Shown here one piece after another: positions 1 through 47,008 of a DNA stretch of 47,008 bases; positions within the stretch are counted from its first letter, which is position 1, and each line of letters begins with the position of its first letter. The position numbers were made by a program, and so were the translations under genes. The notes under the pieces are model-generated. The model was not told the origin of the DNA and made no database searches. It was given only the letters and a program-made list of their open reading frames with translations. The stretch spans positions 1 through 47,008 of the forward strand of contig JAKSPL010000018.1 of NCBI GenBank assembly GCA_024404815.1, read 5' to 3'. The DNA comes from Oscillospiraceae bacterium. Lineage in GTDB: Bacteria; Bacillota; Clostridia; Oscillospirales; Ruminococcaceae.

Positions 1-2
1 AT

Positions 3-55
3 AGCAGAGTTCCCCCTCACAATTTCATATCACATCGGGGTGTAGCGCAGTTGGT
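3..55 (+). repeat. Upstream copy of 53-bp direct repeat with truncated tRNA-Pro 5' end
   Basis: Positions 3-55 repeat positions 173-225 with one mismatch. The repeated unit is the leader of the tRNA-Pro gene plus its first 20 nt (CGGGGTGTAGCGCAGTTGGT at 36-55). After position 55 this copy departs from the tRNA sequence: it lacks the anticodon arm and T arm and cannot be a working tRNA. Confidence 0.85.
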
Positions 56-172
56 TGCCGCATGATTTGGGCAAAAAGTGCGAGCGCGTCCTGCGGACGA
101 TGAAGCGAGTACTTTTTGGCGCAGCGGTCAAAATTGCAGCGCAATTTTGGGCACCGCAAGCAGGGCGACCAA
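56..172. other. Hairpin-rich spacer between the two tRNA-Pro leader copies
   Basis: No coding potential was recognised. The segment holds inverted repeats CAAAAAGT (72-79) / ACTTTTTG (111-118) enclosing CGTCC (87-91) / GGACG (95-99). A second hairpin, CAAAATTG (129-136) / CAATTTTG (142-149), is flanked by GCGGT (124-128) / ACCGC (153-157). The segment ends in CGACCA (166-171), which matches the 3' end of the intact tRNA. It may be a remnant or insertion within a second tRNA copy; this is inference. Confidence 0.5.
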
Positions 173-205
173 AGCAGAGTTTCCCCTCACAATTTCATAT
201 CACAT

Positions 206-281
206 CGGGGTGTAGCGCAGTTGGTAGCGCGCCTGCTTTGGGAGCAGGATGCCGCAGGTTCGAATCCTGTCACTCCGACCA
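206..281 (+). tRNA. tRNA-Pro (anticodon TGG)
   Basis: A 76-nt cloverleaf with encoded CCA. The acceptor arm CGGGGTG (206-212) pairs with CACTCCG (271-277) with one G-U pair. The D arm contains AGTTGGTAG, the anticodon loop TTTGGGA carries TGG, and the T loop is GGTTCGAATCC. The gene is followed 10 nt later by a strong intrinsic terminator. TGG reads the proline CCN codons, mainly CCA and CCG. Confidence 0.97.
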
Positions 282-291
282 TAAACAATCG

Positions 292-327
292 GCGTATTTG
301 CGTTTTCTGACGCAAATACGCTTTTTT
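292..327 (+). terminator. Rho-independent terminator of tRNA-Pro
   Basis: An 11-bp perfect stem GCGTATTTGCG / CGCAAATACGC with an 8-nt loop, followed by six T. Confidence 0.93.
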
Positions 328-458
328 GTATTGGGACATCTTGTATTATGACTGCTGATTTATTTTTCTCGACCGGCTTGTAATATTTGACATTCTGTGT
401 TATACTGAATGAAGCAGCATCGGATTGGTGCAATCGTGAATGATTCGGAGATACACAC

Positions 459-569
459 ATGAAAGCACGATTCAAATTACTGGCAGTATTGGCATCTGCG
501 GCTCTGTTCATCCATACGATAAACAAAAGCAGCGATACGATCAGGTGTCGCTGTTTTTCTGCACAATGA
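459..569 (+). CDS. Short signal-peptide-like ORF (36 aa), possible gene remnant
   Basis: An ATG ORF with a CGGAG ribosome site about 8 nt upstream. A possible promoter is TTGTAA - 17 nt - TATACT, ending about 45 nt upstream. The peptide begins MKARFKLLAVLASAALF, which has the basic-then-hydrophobic character of a secretion signal. It then runs only about 20 polar residues with two cysteines before TGA. I recognise no family. It may be a tiny secreted peptide or the surviving 5' end of a deleted gene. The promoter of the next gene begins right after its stop. Confidence 0.35.
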   Translation: MKARFKLLAVLASAALFIHTINKSSDTIRCRCFSAQ

Positions 570-570
570 C

Positions 571-599
571 TTGTATTCACACAGAAAATGTGCTATAAT
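571..599 (+). promoter_or_regulatory. Sigma-A type promoter of the aminotransferase gene
   Basis: TTGTAT (571-576), 17-nt spacer, TATAAT (594-599). The AGGAG ribosome site at 621-625 follows. Confidence 0.8.
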
Positions 600-634
600 C
601 AGAAAGCAATCTGATACCAAAGGAGAAGAAACCC

Positions 635-1798
635 ATGCCAAGCCTTTCCAGCCGCACCGCCGATTTTACGGATTCTGTCATTCGGCGTATGACACGCATT
701 TCCAACCAGTACGGTGCAGTCAATCTTTCACAGGGATTCCCTGATTTTGAACCGCCGAAAGCCATTCTTGACCGCCTCGCAGAAGTCACCCAAGAGGATT
801 TTCACCAGTATTCCATCACATGGGGTGCGCAGAATTTCCGCGAAGCACTCGCTCAGAAAACAGAACATTTCTCAGGACGTGCCGTTGATCCCAACAGCGA
901 GATCGTTGTCACCTGCGGCAGCACAGAAGCAATGATGGCTGCAATGATGTCCGTGACCAATGCAGGAGATAAGGTCATTGTGTTCTCGCCGTTCTATGAA
1001 AATTACGGCGCAGATACGATCCTTTCGGGAGCAGACCCGATCTATGTTCCGCTGATCCCGCCGTCCTTCCGTTTTGATCCCGATGTACTGGAAGCGGCAT
1101 TCAAACAGAATCCGAAAGCAATCATCATCTGCAATCCGTCCAACCCGTGCGGAAAAGTGTTCACACGCGAAGAATTGCTTTTCATCGCAGACCTTGCAAA
1201 GAAATACGATACCTTTGTCATCACGGACGAGGTCTATGAACATATCCTCTACGCGCCGCATCAGCACGTTTATTTCAACACTCTCCCTGATATGTGGGAG
1301 CGCACCATCACTTGCAGCAGCCTTTCCAAAACCTACTCCATCACAGGCTGGCGGCTTGGCTATGTCATTGCACCTGCCGGTATTATCGAAACCGTCAAGA
1401 AAGTCCACGATTTTCTGACAGTCGGCGCAGCAGCACCCTTGCAGGAAGCGGCAGTCACAGGTCTGCGGTTCGGTGACGAATATTATCATGAATTGCAGAA
1501 AACCTATACCGAAAAGCGTGATTTGATGCTGAAAGGTCTGGACACGCTCGGGATTCCACACACAGTCCCTGAAGGTGCATATTACATCCTGCTCGATATC
1601 TCCGAATTCGGATACGACAATGATCTTGTATTCGCAGAGGACCTCGCACGCAAGGTCGGTGTCGGTACGGTTCCCGGCTCTTCGTTCTTCAAAGAACCCG
1701 AAAACCGCTATGTCCGCATTCACTTTGCAAAAAAAGAGGACACGCTGAATGAAGCGCTGAACCGTCTGAACGATATGCACAGAAAAATGCAGAAATGA
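635..1798 (+). CDS. PLP-dependent aminotransferase, class I/II
   Basis: A 387-aa fold type I aminotransferase that transfers an amino group between an amino acid and a 2-oxoacid in the cytoplasm. Visible family landmarks are LSQGFPDF near residue 31, NPSNP (167-171) around the carboxylate/PLP contact, TDEVYEH with Asp198 facing the PLP ring nitrogen, SLSKTYSITGWRLGY with the Schiff-base lysine at 232, and RIHFA near the C terminus. The SQGFPDF signature resembles the kynurenine/methionine aminotransferase branch, but substrate cannot be assigned from sequence alone. The start is supported by AGGAG nine nt upstream. Full length, transcribed alone from its own promoter. Confidence 0.93.
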   Translation: MPSLSSRTADFTDSVIRRMTRISNQYGAVNLSQGFPDFEPPKAILDRLAEVTQEDFHQYSITWGAQNFREALAQKTEHFSGRAVDPNSEIVVTCGSTEAMMAAMMSVTNAGDKVIVFSPFYENYGADTILSGADPIYVPLIPPSFRFDPDVLEAAFKQNPKAIIICNPSNPCGKVFTREELLFIADLAKKYDTFVITDEVYEHILYAPHQHVYFNTLPDMWERTITCSSLSKTYSITGWRLGYVIAPAGIIETVKKVHDFLTVGAAAPLQEAAVTGLRFGDEYYHELQKTYTEKRDLMLKGLDTLGIPHTVPEGAYYILLDISEFGYDNDLVFAEDLARKVGVGTVPGSSFFKEPENRYVRIHFAKKEDTLNEALNRLNDMHRKMQK

Positions 1799-1855
1799 TT
1801 GCAGACAATACGATTCTCCCCCTTATAGTTCCCGTTTTTGAAAAGGAATGATAAC

Positions 1856-2575
1856 ATGAAAAAATTCTATGAGAAAAGCGAAATATGGTTTGCTGTTGTG
1901 TGGATCATCATTTATGTCGTTGTCATGGGAAATCTCAGAAACAATTTTGGTGACGGCAGTCCGATCTCCACGCTGGGCTTAGGGATCCTCGCCATTGTTC
2001 TTACAGTATTTATTGTGAAGAACGGTTTGCATCGGAAATACGGATTCACAGGCGTTCAGAATGCAAAGCGGTATCTGTTCTTTCTTCCGCTGATTCTCCT
2101 CATATCGGTGAATTTCTGGTCGGGCATCTCACCGCATGACAGAGGACTGACTCAGGTTTTCGCCGTGCTGAATATGGCGTTGGTCGGATACGTTGAGGAG
2201 ATCATTTTTCGCGGCTTGCTGTTCAAGGCGATCGAAAAAGAAAATACAAAGCGCGGCATCATCATTTCTGCGGTCACATTCGGTGCAGGTCATATCATCA
2301 ATCTGCTGACAGGGCAGGCAACTGCCGATACGGTTTTACAAATCATCTATGCTGTGGCGATCGGCTTTGCATTTGTCATGGTATTCTATAAAAGCAAAAG
2401 CCTTATCCCCTGCATTCTGACACACAGCCTGATCGACATGACATCCAAATTCTCAGGTCAAGGCACGCCTGCCATGCATTCTATCGCGGCAGTCTTTCTC
2501 ACCGTTGTTGCAGGCGGCTATGCGCTTTATCTTGCAAAGCAGAACGATACGGTACAGCGATCTGCTTCGGAATGA
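1856..2575 (+). CDS. CPBP-family intramembrane metalloprotease
   Basis: A 239-aa hydrophobic protein with several membrane helices. It carries the three CPBP (CAAX protease / bacteriocin-processing, Abi) motifs: EEIIFRG with the Glu-Glu pair near residues 114-115 and Arg119, FGAGH with His146, and a late HSLIDM. These residues form the metal site of membrane-embedded glutamic/metalloproteases. The ATG at 1856 with AAAGGA eight nt upstream is preferred over a TTG 18 nt earlier. Such proteins process membrane or lipid-modified peptides or give self-immunity; the target here is unknown. It lies 57 nt after the aminotransferase and is closed by a strong terminator. Confidence 0.9.
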   Translation: MKKFYEKSEIWFAVVWIIIYVVVMGNLRNNFGDGSPISTLGLGILAIVLTVFIVKNGLHRKYGFTGVQNAKRYLFFLPLILLISVNFWSGISPHDRGLTQVFAVLNMALVGYVEEIIFRGLLFKAIEKENTKRGIIISAVTFGAGHIINLLTGQATADTVLQIIYAVAIGFAFVMVFYKSKSLIPCILTHSLIDMTSKFSGQGTPAMHSIAAVFLTVVAGGYALYLAKQNDTVQRSASE

Positions 2576-2600
2576 ACCATTCGCCAAACACGCATACATC

Positions 2601-2644
2601 AAAACGCCCCGTGTGTTCCGTCAAAAACACACGGGGCGTTTTCT
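2601..2644 (+). terminator. Rho-independent terminator after the CPBP protease gene
   Basis: A 16-bp perfect stem (2601-2616 / 2627-2642, core AACGCCCCGTGTGT) flanked by A and T runs; it could work in both directions. Confidence 0.93.
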
Positions 2645-2687
2645 TGCAGTATTGTTGTCAATGCGAATCCGAAATGTATATTGCTTC

Positions 2688-2716
2688 TTGACAGATGCGA
2701 TGCGTTGTGTTATGAT
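2688..2716 (+). promoter_or_regulatory. Promoter of the aldo/keto reductase gene
   Basis: TTGACA (2688-2693), 17-nt spacer, TATGAT (2711-2716). A strong AGGAGGGG ribosome site starts at 2739. Confidence 0.85.
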
Positions 2717-2752
2717 ACAAACAGAATACCATGAAATAAGGAGGGGAATCCT

Positions 2753-3877
2753 ATGAATCAGAATGATATCTTTGAAAATTCCAAGCTTGGTTTCGGCATG
2801 ATGCGGCTGCCCGAACAGGACGGCAAGATCGACTATGACCATGTTTGCCGTATGGTGGACAAATACATGGATGCCGGCATGAACTATTTTGACACCGCTT
2901 ATGTCTATCACAGCGGAAACTCCGAGATCGCGGCGAGAGAATGCCTTGTCAAGCGGTATCCGCGCGATAGCTTTCGGCTTGCAACAAAACTCCCTGCATG
3001 GTGCATGAAAACGCCTGACGACAGGGACAGAATCTTCAATGAACAGCTCGAACGCACAGGTGTCGATTACTTCGACTTCTATCTCCTGCATTCGCTGGAG
3101 GACGGCAACAACTACGATACCTACGAGAAATTCGACTGCTTCGAATGGGGAATGCAAAAGAAAAAGGAAGGAAAGATCAGACACTTCGGCTTCTCCTTCC
3201 ACGGTACCCCTGCCCTGCTGGAACAGGTACTCGACAAGCATCCCGAAATCGAATTTGTCCAGATTCAGCTCAATTATGCAGACTGGAAAAATCCGCTGGT
3301 GCAGTCGGGCGCTTTGTATGAGATCTTGCACAGCAGAAATATCCCGATGATCATTATGGAACCTGTCAAGGGCGGTACACTCGCCTCCTTGCAGCCTGCA
3401 CTCGAACAAAAACTCAAAGCCGCAAGACCGCAATCCTCCATTGCATCCTGGGCACTGCGATTTGTCGGTTCTCTGCCGGGTGTGCTGACCATTCTTTCGG
3501 GTATGTCCAATGACGAACAAATGGATGACAATATCCGCACATTTACGGACTTCGAACCGCTTTCAGAGGACGAACAAAAATGCATTGCGGAAGTCAATGA
3601 AGTCATGTTCAATTCTCCGCTGATCGGCTGCACTGCCTGCCGATACTGCTGTGACGGCTGTCCTTCCTCCATCAACATTCCTGAGATATTCCGCATTCTG
3701 AATACCATCCGCCTCTACGGCGAAGAATGGCGTTCTTCCAACTTCTATCAGGGGCTGACCGCACAGGGCGGCAAGGCAAATGACTGTCTGGAATGCGGTC
3801 AATGCGAAGGCGTTTGCCCACAGCACCTTCCTATCATCGAACTGCTCAAAGAAGCCTCCGAACACCTCGACCGATAA
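2753..3877 (+). CDS. Aldo/keto reductase with C-terminal 4Fe-4S ferredoxin domain
   Basis: A 374-aa cytoplasmic oxidoreductase. The N-terminal TIM barrel carries the AKR tetrad in order: Asp47 and Tyr52 (YFDTAYVYHSG), Lys79 (ATKLP) and His113 (LLHS). The C-terminal part adds two cysteine clusters, CTACRYCCDGCP and CLECGQCEGVCP, typical of the ferredoxin-like extension found in many anaerobe AKRs. Known family role is NAD(P)H-dependent carbonyl reduction; the Fe-S domain suggests electron exchange with ferredoxin, but substrate is unknown. Monocistronic, between its own promoter and terminator. Confidence 0.93.
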   Translation: MNQNDIFENSKLGFGMMRLPEQDGKIDYDHVCRMVDKYMDAGMNYFDTAYVYHSGNSEIAARECLVKRYPRDSFRLATKLPAWCMKTPDDRDRIFNEQLERTGVDYFDFYLLHSLEDGNNYDTYEKFDCFEWGMQKKKEGKIRHFGFSFHGTPALLEQVLDKHPEIEFVQIQLNYADWKNPLVQSGALYEILHSRNIPMIIMEPVKGGTLASLQPALEQKLKAARPQSSIASWALRFVGSLPGVLTILSGMSNDEQMDDNIRTFTDFEPLSEDEQKCIAEVNEVMFNSPLIGCTACRYCCDGCPSSINIPEIFRILNTIRLYGEEWRSSNFYQGLTAQGGKANDCLECGQCEGVCPQHLPIIELLKEASEHLDR

Positions 3878-3885
3878 TTCCAAAG

Positions 3886-3924
3886 ACGCCATAGTACCCG
3901 TTCGGTACTATGGCGTTTCGTTTT
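3886..3924 (+). terminator. Rho-independent terminator after the aldo/keto reductase
   Basis: A 13-bp perfect stem ACGCCATAGTACC / GGTACTATGGCGT with a 5-nt loop, then TTCGTTTT. Confidence 0.9.
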
Positions 3925-4017
3925 GCAGACGATTCAAAACAGATACTGCCCCGTCAACATACTTTCCGCCATAAAACCAATGCCGCAGGTATATTTCGCA
4001 AGTTCTGAAATTTCCAC

Positions 4018-4046
4018 TTGCTTTTTCAGTCAAAATCCTGTATAAT
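4018..4046 (+). promoter_or_regulatory. Promoter of the lon-engB operon
   Basis: TTGCTT (4018-4023), 17-nt spacer, TATAAT (4041-4046). The start codon is about 85 nt downstream. No CIRCE or other heat-shock operator is visible. Confidence 0.8.
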
Positions 4047-4130
4047 AAGATTAGATACTCAGGCGATGCCATACGGCTGCACACGTATGACATCCGGCAA
4101 TCCACCGTGCAGGGTAGATAGGAATTCCAC

Positions 4131-6575
4131 ATGAAAGAAATACCAAATGAAAATCGCCGCACTTCCCCGAAGCTCCCGATGATCGCACTGCGGGGCGTGG
4201 TCGGCTTTCCAAATATGCTGCTGCATTTCGATGTTGCACGCGAAATGTCCGAAAAAGCACTCGAAGCAGCCCTCGCAGGCAACCGCAAAATTTTCCTGCT
4301 CGCACAGCGCGACATTATGGAAGAATCCCCGAAAGAATCCGATCTCTATAAAATCGGTCTGGTTGCGGAGATCCGTCAGGTACTCCATACAGGCGATTGC
4401 AGCCGCGTGCTGGTCGAATGCCTGCACCGTGCAAAGCTGCTCAATATGTCCCAGACAGACGGCTATCTGACTGCTGTATACCGCCTGATGCCGCATTACA
4501 GCCGCGCAAAAATGGATGACACAGAACTGACGGCTGTTTCCCGTGCGCTGAAAGAAACTTTCACCAAGTACAGCAAATTCTTTGAAAAACTTCCGAACGA
4601 ACTGGTCGAACGTGTTCTCGAAGAAGATGACCCCAAAGAACTGTTTGATGCCATCGCGTTCAATGTCCGGCTCGGATTCACCGACAAGCAGATGATGCTC
4701 GAAGAAAGCAACCTCTTTCTCCGCCTGACCATGCTCTATGCCGTTCTCGCACGCGAAGTCGAGGTGCTGGAGATCGAACACGATTTGCAGGACAAGGTGC
4801 AGGAGCATATGGACAAAGGACAGCGTGAATACTTCCTGCGCGAACAGATGAAAGTCATCAGCGAAGAACTCGGCGAAGATGACGGGCAGGAGGAAGTCTA
4901 CCGCTACCTCATCGCCATCGAGGGGCTCGGACTCTCTGAGGAAGACACGGAAAAACTCTCCCACGAAGCGGAACGCCTGCTGAAAATGCCGTCGTCGTCG
5001 CAGGAGGCTTATGTCATCCGCAACTATCTTGACGCGGTACTGGCATTGCCGTGGGGCGAGAAAACAAAGGAAAAGCTCGATATTCCGAAAGCCGCCGCAC
5101 TGCTCGACAAAGAACATTACGGCTTGAAGCGCGTCAAGGAACGTGTGCTGGAAAGCATGAGCGTCCATGCGCTGAAACCCGATGTGACAGGACAGATCAT
5201 CTGTCTGGTCGGCCCTCCCGGTGTCGGCAAAACTTCCATCGGTAAGTCGATCGCCAAAGCACTCGGCAGAAAATATGTCCGTGTGTCGCTGGGCGGCATC
5301 AAGGATGAAGCAGACATTCGCGGTCACCGCAAAACCTATGTCGGCGCAATGCCCGGCAGAATTATGGAGGCCATGCGGCAGGCAGGCTCGATGAATCCCA
5401 TGATCCTGCTCGATGAGATCGACAAAATGGGCAACGACTACAAGGGCGACCCTGCATCCGCTATGCTCGAAGTCCTCGACAGCGAACAGAACCATGCGTT
5501 CCGCGACCACTTCCTTGAAGTGCCGTTCGATCTGAGTCAGGTCATGTTCGTCACGACTGCAAACACAACTGAAACCATCCCCGCGCCGCTGCTCGACCGT
5601 ATGGAGGTCATTGAGCTGAACTCTTACACGCGCGAGGAGAAATACCATATCGGAAAAGAGCATCTGCTCAAAAAGCAAATCAAGCAAAACGGTCTGCGCG
5701 CGGCACAGATCCGCATTACGGACGCCGCGATCTATGACCTCATCGACTACTATACCAAAGAAGCAGGCGTCAGAAATCTGGAGCGTCAGATCGGTACGCT
5801 CTGCCGCAAAGCCGCGAAAACCATTGTGTCAGGCGATGCGAAAAAGGTACAGTATACCCCTGAATCGCTCGAAGCCGTACTCGGTCCGCACAAGTATACC
5901 GACGATTTCCATGCGGTCGAGGATTCGGTCGGACTGGTCAACGGTCTGGCATGGACAAGTGTCGGCGGTGTGCTGATGCCGCTCGAAGTCCTGACGATGG
6001 ACGGCAAGGGCGAATTACAGCTCACAGGCTCGCTCGGCGATGTGATGAAAGAAAGCGCGAAGCTTGCTGTGTCCTATGCACGGAGCGTTGCACGCAGATA
6101 TGACATCAACCCCGATCTGTTCAAGGCGAAGGATATCCACATTCACGCGCCCGAAGGTGCTGTCCCGAAGGACGGCCCGAGCGCAGGTGTCACCATGACA
6201 ACGGCTCTGATCTCTGCCATGTCAGGAATCCCTGTCCGCCACGACATTGCCATGACAGGCGAGATCACCCTTCACGGCAAGGTTCTGCCGATCGGCGGAC
6301 TTGTCGAAAAATCCATGGCGGCATACAAAGCAGGCATCCGCACGGTGCTGATTCCTGCGGCGAATGTCCCTGACCTCGCAGAACTGGACGAGTCAATTCG
6401 CGCACAGATGGAATTTATCCCCTGTGAAACGCTCGATACGGTGCTGAAAACGGCACTCAGACCGCCGCAGTACGACATTCAGCTCGAACCGCTGCGCCCC
6501 GAAGAAGCCGCAATGCTTTCCATTCCTGCCATGCCGCAGGTCTGGGGACAGGTCGATTCCAACCCGAAAACCTGA
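4131..6575 (+). CDS. lon: ATP-dependent protease Lon (LonA)
   Basis: An 814-aa three-part Lon, of usual LonA length. The N-terminal substrate domain begins near [15 protein letters not shown] and is followed by a long helical region (about 180-310). The AAA+ module has Walker [10 protein letters not shown] (361-369, Lys367) and Walker [10 protein letters not shown]. The C-terminal serine-lysine protease domain has Ser684 in DGPSAG and Lys727 in GGLVEK. It degrades misfolded and regulatory proteins in the cytoplasm. It is followed 32 nt later by engB, the same pairing as lonA-ysxC of Bacillus. Confidence 0.98.
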
Positions 6576-6607
6576 ACGCCAAACATCCCGACGGAGTGTG
6601 AAAAACA

Positions 6608-7216
6608 TTGAACTGGAACCAAGCAGAATTTGAATCCTCATTCGGCACCGCAAAACAGCTTCGCCCCTGTAACGGCGCGGAGATCGCTTTCGCAGGACGT
6701 TCGAATGTCGGAAAATCCACGCTGATCAACAAGCTGTTCAACCGCAAGAACCTTGCGCGTGTCAGCTCTGTCCCCGGCAAAACCGCGACCATCAATTTCT
6801 ACCGCTGCGGCGATGTCACGCTCGTAGACCTCCCCGGCTACGGCTATGCCAAAACCGCAAAATCGGAGCTCCACCGCTGGCGCGACCTCATCAACGGGTA
6901 TTTGCAGGCGGAACGCGATGTCCGTGCGGTATTTCAACTGGTCGATATGCGCCATGCACCCACAAAAGACGATCTCCAGATGATCGACTTTCTCATGGAT
7001 ACAGAAATGCCGTTTGTGCTTGTCCTCACAAAAGCCGACAAGCTCAACAAAACCGAACGCGAAAAACGGCTTGCCGCGCTTCCGACCGAGATTCCGCAGT
7101 TCGAGGACATTACAACGATCATCTTTTCGTCCATGACGGGCGAGGGTGTCGAGGAACTGCGTGCGCTCACCGAAGAAATTACTGTTCCCATCGAGGACGA
7201 CGAAGCAGACGCATAA
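6608..7216 (+). CDS. engB: Ribosome biogenesis GTP-binding protein EngB/YsxC
   Basis: A 202-aa TRAFAC-class GTPase needed for assembly of the 50S subunit. G1 is GRSNVGKST, followed by a G2-region threonine in VPGKTATIN, G3 DLPGYGYAK, G4 TKAD and a G5 SSMTGEG region. The start codon is TTG at 6608, preceded by GGAG about 11 nt upstream. Any ATG start would cut into the GTPase core. Co-transcribed with lon. Confidence 0.96.
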   Translation: MNWNQAEFESSFGTAKQLRPCNGAEIAFAGRSNVGKSTLINKLFNRKNLARVSSVPGKTATINFYRCGDVTLVDLPGYGYAKTAKSELHRWRDLINGYLQAERDVRAVFQLVDMRHAPTKDDLQMIDFLMDTEMPFVLVLTKADKLNKTEREKRLAALPTEIPQFEDITTIIFSSMTGEGVEELRALTEEITVPIEDDEADA

Positions 7217-7240
7217 ACAGTCACACTTTCTCCCCTGCCG

Positions 7241-7248
7241 CATATACT
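7241..7248 (+). promoter_or_regulatory. Possible sigma-E type -10 element upstream of spoVM
   Basis: CATATACT fits the sporulation sigma-E -10 pattern CATAYAMT and lies 30 nt before the spoVM ATG. B. subtilis spoVM is sigma-E controlled. The matching -35 is weak, so this is tentative. Confidence 0.35.
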
Positions 7249-7277
7249 GTGGTATCCAAACAGAGGAGGGATGCCTT

Positions 7278-7370
7278 ATGAAGGTCGTTGTGGTCAGAAG
7301 TCCGCGCCTGCTGTCGGGAATCTTTCGGCTCGTGTTTCACATCCGAAAAGAATCCTGCGAAACAGAATAA
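7278..7370 (+). CDS. spoVM: Stage V sporulation protein SpoVM (30 aa)
   Basis: A 30-codon ORF with a canonical AGGAGG site at 7264-7269. The peptide starts MKVVVVRSPRLLSGIFR. It lines up with B. subtilis SpoVM (MKFYTIKLPKFLGGIVR) at Met-Lys, the basic residue at 7, Pro9, the basic residue at 10, Leu12, Gly14-Ile15 and Arg17. SpoVM is an amphipathic peptide that recognises the convex forespore membrane and anchors SpoIVA for spore coat assembly. It is slightly longer than the 26-aa Bacillus peptide. It is too short for routine gene callers and lies between engB and a terminator. Confidence 0.85.
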   Translation: MKVVVVRSPRLLSGIFRLVFHIRKESCETE

Positions 7371-7416
7371 AAATCGCCCCTGCATTGCGGCTGTTCCGCT
7401 TGCAGGGGCGATTTTA
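7369..7416. terminator. Bidirectional terminator between spoVM and tsaB
   Basis: A 16-bp stem (core AAATCGCCCCTGCA, 7369-7384 with 7401-7416), A-rich on one side and T-rich on the other. It serves convergent spoVM (plus) and tsaB (minus). Confidence 0.92.
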
Positions 7417-7417
7417 T

Positions 7418-8065
7418 TTATCCGATCTTGACTTCTTGCAGGTAATTGACCACGAGTTCTTCGGGCGTACACGTCTCTTTTTCTGCCGCCGCCATGCAGA
7501 TTCCGCAGGCAGACTGGTTGCAGAGATGCATCGGTGCAGGAACAGCCGCTTCGCATATCGGGCGCAGCAGCGAAATGCCGTCACCAATGACTGTCACCGT
7601 TTCGCCATATGCAGCGATCTGTGCGGCGATCTCCTCGACAGGCATCACCTTGTCGTCCGTCCGCCGCGTCACACGCTGTCCGTCACTCTCGAAAAACGCG
7701 CAGTAACAGAGATTTTGTCTTGCAGTCAGACACGCGCAGAGCAGTCCTTTTGTGCCGCAGAGATTCCACGCCAAGCCTTCCAGCGTCGAAACACCGACAC
7801 AGTTTTTTTGCCCTGCATACGCCATCGCCTGCATCGCCGCAATGCCGATGCGCAAGCCCGTATACGAACCCGGCCCGACTGCGACCGCAAAGGTGTCCAC
7901 ATCCTGCACGGTATGTCCCGTTTCCGCAAGCAGGTCTTTTACCATCGGCAGCAGAATCTGCGAATGGGAACGTGCGGTGTAGAGCATCCGATAGCCGAGC
8001 AGAACACCGTTCTCCGAAACCGACGCAGATGCGGTCTTTCCGGATGTATCAACAGCTAAAATCAT
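7418..8065 (-). CDS. tsaB: tRNA t6A37 threonylcarbamoyltransferase subunit TsaB
   Basis: A 215-aa actin-like ASKHA-fold protein (YeaZ family). It starts MILAVDTSGKTASASV and contains the conserved AVAVGPGSYTGLRIG segment. TsaB forms a complex with TsaD and TsaE that makes N6-threonylcarbamoyl-A37 on ANN-decoding tRNAs. TsaB is the non-catalytic partner. It overlaps tsaE by 17 nt, indicating translational coupling. tsaD and tsaC are not in the window. Confidence 0.95.
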   Translation of the reverse strand: MILAVDTSGKTASASVSENGVLLGYRMLYTARSHSQILLPMVKDLLAETGHTVQDVDTFAVAVGPGSYTGLRIGIAAMQAMAYAGQKNCVGVSTLEGLAWNLCGTKGLLCACLTARQNLCYCAFFESDGQRVTRRTDDKVMPVEEIAAQIAAYGETVTVIGDGISLLRPICEAAVPAPMHLCNQSACGICMAAAEKETCTPEELVVNYLQEVKIG

Positions 8066-8495
8066 GCAGATATTCCTCCCCTGTTACTGTGATTTGCCGC
8101 GGCGCATCGCCCATGCCCTCCATGCGGATCTCGATGCGCTTTTCGGGCAGGCACTCCGCAATGTTCTCTGCCCATTCGATCACAAAAACGGCATCCTCCA
8201 ACGGGTAGTCCCAGAAGCCTGTCGTTTCCAGCGCATCGGGCGAGGTCACGCGGTACATATCAAAATGATAGATGGAAATGCACCCATCTGCGTGATATTC
8301 GTTGACCAGTGCAAAGGTCGGGGAGCTGACAATATCAGGCAGACCGAGTCCGCGTGCCAGACCGTGTGTAAAGGTCGTTTTGCCTGCACCCAAGCCGCCG
8401 AAAAATGCAATACAGGTGCCGCGTGTCAGCGACCTCCCGATTTTTTCAGCAAATGCTTGTGTTTGTGATGGTGAATCAGATTGATACCGAATCAT
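8049..8495 (-). CDS. tsaE: tRNA t6A37 biosynthesis ATPase TsaE
   Basis: A 148-aa P-loop ATPase. Walker A is GGLGAGKTT; the family motifs SPTFALVNEY and HFDMYR follow. TsaE drives turnover of the TsaBD complex during t6A formation. It overlaps tsaB downstream by 17 nt and the unknown gene upstream by 20 nt, so the three genes form one operon. Confidence 0.95.
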   Translation of the reverse strand: MIRYQSDSPSQTQAFAEKIGRSLTRGTCIAFFGGLGAGKTTFTHGLARGLGLPDIVSSPTFALVNEYHADGCISIYHFDMYRVTSPDALETTGFWDYPLEDAVFVIEWAENIAECLPEKRIEIRMEGMGDAPRQITVTGEEYLHDFSC

Positions 8496-9240
8496 GTTGT
8501 TGTTCTTCTTCCTCTTTGATTTGCAGGATAACCGTCAGGCATTGCTGCTTTGTATCACGCTGTATCTTCGCAGATACGCTCTTTTTGTTGATTTCCATTT
8601 GTTCAGTCAGGCGTTCTGCCAGCAGTCCGCCTAGTCCGCAGACCTCCGTGTGCCAAAGCATCGGATACAGACCGACATTCTCGTATGGGATTTCCCAAAC
8701 ATCTGTAAATACGCTGTTTTTGCTAATGCGCACGGGTATCTCCCAGAGAGAATCGTCCTTTGCAAACATCCGTGCCGTCCGCAATTCGTAGCGGCGCAGT
8801 TTTTTCTCCATCTGCTTTGCGAGCTTTTCCAGCTGCGCGGCATATTTCTCAGCCAGCAGTTCCCGAAATGCAAAGCCGCTGAAATTCTTTGAAAATTCAG
8901 CAGGAACATTGATTTCAGCATAGCTTTCTTTCATGACACGCGCAGAGTTTTCAGCAGTCGTTTCACGTTCATCCGCGGTGGTGACCTGCGGAAACCGTAC
9001 TTTCAGCTCTGTATACTGTTTGAGCGCATCCTTGACTGCCGCTGTACCCATCTGCAAACCGCGCAGATCCGAGCTTCCGCCGTGTTCCCAGCCGCTCTCC
9101 GCGTCCTTTCGCACAAACATCTGCGTATATGCCGCGATCAGCACGCGCATGGTCACTTCCTCGCCGCCGCTTTCCAGACAAGCCTGAAACAAATCCTCCT
9201 CCAACGCCTCAGGCGTCGAAAAACGAGATGTCGTTTCCAT
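8476..9240 (-). CDS. Uncharacterised protein, first gene of the tsaE-tsaB operon
   Basis: A 254-aa soluble protein with no signal peptide or membrane helix and no family that I recognise. The N-terminal 70 residues are mixed, the middle (about 100-160) is highly charged and probably helical (KYAAQLEKLAKQMEKKLRRYELRTARM), and the C-terminal third contains beta-like segments ending in an acidic stretch. The start has GGGAGGTG upstream and a consensus promoter. Its 3' end overlaps tsaE by 20 nt. Function unknown; the coupling suggests co-regulation with tRNA modification, not proof of a shared role. Confidence 0.8.
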   Translation of the reverse strand: METTSRFSTPEALEEDLFQACLESGGEEVTMRVLIAAYTQMFVRKDAESGWEHGGSSDLRGLQMGTAAVKDALKQYTELKVRFPQVTTADERETTAENSARVMKESYAEINVPAEFSKNFSGFAFRELLAEKYAAQLEKLAKQMEKKLRRYELRTARMFAKDDSLWEIPVRISKNSVFTDVWEIPYENVGLYPMLWHTEVCGLGGLLAERLTEQMEINKKSVSAKIQRDTKQQCLTVILQIKEEEEQQHDSVSI

Positions 9241-9272
9241 TCAAACACCTCCCGTGTTCTGCTGTTTTCTCT

Positions 9273-9301
9273 ATTATACCAGAAAACTCCCGCCATTGCA
9301 A
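9273..9301 (-). promoter_or_regulatory. Promoter of the ORF254-tsaE-tsaB operon
   Basis: On the minus strand TTGCAA (9301-9296), 17-nt spacer, TATAAT (9278-9273). It lies in the short gap after rmuC. Confidence 0.82.
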
Positions 9302-9317
9302 GCGGACAGAGAAATTC

Positions 9318-10574
9318 TCACAGATTTTCATGGTCGGCATTGTCATCACGGATGGCAAGTTCTACCGACTGCACCTCGCGCAGACTGCGGTTGATGGCGC
9401 GTGTCCGCACACCGACCAGCTTATCCAAGTCTTTTCCGACCTGGTCGATATGCTTTTGCGTTTGTTCGAGTTGTTCTTCGAACTTCGAGAATTCCGACTT
9501 GACCGTACCGAGAATCTGCCAGACCTCGTCCGACCGTTTCTGAATGGCAAGCGTCCGAAAGCCCATCTGTAACGCATTCAGCATCGCCGCCATCGTAGAC
9601 GGTCCTGCAATCGTGATCTGGTAATCGCGCTGTAAACTTTCCACCAATCCGCGGCTGACGACCTCCGAATACAAACCTTCAAACGGCAGAAACAGAATGC
9701 CGAATGCTGTTGTATACGGCGGTTCTACGTACTTTGTGCGGATGTCCTTTGCAAAACTGCGGATGCGGCTGACCAGTTCCGATGCCGCCTGTTCGACCGC
9801 CTCACGGCTGCCGCTTTCCTGCGCATCCTGTAATTTCAAATAGCAGTCCGCAGGGAATTTCGCGTCGATCGGCAGATAGACGGTATTGCCGTCCTCGCCG
9901 GGGAGCCGAATCGCATATTCCACATGATTGCTGCTGCCGGGAATCGTCGAAAATTCGGTTTCGTACTGCTCAGGGGCAAGAATCTCCTCCAAAATCGCAC
10001 CAAGCTGTATTTCACCCATCATGCCTCGCGTTTTGACATTCGACAGCACCTTTTTCAGTCCGCCAACATCATTCGCCAGCGATTTCATCTCGCCCAGTCC
10101 CTTGTAGACCGCGTCCAGACTCTCCGACACACGCCGAAAACTCTGCGCCATTGTTTCTTCCAGACTCGCCTGTAACCGTTCGTCTACCGTTTTCCGCATT
10201 TCTTCCAATCGCTGGTTATTCTGTGTCTGCATCGCATCCAGCCGCTGCTGCATGGTTTCACGCATCGCCTGCATCCGCTCGGCATTGCCTGATTCGAGCG
10301 TCTGGAACCGCTGTTCCAACTGCTGCAACTGCCGAAGCTGCGCGTCCGCTGACTGTGTCTGGTTCTTCGAAAGCATATCGCTGAACAGCTGCATCGACTG
10401 ACCGACACTCTCCGTCAGGTCGTGTCCCAACTCGCGCTGACTCTGCGTCATGCGTTCCAGCTGTTTTTGTAGATGCGGATGTTTCTGTGTACGCATCAGA
10501 TTCGCAAGCAGCCATAAATTCACCGCGCACAAAATCAGCAATACTATAATGGTGATAATCAGAAAAATATTCAT
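9318..10574 (-). CDS. rmuC: DNA recombination protein RmuC
   Basis: A 418-aa protein with one N-terminal membrane helix (MNIFLIITIIVLLILCAVN). A long coiled coil (about residues 30-140, Gln/Glu/Arg rich) follows, then the RmuC domain (LSNVKTRGMMGEIQLG, PIDAKFP, FLPFEGLY). RmuC is a nuclease-fold protein thought to limit inversions at short inverted repeats. An open frame extends upstream but only this ATG begins at the membrane helix. It overlaps the kinase stop as ATGA, indicating coupled translation. Confidence 0.93.
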   Translation of the reverse strand: MNIFLIITIIVLLILCAVNLWLLANLMRTQKHPHLQKQLERMTQSQRELGHDLTESVGQSMQLFSDMLSKNQTQSADAQLRQLQQLEQRFQTLESGNAERMQAMRETMQQRLDAMQTQNNQRLEEMRKTVDERLQASLEETMAQSFRRVSESLDAVYKGLGEMKSLANDVGGLKKVLSNVKTRGMMGEIQLGAILEEILAPEQYETEFSTIPGSSNHVEYAIRLPGEDGNTVYLPIDAKFPADCYLKLQDAQESGSREAVEQAASELVSRIRSFAKDIRTKYVEPPYTTAFGILFLPFEGLYSEVVSRGLVESLQRDYQITIAGPSTMAAMLNALQMGFRTLAIQKRSDEVWQILGTVKSEFSKFEEQLEQTQKHIDQVGKDLDKLVGVRTRAINRSLREVQSVELAIRDDNADHENL

Positions 10575-11512
10575 TCCGTTTCTCCCTCCACCAGCTGTGG
10601 ATACGGCAGTTTTTTCAGCAGTTCCTCGATTTTTTCGGCATTCGCAAGCCACGGCGCAAAGGCGGTCGCGGAGCCTGCCGCGACACCAAGCCGCAGACAA
10701 TCCGCCATCGCCCAACCCTTTGCAGCACCAGCCAGAAAACCTGCAAGCATAGAATCGCCAGCGCCAACGGTGTTGACAACTTCGCTGTGCGGCGCATCCA
10801 GCCGCCAGACCGCGCCGTCCGCAGTCAACAGCAATGCACCATCTCCGCCCAGCGACAACAGAACATTTTCTGCGCCCATTTGCTGCAATTTTCTGCCATA
10901 CGGAACAGCTTCCTGCCAGCGCGTGATCTCCACGCCGAACAGTCCGCAAAGTTCCGGCAGATTCGGCTTTACCACAAACGGATGATACGACAATACCGCA
11001 CGCAGCGGCTCGCCCTCTGCGTCCACCGCAAAGCGCACACCATTTTCACGGAGTACCGCCATGATGTCCGCATACAGACGGCTGTCTGCACCGCGCGGTA
11101 CGCTGCCTGCCAGAACAATGATGTCGTTTTCTCCGTACACACGCAGTTTTTCTGCAAGGTTCGCTATCTGTTCCGCAGGAACGGATACACCTGTCCCGTT
11201 CAGCTCTGTCACAACGCCGCTTTCCTCGATTTTCAGGTTGATACGGTTGTTCTGCCCTTCCAGTTCCAGCCATTCACCACGAATCCCCCACGACAAGACC
11301 TGTGCACGGAGCATTGCCCCGACCGCACCTGCGGAGAATCCGTAAATGCACGTATCTTCGTGCAGTTCATGCAAAATATATGAGACATTGATACCTTTTC
11401 CGCCAGCGGTGATATGTTCAGATGCCGTGCGGTTGACCATGCCTTTTTCAAGCGGTTTTGCGATACACGCAGTATAATCCACAGCAGGATTCAGCGTTAC
11501 AGTTGCAATCAT
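10571..11512 (-). CDS. fruK: PfkB-family sugar kinase, probable 1-phosphofructokinase
   Basis: A 313-aa ribokinase-fold kinase. The start MIATVTLNPAVDYT and the AGGKGINVS motif are typical of the FruK/LacC branch. The C-terminal anion-hole/catalytic motif is NTVGAGDSMLAGF with the base Asp in GAGD. Known activities in this branch are fructose-1-phosphate or tagatose-6-phosphate phosphorylation. No PTS or fructose regulator is adjacent, so FruK is the likelier but unproven call. Ribosome site AAGGAG. Only about 20 nt separate the ATG from the terminator of the gene upstream. Confidence 0.85.
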   Translation of the reverse strand: MIATVTLNPAVDYTACIAKPLEKGMVNRTASEHITAGGKGINVSYILHELHEDTCIYGFSAGAVGAMLRAQVLSWGIRGEWLELEGQNNRINLKIEESGVVTELNGTGVSVPAEQIANLAEKLRVYGENDIIVLAGSVPRGADSRLYADIMAVLRENGVRFAVDAEGEPLRAVLSYHPFVVKPNLPELCGLFGVEITRWQEAVPYGRKLQQMGAENVLLSLGGDGALLLTADGAVWRLDAPHSEVVNTVGAGDSMLAGFLAGAAKGWAMADCLRLGVAAGSATAFAPWLANAEKIEELLKKLPYPQLVEGETE

Positions 11513-11532
11513 CGTTTCTCCTTAACACAAAA

Positions 11533-11565
11533 ACGAGACTCTGCATAACAGAGTCTCGTCGTTTT
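11533..11565 (-). terminator. Terminator of the pilin-like gene, just upstream of fruK
   Basis: An 11-bp perfect stem ACGAGACTCTG / CAGAGTCTCGT with a 5-nt loop. T runs occur on both strands, so it can work on the minus strand. Confidence 0.88.
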
Positions 11566-11578
11566 TCAGACAGTCAAA

Positions 11579-12298
11579 TCAAAGACCTATAATTGCCAGC
11601 AACATAGTTTCATCGGTAACAGCCTGCACATTTGCATAGCCGCCCCATGTCTTGTCACTTGCTTTGCCGGGGAAGCATCCAATGTATTCAGATTTTGCAC
11701 CGGATGCGCAAACAACGCCCTGAACCTGATATTCTTTAATGTAAATATCCCAGCTCCAGTCGCTAAAATCTTCCACCAGAAGGCTCATACGATTCATAAA
11801 GCAGGAAGGAGTACCGTCAGGGTTGGCTGTAAGAGGTGCTAATCTGTTGCCGCTGGCTGCTGTCAATACACCAGCTACATCATCGTCAGTCAGACCGACA
11901 AGAGAGGTAGTAGCACCGCCCGTCTGAACACTGCCTGCATGTTTAACGGAAACAGAACCGCTCACCAGTTGGCCGTCTTCCACACGGAAGAACAATGTCG
12001 GCGGATTTGTCGAATCGGTCATTTTAGAATGTTCGCCGTCCACAGTACCATAAAATTCGCTGTGCGTACCATTGCGGTCGAAGAACTCATACTCCTGACA
12101 TACAGTCTGCGCGGAATTGAAGATAATACGTGCAGTCGAATTTGCAGAATTCAGACGGCTGCGTGTCAGATAGCTTGATACCATCGGAACAAACATCGCA
12201 ATCAAAATAGTGATCAAGCCGATAACCAAAATCATTTCCATCAAAGTAAAGCCTTTTACAGTATGCTTTTCCTGACGTTTATTTAGAACATGGGTCAT
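11579..12298 (-). CDS. Type IV pilin-like (pseudopilin) protein
   Basis: A 239-aa protein with a class III signal: KGFTLMEMILVIGLITILIAMFVP. Cleavage is expected after Gly with N-methyl-Phe and the conserved Glu at +5. The rest is a globular domain with several Trp near the C terminus. Known family role is a building block of type IV or Com-type pili. No pilus ATPase, platform protein or prepilin peptidase is nearby, so it is an orphan here. The ATG at 12298 has a GGGGGAG site; an upstream open frame is not supported. Confidence 0.85.
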   Translation of the reverse strand: MTHVLNKRQEKHTVKGFTLMEMILVIGLITILIAMFVPMVSSYLTRSRLNSANSTARIIFNSAQTVCQEYEFFDRNGTHSEFYGTVDGEHSKMTDSTNPPTLFFRVEDGQLVSGSVSVKHAGSVQTGGATTSLVGLTDDDVAGVLTAASGNRLAPLTANPDGTPSCFMNRMSLLVEDFSDWSWDIYIKEYQVQGVVCASGAKSEYIGCFPGKASDKTWGGYANVQAVTDETMLLAIIGL

Positions 12299-12361
12299 AA
12301 ATACTCCCCCTTTGTCATTATTCTTACAAAATGAAATCGGACTTTCCATCAATCCATTATT

Positions 12362-12390
12362 AGTATAGCATATTATGAGTAGATTGTCAA
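12362..12390 (-). promoter_or_regulatory. Promoter of the pilin-like gene
   Basis: On the minus strand TTGACA (12390-12385), 17-nt spacer, TATACT (12367-12362): near consensus. Confidence 0.88.
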
Positions 12391-12467
12391 TAGAAAATGA
12401 ACAAATTGTTAATAGCAAATTCTCCAAAAATGAAGTACCGAATTCGGTCGCTTTGCCGAATATGCGT

Positions 12468-13562
12468 TTATTTCTGTTTTTGCGGGAAATCAACGATCGG
12501 GGAGAGAAGCAGATAAGGCAGCGAGAACCGATTGTGCATCACATTCTCTCTGTCGGAAGAAAATTTCAGTCGATTGGTATCGGTCGCATACGTCGGCAGC
12601 CGCAGCGTACACTTCGACGCATTGCCCTGCCATTCAAATTCCACGCTGCCGCGGAACGTTTTGCAGAATCGTTCCAGAAGCGCACGCGAAGATGCTGCCG
12701 TATCCGAATCCTGCCAATGCCGTTCCCGACGAAGGATCGGTACTTTTTCGCGGCGGTTCTCAACTGCCGTTGCGGTAAATACGATCGTGATCTCGCGCTG
12801 CTTGCAGGACGCCTCACAATAATACAGCGAGCGGTTCGGATATCCCTCATGCAGCAACACAAAAATATTCAGCAGCGCAAAATGCAGGCGTTCCGTGTCC
12901 ACTCTTGCAGGCATTGCCCGAAGATCATTCGGCAATTCCACCGTCACGTAATCCTGCATAATATAGCGGATCTCCTCCATCGTTTCAAACAATACCGCAG
13001 AAACATCCACCGCAGGCAGCTGCATCAGCCGATGCTTGGACATTCCTTCATACCATGTCAGTTCCTGACAGCGTACTGCCTGATGCAGCAGATGATAGAT
13101 ACTATCCCCGATGAGATGAGAAGCCGCTTTTCCCTCGTCGGTTTCTGCACCTTCCAGCTTGCTGACTGCCTCGCCTGCCTGTACCAGATCCGAACAAATC
13201 AGACGCAGATCCGTACTATGCGCAGAAAACAGCGACCGCATTTCCTTTCCGCTGATAGCGTGCCATGTTTCCTGACGCTGAACTTGCAGCAGATAATATT
13301 CCTTCTTCTCGATCAGCAGCGGCAAAAGCTGACATTGAAACGTCTTGTTTTTCTCTGTCACGGTGAACAAACCGTTCACAGGCAGCAGCGGTTCACTGTC
13401 ATCAGCACACGGAAGCTGTGTCAAAATCTGTGTGTACAACGGCAGTATTGATGCGTCCGAATACCAGAGCAGTTCCATTTCTGCATTGCAAAGTCCCATC
13501 GGCAGTTCGCTGTTCCCATATAAAAGCCGTACTGCGGCAATGATTTTTTCCGTTCCTTCCAT
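12468..13562 (-). CDS. Degenerate sensor-histidine-kinase-like protein
   Basis: A 364-aa soluble protein. An N-terminal PAS-like half (PMGLCNAEMELLWYSD, EKKEYYLLQVQRQE) is followed by a helical segment (FSAHSTDLRLICSDL) placed where a dimerisation/phosphoacceptor helix would be. A C-terminal half resembles a HATPase: DTERLHFALLNIFVLLHEG looks like an N box without the usual Asn-Ala, and FEWQGNASKCTLRLP ends it. Clear G boxes are missing, so ATP binding is doubtful. No response regulator is adjacent. Start at 13562 chosen because GGAGGG lies 7-8 nt upstream; an ATG 15 nt earlier lacks good spacing. Divergent from gap. Confidence 0.65.
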   Translation of the reverse strand: MEGTEKIIAAVRLLYGNSELPMGLCNAEMELLWYSDASILPLYTQILTQLPCADDSEPLLPVNGLFTVTEKNKTFQCQLLPLLIEKKEYYLLQVQRQETWHAISGKEMRSLFSAHSTDLRLICSDLVQAGEAVSKLEGAETDEGKAASHLIGDSIYHLLHQAVRCQELTWYEGMSKHRLMQLPAVDVSAVLFETMEEIRYIMQDYVTVELPNDLRAMPARVDTERLHFALLNIFVLLHEGYPNRSLYYCEASCKQREITIVFTATAVENRREKVPILRRERHWQDSDTAASSRALLERFCKTFRGSVEFEWQGNASKCTLRLPTYATDTNRLKFSSDRENVMHNRFSLPYLLLSPIVDFPQKQK

Positions 13563-13738
13563 CCATTTTCCCTCCATGTCCTTTCTGTCACTCTTTTTTA
13601 TTATACATCAAAAAAGATTTTTTTTCGACCGTTTCCAAAAGATTCGGAAGAATCAACAAAAAACAGTCGTGCCTTATTCAAACATTTCACGAAAAAGGCG
13701 CATTTTTCCGAAAGCGCGTTATTTTTTTGTCAAAGTGC

Positions 13739-13767
13739 TTGCATTTTTCCAAATTATGATGTAAAAT
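13739..13767 (+). promoter_or_regulatory. Promoter of gap
   Basis: TTGCAT (13739-13744), 17-nt spacer, TAAAAT (13762-13767), followed by a TAGGAGGTAA ribosome site. Confidence 0.78.
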
Positions 13768-13799
13768 AGAAGTATCAATATTTCTAGGAGGTAATTCCA

Positions 13800-14837
13800 A
13801 TGTCCGTTAAAGTTGCTATCAATGGTTTTGGCCGTATCGGCCGTCTTGCTTTCCGTCAGATGTTTGACGCTGAGGGCTACGAGGTTGTTGCTATCAATGA
13901 CCTGACCAAGCCTTCCATGCTCGCTCAGCTTCTCAAGTACGATACCGCTCAGGGCGGTTACTGCGGCAGAATCGGTGAGAACCTTCACACTGTTTCCGCT
14001 GATGATGAGAAGGGCACTCTGACCGTTGACGGCAAGACCCTCACCATCTATGCAAAGGCAAACGCTGCTGAACTGCCGTGGGGCGAAATCGGTGTTGACG
14101 TTGTTCTGGAATGCACCGGCTTCTACTGCTCCAAGGATAAGTCCCAGGCTCACATTGATGCAGGCGCTAAGAAGGTCGTCATCTCCGCTCCGGCAGGCAA
14201 TGACCTCCCGACCATCGTTTTCTCCGTTAACGAGAAGACCCTGACCAAGGACGACAAGATCATTTCCGCTGCTTCCTGCACCACCAACTGCCTCGCTCCG
14301 ATGGCAAAGGCTCTCAACGACTATGCTCCCATCCAGAGCGGTATCATGAGCACCATCCACGCTTACACCGGCGACCAGATGATCCTCGACGGCCCGCACC
14401 GTAAGGGTGACTTCCGCCGTGCCCGCGCTGGCGCTGCGAACATCGTTCCGAACTCCACCGGTGCTGCAAAGGCAATCGGTCTGGTTATCCCTGAGCTGAA
14501 CGGCAAGCTCATCGGCTCTGCTCAGCGTGTTCCTGTTCCGACCGGTTCTACCACCATCCTGACCGCTGTTGTCAAGGGTGCTAACGTAACCAAGGAAGGC
14601 ATCAACGCTGCTATGAAGGCTGCTGCTTCCGAGTCCTTCGGCTACAACGAGGATCAGATCGTTTCTTCCGATGTTATCGGTATGCGTTTCGGTTCTCTGT
14701 TCGATGCTACTCAGACCATGGTTTCTGAGCTGGGCGACGGTCTGTATCAGGTTCAGGTTGTTTCTTGGTACGACAACGAGAACTCCTACACCAGCCAGAT
14801 GGTTCGCACCATCAAATATTTCGCAGAACTGGGCTAA
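13800..14837 (+). CDS. gap: Glyceraldehyde-3-phosphate dehydrogenase, type I
   Basis: A 345-aa glycolytic enzyme that oxidises and phosphorylates glyceraldehyde-3-phosphate with NAD+. The Rossmann start is [15 protein letters not shown]; the active-site Cys160 lies in [13 protein letters not shown]; the catalytic His is in [10 protein letters not shown]. Codon use is strongly restricted (GCT, GTT, CTC, AAG), as expected for a very highly expressed gene and shared with pgk and tpiA. It stands alone, away from the pgk-tpiA-gpmI block. Confidence 0.98.
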
Positions 14838-14857
14838 TCCCCTCTTAAACTGCATAC

Positions 14858-14892
14858 AAAAAGCCGTCCATGCAAATGGGCGGCTTTTTTAT
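14858..14892 (+). terminator. Rho-independent terminator of gap
   Basis: Stem AAAAAGCCGTCC / GGGCGGCTTTTTT with one G-U pair and an 8-nt loop, ending in a T run. Confidence 0.9.
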
Positions 14893-14911
14893 TTCGGGAA
14901 ACAGATTTCTC

Positions 14912-14940
14912 TTGACAGGATACACTTTTCATGCTATGAT
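14912..14940 (+). promoter_or_regulatory. Strong promoter in front of a broken ORF
   Basis: TTGACA (14912-14917), 17-nt spacer, TATGAT (14935-14940). A hairpin CGACAG/CTGTCG at 14953-14969 follows in the leader. Confidence 0.8.
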
Positions 14941-14983
14941 AATATCAAATTCCGACAGTTCGTCTGTCGTGTGAAATGAGGAG

Positions 14984-15076
14984 ATTGGCAGCACGGACTA
15001 TTACTTTGACCTGACTGCCGCACAGGGTTCGGGATACCCTGAATACCTGTTCTATTCCAAACCGCATAACGCCTAA
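14984..15076 (+). pseudogene. ORF remnant lacking a start codon
   Basis: A consensus promoter and a GAGGAG site (14979-14983 region) lead into an open frame with no ATG, GTG or TTG. It reads from ATT to TAA as about 30 residues containing TDYYFDLTAAQGSGYPEYL. The nearest ATG, in another frame, stops after 12 codons. The most economical reading is a gene whose middle was deleted, joining its leader to its C-terminal codons; an ATT start is the alternative. Family not recognised. A terminator follows directly. Confidence 0.4.
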
Positions 15077-15081
15077 AAACC

Positions 15082-15119
15082 AAACCGCCTGCACCATCAT
15101 CGGTACAGGCGGTTTTTTA
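15082..15119. terminator. Bidirectional terminator for the remnant and lysS
   Basis: Stem AAACCGCCTG (15082-15091) with CAGGCGGTTT (15106-15115); six T on the plus strand and TTTGGTTTTT on the minus strand. Confidence 0.88.
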
Positions 15120-15129
15120 TATCTGCCTA

Positions 15130-16749
15130 TTATTCTTCTTCGGATTCTGCCGCATTGGACGCCGTGTTGTTGTCCAGCGACTTCATGGTCGGGAACAGCA
15201 GTACGTCACGAATCGACTGGCTGTTGGTCAGCAGCATGACCAGACGGTCAATGCCGTAGCCGATGCCGCCCGTTGGAGGCATACCGATCTCGAGCGCGTT
15301 CATAAAGTCCTCGTCGATGTGGTTTGCTTCATCGTCGCCCTTCTTGATCAGTTCTTCCTGCGCTTCAAAACGCTTGCGCTGGTCGATCGGATCATTCAGC
15401 TCGGAGTAGGCATTGCACATTTCGCGTGCGGTGATAAACAGCTCGAAACGCTCAACATAGTCAGGCTTATCGGGCTTGCGCTTGGTCAGCGGAGAAATTT
15501 CAACAGGGTGATCCATGACAAAGGTCGGCTGAATCAGGTTCTCCTCGACAAATTCCTCGAAGAACAGGTTCAGGATGTCGCCCTTTTCGTGACGGTCTTC
15601 ATAGTGAACACCCTTTTCATCCGCGATCTTCTTTGCGGCAGCGGTATCAGGAATCGCATCAAAGTCCACACCTGCATACTTTTTGACCGCATCGATCATG
15701 GTGATACGCTCAAACGGCTTGCCGAGGTCGATCATGACATCGCCGTAGGGAACAAGCGTTGTGCCGCAGACGGTCTGTGCAACATGGCGGAACATATTTT
15801 CCGTCAGGTCCATCATACCGTAGTAATCGGTGTATGCCTGATACAGCTCCATGAGCGTGAATTCAGGGTTGTGACGGGTATCAACGCCCTCGTTGCGGAA
15901 CACTCTGCCGATCTCGTAGACCTTTTCCAGTCCGCCGACGATCAGTCGCTTCAAATAGAGTTCCAGCGAAATACGCAGCTTGACATCTTCATCGAGTGCA
16001 TTGTAGTGCGTTTCGAACGGTCTTGCTGCCGCGCCGCCTGCATTGGATACGAGCATCGGGGTTTCCACTTCGAGGAAGCCCTGTGCATCCAGCCACGAAC
16101 GAATTGCCGCAATGATCTTACTGCGCTTGACAAATGTATCGCGGACATCCTCATTCATGATGAGGTCCACATAACGCTGACGATAACGAGTATCGCGGTC
16201 GGTCAGACCGTGGAACTTCTCAGGCAGCGGCTTCAGGGACTTGGACAGCAGGGTGATCTTGTATGCGCGGACGGAAAGCTCGCCGCTTCTGGTGCGGAAC
16301 AGAGTTCCCTCAACGCCGATAATATCGCCGATGTCCCACTTGCGGAAGGAATTGAACGACTCCTCGCCGACATCATCCAGACGGACATAGCCCTGAATTC
16401 TGCCCTCACGGTCGCGGACATCAATGAAGTTTGCCTTGCCCATCTTGCGGCGGCTCATCATTCTGCCTGCGATGGTGACACGGAACTGCTCGTTGAGTTT
16501 TTCAACGGCTGCCTTTTTGTCCTCCTCGGAGATATCCTCGGGGAGAGAAGCGTTCATTTCTGCTTCTGCCTCAGCAAACATTTCGCGGCACTGCGCGGTA
16601 TTTGCTGTAACATCAAACTTGGTGATGACAAACGGATCCTGACCGTTTGCCTGCATCTCTGTCAGCTTATCCAGACGAATCTGACGGAATTCGGAGGGAT
16701 CACCGACCTGTTCCGCATTCTGCTGCGGTGCTACATTCTTTTCACTCAT
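15130..16749 (-). CDS. lysS: Lysyl-tRNA synthetase, class II
   Basis: A 539-aa class IIb synthetase that charges tRNA-Lys. An N-terminal OB-fold anticodon domain (GRMMSRRKMGKANFIDVRD) is followed by the catalytic core with motif 2 FRNEGVDTRHNPEFT and motif 3 GIGYGIDRLVML. It is about 40 residues longer than many bacterial LysRS, through an N-terminal lead, an insertion near residues 70-90 and an acidic tail. It lies 15 nt after greA, the usual Firmicute pair. No T-box leader is visible. Confidence 0.97.
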   Translation of the reverse strand: MSEKNVAPQQNAEQVGDPSEFRQIRLDKLTEMQANGQDPFVITKFDVTANTAQCREMFAEAEAEMNASLPEDISEEDKKAAVEKLNEQFRVTIAGRMMSRRKMGKANFIDVRDREGRIQGYVRLDDVGEESFNSFRKWDIGDIIGVEGTLFRTRSGELSVRAYKITLLSKSLKPLPEKFHGLTDRDTRYRQRYVDLIMNEDVRDTFVKRSKIIAAIRSWLDAQGFLEVETPMLVSNAGGAAARPFETHYNALDEDVKLRISLELYLKRLIVGGLEKVYEIGRVFRNEGVDTRHNPEFTLMELYQAYTDYYGMMDLTENMFRHVAQTVCGTTLVPYGDVMIDLGKPFERITMIDAVKKYAGVDFDAIPDTAAAKKIADEKGVHYEDRHEKGDILNLFFEEFVEENLIQPTFVMDHPVEISPLTKRKPDKPDYVERFELFITAREMCNAYSELNDPIDQRKRFEAQEELIKKGDDEANHIDEDFMNALEIGMPPTGGIGYGIDRLVMLLTNSQSIRDVLLFPTMKSLDNNTASNAAESEEE

Positions 16750-16764
16750 CTGTCGTGCCCTCGC

Positions 16765-17259
16765 TTAACCGTTGTTGTCCATCGAAATATCAATGACATG
16801 GAAAGTCATCACACCGATCGGTGCTTCCACGATAAACGCATCGCCGACACGCTTGTGGAGTGCTGCCTTGCCGATCGGGGATTCATCGGAGATCCAGCCC
16901 TTTGCATAATCAGACTCAGTTCTGCCGACGATTTTCAGAGTTTCAATTTTCTCGGGGTTGTCGCCGAACGCCTCGCGCTTCAACGTGACAACAGAACCGT
17001 TGCCGACTTCATCAACAGAAACCGTCTGGATGATCTCAGCGTGTGCAAGGGTATATTCCAGTTCTGCAATTTCTGTTTCCAGACGAGCCTGCTCGTTTCG
17101 TGCTTCATCGTATTCCGCGTTTTCGGACAAGTCGCCGTAGCTTCTTGCTTCTGCGAGCTGGTCTGCGACCTCGCGGCGGCGGGTACCAATCAAATATGCA
17201 AGTTGCTGTTCCAGCGCGTCATAATGCGCCTGTGACATTTGCTCAATATGCTCTGCCAT
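16765..17259 (-). CDS. greA: Transcription elongation factor GreA
   Basis: A 164-aa factor that rescues backtracked RNA polymerase by stimulating transcript cleavage. The N-terminal coiled coil has the acidic tip region EARSYGDLSENAEYDEARNEQ, containing the conserved Asp and Glu. The C-terminal FKBP-like domain ends ISDESPIGKALL-like (SPIGKAALHKRVGD). The ribosome site GGAGG lies before the ATG. Upstream of lysS in one operon. Confidence 0.97.
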   Translation of the reverse strand: MAEHIEQMSQAHYDALEQQLAYLIGTRRREVADQLAEARSYGDLSENAEYDEARNEQARLETEIAELEYTLAHAEIIQTVSVDEVGNGSVVTLKREAFGDNPEKIETLKIVGRTESDYAKGWISDESPIGKAALHKRVGDAFIVEAPIGVMTFHVIDISMDNNG

Positions 17260-17308
17260 GAAAGAAACCTCCGTTTCGCATCAATGCTTTTGTTTCATAT
17301 ATTCAGCA

Positions 17309-17336
17309 AGGGAGCAGTGTTTTTCGCGCTGCTCCC
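17309..17336 (-). terminator. Weak hairpin between carB and greA
   Basis: AGGGAGCAG pairs with CTGCTCCCT across an 11-nt loop, but no T run follows on the minus strand. It could be a weak terminator or a processing/stability hairpin. Confidence 0.35.
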
Positions 17337-17356
17337 TGCATGAGGAACGAATAAAA

Positions 17357-20584
<3,228 letters not shown>

Positions 20585-20612
20585 AATGCAAACACCTCAC
20601 TTCTAACATAAT

Positions 20613-20642
20613 ATTATAGCACAGGTCATATGCCAAATGCAA
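20613..20642 (-). promoter_or_regulatory. Promoter of carB
   Basis: On the minus strand TTGCAT (20642-20637), 18-nt spacer, TATAAT (20618-20613). Confidence 0.78.
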
Positions 20643-20782
20643 GCGTTTTTGGCGATTTTTTGAAAATTGACATTCCGCATAAAACTCTCGCGCATTGCTC
20701 TGTGGATTCTGAAATTTTGAATAATTGGAGTAATCGCACCTGACGGTTTGGGGCAAACACTTTCGATTCGCGTGTCCACATA

Positions 20783-20814
20783 CAAAAAGGGCGAAGAACC
20801 ATTACTCCGCCCTT
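20783..20814 (-). terminator. Terminator hairpin of clpX inside repeat element A
   Basis: AAGGGCGGAG pairs with CTTCGCCCTT with one mismatch, followed by TTTTTGTA on the minus strand. Confidence 0.75.
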
Positions 20815-20896
20815 ATCATGCATACATTCGTGTTAAAATGGGATTCCAAAGGGACAATGTCACTTTGACAGGGGTTTGGGGACGGAGTCCCCAAAA
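20783..20896 (-). repeat. Palindromic 3'-end element, copy A (downstream of clpX)
   Basis: Read in the direction of clpX: CTTTTTGGGGAC-TCC-GTCCCCAAA hairpin (20895-20875), then a 27-nt block (20853-20827) matching copy C with two transitions, then a terminator hairpin (20814-20787) ending in TTTTTG. The rest of 20585-20910 holds the carB promoter and no gene. Confidence 0.8.
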
Positions 20897-20910
20897 AGGC
20901 AGTTCCCAAC

Positions 20911-22170
20911 TCACGCCACAGGTTTGTTCTCTTTGTCAAGCAGGATCGGCGGCTGATTATCACGCAGGCATTCTGCGGTGATCTTCACCGTGGCGACATT
21001 TTCCATAGACGGTGCATCGTACATCGTCTGCATGAGAATGCCTTCGAGGATACCGCGCAGACCGCGTGCGCCCGTTTTCTGGGCAATCGCACGCTTTGCG
21101 ATCTCTGTGAGTGCATCATCCTCGACTTCCAGCTTGATGTTATCATACTGGAACAGTTTTGAATACTGACGCAGGAGCGCATTTTTCGGCTCTGTCAGAA
21201 TGCGGACGAGAGAATGTTCGTCCAGTTCGTCCAGCGTGGTGATGATCGGCAGTCTGCCGACCAGTTCGGGTACAATACCGAATTTCACCAGATCCTGCGG
21301 AATCACCTTGCGGAAGATATTCTCGCTCTGTTCCTTTTTCGATACGACTTCCGCACCGAAACCGAGACCTGACGACTGTGTGCGGCTGATGATATGCTTT
21401 TCCAAGCCGTCAAACGCGCCGCCGCAGATAAACAGGATGTTTTTCGTGTTGATATGGATAAATTCCTGATTCGGGTGCTTTCTGCCGCCCTGCGGAGGGA
21501 CATTCGAAACCGTTCCCTCGACGATTTTCAGGAGTGCCTGCTGAACGCCCTCGCCGCTGACATCACGCGTCAGGGAGGTGTTCTCGGATTTTCTCGCAAT
21601 TTTGTCGATCTCATCAATGTAGATGATGCCGCGTTCTGCCGCCTCTACATCGAAATCCGCCGCCTGAATCAGTCGCAGAAGTACGTTTTCAACGTCATCG
21701 CCGACATAACCTGCCTCTGTGACAGTCGTTGCATCGGCAATCGCAAACGGTACATCCAGAATCTTTGCAAGCGTCTGTGCAAGATAGGTTTTTCCGACAC
21801 CTGTCGGGCCAAGCAGCAGCACATTGCTCTTTTGCAGTTCGACATCGTCGCCGTCATCGCAGCTCAGAATGCGCTTGTAGTGGTTATAGACCGATACTGC
21901 GAGCGAAATTTTCGCGTTGTCCTGCCCGATGACATATTCGTCCAGCACCTTCTTGATCTCCGCAGGTTTCAGCAGCTTCATTTCCTGTTTGCCGCTGCTC
22001 TTGCCGCCGCGCGGACTCTTCGGCTTCGGGACGCTGCTGCTATAGAGAAGTTCATGGCAATAGGTCACACATTCGTCGCAGATATTGGAATTTCCTGCGG
22101 AGAAAAGGCTTCCGACAGTGTCCTCGCTCTTTCCGCAGAAATTGCATTTTCTTGTGGATTTATCAGGCAT
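20911..22170 (-). CDS. clpX: ATP-dependent Clp protease unfoldase ClpX
   Basis: A 419-aa AAA+ unfoldase that delivers substrates to ClpP. The N-terminal zinc-binding domain has CNFCGKSE and CDECVTYC. Walker A is [11 protein letters not shown], Walker [10 protein letters not shown], pore loop GYVGDD, and the ClpP-docking tripeptide region lies near SGLGFGAEV. Full length. It lies 29 nt after clpP and ends in repeat element A, which supplies its terminator. Confidence 0.98.
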
Positions 22171-22199
22171 TTATATGCGTTCCTTCCTGTTGCGCCGCA

Positions 22200-22790
22200 T
22201 CAGCGTTTCGCAACGACCTTATCAATCAGACCGTATTCCATTGCTTCCTGCGCGGTCATGAAGTTGTCACGCTCGACATCGCGCTGGATCTCTTCGATGG
22301 ATTTGCCGGTATTTTCTGCAAGCATACGGTTCAGACGATCTTTTGTGCGGAGCAGGTTTTCGGTACGGATCTGAATATCAGTTGCCTGACCTGTCAGACC
22401 GCCGCCCATGATCAGCGGCTGGTGAATCATGATCTCACTGTTGGGGAGTGCAAGACGCTTGCCCTTTGTACCGGACGACAGCAAAAATGCACCCATCGAA
22501 GCGGCAAGACCGACACAGATCGTCTGTACATCGCACTTGATATACTGCATCGTGTCGTAAATTGCCATACCTGCGGTCACAGAACCGCCGGGACTGTTGA
22601 TATAGAGGGAAATATCCTTTTCAGGATCCTGACTTTCGAGGAAAAGAAGCTGTGCGACCACAAGGCTTGCAGAAGTGTCGTTGACATCCTCGCAGAGCAT
22701 GATAATACGGTCGTTCAGCAGGCGTGAGAAAATATCATAGGCTCTCTCGCCGCGGTTGGTTTGTTCAATGACGGTTGGGACAAGGCTCAT
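22200..22790 (-). CDS. clpP: ATP-dependent Clp protease proteolytic subunit
   Basis: A 196-aa serine protease that forms the double heptamer of ClpXP/ClpCP. The triad is Ser98 (GLAASMGAF), His123 (MIHQP) and Asp171 (EIQRDVERD). The ribosome site is AAAGGA. The order tig-clpP-clpX is conserved. The leader between tig and clpP contains two imperfect hairpins, GCGCGTT.../AACGCGC and ATGCGA/TCGCAT, but no CtsR operator that I can see. Confidence 0.98.
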
Positions 22791-22929
22791 ACGTTGTCAT
22801 CCTTTCTGAAAATCACATCAATTCGCGGAATGCGACACAAATCGCATCTTCGTGTAAATAGAGGAAGTGCGCGTTTCCCCATTTTTCAGGGCAACGCGCC
22901 ATTCCTTTCCATTCTTTGGTTTTGAACAA

Positions 22930-24276
22930 TTATTCTGCATCAGCAGCCGCAGTTTCTTCTGCGGGAGCTTCTTCCTTCTTTGCCATGTCATTATCGACAA
23001 CAGCATTGCTCTTGATCATCTCGACAACCTTGGTGACACGGAGGTCAAGCTTGAAGTCTTCCATCGGGATCTGTGCCTTAACAGCTTCGACAGGTGCGCC
23101 GACACGGGATGCGAAGTTCTGGACTTCTTCTTCGAGCTCCTCGTCGGAGATCTGAATATCTTCAGTATCAGCGATCTTTTCGAGTGCAAGGCGGAGAAGA
23201 ACTTCCTTCTTTGCCTGCTCCTCATACGTATCGCGGAGCTGGTTCATGGTCATACCGGTCAGTTCGAGGTATTCGCTCAGCTTGATGTCAGCATACTGGC
23301 TCTGGAGTCTGTGCTCAAACTCGTGGACAAGCTGATCAATGCGGCGCTCGTACATTGCGGAAGGAATGACTGCATCTGCACCGTCGATGACTGCATCGAG
23401 AACTGCGTTGTCGAAGTTGCTCTGTGCAACATTCTTTGCCTGTTCTTCGAGCTTTGCCTTGATGTCATCGCGCATTTCTGCGATGGTGTCGAATTCGGAA
23501 ACGTCCTTTGCAAACTCATCATCGACCTCAGGCAGTTCCTGTGCGGTCATAGAAAGGATCTCGATCTTGAAGGTAGCTTCCTTGGAAGCATAGCGCTCAT
23601 CGCCGTAGTTCTCAGGGAAGGTCACTTTGATATCGAAGTTTTCGCCGATGCTGTGGCCGACGATCTGATCCTCGAAGCCGGGGATGAACTGACCGCTGCC
23701 CAGACGGAGCTGGTAAGCATCGCCCTTGCCGCCTTCGAATGCAACATCGTCGATGAAGCCTTCAAAGTTGATGGTAACTTCGTCGCCCATTTCAGCTGCA
23801 CGGCCCTCAACGGGAACGATACGAGCCTGACGCTGACGGAGCATTTCGATCTGCTGGTCGATCTCCTTATCGGTGATCTCCATGACCTGCATCGGTGCGT
23901 GGATACCCTTGTATTCGCCAACGGTGACTTCCGGCTTGGTGATAAAGGTTACTTTCAGGGTTGCGCCGTTTTCCTTCGAAGCTTCAACGATCTCGATGGA
24001 AGGACGGTCAACCAGAACGAGGTCGAGGTTCTGCATGATCTCGGTGATCTGCATCGGTGCGATGTCGTTGATGGCATCTTCAAAGAAAACGCCGTCGCCG
24101 TAGAGCTTTTCAACCATCTTACGCGGAGCCTTGCCCTTACGGAAGCCCTTGACGGAGATGTTGTTCTTCTGCTTCTGGTATGCACGCTCGCAAGCTGCTT
24201 CCAGTTCCTCTGCGGGGATCGCAAAGGTAACTTCTCTCATATTGACATCGGTTTTCACATCAGATACAATGTTCAT
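22930..24276 (-). CDS. tig: Trigger factor
   Basis: A 448-aa ribosome-associated chaperone and prolyl isomerase. The N-terminal ribosome-binding domain has the signature VKGFRKGKAPRKM (tail-loop GFRxGxxP). The FKBP-type PPIase domain follows (MGDEVTINFEGFIDD), then the long helical C-terminal arms, ending in an Ala/Glu-rich tail. The ATG at 24276 has GGAGG nine nt upstream; an in-frame extension to 24357 has no such support. A TATAAT box at 24351-24346 is a probable -10; its -35 is poor. Confidence 0.96.
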   Translation of the reverse strand: MNIVSDVKTDVNMREVTFAIPAEELEAACERAYQKQKNNISVKGFRKGKAPRKMVEKLYGDGVFFEDAINDIAPMQITEIMQNLDLVLVDRPSIEIVEASKENGATLKVTFITKPEVTVGEYKGIHAPMQVMEITDKEIDQQIEMLRQRQARIVPVEGRAAEMGDEVTINFEGFIDDVAFEGGKGDAYQLRLGSGQFIPGFEDQIVGHSIGENFDIKVTFPENYGDERYASKEATFKIEILSMTAQELPEVDDEFAKDVSEFDTIAEMRDDIKAKLEEQAKNVAQSNFDNAVLDAVIDGADAVIPSAMYERRIDQLVHEFEHRLQSQYADIKLSEYLELTGMTMNQLRDTYEEQAKKEVLLRLALEKIADTEDIQISDEELEEEVQNFASRVGAPVEAVKAQIPMEDFKLDLRVTKVVEMIKSNAVVDNDMAKKEEAPAEETAAADAE

Positions 24277-24406
24277 AATTGGTTTTCCTCCAATAATTTC
24301 ATTTTCAGGTCGCGGCGGCAAAACTGCGCCTTGACAGATAAACTGATTATAGCACAAACTGACGGAATTTTCCAGTCGTTTTTCGGAGTTCTCCGCTCCT
24401 TACAAA

Positions 24407-25099
24407 TTATAAAACTTTCTGCGGACAAAATTGTATATAATCCCCTGAAATCAGATGGTAGCAAACATCGTCCCGTTCGCCGCAGATGGCGTAGCGGTGA
24501 CTGCCGCTGCCGTGGAGATGCCCGTACCAGCAATCCGCAATCTGATATTTCCAGAGCACTTGCAGCATTTCATAATTGCAGTTGTCGGCGAAAATCGGGG
24601 GATAGTGGAGAAACACGATCGGTGTCAAGCCTGCCGCAAGTGCCGACTGAACAGAAACCTCCAGCCGCTGTGCCTCACGGGCATTGACTTTCGCATTCGC
24701 AGGCTCGTTCGGCTCGATGTTCACCCAGCCTCTCGTGCCGCAGATGCCGTATTTCTCATACGCATAGTGATTATTGTGCAGGATATGCAGGGAATGCAGT
24801 TCGTTTTTTTCGAGGAATGCCGTCATTTTCGACATGGTCGTCCACCAGTAGTCGTGGTTGCCTTTGAGGATGATCTTCTCCCCCGGCAGCGCATCGATCC
24901 AGCGGAAATCGGGCAATGCTTCGTCAAGCGTCATGCCCCACGAGGTATCGCCTGCCAGTACGACCGTGTCCTCCGCAGAAATCTCGCCTAGCCACGCTTC
25001 TTTCAGCAGTTCAACATGGTTTTCCCAGCCGCCGAACACATCCATCGGCTTGTCAACGCCGAACGACAGGTGCAGATCCCCGATGACAAACAGACTCAC
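24407..25099 (-). CDS. Calcineurin-like metallophosphoesterase
   Basis: A 230-aa protein with the full metallophosphoesterase motif set: GDLHLS (residues 7-12), AGDTSWG, GNHDYWW, HYPP and GHLHG, which bind two metals. The substrate is unknown; related proteins act on cyclic nucleotides, nucleotides or phosphoproteins. The start overlaps the thrC stop as ATGA, so it is translationally coupled to thrC. The 130 nt between its stop and tig hold a CGGAGTTCTCCG palindrome (24384-24395) but no clear terminator. Confidence 0.9.
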   Translation of the reverse strand: MSLFVIGDLHLSFGVDKPMDVFGGWENHVELLKEAWLGEISAEDTVVLAGDTSWGMTLDEALPDFRWIDALPGEKIILKGNHDYWWTTMSKMTAFLEKNELHSLHILHNNHYAYEKYGICGTRGWVNIEPNEPANAKVNAREAQRLEVSVQSALAAGLTPIVFLHYPPIFADNCNYEMLQVLWKYQIADCWYGHLHGSGSHRYAICGERDDVCYHLISGDYIQFCPQKVL

Positions 25100-26592
25100 G
25101 CGATTCCCAGCTTTGCCTTGACATAGGCAGGCATTTCGGACTTTTCCACGCTGTCGCTGAAACGGACAGGCTTTGTTTTCAGAGATGCCAGAGCCGCAGG
25201 GATCGGCATTTTTGATTTTTCGTTGAGCAGGTCGAGAATTGCATATTCATCGATGTCAGCAGGTACGCTGTCGATGGCTTCCAGAACTGCATTGCCGAAT
25301 TTGTACGGGTTTGCGGTCGATGCCACAAGCATCGGGAGCTTCTCGGAGGCGTTCTCCTGATAATCTCTTGCCGCACAGATACCGACTGCGGTGTGCGTGT
25401 CGGAGAGATAGCCGTTCTCGGAAAAGACCTTGCCGATCATGTCCTTTGTAGCATCATCATCCCAGCAGCTGCCCGAGAATTCAGCCTGAATGCGGTGTGC
25501 AATTTCGGTCGGGATTTCGTACTTTCCATCGGTTTTCAGCTTGCCGAACCATTCCTGAATCAGCGCATCGTCCTCGTGTGTCATGTGATAAAGCAGACGT
25601 TCCAGATTGCTGGAGATCAGAATATCCATCGACGGGGAAACGGTTGCGTGGAAGGTACGGTTGCGGTCATAAACGCCTGTTTCGATGAATTCGGTCAGGA
25701 CGTTGTTGACGTTGGAAGCGCAGACCAGATGCTGGATCGGCACACCCATCTGCTTTGCATACCAAGCGGCGAGAATGTTGCCGAAGTTGCCTGTCGGAAC
25801 CGTCAGATTGAAGCGTTCGCCGTCTTTGAGGATGCCCTGTTCGAGCATCGTGATATATGCGGAAACATAGTACACGATCTGCGGAACGAGTCTGCCCCAG
25901 TTGATGCTGTTTGCGCTGGAGAACTGCATATTGTTTGCAGCGAGGGCTGCCTGCATATCAGCGTCGGTGAAGATCGCCTTGACACCGTTCTGGCAGTCAT
26001 CGAAGTTGCCTTTTACCGCGCAGACACGGACATTTTCACCCTCCTGTGTCTGCATCTGACGCTTCTGCATGGAGCTGACACCGTCCTCGGGGTAAAAGAC
26101 CATGATCTTTGTACCCTCGACATCCTGAAAGCCTGCGAGTGCTGCTTTGCCCGTGTCGCCGGAGGTTGCAGTCAGAATGACGACCTCGCGCTCGATGCCG
26201 CTCTTTTTGATAGATTTTGTCAGGAAATGCGGCAGAATCTGGAGTGCCATATCCTTAAATGCGCAGGTCGGGCCGTGCCACAGTTCGAGCAGCATTGTGC
26301 CGTCTGCAAGCTTGGTGATCTCCTGCACATTCGGGGTTTCAAAATTACCGCTTTCGTATGCGTTTTTCGTGCATTCACGCAGTTCCTCATCGGTGAAGTC
26401 GGTGAGGTACAGCTTGAAAATCCGTGCCGCACGCTCTGCATACGGAAGGTTTTTCAGCGCATTGAAATCCGCCGCAGTCATCTCAGGGATGGACTCGGGG
26501 ACAAACAGACCGCCGTCAGCGGCGATACCCTGTGCGATTGCCTGTGCGCTCGGAACAGACAGGGATTTGTTTCGTGTGCTGTGGTATAACAT
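25096..26592 (-). CDS. thrC: Threonine synthase
   Basis: A 498-aa fold type II PLP enzyme that turns O-phosphohomoserine into threonine. The start MLYHSTRNKS is typical of the family. PLP Lys113 lies in HGPTCAFKDMALQ, and the phosphate-binding loop in TATSGDTGKAAL. The second of two near-adjacent ATGs is chosen because GGAGG is then seven nt away. No other threonine pathway gene is nearby, and no leader attenuator is recognised. Confidence 0.96.
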   Translation of the reverse strand: MLYHSTRNKSLSVPSAQAIAQGIAADGGLFVPESIPEMTAADFNALKNLPYAERAARIFKLYLTDFTDEELRECTKNAYESGNFETPNVQEITKLADGTMLLELWHGPTCAFKDMALQILPHFLTKSIKKSGIEREVVILTATSGDTGKAALAGFQDVEGTKIMVFYPEDGVSSMQKRQMQTQEGENVRVCAVKGNFDDCQNGVKAIFTDADMQAALAANNMQFSSANSINWGRLVPQIVYYVSAYITMLEQGILKDGERFNLTVPTGNFGNILAAWYAKQMGVPIQHLVCASNVNNVLTEFIETGVYDRNRTFHATVSPSMDILISSNLERLLYHMTHEDDALIQEWFGKLKTDGKYEIPTEIAHRIQAEFSGSCWDDDATKDMIGKVFSENGYLSDTHTAVGICAARDYQENASEKLPMLVASTANPYKFGNAVLEAIDSVPADIDEYAILDLLNEKSKMPIPAALASLKTKPVRFSDSVEKSEMPAYVKAKLGIA

Positions 26593-26640
26593 ATTCATTC
26601 CTCCAATATGATTTGGGTAGCATAAACTGAATTCATCGTA

Positions 26641-26666
26641 TTTACGGATGATTCGTCACCCGTAAA
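26641..26666 (-). other. UUCG-type stem-loop between yraN and thrC
   Basis: TTTACGGATGA (26641-26651) and TCACCCGTAAA (26656-26666) form an 11-bp stem with one mismatch or G-U pair around TTCG. It overlaps the yraN stop codon. There is no T run, so it is probably a 3'-end stabiliser or processing structure. Confidence 0.5.
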
Positions 26667-27021
26667 ACGCATTTTCGATGTACTCGATCCTGCGGACAAA
26701 ACCGCCGCTGTATTCCACCTCCGCGACATCGAAACGCGGCTGTAAATCGGTCGGATTTTTCAGCAGATACGCTTCTGCCGTGCGGATCAAAAGCTGCTGT
26801 TTGCGGGGTGTGACTGCCGCCGCACCCGAACATAGTGCGTTCGGCTGCCGTGTCTTGACCTCCACGATCAGCAGGAAATCATCCTTTCTGGCAACAATAT
26901 CCAGTTCTCCGCCGCGAATCGTAAAATTGCGGCAGAGAATTTCCGCGCCCTGCTGTTCGAGATATGCACAGACCGCATCCTCGCCCAGCTTTCCGACCTC
27001 GCGTTTATTCTGCATCTGCAT
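26656..27021 (-). CDS. yraN: UPF0102 / YraN family endonuclease-like protein
   Basis: A 121-aa protein with the restriction-endonuclease fold motif of the YraN family: GELDIVARKDD and VEVKTRQ (Asp, Glu-x-Lys). Biological role is not settled; predicted nuclease or Holliday-junction-related. It overlaps rnhB by 17 nt and is the last gene of the rplS-lepB-lepB-rbgA-rnhB-yraN run, the same order as in many Firmicutes. Confidence 0.92.
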   Translation of the reverse strand: MQMQNKREVGKLGEDAVCAYLEQQGAEILCRNFTIRGGELDIVARKDDFLLIVEVKTRQPNALCSGAAAVTPRKQQLLIRTAEAYLLKNPTDLQPRFDVAEVEYSGGFVRRIEYIENAFYG

Positions 27022-27634
27022 AGAATTTCTTCAAAAAAGACGGACGGTGTGCAGGACACATCCCGTACTTTGCGATTGCCTCATAGTGTGCTTTCGTGCC
27101 ATATCCCTTGTGCTGTGCAAAACCGTACTGCGGATACAGCTCATCCAACTCGCGCAAAGACGCATCTCTTGCGGTTTTTGCGAGTACGGACGCCGCCGCA
27201 ATGCTCGCGGACTTCGCATCGCCGTGTGTCAGCGTGTCAAGGGGAATGGAAAATGCAGGCGGCTGATTGCCGTCCACCAGCGCAAACTGCGGCGCGACCT
27301 CCAAGCCCTCTACGGCGCGTTTCATCGCCAGAAGTGCGGCTCGAAGAATGTTGATGTTCTCAATCTCAGCGACCGATGCCGTGGCAACGCACCATGCGAT
27401 CGCCTTTTCCTTGATCTCGGGGGCAAGTGCTTCACGCCGCGCCTCAGACAATTTTTTGCTGTCGTTCAGTCCTGCGATCTGCACATCGGGCGGCAGAATG
27501 ACCGCCGCGGCATACACATCGCCTGCAAGCGGTCCGCGGCCTGCCTCGTCCACACCGCAGAACACGGGATAATGTTCCCGCACCGCCGCGTCGAACTCGA
27601 ACAGTTCCGTATATACTTTTAACGCTCTTGCCAT
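27005..27634 (-). CDS. rnhB: Ribonuclease HII
   Basis: A 209-aa RNase HII that nicks at ribonucleotides in DNA and RNA:DNA hybrids. The core has FCGVDEAGRGPLAGDV with metal ligands Asp29 and Glu30, LNDSKKL, and LVDGNQ. The ATG at 27634 is four nt after the rbgA stop with GAGG upstream; a longer in-frame start inside rbgA is unlikely. Confidence 0.95.
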   Translation of the reverse strand: MARALKVYTELFEFDAAVREHYPVFCGVDEAGRGPLAGDVYAAAVILPPDVQIAGLNDSKKLSEARREALAPEIKEKAIAWCVATASVAEIENINILRAALLAMKRAVEGLEVAPQFALVDGNQPPAFSIPLDTLTHGDAKSASIAAASVLAKTARDASLRELDELYPQYGFAQHKGYGTKAHYEAIAKYGMCPAHRPSFLKKFYADAE

Positions 27635-27638
27635 CGTT

Positions 27639-28538
27639 TTATGCCTCTGTTGCGGGAGCAGTCTGCTGCGGCTGTTCGCAGGGCGGCTCCTCCAGCGTGA
27701 TTCTTCCAAGCTTCACCGCACGGAACTCGTCGATCAGCGCGATCGCCGCACGCTCCGTGTTTGGGACACCGCCTGAGAGCAGCATTCCGCGGTTCTTCGC
27801 CAGCATTTCCAGCAGTTCAAACCCTTGCAGCTCCGCATCTTTTGGAATTTTATAGCGTTCCAGCAGAGCATCCGGGTACTGCTTGTGCAGAATCGTCAGC
27901 AGTCTTGCGGCGAGTGCTTCCTTGTCGAGAATATCATCCCGAATCGCACCCGTAAATGCCAGTCGGCACGCAACTTCCTGATCGTCCAGCTTCGGCCAGA
28001 GCACACCCGGCGTATCGAGCAGTTCAACACCGCCGTCTACCTTGATCCATTGCTGAATTCGGGTGACACCTGCTCTGTCCTCCGCTTTGGCACGCTTTCC
28101 GCCTGCCAGACGGTTGATGAGCGAGGATTTTCCGACATTCGGGATGCCTAAGATCATCACGCGGATCGGTCTGCCCTTCATGCCCTTTGCAGCAAACTGT
28201 GCAAGCTGCGGTGCCAGCAGGGTACGGAGTGCAGAGGAAAAATTCTTCACGCCTTTTCCGCTTTTTGAATCGGCAGTAATGACCGCCGCGCCGCGTTTCT
28301 GATAGTACGCGATCCATTTTTGTGTCAGCGCAGGGTCTGCCATATCGGCTTTGTTGAGAATGACCAGTCTGGGCTTTTTGCGCGTCAGACGGTCAAATTC
28401 GGGGTTTCGGCTGCTGAGCGGCAGACGCGCGTCCAGCAGTTCGGCAACGGCATCGACCAGCGGCAGACTCTTTTGGATCATGCGCCGCGTTTTCGCCATA
28501 TGCCCCGGAAACCACTGTATGTCTTTCATATCTTCCAT
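27639..28538 (-). CDS. rbgA: Ribosome biogenesis GTPase RbgA (YlqF)
   Basis: A 299-aa circularly permuted GTPase for late 50S assembly. The N-terminal signature is QWFPGHMAKTRR. G4 VILNKADM comes before G1 GIPNVGKSS, and G3 LLDTPGVLWP follows, showing the permutation. The C-terminal domain is the ANTAR-like helical RNA-binding region. A second ATG nine nt downstream is an alternative start. It lies 16 nt after the first signal peptidase gene. Confidence 0.96.
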   Translation of the reverse strand: MEDMKDIQWFPGHMAKTRRMIQKSLPLVDAVAELLDARLPLSSRNPEFDRLTRKKPRLVILNKADMADPALTQKWIAYYQKRGAAVITADSKSGKGVKNFSSALRTLLAPQLAQFAAKGMKGRPIRVMILGIPNVGKSSLINRLAGGKRAKAEDRAGVTRIQQWIKVDGGVELLDTPGVLWPKLDDQEVACRLAFTGAIRDDILDKEALAARLLTILHKQYPDALLERYKIPKDAELQGFELLEMLAKNRGMLLSGGVPNTERAAIALIDEFRAVKLGRITLEEPPCEQPQQTAPATEA

Positions 28539-28554
28539 AGGTCAAATCCGTTTC

Positions 28555-30114
28555 TTATTCATCGTCAGACGAGGAAAATACCTTGAACGGGGAAAACCGC
28601 ATCCAGACCGAACCGACAATATCCTCCGCAGGAATCAGTCCGACCTGCGGGTGACGGCTGTCTTTGGAGATGCTGCGGTTATCGCCCAGCACGAACACAT
28701 ATCCTTCGGGGATAGTCAGCGGATAGGTGAATGCGCCCTCGTCACGCGTGGTCAATGTACTGGTATAGGGTTCATCGAGCGGCTGGTCATCCACATAGAC
28801 AACGCCCTCGGTGAAGTCTATATTTACCGTCTGTCCGCCCTGTGCGATCAGCCGCTTGACAATATTTTTGCCAAGTCCGCTGCCTGCTATCAGCGTATCG
28901 TTTTCATCGAAAGTATAGGCATTCTGACTGTTGAGAATCAGAATGTCCCCTGTTTCGTATGTATGATCCAGACGGTTCACAAGCAGACGCTCGCCCGAAA
29001 TCAGCGTCGGGAGCATAGAAGTACCGTCCACGGTCGCGGTACAGCAGACAAACGTGAAAAACAGCATCACGACAAACATCGAAACAACGATCGTTTCCAG
29101 CAAATCCGCAAAGTCAAACAGCATTCTGCCGATCGGGTTGGCTTCGATGCGTTTTGCGATCACATCGGTTTTTTCCGTAAATGCTTTCCAGAACCGCTTG
29201 CCCATCGACAGGAGCGATTCTTTGGGACCTATCACAATCGAAGCAGGTACTTCTGTTTTCGTTTCTGCGGTGACAGGTTCAGCGACCGTTTCTTTTACCT
29301 CGGCGACTGCTTCCTTGACGGGCTCGGCGGCCGTTTCTTTTACCTCGGCAACTGCTTCCTTGACGGGTTCAGCGACCGATTCTTTTACTTCGGTAACCGC
29401 TTCCTTGACGGGTTCAGCGACCGATTCTTTTACTTCGGTGACTGCTTCCTTGACGGGTTCAGCGGCCGTTTCGTTTACCTCGGCGACTGCTTCCTTGACG
29501 GGTTCCGCAACCGTTTCTTTTACCTCGGCAACTGCTTCCTTGACGGGTTCAGCGACCGATTCTTTTACCTCGGCAACTGCTTCCTTGACGGGTTCCGCAA
29601 CCGTTTCTTTTACTTCGGTAACTGCTTCCTTGACGGGTTCCGCAACCGTTTCTTTTACTTCGGCGACTGCTTCCTTGACGGGTTCAGCGACCGTTTCTTT
29701 TACTTCGGCAACTGCTTCCTTAACGGGTTCGGCGGCAGATTCTTTCGCCTCGGTGACTGCGCCTTTCACCTTGGCAATCGCCGCCTTGAAAGGATTCGTC
29801 ATCTGTTTCAGCGCATCTGCGACGGTTTCCGCAATTGGTGCGGCATCCGCTTTGGGTTCTTCTGCTTTCGGTTCTTCTGGTTTTGCTTCTTCCGACTTCG
29901 GTTCTTCCGCTTTGGGCGGCTCCGCCGATTCCGCAGGCGCGTCAGTTTTTATCTCGGATGAATTTTCAGCAGGTGCGGCTTCTGCGGCATCCGTCGGCTT
30001 TGCAGGATCCGCCTGCGGCTCTGCATTCACAACTGTCGGCTGCTCCGCAGTTTGCTGCGATGTGTCAGGGACTTCCACATGCTTTTTCGGCAGGATCTTC
30101 TCAAAGATGCCCAT
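28555..30114 (-). CDS. lepB: Signal peptidase I with a long repeat-bearing N-terminal extension
   Basis: A 519-aa protein. Residues 1-127 are Pro/Ala/Glu/Lys rich. Residues 128-277 are ten tandem 15-residue repeats close to AEPVKEAVAEVKETV, then a partial eleventh. A membrane helix (about 338-359) is followed by the S26 peptidase domain with Ser366 (DGTSMLPT), Lys420 (IVKRLIAQGG) and box E GDNRSISKDSR. The catalytic part is of normal length. The extension precedes the membrane anchor, so it should be cytoplasmic and is likely an extended amphipathic helix. Ribosome site GGAGGG. It lies 15 nt after the second lepB. Confidence 0.93.
   Translation of the reverse strand: MGIFEKILPKKHVEVPDTSQQTAEQPTVVNAEPQADPAKPTDAAEAAPAENSSEIKTDAPAESAEPPKAEEPKSEEAKPEEPKAEEPKADAAPIAETVADALKQMTNPFKAAIAKVKGAVTEAKESAAEPVKEAVAEVKETVAEPVKEAVAEVKETVAEPVKEAVTEVKETVAEPVKEAVAEVKESVAEPVKEAVAEVKETVAEPVKEAVAEVNETAAEPVKEAVTEVKESVAEPVKEAVTEVKESVAEPVKEAVAEVKETAAEPVKEAVAEVKETVAEPVTAETKTEVPASIVIGPKESLLSMGKRFWKAFTEKTDVIAKRIEANPIGRMLFDFADLLETIVVSMFVVMLFFTFVCCTATVDGTSMLPTLISGERLLVNRLDHTYETGDILILNSQNAYTFDENDTLIAGSGLGKNIVKRLIAQGGQTVNIDFTEGVVYVDDQPLDEPYTSTLTTRDEGAFTYPLTIPEGYVFVLGDNRSISKDSRHPQVGLIPAEDIVGSVWMRFSPFKVFSSSDDE
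29284..29733 (-). repeat. Ten 45-bp tandem repeats encoding 15-residue units
   Basis: In-frame 45-bp units with few substitutions (Ala/Thr, Thr/Ser and Val/Ala swaps, one Lys-to-Asn). The repeats also keep an antisense frame open, which produces spurious ORFs on the plus strand. Confidence 0.95.
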
Positions 30115-30129
30115 GCCTGCACCCTCCTT

Positions 30130-30777
30130 TCATCGCGTCAGAACTCCAAATCTGTCCATAAAACTCTCGCATTGATCATCTGTGCGGTAAAAACGCCAGA
30201 TCGCACGGCCGATCACCTCGTCCTCGGGCACCAGTGCCACGGCAGGATTTCGGCTGTCGGTACTGTGCAGACGGTTATCGCCCATGACAAACACATAGCC
30301 ATCGGGAATCGTCATCGGGTAAGTAAATGCGCCGTCATTGCGTGTTGTCAGGTCTGCAATGTAATCCTCGGCAAGCTGCTGTCCGTCTACGGCAACCGTA
30401 CCGTTTTCGAAATCAATATTGACTTCCTGTCCGGCTACGGCGATCACACGCTTGACCAGACGAATTTCCATACCGACAGTTTCATAGACCTCTGTCTGGC
30501 TCTCGTCCGTAAAGTGACCGCTGTGATCATCGTCGATAATGACAATATCGCCGTTGGCAGGTGTGTAGCCCAGACTCCACATGACCAGTCGGTCCTCATT
30601 GCAGAGTGTCGGATACATGGACGAGCCGTCAACGGTGACAGGGCGCAGCAGATATGCAAAAATCATAATAATGACAAACACCGAAACGATCACCGCTTCG
30701 ATAATATCCATCAAATCGCCGAAAAAGCCGCCGATACCGCCGCTTTTTTCTTCTGTGTTCTGTTGGGAATCGCTCAT
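30130..30777 (-). CDS. lepB: Signal peptidase I (short, canonical form)
   Basis: A 215-aa type I signal peptidase. A short Gly-rich cytoplasmic N terminus is followed by one membrane helix (about 25-44) and the periplasm-side catalytic domain with Ser53 (GSSMYPTL), Lys109 (RLVKRVIAVAG) and GDNRLHSTDSR. It cleaves Sec signal peptides. The ATG at 30777 has GGGA eight nt upstream; a TTG further upstream is not supported. Adjacent to the repeat-bearing paralogue. Confidence 0.95.
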   Translation of the reverse strand: MSDSQQNTEEKSGGIGGFFGDLMDIIEAVIVSVFVIIMIFAYLLRPVTVDGSSMYPTLCNEDRLVMWSLGYTPANGDIVIIDDDHSGHFTDESQTEVYETVGMEIRLVKRVIAVAGQEVNIDFENGTVAVDGQQLAEDYIADLTTRNDGAFTYPMTIPDGYVFVMGDNRLHSTDSRNPAVALVPEDEVIGRAIWRFYRTDDQCESFMDRFGVLTR

Positions 30778-30822
30778 ATTCATTTCCCTTTCTTCATCAT
30801 CAATAAAATCGCGCAAATAAGC

Positions 30823-30848
30823 AAAAAAGGGGACTCTGCGGTCCCCTC
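30823..30848 (-). terminator. Terminator/attenuator between rplS and lepB
   Basis: AGGGGAC pairs with GTCCCCT around a 6-nt loop, followed by TTTTTT on the minus strand. It lies inside the operon, so it probably lowers lepB expression relative to the ribosomal protein. Confidence 0.85.
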
Positions 30849-30863
30849 CTCGCCTGTTTGCAG

Positions 30864-31208
30864 TCAGCGAACCTGACCTTTGACTCTTGCAGCCTTGCCG
30901 ACTCTGTCGCGCAGATAGTAGAGCTTTGCTCTGCGGACAACGCCTCTGCGGACGATTTCCACCTTGTCAACAGCAGGGGAATGAACGGGGAATACACGCT
31001 CAATGCCACAGCCGTGTGCGACTCTGCGGACGGTAAAGGTTTCGTTGATACCGCCGTGCTTCTTCGCGATGATGGTGCCCTCAAAAACCTGGATACGGCT
31101 CTTGTCGCCTTCCTGAATGCGAACGTGTACCTTAACGGTATCGCCGACGTTCAGTTCCGGGACATTTTCCTTCAGGCTGGAGCTGCTGATCTGTTCAAGT
31201 GCGTTCAT
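30864..31208 (-). CDS. rplS: Ribosomal protein L19
   Basis: A 114-aa protein of standard L19 length at the 30S-50S interface. Recognisable segments are [24 protein letters not shown] and the C-terminal [20 protein letters not shown]. First gene of the lepB-rbgA-rnhB-yraN operon; a terminator directly after it allows separate high expression. Confidence 0.98.
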
Positions 31209-31380
31209 GGGTAGGTTCCTCCTTGATTTTTACGGATGTTCATTCGTGCATGAAATGTTCCCTCCGCCGAGGAAACGCACCAGCGGACCATCCTGTGTCG
31301 AAATGTGTGCTTCTGCGTGATTTCGCAGAGCATATGCACCTTTGACCGCGTCGGTCAAGAACCGACGGACACTCAAATGC
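31209..31380 (-). promoter_or_regulatory. Structured 5' leader of rplS (possible L19 leader)
   Basis: About 170 nt between the promoter and the L19 start, without a credible ORF. It contains a hairpin GTCGGT / ACCGAC near the 5' end and several further short stems. Firmicute rplS mRNAs often carry an autoregulatory L19 leader; membership here is inferred from position only. Confidence 0.4.
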
Positions 31381-31386
31381 TGTATC

Positions 31387-31415
31387 ATTATACCACAACC
31401 GTCTGCAAAATGCAA
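31387..31415 (-). promoter_or_regulatory. Promoter of the rplS operon
   Basis: On the minus strand TTGCAT (31415-31410), 17-nt spacer, TATAAT (31392-31387). Confidence 0.85.
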
Positions 31416-31527
31416 GCGTTTTTCGAAAAAAATTTGCATTCCGAATAAAAAACAGCAGGCGATCTGCTTTCTCTTTTTCCGCTCTGCACAATCTGCACGA
31501 AAAAATATGAATTTTCTGTAAAATCCC

Positions 31528-31556
31528 TTGTCTTTTAAGTGCTTATATGATATACT
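31528..31556 (+). promoter_or_regulatory. Promoter of the GH74 gene
   Basis: TTGTCT (31528-31533), 17-nt spacer, TATACT (31551-31556). The first T-T-G is also an apparent in-frame start codon, but it is the -35 box. A leader of about 90 nt follows. Confidence 0.8.
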
Positions 31557-31653
31557 ATATTTATTGAAGTTCCATTCATTGATTTTTTACTTAAAATTTA
31601 AGGAACGGGACTCTGCGGCATCCAAATATATATTTTTTACTGGGGGTATTTTC

Positions 31654-34353
31654 ATGAACAGATCTCACGGCAAGCAAAGCCTGCTGTCTGCCCTGACCGC
31701 TGTCACGATGCTCGCATCGTCCGCAGTCTTCACACCCGTATTCAGTACGGCACAGGCGGCTTCCCAAAACATCGAAAATACGATGGAATGGGATACGCTC
31801 CGAATCGGCGGCGGCGGCTTCGTTTCGGGCATCGTCACAGGCAAGAAAGAAATGTATCTGCGAACTGATGTCGGCGGCGCGTACAAGTACGACTACGACA
31901 AAAACGAATGGGTTCAGCTGTTCGGCTTTCTGAATGATGCCGACCGCGGTCTGCTGAGTGTCAGCGGCATCGCCATCGACCCGACCGATGAGGATACGGT
32001 GTATTTCCTCTGCGGCTGTGCTTACTTCTCGGACGCACGCACCGTCATTTTCAAGACAACGGACGGCGGCAAGACCTTTACCGAGACCGATGTCACCGAT
32101 CTGATCCAGGTACACGGCAACGGCGACGGCAGAGAATGCAGCGAACCGATCGCCATTGATCCTGACAATCCGAATACACTTTACGCAGGCGGCGATGTTA
32201 CCGCAGGCGACTCCTGCCTCATCAAATCCACAGACGGCGGCAAAACATGGAACGCTGTCAAAGGCTATGACGACCTCGGCTTCTACAAATATACGATTCT
32301 CTGGCCGTTCTGGACTGACCACAAAGTCCGCGCCTGTACAAATAGCGACGAACAGTCCTATCCGCAGCAAAACGGCGTTTCCACCATCAAGATCGTTGAC
32401 GGAAAAGTCTATGTCGGCAGCGCGATCAACGGCGCGGCAAATGTCCATGTGGCAAGTGTCAAAGACGACAAGTTCTCCGTACTCTCGAAAGATCTTCCGA
32501 CAGCGAACTACCCTGTCACCATCTCCGACGATGGCAACGGCAGTCTGTTTGTCACCTACATTGCGGCACTCGCGTTCGGCGGCACGGCAGGCGGTGCATA
32601 CAAGTACGACATTGCAAGCGGCAAGGTCACGAACATCTCCCCGACTGACAAGGCGATCGGCATGATCACCGCGGACTCCAAAGATCCGAACAAGCTGTTT
32701 GCTCGTACCTGCGGCGTCTGGTCTGACCAGTGGTGGGAAAAGGAATGGACAGATGACAGCGTCACATGGGGCGACCACTTCTATCGTTCCGAAGACGGCG
32801 GTGCAACCTGGGAGGACATTACCCCCGGTCAGGGCCCGACCGATTACAGCACGGGCACAGGCGTCAAGGATTTCGTTTCCAATCCCCTTGACACAGGCGG
32901 CTACGACTGGATCTACGGCAAGGCTGTTCACTGGGGCAGCGGCATTCTCATCGACCCGAGAGATCCGGAGGGCGACCGCATCCTGATGACCTCGGGCAAC
33001 GGCGTGTTTGCCTGCGACAACGCATGGGACGAAAAGGGCATCCAGTTCTATTTCTGCCCGACAGGTGTGGAAGAAGTTGTTGCGCTCGACATGGTTTCTG
33101 TTCCCGGCGGTGCAGCATACTCCGTCATCGGTGACTACGACGGCTTTGTGCATGTGGACAAGGATACCGTTCCGCAGCAGCACAATCCGAATATGGGTTC
33201 GACCTCGGGTATTGCCTACTGTCCGTCCGCACCGAATGTCATGGCGAGAGTCGCAAATGATTCTGCAAAAGGCTATTACACCACCGACGGCGGCAAGACA
33301 TGGAAGGAAATGACCTTCGCGGCACAGGGCGGAAAGCTCTCCATCACCGAAATTTCCAGCGGCAAGTACCGTATCCTCGAATCGGGCAGCAGCGGAAGTG
33401 CAGTATCCTACACAGACGATTTCGGCGGCACATGGAACAACTCCACAGGTATCAAGGGCACGAAAACGACCTACACAATGGTTGATCCCGAAAATCCCGC
33501 AATCGTCTATGGTTCAGGCATCAATTACAACGAATACTGGTCTTCCAATCCGAACCTCACAGAGCCCTCGCTGGAAGATGACCACTACTCGTTCTACATC
33601 AGCAAGGACTACGGCAAAACCTTTACCGAAACGCAAATTTGCCGCTACGATATGTGTGACCACACAGGCGATCTTGCATATCTCACCAAAGACACCGTTG
33701 CGATGGCGGCAGGCTGGTACGGTCTGTACCTGATCTCGGACAGCGGCGCGGATGTACAGAGAACCGATGTGTTTTACTGCAAGTCCATCGGCTACGGTGC
33801 ACCCGAGAAAAAGGGCGGCGTCAACACGCTGTTCATCTACGGCAAGCCCACCGAATCGGATGAAGAAGGTATTTACCGTTCGACCGACAGCGGAAAAACA
33901 TGGGTATGCATCAACACCAAGAACCTCTACGGCGGCACAGGCAACGGCAACTTCCTTGTCGGCGATATGAACACATTCGGCAAGGTGTATATGTCCACCG
34001 TCGGCTGCGGCATCGTGGTCGGTGAAGTCGCCGGCACAAATCCGTCCGGTTCGACAACCTCGACCACCACGACTACTACGACTACCACCACCACATCGAC
34101 TACCACAACAACAGACGATCAGCCGCATGATGTAATATGGGGCGATGTCAACTGCGACAAGACCGTAGATATTTCGGATGTCATTCTGCTCTGCCGCTTT
34201 GTCGTGGAGGACAAGCAGGTCACCGTGACCGCAATGGGCAAAGCAAACGGCGATGTGGACGGCAACAGCAAGCTGACCGCCGCAGATGCCACCAAGATCG
34301 TGCGGTACATCGCTATGCTGATCACCAAAGAAGAACTCGCACCGTACAAATAA
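31654..34353 (+). CDS. GH74 xyloglucanase with type I dockerin
   Basis: An 899-aa secreted enzyme. A signal peptide (about 1-36, ending STAQAAS) leads into a GH74 two-propeller catalytic module with sortilin/BNR-type repeats (TDGGKT, SEDGGATW). The start EWDTLRIGGGGFVSGIV and LRTDVGGAY with conserved Asp72 are hallmark GH74. A Thr/Ser linker (near 806-822) and a dockerin (about 830-899) follow: GDVNCDKTVDISDVILL and GDVDGNSKLTAADATKIV, the two calcium-binding segments. Family activity is endo-cleavage of xyloglucan; the dockerin docks it to a cellulosome scaffoldin. ATG chosen for its signal peptide and TGGGGG site. Confidence 0.95.
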   Translation: MNRSHGKQSLLSALTAVTMLASSAVFTPVFSTAQAASQNIENTMEWDTLRIGGGGFVSGIVTGKKEMYLRTDVGGAYKYDYDKNEWVQLFGFLNDADRGLLSVSGIAIDPTDEDTVYFLCGCAYFSDARTVIFKTTDGGKTFTETDVTDLIQVHGNGDGRECSEPIAIDPDNPNTLYAGGDVTAGDSCLIKSTDGGKTWNAVKGYDDLGFYKYTILWPFWTDHKVRACTNSDEQSYPQQNGVSTIKIVDGKVYVGSAINGAANVHVASVKDDKFSVLSKDLPTANYPVTISDDGNGSLFVTYIAALAFGGTAGGAYKYDIASGKVTNISPTDKAIGMITADSKDPNKLFARTCGVWSDQWWEKEWTDDSVTWGDHFYRSEDGGATWEDITPGQGPTDYSTGTGVKDFVSNPLDTGGYDWIYGKAVHWGSGILIDPRDPEGDRILMTSGNGVFACDNAWDEKGIQFYFCPTGVEEVVALDMVSVPGGAAYSVIGDYDGFVHVDKDTVPQQHNPNMGSTSGIAYCPSAPNVMARVANDSAKGYYTTDGGKTWKEMTFAAQGGKLSITEISSGKYRILESGSSGSAVSYTDDFGGTWNNSTGIKGTKTTYTMVDPENPAIVYGSGINYNEYWSSNPNLTEPSLEDDHYSFYISKDYGKTFTETQICRYDMCDHTGDLAYLTKDTVAMAAGWYGLYLISDSGADVQRTDVFYCKSIGYGAPEKKGGVNTLFIYGKPTESDEEGIYRSTDSGKTWVCINTKNLYGGTGNGNFLVGDMNTFGKVYMSTVGCGIVVGEVAGTNPSGSTTSTTTTTTTTTTTSTTTTTDDQPHDVIWGDVNCDKTVDISDVILLCRFVVEDKQVTVTAMGKANGDVDGNSKLTAADATKIVRYIAMLITKEELAPYK

Positions 34354-34362
34354 CACACAAGG

Positions 34363-34392
34363 AGAACTCCCATTTCGGGGGTTCTTCTTTTT
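34363..34392 (+). terminator. Terminator of the GH74 gene
   Basis: AGAACTCCC pairs with GGGGGTTCT (one G-U) around a 5-nt loop, followed by TCTTTTT. Confidence 0.85.
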
Positions 34393-34623
34393 GGGGGACA
34401 TTGTCCCTTTGGAATCCCATTTTGGAGGAGCGAGTACGCGAAGCGCAACAAAAGTTTTACTCGATTTTTTTCAAAAAATCGCAGGGGTTGAGGGGGCGGC
34501 GCCCCCCATCGCGCTCCGCAGAGCGCGAAACTCCCCTCTCCTTCCCAAAGATCAGGAGGGGGGTTGGGGGAACCCTATCAAGGGGTTCCCCCAAGGGTTT
34601 CCAAAGGGGTAGTACCCCTTTGG
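34387..34623 (+). repeat. Palindromic 3'-end element cluster, copy B (downstream of GH74)
   Basis: Non-coding, dense in perfect inverted repeats. CTTTTTGGGGGACATTGTCCC and TTTGGAATCCC (34387-34417) match copies A and C. Then CGATTTTTT/AAAAAATCG (34462-34481), GGGGGC/GCCCCC (34492-34506), TCGCGCTC/GAGCGCGA (34509-34528), TTGGGGGAACCC/GGGTTCCCCCAA (34564-34594) and a perfect 23-bp palindrome (34601-34623) related to copy D. No gene is seen in 34354-34688. Confidence 0.85.
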
Positions 34624-34666
34624 TCAGCATCCGCAGATGCCGAAATCCCTGCAAACTGAATGACAT

Positions 34667-34717
34667 AAAAAAGCTGCTCCCGATTGCATCAATCGTGCAT
34701 CGGAAGCAGCTTTTTTT
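34667..34717. terminator. Terminator overlapping the 3' end of the YihY/BrkB gene
   Basis: AAGCTGCTCCCGA (34671-34683) pairs with TCGGAAGCAGCTT (34700-34712), with A/T runs on both sides. The stem includes the last codons (Lys-Lys-Leu-Leu-Pro) of the minus-strand gene. Confidence 0.88.
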
Positions 34718-35573
34718 CACGTTTGTCTTTGAGATACCAGTTGAGCTCTGCGCCCACAAACCAGAAGTACACACAGGTATACAGCCACACAAGCAGCATG
34801 ATTAAGCCCGTCAGACTTCCGTAAACATACGAATAATTCCGCATAGACTGCGAAATAAACACCGAAAACAGTTCTACCGCACCGCGCCAGATGATCGCGG
34901 AGAACACCGCACCCGGCAGTTCGTCCAGAAATTTTGTCTTTCGGCTCGGCAGAATCACATACGACAGCCAGAACACGCCCAGCAGCAGCAGCGGTGTCGC
35001 CAGATTGCGTATGATACTCAGCACCACATCCACCGCCGTACTTGCAGGCAGCAGTCCGACACAAAAATGCACCAGTCTTGAACCCAGCGCATACATCAGC
35101 GTCATTGCGACCATCATTGCACAAAGCGCGATCGTATACGCACAGCTGATAAACCGCAGCAGCATCTGACTTCGCGTTTCCGTAATGCCGTATGCCGTAT
35201 TGAATCCGTTGATGAGTGCCTGAATCAACCGCGCCGCCGTCCAGATCAGGAATAATATCAGAAAAAACTTCGCAGAACTGATATTTTCATTGTAGTAGCC
35301 GTCAATGAGATTCAATCCCAGCTCATGGTAATCCTCAGGCAGTACCAGTCTTGCCATTGCAAGCAGTGTGCTTTCTTCCAGCGGAAGCAATCGTGTCGCC
35401 ATACAAAGCAGCATCACGAACGGGAAAAAGGAAAGCATCAGGTAAAAGGTGGACTGCGCCGCATAGGCTGCGAGATGGTCTTTTGCAAATTTCTTTGTTG
35501 CAGCCGTAAAGAAATACCAGAACGATTTCAGTCTGTTCCAGAACCAGTTCACCACATTTGCCAAACGCTCCAA
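34689..35573 (-). CDS. YihY/BrkB family integral membrane protein
   Basis: About 294 aa with six predicted membrane helices. The family signature region is LAAYAAQSTFYLMLSFFPF, with later helices containing LLLLGVFWLSYVILP and GLIMLLVWLYTCVYFWFVGAELNW. Function of the family is not settled; older names as RNase BN are wrong. The preferred start is TTG at 35573, as GGAGGGGAGGGG lies just upstream; an ATG at 35603 would add ten residues. It lies 49 nt after the DUF1292 gene and probably shares its promoter. Confidence 0.88.
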   Translation of the reverse strand: MERLANVVNWFWNRLKSFWYFFTAATKKFAKDHLAAYAAQSTFYLMLSFFPFVMLLCMATRLLPLEESTLLAMARLVLPEDYHELGLNLIDGYYNENISSAKFFLILFLIWTAARLIQALINGFNTAYGITETRSQMLLRFISCAYTIALCAMMVAMTLMYALGSRLVHFCVGLLPASTAVDVVLSIIRNLATPLLLLGVFWLSYVILPSRKTKFLDELPGAVFSAIIWRGAVELFSVFISQSMRNYSYVYGSLTGLIMLLVWLYTCVYFWFVGAELNWYLKDKREKKLLPMHD

Positions 35574-35622
35574 AGGCACCCCTCCCCTCCGCGATTGCAG
35601 CATTTGCGCTCTTTATGAATGC

Positions 35623-35928
35623 TTATTCAAAATCGTACTGTTCGCTGTATTCCTCACGGAACTTGTCGAAAATACGGTCGAGCAGCACTTCGTCTGTGAC
35701 TGCGTCGTAATGTTCGGAATCTTTTCCGAGGTCAACGATCTCCACGATCACGACACCGCCCTCGTCATCCTCATCATCCAGCGGCATCAGGACTGCATAG
35801 GGTTTCTCGTCCACATTGACCATTTCAAGGAACTGGAAACGGATGCATTCGCCGTTTTCATCCTCCAAAACGATCAGGTCATCATCCATATCCTCAGAAC
35901 CATTCTGTTCCAGAATTTCATCTGCCAT
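35623..35928 (-). CDS. DUF1292 family acidic protein
   Basis: A 101-aa very acidic soluble protein. The core DDLIVLEDENGECIRFQFLEMVNVDEKPYAVLMPL matches the DUF1292 (YrzB-like) pattern common in Firmicutes; function unknown. A consensus promoter lies immediately upstream. First gene of a likely two-gene unit with the YihY/BrkB gene. Confidence 0.9.
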   Translation of the reverse strand: MADEILEQNGSEDMDDDLIVLEDENGECIRFQFLEMVNVDEKPYAVLMPLDDEDDEGGVVIVEIVDLGKDSEHYDAVTDEVLLDRIFDKFREEYSEQYDFE

Positions 35929-35963
35929 ATCAAAGCACTCCTTTTCAGAAAAATAGTATGTGT

Positions 35964-35992
35964 ATTATAGCACGAAGTTTCCCCTCTGTCAA
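35964..35992 (-). promoter_or_regulatory. Promoter of the DUF1292 gene
   Basis: On the minus strand TTGACA (35992-35987), 17-nt spacer, TATAAT (35969-35964): full consensus. Confidence 0.92.
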
Positions 35993-36028
35993 GCATAATT
36001 TCCCTGGTGTCGAATTTTGCCGTTTCCG

Positions 36029-36036
36029 CATATTCT
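36029..36036 (+). promoter_or_regulatory. Possible sigma-E type -10 element upstream of cotJA
   Basis: CATATTCT differs at one position from the CATAYAMT pattern and lies about 60 nt before cotJA. The cotJ operon of B. subtilis is sigma-E controlled. The -35 is not convincing. Confidence 0.25.
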
Positions 36037-36096
36037 ATATCACGCGGCGGCGATAGCTGCTGCGGAACGTCAAACCGAAACGAAAGGAGTTTTATC

Positions 36097-36336
36097 ATGC
36101 GAAGTACAGACAGCCGTCAGGATTCTGCGATCGCAGAAAATGCGTTCCCGATGCACTTGACGCTTGCGCAGGCATATGTTCCGAAACAGGCATGGGAAAC
36201 ACCGCTTTCACCGCAGGATGCGCTGGAAGCAGGGACGGTTTTCCCTTCTCTGGTCATGCCGTTTCTGAAAGGGAAAGGAGGCGATTGCCATGCGGATGCC
36301 GTCCAAAGCGTCTTTCTCGCAAATGCAAAAGGATGA
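36097..36336 (+). CDS. cotJA: Spore coat protein CotJA
   Basis: A 79-aa protein with the CotJA core LTLAQAYVPKQAWETPLSP and a later LEAGTVFPSLVMPF. CotJA is a small inner-coat component made in the mother cell. The ribosome site AAAGGAG is well placed. Its 3' end overlaps cotJB by 47 nt in another frame. Confidence 0.88.
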   Translation: MRSTDSRQDSAIAENAFPMHLTLAQAYVPKQAWETPLSPQDALEAGTVFPSLVMPFLKGKGGDCHADAVQSVFLANAKG

Positions 36337-36577
36337 ACTGCTCTGCAAGATTCGTGCGGCAGAGTTTTCGATGCGCGATCTGGGATTATATCTTGACACG
36401 CACCCTGACGACGAAACCGCGCTGGCACATTTCGCGCAGCAAACCGAGGAGTTCGAAGCAGCGGCGGCAATCTATGCCGAGCGATTTGGTGCGCTCCGTC
36501 TGAGTGATGTCCCCAACTCCCCCGATGGCTGGGCGGCATGGGCAGGCACCGCATTCCCGTGGGAAAAGGAGGAGTGA
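36290..36577 (+). CDS. cotJB: Spore coat protein CotJB
   Basis: A 95-aa protein with the CotJB pattern LLCKIRAAEFSMRDLGLYLD followed by THPDDETAL. The start has GGGAAAGGAGG upstream, inside the cotJA reading frame. It lies two nt before cotJC. Confidence 0.9.
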   Translation: MRMPSKASFSQMQKDELLCKIRAAEFSMRDLGLYLDTHPDDETALAHFAQQTEEFEAAAAIYAERFGALRLSDVPNSPDGWAAWAGTAFPWEKEE

Positions 36578-36579
36578 CC

Positions 36580-37218
36580 ATGTTTCAGTATGAGAAAACG
36601 CTCGAATACCCTGTGAAAATCGCCCGTCCGAACGCAAAACTCGCAAAAATGATCATCACACAGCTGGGCGGTCCCGACGGAGAACTCGGCGCATCCATGC
36701 GGTATCTCAACCAGCGGTACACGATGCCGCTGCGCGAATTGCAGGGTTTGCTGACCGACATCGGCACAGAGGAACTTTCCCACATGGAGATCGTGTCCGC
36801 AGTTGTGTACCAGCTGACTAAGGGACTGACACCCGAACAGCTCGAAGCACAGGGATTTGCGGATTATTTTGTAGATCACACCACGGGCATCTATCCCGTT
36901 TCCGCATCGGGCGTGCCGTTCTCCGCGGAAACACTCCAGTCTACGGGCGATGCGATCACCGATCTGAGTGAGGATCTCGGCGCGGAGCAAAAAGCGCGTC
37001 TGACCTATGACAACATTCTGCGGTTGGCGGATGATCCTGATGTGCGGGATGTCATTCGGTTCCTGCGTGAGCGTGAAATCGTGCATTTTCAGCGGTTCGG
37101 CGAGGGACTGCGGATGATTCAGGAGAAGCTTGCGACAAAATCGCACTATCCGAACAATCCCTACGCATTCAACACCTCGTTTGACAAATCCTGTTTCTGC
37201 CGTGCAATGGGGCGATAG
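36580..37218 (+). CDS. cotJC: Spore coat protein CotJC, manganese-catalase family
   Basis: A 212-aa ferritin-like protein of the manganese catalase family. Recognisable are MFQYEKTLEYPVKI, GASMRYLNQRY, TDIGTEELSHMEIV with the Glu-x-x-His metal ligands, and a second ligand region REREIVHFQRFGE. In Clostridia CotJC-type proteins can break down hydrogen peroxide in the coat. The ATG at 36580 follows AAAGGAGG. Last gene of cotJABC. Confidence 0.93.
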   Translation: MFQYEKTLEYPVKIARPNAKLAKMIITQLGGPDGELGASMRYLNQRYTMPLRELQGLLTDIGTEELSHMEIVSAVVYQLTKGLTPEQLEAQGFADYFVDHTTGIYPVSASGVPFSAETLQSTGDAITDLSEDLGAEQKARLTYDNILRLADDPDVRDVIRFLREREIVHFQRFGEGLRMIQEKLATKSHYPNNPYAFNTSFDKSCFCRAMGR

Positions 37219-37245
37219 TTCCCGACGGATTTCCCATATTTGCTC

Positions 37246-37278
37246 ACAAAAAGGGCGGAGAACCAAATCTCCGCCCTT
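37246..37278 (-). terminator. Terminator of the CE12 gene inside repeat element C
   Basis: AAGGGCGGAG pairs perfectly with CTCCGCCCTT around an 8-nt loop. TTTTTGTG follows on the minus strand. Confidence 0.88.
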
Positions 37279-37340
37279 ATCCTGTGATCGTTCGTGCTAA
37301 AACGGGATTCCAAAGGGGCTTGGGGACAGCTCCCCCAAAA
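37248..37340 (-). repeat. Palindromic 3'-end element, copy C (downstream of the CE12 gene)
   Basis: Read in the direction of the esterase gene: TTTTTGGGGGAGCTGTCCCCAA (hairpin stem 37338-37333 / 37325-37320), CCCCTTTGGAATCCC, a 27-nt block (37317-37291) shared with copy A, then a terminator hairpin. Confidence 0.82.
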
Positions 37341-37348
37341 ACCACTCT

Positions 37349-39844
37349 TTACAGCCCGATATTCAGACCTTTCAATCCGTCGCTGACGATCTTTGCGACA
37401 ACTTTCGCGCCGGTTTCCGTAAAGTGCGTGAAATCCGTGCCACCATTTGTGGTCGAACCCATGTAATAGCCGTATACCGTGTTGTAAGCGATGTTGTTGA
37501 AGTTGTTTGCCATCGCCGAACCCAGATCGAAATACGGGACTTTGTACTTGTTCGCAAGCTGTTTGCAGGCAGTATCAATATTGCGGTAACCTGCGGAGAA
37601 CGGCTGCTGTGCATTCTTGATCGAAAGAGTCGGGCTCATCAGAACAGGTGTGCCGCCCTTTGCAAGCGCACCCTCGATATAGAATTCCATGTAGTATTCA
37701 AACGAGCCGTATGTGGGATTATCCACAAATCCGCAGCACGGTGCATAGCGTTCTTCCTTATTGTACGCGCCGTCGTTGATACCGAAGCAGACGACCAGAT
37801 AATCGCCCGATTTCATCTGGTCGAGAATCGTTTGCAGTCTGCCGTTGTCATAGAACTGCTTGGAACTTCTGCCTGCGAGGGAATGGTTGCTGACTGTCAC
37901 CGAGCTGTTGAAATAGTCGCCGAGGTAATATCCCCAGCCCTGCTGCGGTGCGTAGCTTGCAGTGTAGCTCTGTGCGGTGGAGTCGCCCGCAATGTAGATC
38001 ACGGGATTTGAGGAGTAATTTGTTTGCTGTCCCGATGCGTTTGGATCATAAACCTCCGCGATCGGTTCATCGGTCAGCGAAAGTGTGATATAGTCGATAT
38101 TCGGGCCGCCCTCACTCGTATACGACTGGAACTTGATGGAATTCTGTCCTGCTTTCAGCGGCAGAACCAGTCCGCGCATTTCCCAGGTCGTCCATGCGCC
38201 CGTGCTCTGGAAATCCTGTAGCCACTGTCTGCTGTCGCCGCCGACAGAGAGCATCATCTGACGGTTGTTCGCAGAACCGTTGGCATTGCGGATCGCCATA
38301 TAGTAGTTGCCGTCCTGTTCGACATTGACCGTAAAGGTCACGTTACTGGTAGAGGTGTTGTCAAGGTTGAGATACGCCTCGCCGACAAAACCTGCATTGA
38401 CGGTTTCCTTGATGCCCTCGCTGAACGAAGCATTGATCGCGTAGTAACGCTCCTGCACGGGGAACTTGCTGATCTGTGCGGTGAGGTACTGCACAAACAG
38501 AACCAAGTCCGCCATAGACACGCTGCTGTCATCGTTGAGGTCAGCGGCTTTTCTTGCGGCATTGTCCGAGAAACTGCCCAGAAGTCCGCGTTTTGCAAGT
38601 GTCAGGTCAGAAACGGTAATGACACCGTCATTGTTCACATCGCCTTTTTTGTAGACAGCTTCAGGCTGCTGCGGTTCAGTCGTCTGTGTTCCGCTGCCCG
38701 GATTGCCGCCTGCGGAGAAGTCGATATTCTCTGCGACCAGCTTTGCAAGCACCGTTGCACCTGCACGGTTCGGATGCAGACCGTCGCCCGATACATAAAG
38801 GTTCGTTGTTGCGTCCGCGCCGATGCCCATGCAGTGATTCTGCCAGAGGGTAAAGAGGTCGAGCACTTCAATATTCAGCGATTTTCCGATGGAATCGAGT
38901 GCGCCGCCGAACCAGCGTCCTGTCAGCAGAGGGTTTCTCTGGCAGTCGCCGTTTCTGCCCTGCTGCTTGACGAGAATAACACGCATTCCCTTTGCCATTG
39001 CACGCTTTGCCATATCGGTGACGACCTGCGTGTATTCCGATTCATTGGAATAGTTGGTATCGTTGATGCCGATGGAGATGAAATAAATATCGCCCTCGTG
39101 GCCAAAGGTTTCGATGGGTGTGAACTGTCCTGCATCGACAAATCCCTCTGCGTACTGACCGCTTGCGGCAAGGTTTCGCACCTGCCACTTGTTCGTATCA
39201 ATGACTGACGGGAGCATTTGTCCCCAGCCTGCCTGCGAGGAGGAATCGAGCGGATAGTAATTGCAGACCGTTGAGTCTCCGCAGATCCAGACCGCCGGAT
39301 TGGTTACGGGATTGTCGGAGATCTTCTTGATTTCCAGCGCGGAGAGTGTATACGCATAACCCTCTTTGCCCGCACAGCAGCAGATGTTGAGCTGTCCGTC
39401 CTTGACAGGGATCTGGAACGTATCATAGGCATTGTTGCCCGTCAGGTTGATGAGCTGATACATTCCCTCGGCGGCAACGCTGGTGCGGTTGGTATTGCCA
39501 AGCCACACAGACACCTGATACAGACCGTTCGGTACATCCGCGCAGAACGATGCAGAACCTGTGTTGGTGGAATTCTTAAACTGTACGGCATCGCTGAGTG
39601 CGCCCCAGCCCGATGCAGAAACATCGGACACATTGCAGTCGTAGGAAAAACCGTAGCCTGTGCCGCTGTTGTACTTTGTGGACGCAGATACGCCTGTGTA
39701 GCCGCCCTCCGTGCCGCCTGCACCGAAATCGAATTTCCAGTAGTCAGACGCCGCAGATGCCTGCATCGGCATGGTCGGAAGCATCGCTGCGGTGAGCGCA
39801 AGCCCTGTCAGCAGGCTTGAAAGCTTTTTCAGAATGGTTTTCAT
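37349..39844 (-). CDS. Double CE12 rhamnogalacturonan acetylesterase with internal dockerin and CBM
   Basis: An 831-aa secreted protein. In order: signal peptide (1-32), a YesT-like beta domain (to about 180), a first SGNH/CE12 domain (GDST with Ser191, GIND 259-262, DGLHPN 354-359), a linker, a type I dockerin (about 401-457, GDVNNDGVITVSDL and ADLNDDSSVSMADL), a CBM35/CBM6-like domain (about 465-592), and a second SGNH/CE12 domain (GDST with Ser622, GIND, DFTHF). The family removes acetyl groups from pectic rhamnogalacturonan; the dockerin attaches it to the cellulosome. The ATG at 39844 gives the signal peptide and has GGGGGA upstream; the TTG at 39862 is unlikely. Confidence 0.94.
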   Translation of the reverse strand: MKTILKKLSSLLTGLALTAAMLPTMPMQASAASDYWKFDFGAGGTEGGYTGVSASTKYNSGTGYGFSYDCNVSDVSASGWGALSDAVQFKNSTNTGSASFCADVPNGLYQVSVWLGNTNRTSVAAEGMYQLINLTGNNAYDTFQIPVKDGQLNICCCAGKEGYAYTLSALEIKKISDNPVTNPAVWICGDSTVCNYYPLDSSSQAGWGQMLPSVIDTNKWQVRNLAASGQYAEGFVDAGQFTPIETFGHEGDIYFISIGINDTNYSNESEYTQVVTDMAKRAMAKGMRVILVKQQGRNGDCQRNPLLTGRWFGGALDSIGKSLNIEVLDLFTLWQNHCMGIGADATTNLYVSGDGLHPNRAGATVLAKLVAENIDFSAGGNPGSGTQTTEPQQPEAVYKKGDVNNDGVITVSDLTLAKRGLLGSFSDNAARKAADLNDDSSVSMADLVLFVQYLTAQISKFPVQERYYAINASFSEGIKETVNAGFVGEAYLNLDNTSTSNVTFTVNVEQDGNYYMAIRNANGSANNRQMMLSVGGDSRQWLQDFQSTGAWTTWEMRGLVLPLKAGQNSIKFQSYTSEGGPNIDYITLSLTDEPIAEVYDPNASGQQTNYSSNPVIYIAGDSTAQSYTASYAPQQGWGYYLGDYFNSSVTVSNHSLAGRSSKQFYDNGRLQTILDQMKSGDYLVVCFGINDGAYNKEERYAPCCGFVDNPTYGSFEYYMEFYIEGALAKGGTPVLMSPTLSIKNAQQPFSAGYRNIDTACKQLANKYKVPYFDLGSAMANNFNNIAYNTVYGYYMGSTTNGGTDFTHFTETGAKVVAKIVSDGLKGLNIGL

Positions 39845-39881
39845 GGCAGAGTGATCCCCCAATTCATTTCTTTATTTTTTC

Positions 39882-39910
39882 ATCATAGCACAAGAAAAAC
39901 ATAAAGTCAA
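39882..39910 (-). promoter_or_regulatory. Promoter of the CE12 gene
   Basis: On the minus strand TTGACT (39910-39905), 17-nt spacer, TATGAT (39887-39882). Confidence 0.85.
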
Positions 39911-39993
39911 GGAATGCCGCACGGATGGACAGAATCGCACAAGAAAGCGCGACAATAATACAGCACAACTTTCTCTGCCTGCCCGTTTACAGA

Positions 39994-40021
39994 AAACTTT
40001 CAGACTGTTCATAGAAAGTTT
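39994..40021. promoter_or_regulatory. Inverted repeat between the CE12 and small-RNA promoters
   Basis: AAACTTTC (39994-40001), 12 nt, GAAAGTTT (40014-40021): perfect 8-bp arms. It is centred about 60 nt before the likely small-RNA start and about 100 nt upstream of the CE12 -35. The position suits a regulator site; the regulator is unknown. Confidence 0.45.
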
Positions 40022-40029
40022 ATAAGGCA

Positions 40030-40061
40030 TTCAGTATTACTTAAAAAAAGCACTGTATACT
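40030..40061 (+). promoter_or_regulatory. Candidate promoter of small RNA 1
   Basis: TATACT (40056-40061) with TTCAG 26 nt before it (40030-40034) instead of a standard -35. The same TTCAG at the same distance precedes the -10 of small RNA 2, so the pair is probably homologous and possibly activator-dependent. Confidence 0.45.
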
Positions 40062-40067
40062 AAAATT

Positions 40068-40167
40068 AAGGTTTCAGAAACCTTGTTTCAAATCCCCCAA
40101 ATCCCCGATTCATTTCTTTTATTTTTCATGCTATGCGGTATCTGCCTGCATAGCATTTTGCTTTTTT
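40068..40167 (+). ncRNA. Candidate small RNA 1 (C-rich, antisense to the CE12 leader)
   Basis: About 100 nt. It starts with hairpin AAGGTTT-CAG-AAACCTT (40068-40084), continues with an unstructured stretch containing ATCCCCCAAATCCCC, and ends in a strong terminator: ATGCTATGC (40128-40136) with GCATAGCAT (40148-40156), then TTTGCTTTTTT. No ORF of note. The segment 40101-40120 is complementary to the CE12 mRNA leader over its ribosome site with one bulge and one G-U pair. Expression and function are inferred. Confidence 0.5.
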
Positions 40168-40215
40168 ACAGCGTATTTACGCGCAGAAAAAATTTTTTAG
40201 AAAAATCTTCCGCTT

Positions 40216-40247
40216 TTCAGATTATTTTAATCTTCGTTCGGTATGAT
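40216..40247 (+). promoter_or_regulatory. Candidate promoter of small RNA 2
   Basis: TATGAT (40242-40247) with TTCAG at 40216-40220, the same 26-nt distance as in unit 1. No consensus -35. Confidence 0.4.
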
Positions 40248-40253
40248 ATAGAC

Positions 40254-40377
40254 AGGTTAAGGTGAACGCCTAAAACCGTAATTTTCAAACCCCATTTTCC
40301 CAATTCTTATTTCCCTATTCCATCTGAGATTTTCTCAACTCGGGCTGTGCGGCTTCTTCGCATGGCCTTATTTTTTT
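40254..40377 (+). ncRNA. Candidate small RNA 2 (paralogue of small RNA 1)
   Basis: About 120 nt with the same plan as unit 1. A 5' hairpin pairs GGTT with AACC and AGG with CCT (40255-40277). A C-rich open stretch (TTTCAAACCCC, TTTTCCCAATTC) follows, then a terminator: GGC and TGCG (40343-40351) with CGCA and GCC (40359-40367), then seven T. CCCAATTC is an 8-nt perfect complement of the CE12 ribosome-site region. Tentative. Confidence 0.4.
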
Positions 40378-40461
40378 GCCTTTTTGCCGATTTCTCTACG
40401 AAATGGACAAAAGAACATTCCCAAGCGCAGAAAAATTTTCTCGTGAATTCTCTGCAACCTC

Positions 40462-40490
40462 TTGCCAAATTCCATAAAATAGTGTAAAAT
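40462..40490 (+). promoter_or_regulatory. pgk promoter P1
   Basis: TTGCCA (40462-40467), 17-nt spacer, TAAAAT (40485-40490). It resembles the gap promoter (TAAAAT -10). Confidence 0.75.
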
Positions 40491-40499
40491 AAGAGAGGT

Positions 40500-40517
40500 T
40501 TGTGAATTTTTTCACAG
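40500..40517 (+). promoter_or_regulatory. Rex operator upstream of pgk
   Basis: TTGTGAA-TTTT-TTCACAG differs from the known Rex site TTGTGAAWWWWTTCACAA at one end base. It lies just downstream of P1 and covers the -35 of P2, the position of a repressor block. Rex senses NADH/NAD+ and controls central carbon genes in Firmicutes. Confidence 0.8.
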
Positions 40518-40539
40518 CGAACTATTTTTATTCTATAAT
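40511..40539 (+). promoter_or_regulatory. pgk promoter P2
   Basis: TTCACA (40511-40516), 17-nt spacer, TATAAT (40534-40539). Its -35 overlaps the Rex site. Confidence 0.65.
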
Positions 40540-40564
40540 CTTTTTTTGAAAGGATGTATTTCAC

Positions 40565-41788
40565 ATGGCAGGTCTTAACAAGGTATCTGTAGACGATTTG
40601 CAGGCGAAAGGCAAGAAGATTCTTGTCCGCTGCGATTTCAATGTCCCGATGAAAGAGGGCAAAATCACCAACGATAACCGCATCACCGCGGCTCTCCCCA
40701 CCATCAAAAAGCTCCTCGCTGAGGGCGGCAAGGTTGTTCTCTGCTCCCACCTCGGCAAGCCGAAGAACGGTCCGGAAGCTGCATTCTCCCTCGCACCCGT
40801 TGCAGAGCGTCTTGCAGAGCTGCTCCCCGATACAAAAGTAACCTTCGCTGCTGACGATACCGTTGTCGGCGAGAACGCAAAGGCTGCTGTCGCTGCTATG
40901 AACGACGGTGACATCGTGCTCCTCGAAAACACCCGTTTCCGCGGCGCAGAAGAAACCAAGAACGGCGAAGCTTTCTCCAAGGAACTCGCTGAGCTGGTCG
41001 ATGGTCAGGCATTTGTCATGGACGCTTTCGGTTCTGCACACAGAGCACACGCTTCCACCGCAGGTGTCACCCAGTTCGTCAAGGAAACCGCAGTCGGTTA
41101 CCTGATGCAGAAAGAGATCCAGTTCCTCGGCAATGCTGTTGAGGATCCGGTTCGTCCGTTCGTTGCGATCCTCGGCGGTGCAAAGGTCGCTGATAAGCTG
41201 AACGTCATCTCCAACCTGCTCGAAAAGTGCGATACCCTCATCATCGGCGGCGGTATGGCATATACCTTCATCAAGGCACAGGGCGGCGAGATCGGTACTT
41301 CCCTCGTTGATATGGAAAAGATCGACTACTGCAAGGAAATGCTCGCAAAGGCTGAAAAACTCGGCAAGAAGATCCTTCTCCCTGTTGATACCGCGATCGC
41401 AGCTTCTTTCCCGAACCCGATCGACGCAGAGATCGCTGTTGAGTTCGTAGACTCCGACAAGATCCCGGCTGACAAGATGGGCCTCGATATCGGTCCGAAG
41501 TCCGCTGCTCTCTTCGCAGAGGCTGCTAAGACCGCAAAGACTGTTGTCTGGAACGGTCCGATGGGCGTTTTCGAAAACCCGACACTCAAGAAGGGTACCG
41601 TTGCTGTCTGCGAGGCTCTCGCACAGGCTGACGCTACCACCATCATCGGCGGCGGCGACTCCGCTACTGCTGCTATTCAGCTCGGTTTCGCTGACAAGAT
41701 GAGCCACATCTCCACCGGCGGCGGTGCTTCCCTCGAATACCTCGAAGGCAAGGTTCTCCCCGGCGTGGCTGCAATCGCTGAAAAATAA
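40565..41788 (+). CDS. pgk: Phosphoglycerate kinase
   Basis: A 407-aa monomeric kinase that transfers phosphate from 1,3-bisphosphoglycerate to ADP. The N domain has [19 protein letters not shown] and CSHLGKP. The C domain has GGAKVADKL and GGGDSATAA, with a typical C-terminal [14 protein letters not shown]. Strong codon bias like gap. It heads the pgk-tpiA-gpmI block; two promoters and a Rex site precede it. The hairpin GGGCGGATA/TATCCGCCC (41814-41835) after its stop lacks a T run, so reading on into later genes is possible. Confidence 0.98.
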
Positions 41789-41813
41789 TCTCTTACCAAA
41801 CAACTGACGATTC

Positions 41814-41835
41814 GGGCGGATAGCAATATCCGCCC
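41814..41835 (+). other. Hairpin after pgk without T run
   Basis: A perfect 9-bp stem GGGCGGATA / TATCCGCCC with a GCAA tetraloop. It is not a good terminator and is more likely a 3'-end stabiliser of the pgk message. Confidence 0.55.
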
Positions 41836-41887
41836 AAATTGCCATATGCACATACGGAAAATCGTGCAGTTTCAGAAAGGAAATGCC

Positions 41888-42070
41888 ATGCTCTTCCTAT
41901 TACTTCGTTGGAATTCGCTGTACACTGATATTTTTATCCTGATTGGCATTGTCGTTGTACTGGTCAGCGCGTTTATCAAAAGCAACTCCAATTTAAAAAA
42001 AGAAATCGAAGAACGTAAAAAGCGCGAATTACAAAACAAACGCAATTCTCAGGACGACTGGTACAAATAA
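41888..42070 (+). CDS. Small single-pass membrane protein (60 aa)
   Basis: An N-terminal hydrophobic helix (LYTDIFILIGIVVVLVSAFI) is followed by a strongly charged tail (KKEIEERKKRELQNKRN). The ATG at 41888 has GAAAGG seven nt upstream; a longer frame from 41846 lacks a ribosome site. Family unknown. It lies between pgk and a second membrane-anchored unknown. Confidence 0.7.
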   Translation: MLFLLLRWNSLYTDIFILIGIVVVLVSAFIKSNSNLKKEIEERKKRELQNKRNSQDDWYK

Positions 42071-42138
42071 ATATCGGTCAAAATAAAAATTCAGAGTGTC
42101 ATGCTGTTCGGCTGAACACTCAGAAAGGAGAGAAAGCG

Positions 42139-43086
42139 ATGCAGGGATTGATTATGTTGCTGGCCGTTCTCGGTTTTGCTCCACTTTTCTGTATACTGAA
42201 AGCAGTTGGAAAAAACAGGGAACGCATGGACTCGGAATTGCAGGAGCGTCATCAGCGCAATCTGCAAAACCTCCAGAACTCCATGACCCATACAGCCGAT
42301 CTTTCTATGCGTTCAGAACTTGACCAGATCGTTGATGGCGCACTCAGGACATCAGACTATACGCCTGATTTTGAGAAAGAAGGCCCGACAGAAGCCTATC
42401 TGCGGTATTTTCAGGCAACGCATCCCTGTCCCCATGAAGACGACCACATGACCATTGTGGAACTGGAGCTTTCCCTCCAGCACTATATGGAAGCGGAGCA
42501 GGAACTGCGGCTGATGGTGCCCGACTACATGAATTATCCGCTGCGAATGCGTTATGTCAATGCGCTTCTGAAGCTCTACATTATGACAGGCCGCACAGAA
42601 CTTGCCCTCGAAGTCTTTACCAAGTATCAGGATTTTTCAGAGCAGTATCTGATGACAGAATCCAAAGGCATCCTTTCCTATCTCGACAACGCCGCGACTG
42701 TCACAGCACTCGCAGGCGATTTTGACGAAGCAGAACGCTACTGCGAAGCGATGAAATACTATATCATTCAGCAGAATATCACCGACATGGGATATCTTCT
42801 GCCGTACATCACAAAAGTCAAACTGCTGTTTATGGAAGAAAAATCTGTCGAGGCGAAAACCTTGTTCACAGAAACCAAACGGCAGATCCAGAATTTTCAG
42901 TCATATCGCTCGGCATGGAATCAGACGTTTTTGTATGACCTGCTCGACCAGACCAGACTGTTCGATGCATCTGCCATGCCAAACAGCGTTCTCGATGAAG
43001 AAATGCCCGAAATCGTTTTTCCTGCAAGCACAGCACAGGAATCCAAGCAGGACGGCAGCAACGAAATGCCGACGCTGCAAATCTAA
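42139..43086 (+). CDS. Membrane-anchored helical-repeat protein of unknown function
   Basis: A 315-aa protein. An N-terminal helix (GLIMLLAVLGFAPLFCILKAVG) anchors it. A charged coiled region (about 24-55) and a helical array resembling TPR repeats follow: ELELSLQHYMEAEQELR, NALLKLYIMTGRTELALEVF, AATVTALAGDFDEAERYCEAMKYY. The tail is acidic. Probably a scaffold or binding protein; no specific family recognised. Ribosome site AAAGGAG. Confidence 0.8.
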   Translation: MQGLIMLLAVLGFAPLFCILKAVGKNRERMDSELQERHQRNLQNLQNSMTHTADLSMRSELDQIVDGALRTSDYTPDFEKEGPTEAYLRYFQATHPCPHEDDHMTIVELELSLQHYMEAEQELRLMVPDYMNYPLRMRYVNALLKLYIMTGRTELALEVFTKYQDFSEQYLMTESKGILSYLDNAATVTALAGDFDEAERYCEAMKYYIIQQNITDMGYLLPYITKVKLLFMEEKSVEAKTLFTETKRQIQNFQSYRSAWNQTFLYDLLDQTRLFDASAMPNSVLDEEMPEIVFPASTAQESKQDGSNEMPTLQI

Positions 43087-43152
43087 TGCAATACCGCACA
43101 AGGATTTGTGCCAATATAAACCCATATTCTAAATTTTTGGAGGATGTTACCC

Positions 43153-43929
43153 ATGAACAAGAATCTCAGAAAAGCAATCATCGCAGGCAACTGGAAGATG
43201 AACAAGACCCGCCCCGAAGCAAAGGCTCTGCTCGAAGCAATCAAGCCCCTCGTTGCAAATGCTGACGGCAAGATCGAAGTCATTGCCTGTGTTCCGTTCA
43301 CCAACCTCGAAACCGCTGTCAACACCACCGCAGGCTCCAATGTCAAGGTCGGTGCTGAGAACGTCCACTTCGAAAAGTCCGGCGCATTCACCGGCGAGAT
43401 CTCCGCAGATATGCTGACCGAACTGGGTGTTGAGTACGTTGTTATCGGCCACAGCGAGCGCAGACAGTATTTCGGCGAGACCGATGAAACTGTCAACAAG
43501 CGCACCGCTGCTGCTCTCGCAGCAGGTCTGAAGCCCATCGTCTGCGTTGGCGAGCTGAAATGGGAACGTGAAGCAAACATCACCGAGGAAGTCATTTCCC
43601 GTCAGATCAAGCTGGACCTCGCAGGTGTTTCCGCAGAGGACATCAAGAAGACCGTTATCGCTTACGAGCCTGTCTGGGCAATCGGTACCGGTCTGACTGC
43701 TACTCCTGAGCAGGCAGAGGAAGTCTGCGGCTTTATCCGCGCAACCCTCGCAAAGCTCTATGATGCAGCAACCGCAGACGCTGTTACCATTCAGTACGGC
43801 GGCTCCATGAACGCAAAGAATGCTGCTGAACTGCTCGCAAAGCCGAACATCGACGGCGGTCTGATCGGCGGCGCATCCCTGAAGGCTGAAGACTTCAACG
43901 TCATCGTTCAGGCAGCAGTCAACGGCTGA
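43153..43929 (+). CDS. tpiA: Triosephosphate isomerase
   Basis: A 258-aa TIM-barrel enzyme interconverting dihydroxyacetone phosphate and glyceraldehyde-3-phosphate. Substrate Lys15 is in AGNWKMN, the electrophile His in GHSERR, and the base Glu in AYEPVWAIGTG, with YGGSMN near the phosphate site. The second ATG (43153) is used as GGAGG is then nine nt upstream; the first would add three residues. A weak hairpin AGGGGAA/TTCCCCT (43964-43992) follows. Confidence 0.97.
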   Translation: MNKNLRKAIIAGNWKMNKTRPEAKALLEAIKPLVANADGKIEVIACVPFTNLETAVNTTAGSNVKVGAENVHFEKSGAFTGEISADMLTELGVEYVVIGHSERRQYFGETDETVNKRTAAALAAGLKPIVCVGELKWEREANITEEVISRQIKLDLAGVSAEDIKKTVIAYEPVWAIGTGLTATPEQAEEVCGFIRATLAKLYDAATADAVTIQYGGSMNAKNAAELLAKPNIDGGLIGGASLKAEDFNVIVQAAVNG

Positions 43930-44036
43930 TTTTCTCGCATACACTCAAAAATTCTCGCATTTCAGGGGAAGCTCCGCACAGGGGTTTCCCCTCTTACCCT
44001 ATCTGTTCGTTTTCCGCAGACAGAAAGGAAACCATC

Positions 44037-44774
44037 ATGAAAAAGGAATCTGTCTATCCGATCAGCCTGAGTATTCTCGGCGTCGGACTTGCATTCTCGT
44101 TTTTCTCTGCGCTGACGCTGCATATCCTGTTTCCCTTGTTTCTGCTTTGCGTCTTGCTGATGGTATGCGCTGTTCTTCTGAAAAAACCTCTGCCGCGCTT
44201 TTTGGCAGCCGCACTCACTGTTTGTGCCGTTGCCGCGACTTGCGTACCGGCGATCATCTATCGCAATGAAGCCGCGCAGAAACAGCCGCTGTTTTATCCG
44301 CTGAAACGCGCACTCTTTTGTTCTCTGATTGATAACAACCAGATGATGCGTAAATGTATGCCCGAAACGCTGCCGCAGAATGTCAGCGATTACGATTTCT
44401 ATACATTCGGGCAGCAGTTCTTTCCTGCACCCGACATCAGACCGTATTTCCGCCTGACACTCCACGCGGATGAAAGCTACATTGCCGCATACGAATCGTC
44501 TCAGGCGTTTCGGACGCTGGAACGCTCCGAAATCCAATTCAGTCAGGCAGAATGTGACAGCGGCAAATATGATACCAAAGGCGGCGCGTATTATTTTGAA
44601 CCTGCATACGGTCGGTATATCCCCTCTGTCAACAGCGCTCTGATCGGCGACTTGTGCAGAAAAGGCGAAAACCTTGACCACCTGATCTTCTGTCTGGACA
44701 GCAGCAAAGAGTATCGGGAAGGCTATCTCTTTAATCCCGACACAGGACTGCTGTATATCTTCTCTGCGCCGTAA
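44037..44774 (+). CDS. Predicted membrane protein, unknown function (245 aa)
   Basis: Three hydrophobic segments in the first 80 residues (ISLSILGVGLAFSFFSAL, LFPLFLLCVLLMVCAVLL, FLAAALTVCAVAATCVPAII) precede a roughly 165-residue soluble domain with many aromatic residues (YDFYTFGQQFFPAPDIRPYF, GAYYFEPAYGRYIP). No motif recognised. The ribosome site is GAAAGGAAACC. It sits between tpiA and gpmI. Confidence 0.72.
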   Translation: MKKESVYPISLSILGVGLAFSFFSALTLHILFPLFLLCVLLMVCAVLLKKPLPRFLAAALTVCAVAATCVPAIIYRNEAAQKQPLFYPLKRALFCSLIDNNQMMRKCMPETLPQNVSDYDFYTFGQQFFPAPDIRPYFRLTLHADESYIAAYESSQAFRTLERSEIQFSQAECDSGKYDTKGGAYYFEPAYGRYIPSVNSALIGDLCRKGENLDHLIFCLDSSKEYREGYLFNPDTGLLYIFSAP

Positions 44775-44857
44775 CAGATACTGAAGCTGCTATGCCCCTA
44801 TCATCGGATAATCAACAGCTGCTGTATGTTTGGGGCTGTTAAAAAGGAGTGTGACCT

Positions 44858-45370
44858 ATGGAAAGAGCAACCAAACCCATCGAAACCCTATTGAAAGTCG
44901 GCCTGATCTTAAGCGGTGTCTGGGCGTTTTTGTACTGCGTGCTGTTTTTCATGCAGGGCAGCTACCCCGAGGCATTCACCCGCTTTTTCTTCGCCAACTA
45001 CTTTGACAAGGAATGCTATGTGCATTTCTACCCTACCCTTGCGATTCCCGCACTCGGCTTCGGCATTCAGCTTTTGTTTTATTTCCTGTTCCGCAGCGAA
45101 TGCCGCAAGGAATCTGCAAATACGACTCTGATCGGCGTTCTGTACTGTATTGCGGTCTATGTGGTCTTTCCGATCATATCGACTGTCATGAACGTTGTGG
45201 AAACCCGATACATCTCTGTGGTCGGCAGCGCAGAATCCGTAGCGGCATATGCCACGAACAGCCGCCTCATCGCTTACAGCGGTATCTTCAAGACTGCCGC
45301 AGTCATTTTGTTTGTCATTGCATTTGCGCTGCTGCTCTACCGCAAGCATTTTGTCCCGAAAGAGCAGTAA
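44858..45370 (+). CDS. Predicted four-helix membrane protein, unknown function (170 aa)
   Basis: Four probable membrane helices, at about 12-31, 60-78, 90-110 and 140-162. Short loops separate them and the C terminus is basic. No family recognised. Ribosome site AAAAAGGAG. It lies 48 nt before gpmI. Confidence 0.75.
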   Translation: MERATKPIETLLKVGLILSGVWAFLYCVLFFMQGSYPEAFTRFFFANYFDKECYVHFYPTLAIPALGFGIQLLFYFLFRSECRKESANTTLIGVLYCIAVYVVFPIISTVMNVVETRYISVVGSAESVAAYATNSRLIAYSGIFKTAAVILFVIAFALLLYRKHFVPKEQ

Positions 45371-45418
45371 ACCCTTTGTTTTCATTGTAACCCCAAATCC
45401 AGAAAAGGAGTTTTTTCT

Positions 45419-46936
45419 ATGAGCAAATCACCCGTTGCACTTTTGATTATGGATGGCTTCGGCATCAATCCTGATGTCTACGGCAATGCCATCACCGCGG
45501 CAAACACCCCCAATCTCGACAAGTATTTCAAGACCTGCCCCAACACCACCATCGGTGCTTCCGGCGAAGATGTCGGTCTGCCTGACGGTCAGATGGGCAA
45601 CTCCGAGGTCGGCCACACCAACATCGGTGCAGGCAGAATCGTCTACCAGCAGCTTGTTAAGATCACCAAGTCCATCCGCGAGGGCAAATTCTTCGAGAAT
45701 CCTGCACTCGTCGCCGCTATGGAAAATGCCAAGGAAAAAGGCACCGCACTCCACCTCATGGGATTGCTTTCCCCCGGCGGCGTCCACAGCCACATGACAC
45801 ATCTCTATGGTCTGTGCGAAATGGCAAAGCGTTTTGGTCTGGAAAAGGTTTATGTCCACGCATTTCTGGACGGCCGTGACGTACCGCCCTCCTCTGCCGC
45901 AGAATACATGGCAGAAGCTGTTGCCGAGATGAACAAGATCGGTGTCGGCAAGGTCGCTACCGTCATGGGCAGATTCTATGCAATGGACAGAGATAACGCT
46001 TGGGACAGAGTCGAAAAGGCATATGCCGCAATGGTTTACGGCGAGGGCGTTGAGGGTTCTGATCCCGTACAGGCGATCAAGGATTCCTATACAAACGGTG
46101 TCACGGATGAATTCATGCTCCCGACTGTCACCGACAAAAACGGCATGATCTCCAAAGATGACAGCGTGGTATTCTTCAACTTCCGCCCCGACCGCGCAAG
46201 ACAGATCACCCGTGCTTATGTCGATGCAGACTTTACGGGCTTTGCGCGCAAACAGGGCTTCTTCCCGCTCCACTTCGTCTGCATGGCACAGTACGATGCG
46301 ACCATGCCGAACGTATCCGTTGCATTTCCTCCCGAGGCTCTGACCATGACACTCGGCGAATACCTTGCAAAATGCGGCAAAACACAGCTCCGTATCGCTG
46401 AAACCCAGAAGTATGCACACGTTACATTCTTCTTCAACGGCGGCGAGGAGAAACAGTTCGACGGTGAGGACAGAATCCTCATCAAGTCGCCCGATGTTGA
46501 AACATTCGATATGAAGCCGGACATGAGCGCATACGAAGTCACAGACGCTGTGCTGAAAGAGATCGCAGCAGACAAGTTCGATGTTATCATCCTCAACTAC
46601 GCAAACTGCGATATGGTCGGTCATACGGGCATTTTCGATGCTGCAAAGGCTGCTGTTGAAGCTGTCGATGAGTGTGTCGGAAAGGTCACAGAAGCAGTGC
46701 TTGCAAAGGGCGGTAAGGTCATCATCACCGCTGACCACGGCAATGCCGACAAGATGTACGAGCCGGACGGCGCACCGTTCACCGCACACACCACATTCCC
46801 CGTACCGTTCATCGTCTGCGGCGAGGACTGCAAACTGCGCGAAACAGGCGTCCTTGCAGACATCGCACCGACCATGCTCCAGCTTCTGGGACTCCCCCAG
46901 CCTGCTGAAATGACCGGTACATCTATGATTCTGTAA
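45419..46936 (+). CDS. gpmI: 2,3-bisphosphoglycerate-independent phosphoglycerate mutase
   Basis: A 505-aa two-metal enzyme of the alkaline phosphatase superfamily interconverting 3- and 2-phosphoglycerate. The metal site starts LLIMDGFG. The nucleophile Ser62 is in GQMGNSEVGH, FRPDRARQ contacts substrate, and TADHGNADKM supplies metal ligands near the end. Usual length. Ribosome site AAAAGGAG. Its 3' end runs into repeat element D. Confidence 0.97.
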   Translation: MSKSPVALLIMDGFGINPDVYGNAITAANTPNLDKYFKTCPNTTIGASGEDVGLPDGQMGNSEVGHTNIGAGRIVYQQLVKITKSIREGKFFENPALVAAMENAKEKGTALHLMGLLSPGGVHSHMTHLYGLCEMAKRFGLEKVYVHAFLDGRDVPPSSAAEYMAEAVAEMNKIGVGKVATVMGRFYAMDRDNAWDRVEKAYAAMVYGEGVEGSDPVQAIKDSYTNGVTDEFMLPTVTDKNGMISKDDSVVFFNFRPDRARQITRAYVDADFTGFARKQGFFPLHFVCMAQYDATMPNVSVAFPPEALTMTLGEYLAKCGKTQLRIAETQKYAHVTFFFNGGEEKQFDGEDRILIKSPDVETFDMKPDMSAYEVTDAVLKEIAADKFDVIILNYANCDMVGHTGIFDAAKAAVEAVDECVGKVTEAVLAKGGKVIITADHGNADKMYEPDGAPFTAHTTFPVPFIVCGEDCKLRETGVLADIAPTMLQLLGLPQPAEMTGTSMIL

Positions 46937-46949
46937 GTTCTTTGTGGGG

Positions 46950-47008
46950 ACGCTTTTTGGGGGACGCTGTCCCCCAAGCCCCCTGCCAAAGGGATACTAT
47001 CCCTTTGG
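46950..47008 (+). repeat. Palindromic 3'-end element, copy D (downstream of gpmI, cut by window end)
   Basis: CTTTTTGGGGGAC-GCT-GTCCCCCAA (46953-46977), then a perfect 23-bp palindrome with arms CCAAAGGGATA / TATCCCTTTGG (46986-47008) that ends exactly at the window edge. Related to copies A, B and C. Confidence 0.82.

Follow-up and report, generated by a model that had tools for sequence, protein, structure and literature searches.

We identified two small-RNA (sRNA) genes, u1 and u2, that lie in tandem and in the same direction at positions 40029-40377 of the window (the whole 47,008-nt contig of an Oscillospiraceae bacterium that was analysed), between a divergent esterase gene and pgk. 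In each, a -10 box is followed by a 5' hairpin, a C-rich core that stays open and a terminator. Both are very probably genuine sRNA genes, and we would expect them to be expressed. Our main reading, to which we give a probability of about 0.6, is that u1 and u2 are switched on by a response regulator and block the translation of dockerin-bearing enzymes whose mRNAs carry a GGGGG Shine-Dalgarno sequence.

The proposed pathway would run as follows. An OmpR-family regulator of type A or of the sister type B, whose recognition helices resemble that of CiaR, would bind TTMAG-N5-NTTMAN hexamers 11 nt apart and, from this site 10 nt before the -10 box, would activate both genes. The products, of about 100 and 124 nt judging by sequence and predicted fold, would act in trans. 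The CCCCC core of u1 would pair with the GGGGG Shine-Dalgarno sequences of dockerin-bearing secreted plant-fibre enzymes, the neighbouring esterase first, and would so block ribosome entry; the potential for this pairing is present and conserved. The related core of u2 would probably serve a partly different set of targets. An active sensor kinase would thus lower cellulosomal protein synthesis. What goes beyond sequence, predicted folding, conservation and site statistics in this scheme we infer. The features, in window coordinates, are these:

37349..39844, minus strand: dockerin-bearing GDSL-type esterase gene (Pfam), divergent from u1 and its proposed target
39854..39888, minus strand: esterase mRNA leader with the GGGGG Shine-Dalgarno sequence (39856-39860), proposed pairing site
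39985..40045, plus strand: u1 promoter hexamers with an 11-nt period, GTTTAC-ACTTTC-GTTCAT-GTTTAT-ATTCAG-CTTAAA
40029..40034 and 40040..40045, plus strand: final u1 hexamer pair, ATTCAG and CTTAAA, 10 nt before the -10 box
40056..40061, plus strand: u1 -10 box, TATACT
40068..40167, plus strand: u1 sRNA, about 100 nt, both ends predicted
40068..40084, plus strand: u1 5' hairpin, AAGGUUU-CAG-AAACCUU
40086..40106, plus strand: u1 C-rich open core, UUUCAAAUCCCCCAAAUCCCC, near-invariant in 25 homologues
40094..40128, plus strand: u1 segment complementary to the esterase leader and Shine-Dalgarno sequence, ends approximate
40128..40167, plus strand: u1 intrinsic terminator and T run (terminator-like stem with T run, 40128-40156)
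40215..40231, plus strand: predicted u2 regulator site, TTTCAG-ATTAT-TTTAAT, 10 nt before the -10 box (TTTCAG starts at 40215, TTTAAT at 40226)
40242..40247, plus strand: u2 -10 box, TATGAT
40254..40377, plus strand: u2 sRNA, about 124 nt, ends predicted
40255..40277, plus strand: u2 5' hairpin, in the same place with another sequence in most homologues
40282..40322, plus strand: u2 C-rich open core, from the alignment of homologues and the unpaired probability
40342..40377, plus strand: u2 intrinsic terminator and T run (terminator-like stem with T run, 40342-40368)
40511..40539, plus strand: promoter-like site of pgk, TTCACA-17-TATAAT, 11 of 12 positions

The u1 start was set 7 nt after the -10 box and its end within the T run. 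We took the ATG at 39844 as the esterase start, while the open reading frame tool extends the gene to a TTG at 39862; the label "CE12" for this esterase comes from the preliminary description. That description had recognized two units with the same order of parts and an identical distance from TTCAG to the -10 box. Both observations held: the units lie at about 40068-40167 and 40254-40377, and the distance is 26 nt in each.

Both RNAs are predicted to fold as a hairpin, then an open C-rich stretch, then a terminator, and both fold better than shuffled sequences (u1, 40068-40167, z -3.68, 0 of 200 shuffles as good; u2, 40254-40377, z -2.38, 3 of 200). The u1 5' hairpin alone, scored as a 42-nt slice (40069-40110), was no better than chance (z -0.03), and it is the comparison across homologues that makes it convincing. 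The preliminary description had made conservation of the two hairpins in relatives a check on its proposal, and they are conserved, with z below -1 in 24 of 25 u1 and 22 of 24 u2 homologues. A terminator scan found 3 sites against a shuffle mean of 1.8, so the terminators by themselves are weak evidence. In the 25-row u1 alignment, 4 of the 10 pairs of the terminator stem had changes on both sides, and across both u1 helices 97.9% of cells were paired, compared with 33 to 50% in slid controls. The 5' stems of u2 vary in sequence among homologues, with a hairpin still predicted in most. RNAalifold returned no structure for the whole u2 alignment; in a subgroup alignment of the 12 alignable rows (A4), 3 of 20 predicted pairs were kept through two-sided changes and the terminator stem was retained despite changes on both sides. 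The subgroup prediction also contains an extra 6-pair helix around the first C run, on which we do not rely. In single-sequence folding the cores were mostly unpaired (mean 0.72 for u1 and 0.86 for u2), the C positions of the u1 core averaging 0.83.

When 30 genus genomes were searched at the DNA level, the present one among them, all 30 gave matches, so the units are no chance occurrence. By query range, u1 was found in 25 and u2 in 24, with both in 19 and u2 without a u1 match in 5 (G001, G002, G006, G016 and G019). A divergent u2-like copy that the DNA search had missed, the 25th u2, lies behind u1 on the minus strand of locus L019 (about 1330-1430) and is preceded by TTTCAG-GTTCA-TTTAAG-N10-TAGACT. 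The 25 aligned u1 rows share a nearly invariant AGGTT-hairpin-TTTCAAATCCCCC, and the u2 core is conserved across 24 rows. Scanning named genomes for the exact u1-core pattern yielded 39 stretches, 21 of which the u1 model confirmed; four of the other 18 (L045, L063, L078 and L083) were inspected by eye. All 21 confirmed stretches, several of which are not independent of the numbered genus genomes, come from metagenome genomes titled Ruminococcus, Oscillospiraceae or Clostridia, and many of their gut sources are sheep, goat, horse, deer or buffalo.

Outside the genus, we found convincing u1 relatives in four genomes from three genera of the family (L088-L091). The family search matched 10 of 247 genomes, 4 of them in this genus and 2 judged to be chance (L092 and L093, which we rejected on reading). 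The search for u1 relatives (R1) in 394 genomes of the order matched only this genome and G048 and added no new relatives, and the corresponding R2 search gave 7 weak matches outside the genus, the best with an E value of 7.1e-4; these wide searches used stricter filters, at the cost of weak matches. Directly upstream of the u1-like RNA, G145 and G220 have another short C-rich unit, complete with a box and a terminator of its own. The tandem arrangement thus recurs in another genus, at 11242 of L125 (G145) and 1501 of L106 (G220).

What sets the constant distance between TTCAG and the -10 box? TTCAG proved to be half of a direct repeat, TTMAG-N5-NTTMAN-N10-TANNNT, and, as read from the sequence, the 26 nt are the geometry of a predicted two-hexamer activator site. 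The strict form (NTT[AC]AG-N5-NTT[AC]AN-N10-TANNNT) is present in 24 of 24 u2 promoters and 6 of 25 u1 promoters. Of the 19 u1 promoters that depart from it, 12 have NTTCAG at the expected distance and differ in the second hexamer, which is TTTTAN in 9. The u1 promoters also carry upstream hexamers at an 11-nt period: among the 24 of 25 promoters scored (L027 gave no -10 box by script, and L022 was registered on the wrong one), slot 3 reads [AG]TTCA[CT] in 21 and slot 5 reads NTTCAG in 18. In the u1 relatives the repeat is TTTAAG-ATTAT-TTTAAG-N10-TATAAT in G048, TTTAAG-ATTAT-TTTAAG-N10 followed by TATACT in G145 and G220, and TTTAAG-ATTAC-TTTAAG-N10-TACAAT in G057. Up to six hexamers (GTTCAY ... 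ATTCAG) occur at u1 promoters, beyond the two-hexamer site of the streptococcal csRNAs; a second regulator may bind the upstream part of this array.

We scanned 856 kb of this genome, 400 kb of G009 and 420 kb of G145 for the site and found 11 with the 5-and-10 spacing; the reversed sequence gave none, as did 400 kb of G049, a genome without an sRNA match. The 11 comprise 5 sRNA promoters, the 2 divergent promoters of locus L121, a divergent pair in L290 of G145 and 2 others. The L290 pair resembles the VTC/Cthe_2159 pair of G220 in sequence. The u1 of G009 lies within the scanned stretch, and its promoter does not match the strict form. Six of the 11 come from loci that we had already selected (the window, L121 and L125). 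In the 1.59 Mb of the three sRNA-bearing genomes outside those loci there were 5 sites, and a control over 48 other spacings gave 0 to 4 matches each. The spacing 5-and-12 has 4 matches, three of which duplicate 5-and-10 sites through a shifted reading of the -10 box, and 5-and-7 has 3; the spacing control is weaker than it first appears. The 2 others among the 11 sites lie at 12491 of L223 (minus strand) and 10735 of L261 (plus strand).

Which regulator might read this site? The genome encodes eight OmpR-family DNA-binding domains, and we picked the one at L121 (contig C12, G000:C12, 5278-12896) for its CiaR-like recognition helix, not for its promoter. Here a response regulator/kinase operon, with a gene for a Cthe_2159-type dockerin protein behind the kinase, diverges from a VTC-DUF4956-CotH operon. 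The region between the operons contains two sites, one facing each way, and the regulator gene is preceded by TTTCAG-CTTGA-ATTCAG-N10-TATTAT. Together the L121 operons are a possible cell-surface regulon. This kind of regulator, type A, is present in 10 of the 30 genus genomes, with the strict site before the regulator in 6 of the 10 loci and on the divergent side in 4. Type B occurs in 24 genus genomes, in two of them as a fragment; of the 24 type B loci scanned, 1 carries the box. One or the other type is found in 27 of 30 genomes, and the remaining 3 are 58-77% complete.

The recognition helices are VEVYIGFLRKKL in type A of this genome and VEVYVSFLRKKL in type B; that of CiaR is given as VEVYVSKVRKKL in Table 1 of PMC3091779. 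Both are nearly identical to the CiaR helix. Searched against a Streptococcus suis genome, type B matched one protein best, at 172 bits (the next at 127), and the helix of this protein is the CiaR helix of that species. Among the regulators compared, S. suis CiaR scored best in turn with type B (about 40-44% identity). A tree of 46 regulators placed CiaR, on a long branch, with types A and B and two others (support 89/95). Our comparison with CiaRH covers the regulator. The site, its spacing and the shared regulon make control of u1 and u2 by a CiaR-type regulator appear quite probable. Types A and B are both candidates, judging by their sequences, for acting on them, and the narrow spread of type A and the single box at type B loci count against each in turn.

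Where might the RNAs act? u1 stays with the esterase gene in 21 of 25 u1 loci, the esterase start lying 209-325 nt from u1 in 20 and 987 nt away in one, whereas u2 changes place. The best u1 partner among 331 genes of a first sample was the neighbouring esterase (duplex -33.5 kcal/mol, or -37.3 with a longer esterase target); with a shorter u1 query and 618 genes, the esterase ranked second. The u1 segment 3' of the core repeats the antisense of the esterase leader. In all 21 loci with u1 and an esterase start, the esterase Shine-Dalgarno sequence contains GGGGG while its flanks vary. A plainer reason for its conservation might be that GGGGG makes a strong ribosome site.

The preference extends to dockerin genes as a group, the dockerin and signal-peptide labels being assigned by regular expressions that miss some members. 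Among 618 genes of this genome, GGGGG precedes 5 of 16 dockerin genes and 8 of 602 others (odds ratio 34, p 6.7e-6). Core duplexes were stronger at dockerin starts for u1 (p 3.4e-5) and for u2 (p 0.001; longer core, p 0.0021), and the p value for anti-Shine-Dalgarno strength in the same comparison was 0.069. In G009 dockerin genes differed from others for u1 (p 0.013), u2 (p 0.0026) and the anti-Shine-Dalgarno sequence (p 0.043); GGGG was enriched (4 of 9 versus 24 of 284, p 0.0061) and GGGGG was not (1 of 9 versus 7 of 284, p 0.22). In G145 the values were p 0.012 for u1 and p 0.16 for u2, with GGGGG at 2 of 7 dockerin genes versus 19 of 298 others (p 0.077). The dockerin effect is hence partially replicated in these two genomes. 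The control genome G049 says nothing about targets, as we recognized no dockerin gene in its 400 kb. With the esterase genes removed, the u1 energy difference persisted (p 1.2e-4 here, 0.029 in G009 and 0.012 in G145); set against other secreted genes only, dockerin genes gave p 0.0012 here, 0.10 in G009 and 0.19 in G145. We also calculated Mantel-Haenszel figures, which rest on small counts and are not main evidence.

The preliminary description had proposed that the C-rich segments pair with Shine-Dalgarno sequences. Pairing stood up as the likely mode of action, but not as a general one: it appears directed at a GGGGG variant that is uncommon in this genome and concentrated in dockerin genes. 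General anti-Shine-Dalgarno binding by the cores found no support, since their mean duplex energy was no better than that of shuffled cores (for u1 over all translation starts, -12.73 versus -13.13). We think it rather likely that the main action of the RNAs is pairing with the esterase mRNA and other GGGGG-bearing dockerin mRNAs, which would be repressed as a result. A gene at window position 31654 with a signal peptide and a dockerin motif also has a GGGGG Shine-Dalgarno sequence (actgggggtattttc-ATG) and is a candidate u1 target.

A different reading would keep the regulator-driven sRNAs but deny that cellulosomal genes are their main targets: the cores would act on other mRNAs or on a protein, and the GGGGG sites would be no more than the strong Shine-Dalgarno sequences found at genes for secreted proteins. 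As a class, genes with a signal peptide do pair more strongly with the anti-Shine-Dalgarno sequence (p 1.5e-4), and secreted genes without a dockerin pair somewhat better with u1 (p 0.0098) and u2 (p 0.0025) and better with the anti-Shine-Dalgarno sequence too (p 7.2e-4). The weak replication of the GGGGG enrichment in G009 and G145 and the failure of mean duplex strength to beat shuffled cores point the same way. If GGGGG marked secreted proteins in general, however, secreted genes without a dockerin should share the enrichment, and they do not (1 of 127, versus 7 of 475 genes without a signal peptide). The u1 dockerin effect also survives regression on anti-Shine-Dalgarno strength here (p 1.5e-4) and in G145 (p 0.011), with p 0.062 in G009, and GGGGG is kept at every esterase start while its flanks vary, compared with only 5 of 30 type A and type B regulator genes. 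We consider this reading unlikely, though the most serious of the alternatives.

The other two alternatives concern the locus itself. Might the region, as the preliminary description had allowed, be merely a long leader of pgk, in this case untranslated and holding two attenuators? pgk is indeed the next downstream gene here and in G013, but in loci of about 3 kb it adjoins the pair in these two genomes only. Clustering of neighbours showed that different loci have different genes downstream of the RNAs, often convergent on the opposite strand, and therefore u1 and u2 are not pgk leaders. Each unit has its own terminator, and the separate 11-of-12 promoter-like site of pgk at 40511 means that u2 is not needed as a leader, which makes the attenuator explanation exceedingly improbable. 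The preliminary description had also taken the identical spacing and the C-rich cores as signs of duplication. A duplication is plausible: the order of parts is common to both units, and the u1 model scores u2 weakly (best E values 0.0019, 0.0061 and 0.015), while the u2 model, run on the loci supplied, matched none of their u1 RNAs. The shared spacing, however, is better explained by a response-regulator site. Were the site an accident of shared descent with no functional operator, it would hardly be kept in 24 of 24 u2 promoters when u1 and u2 lie apart in many genomes and u2 moves, nor would the identical geometry be expected at the regulator and VTC promoters, which do not belong to RNA genes. 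We regard such an accident as highly improbable.

Do these RNAs belong to a known family? The preliminary description knew of none that matched, and the Rfam search bears this out: at gathering score Rfam 15 finds only a tRNA (206-278) in the whole window, and at E values up to 5 the 11 matches around the region all fall below their cut-offs. Among the literature matches listed, no title pointed to these RNAs, to control of cellulosomal genes by an sRNA or to a Ruminococcus regulator of the CiaR type. Known C-rich sRNAs of Firmicutes, RsaE/RoxS and FsrA, pair with Shine-Dalgarno sequences through a C-rich unpaired region; their regulators differ from the candidates for u1 and u2, and the window contains no Rfam sRNA family at gathering score that would link u1 and u2 to them.

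The closest likeness is to the csRNAs of streptococci. In PMC3091779, csRNA promoters were searched as TTTAAG-N5-TTTAAG with ten nt to TATAAT, and the predicted csRNAs are 51-202 nt long, 32 of 61 with two stem-loops, several per genome and some close together. u1 and u2 likewise have two TTTAAG-like hexamers 5 nt apart and 10 nt before the -10 box, and their modelled folds combine stem-loops with an unpaired anti-Shine-Dalgarno region. A two-component regulator, several short RNAs, a C-rich open core and Shine-Dalgarno targets would be common to both systems. According to the same source, almost all csRNAs carry the nonamer [A/C]UCCUAAA[A/C], which is missing from csRNA14 and the S. suis predictions, and 53 of 61 have an anti-start CAU in an unpaired region (PMC3091779). 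Unlike them, u1 and u2 have cores with C5 runs instead of the nonamer, which occurs exactly in 0 of 49 rows and at 8 of 9 positions in 1 of 49. CAU is present within the stretch examined in 24 of 24 u2 rows and 6 of 25 u1 rows. Other differences are that the hexamers of this genus are mostly TTCAG-like, with a longer, phased array at u1, and that the host is a clostridial gut bacterium in which the proposed targets are cellulosomal genes; CiaRH is stated to be confined to streptococci (PMC3091779, PMC8186281). By analogy, u1 and u2 would work like csRNAs yet lack one hallmark, the nonamer, and may represent a variant of the csRNA-like design. A looser parallel is LhrC of Listeria monocytogenes, described in PMC4132741 as a multicopy sRNA under the two-component system LisRK whose CU-rich sites bind the mRNA of a cell-wall protein and impede its translation. 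Shared with u1 and u2, going by that account, would be two-component control, multiple copies and a translation block; by the same description, the regulator and the sequence differ.

What would these RNAs mean for the cell? Our broadest interpretation, that a CiaR-type regulator and paired C-rich sRNAs outside streptococci form a post-transcriptional cellulosome switch with GGGGG as a dedicated Shine-Dalgarno tag, is tentative, and we rate it somewhat below even odds. If it were true, one regulator would raise a cell-surface operon (VTC, DUF4956, CotH and a Cthe_2159-type binding protein) and, via u1 and u2, turn down the GGGGG-tagged dockerin enzymes. To our knowledge, the turning-down of cellulosomal genes in fibre-digesting Ruminococcus-type bacteria is little understood; the scheme, if right, would offer a candidate regulator pair together with two sRNAs, and its target genes would be recognizable by a sequence tag. 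The streptococcal CiaR/csRNA design would also gain a counterpart in a distant class, through either common descent or convergence.

We also considered feedback of the sRNAs on the regulator gene and rejected it as a conserved feature: a GGGGG Shine-Dalgarno sequence precedes 4 of 10 type A genes and 1 of 20 type B genes (2 of the 22 type B loci gave no start). The four type A genes that carry it are those of L127, L128, L129 and L131, and feedback is possible in some species.
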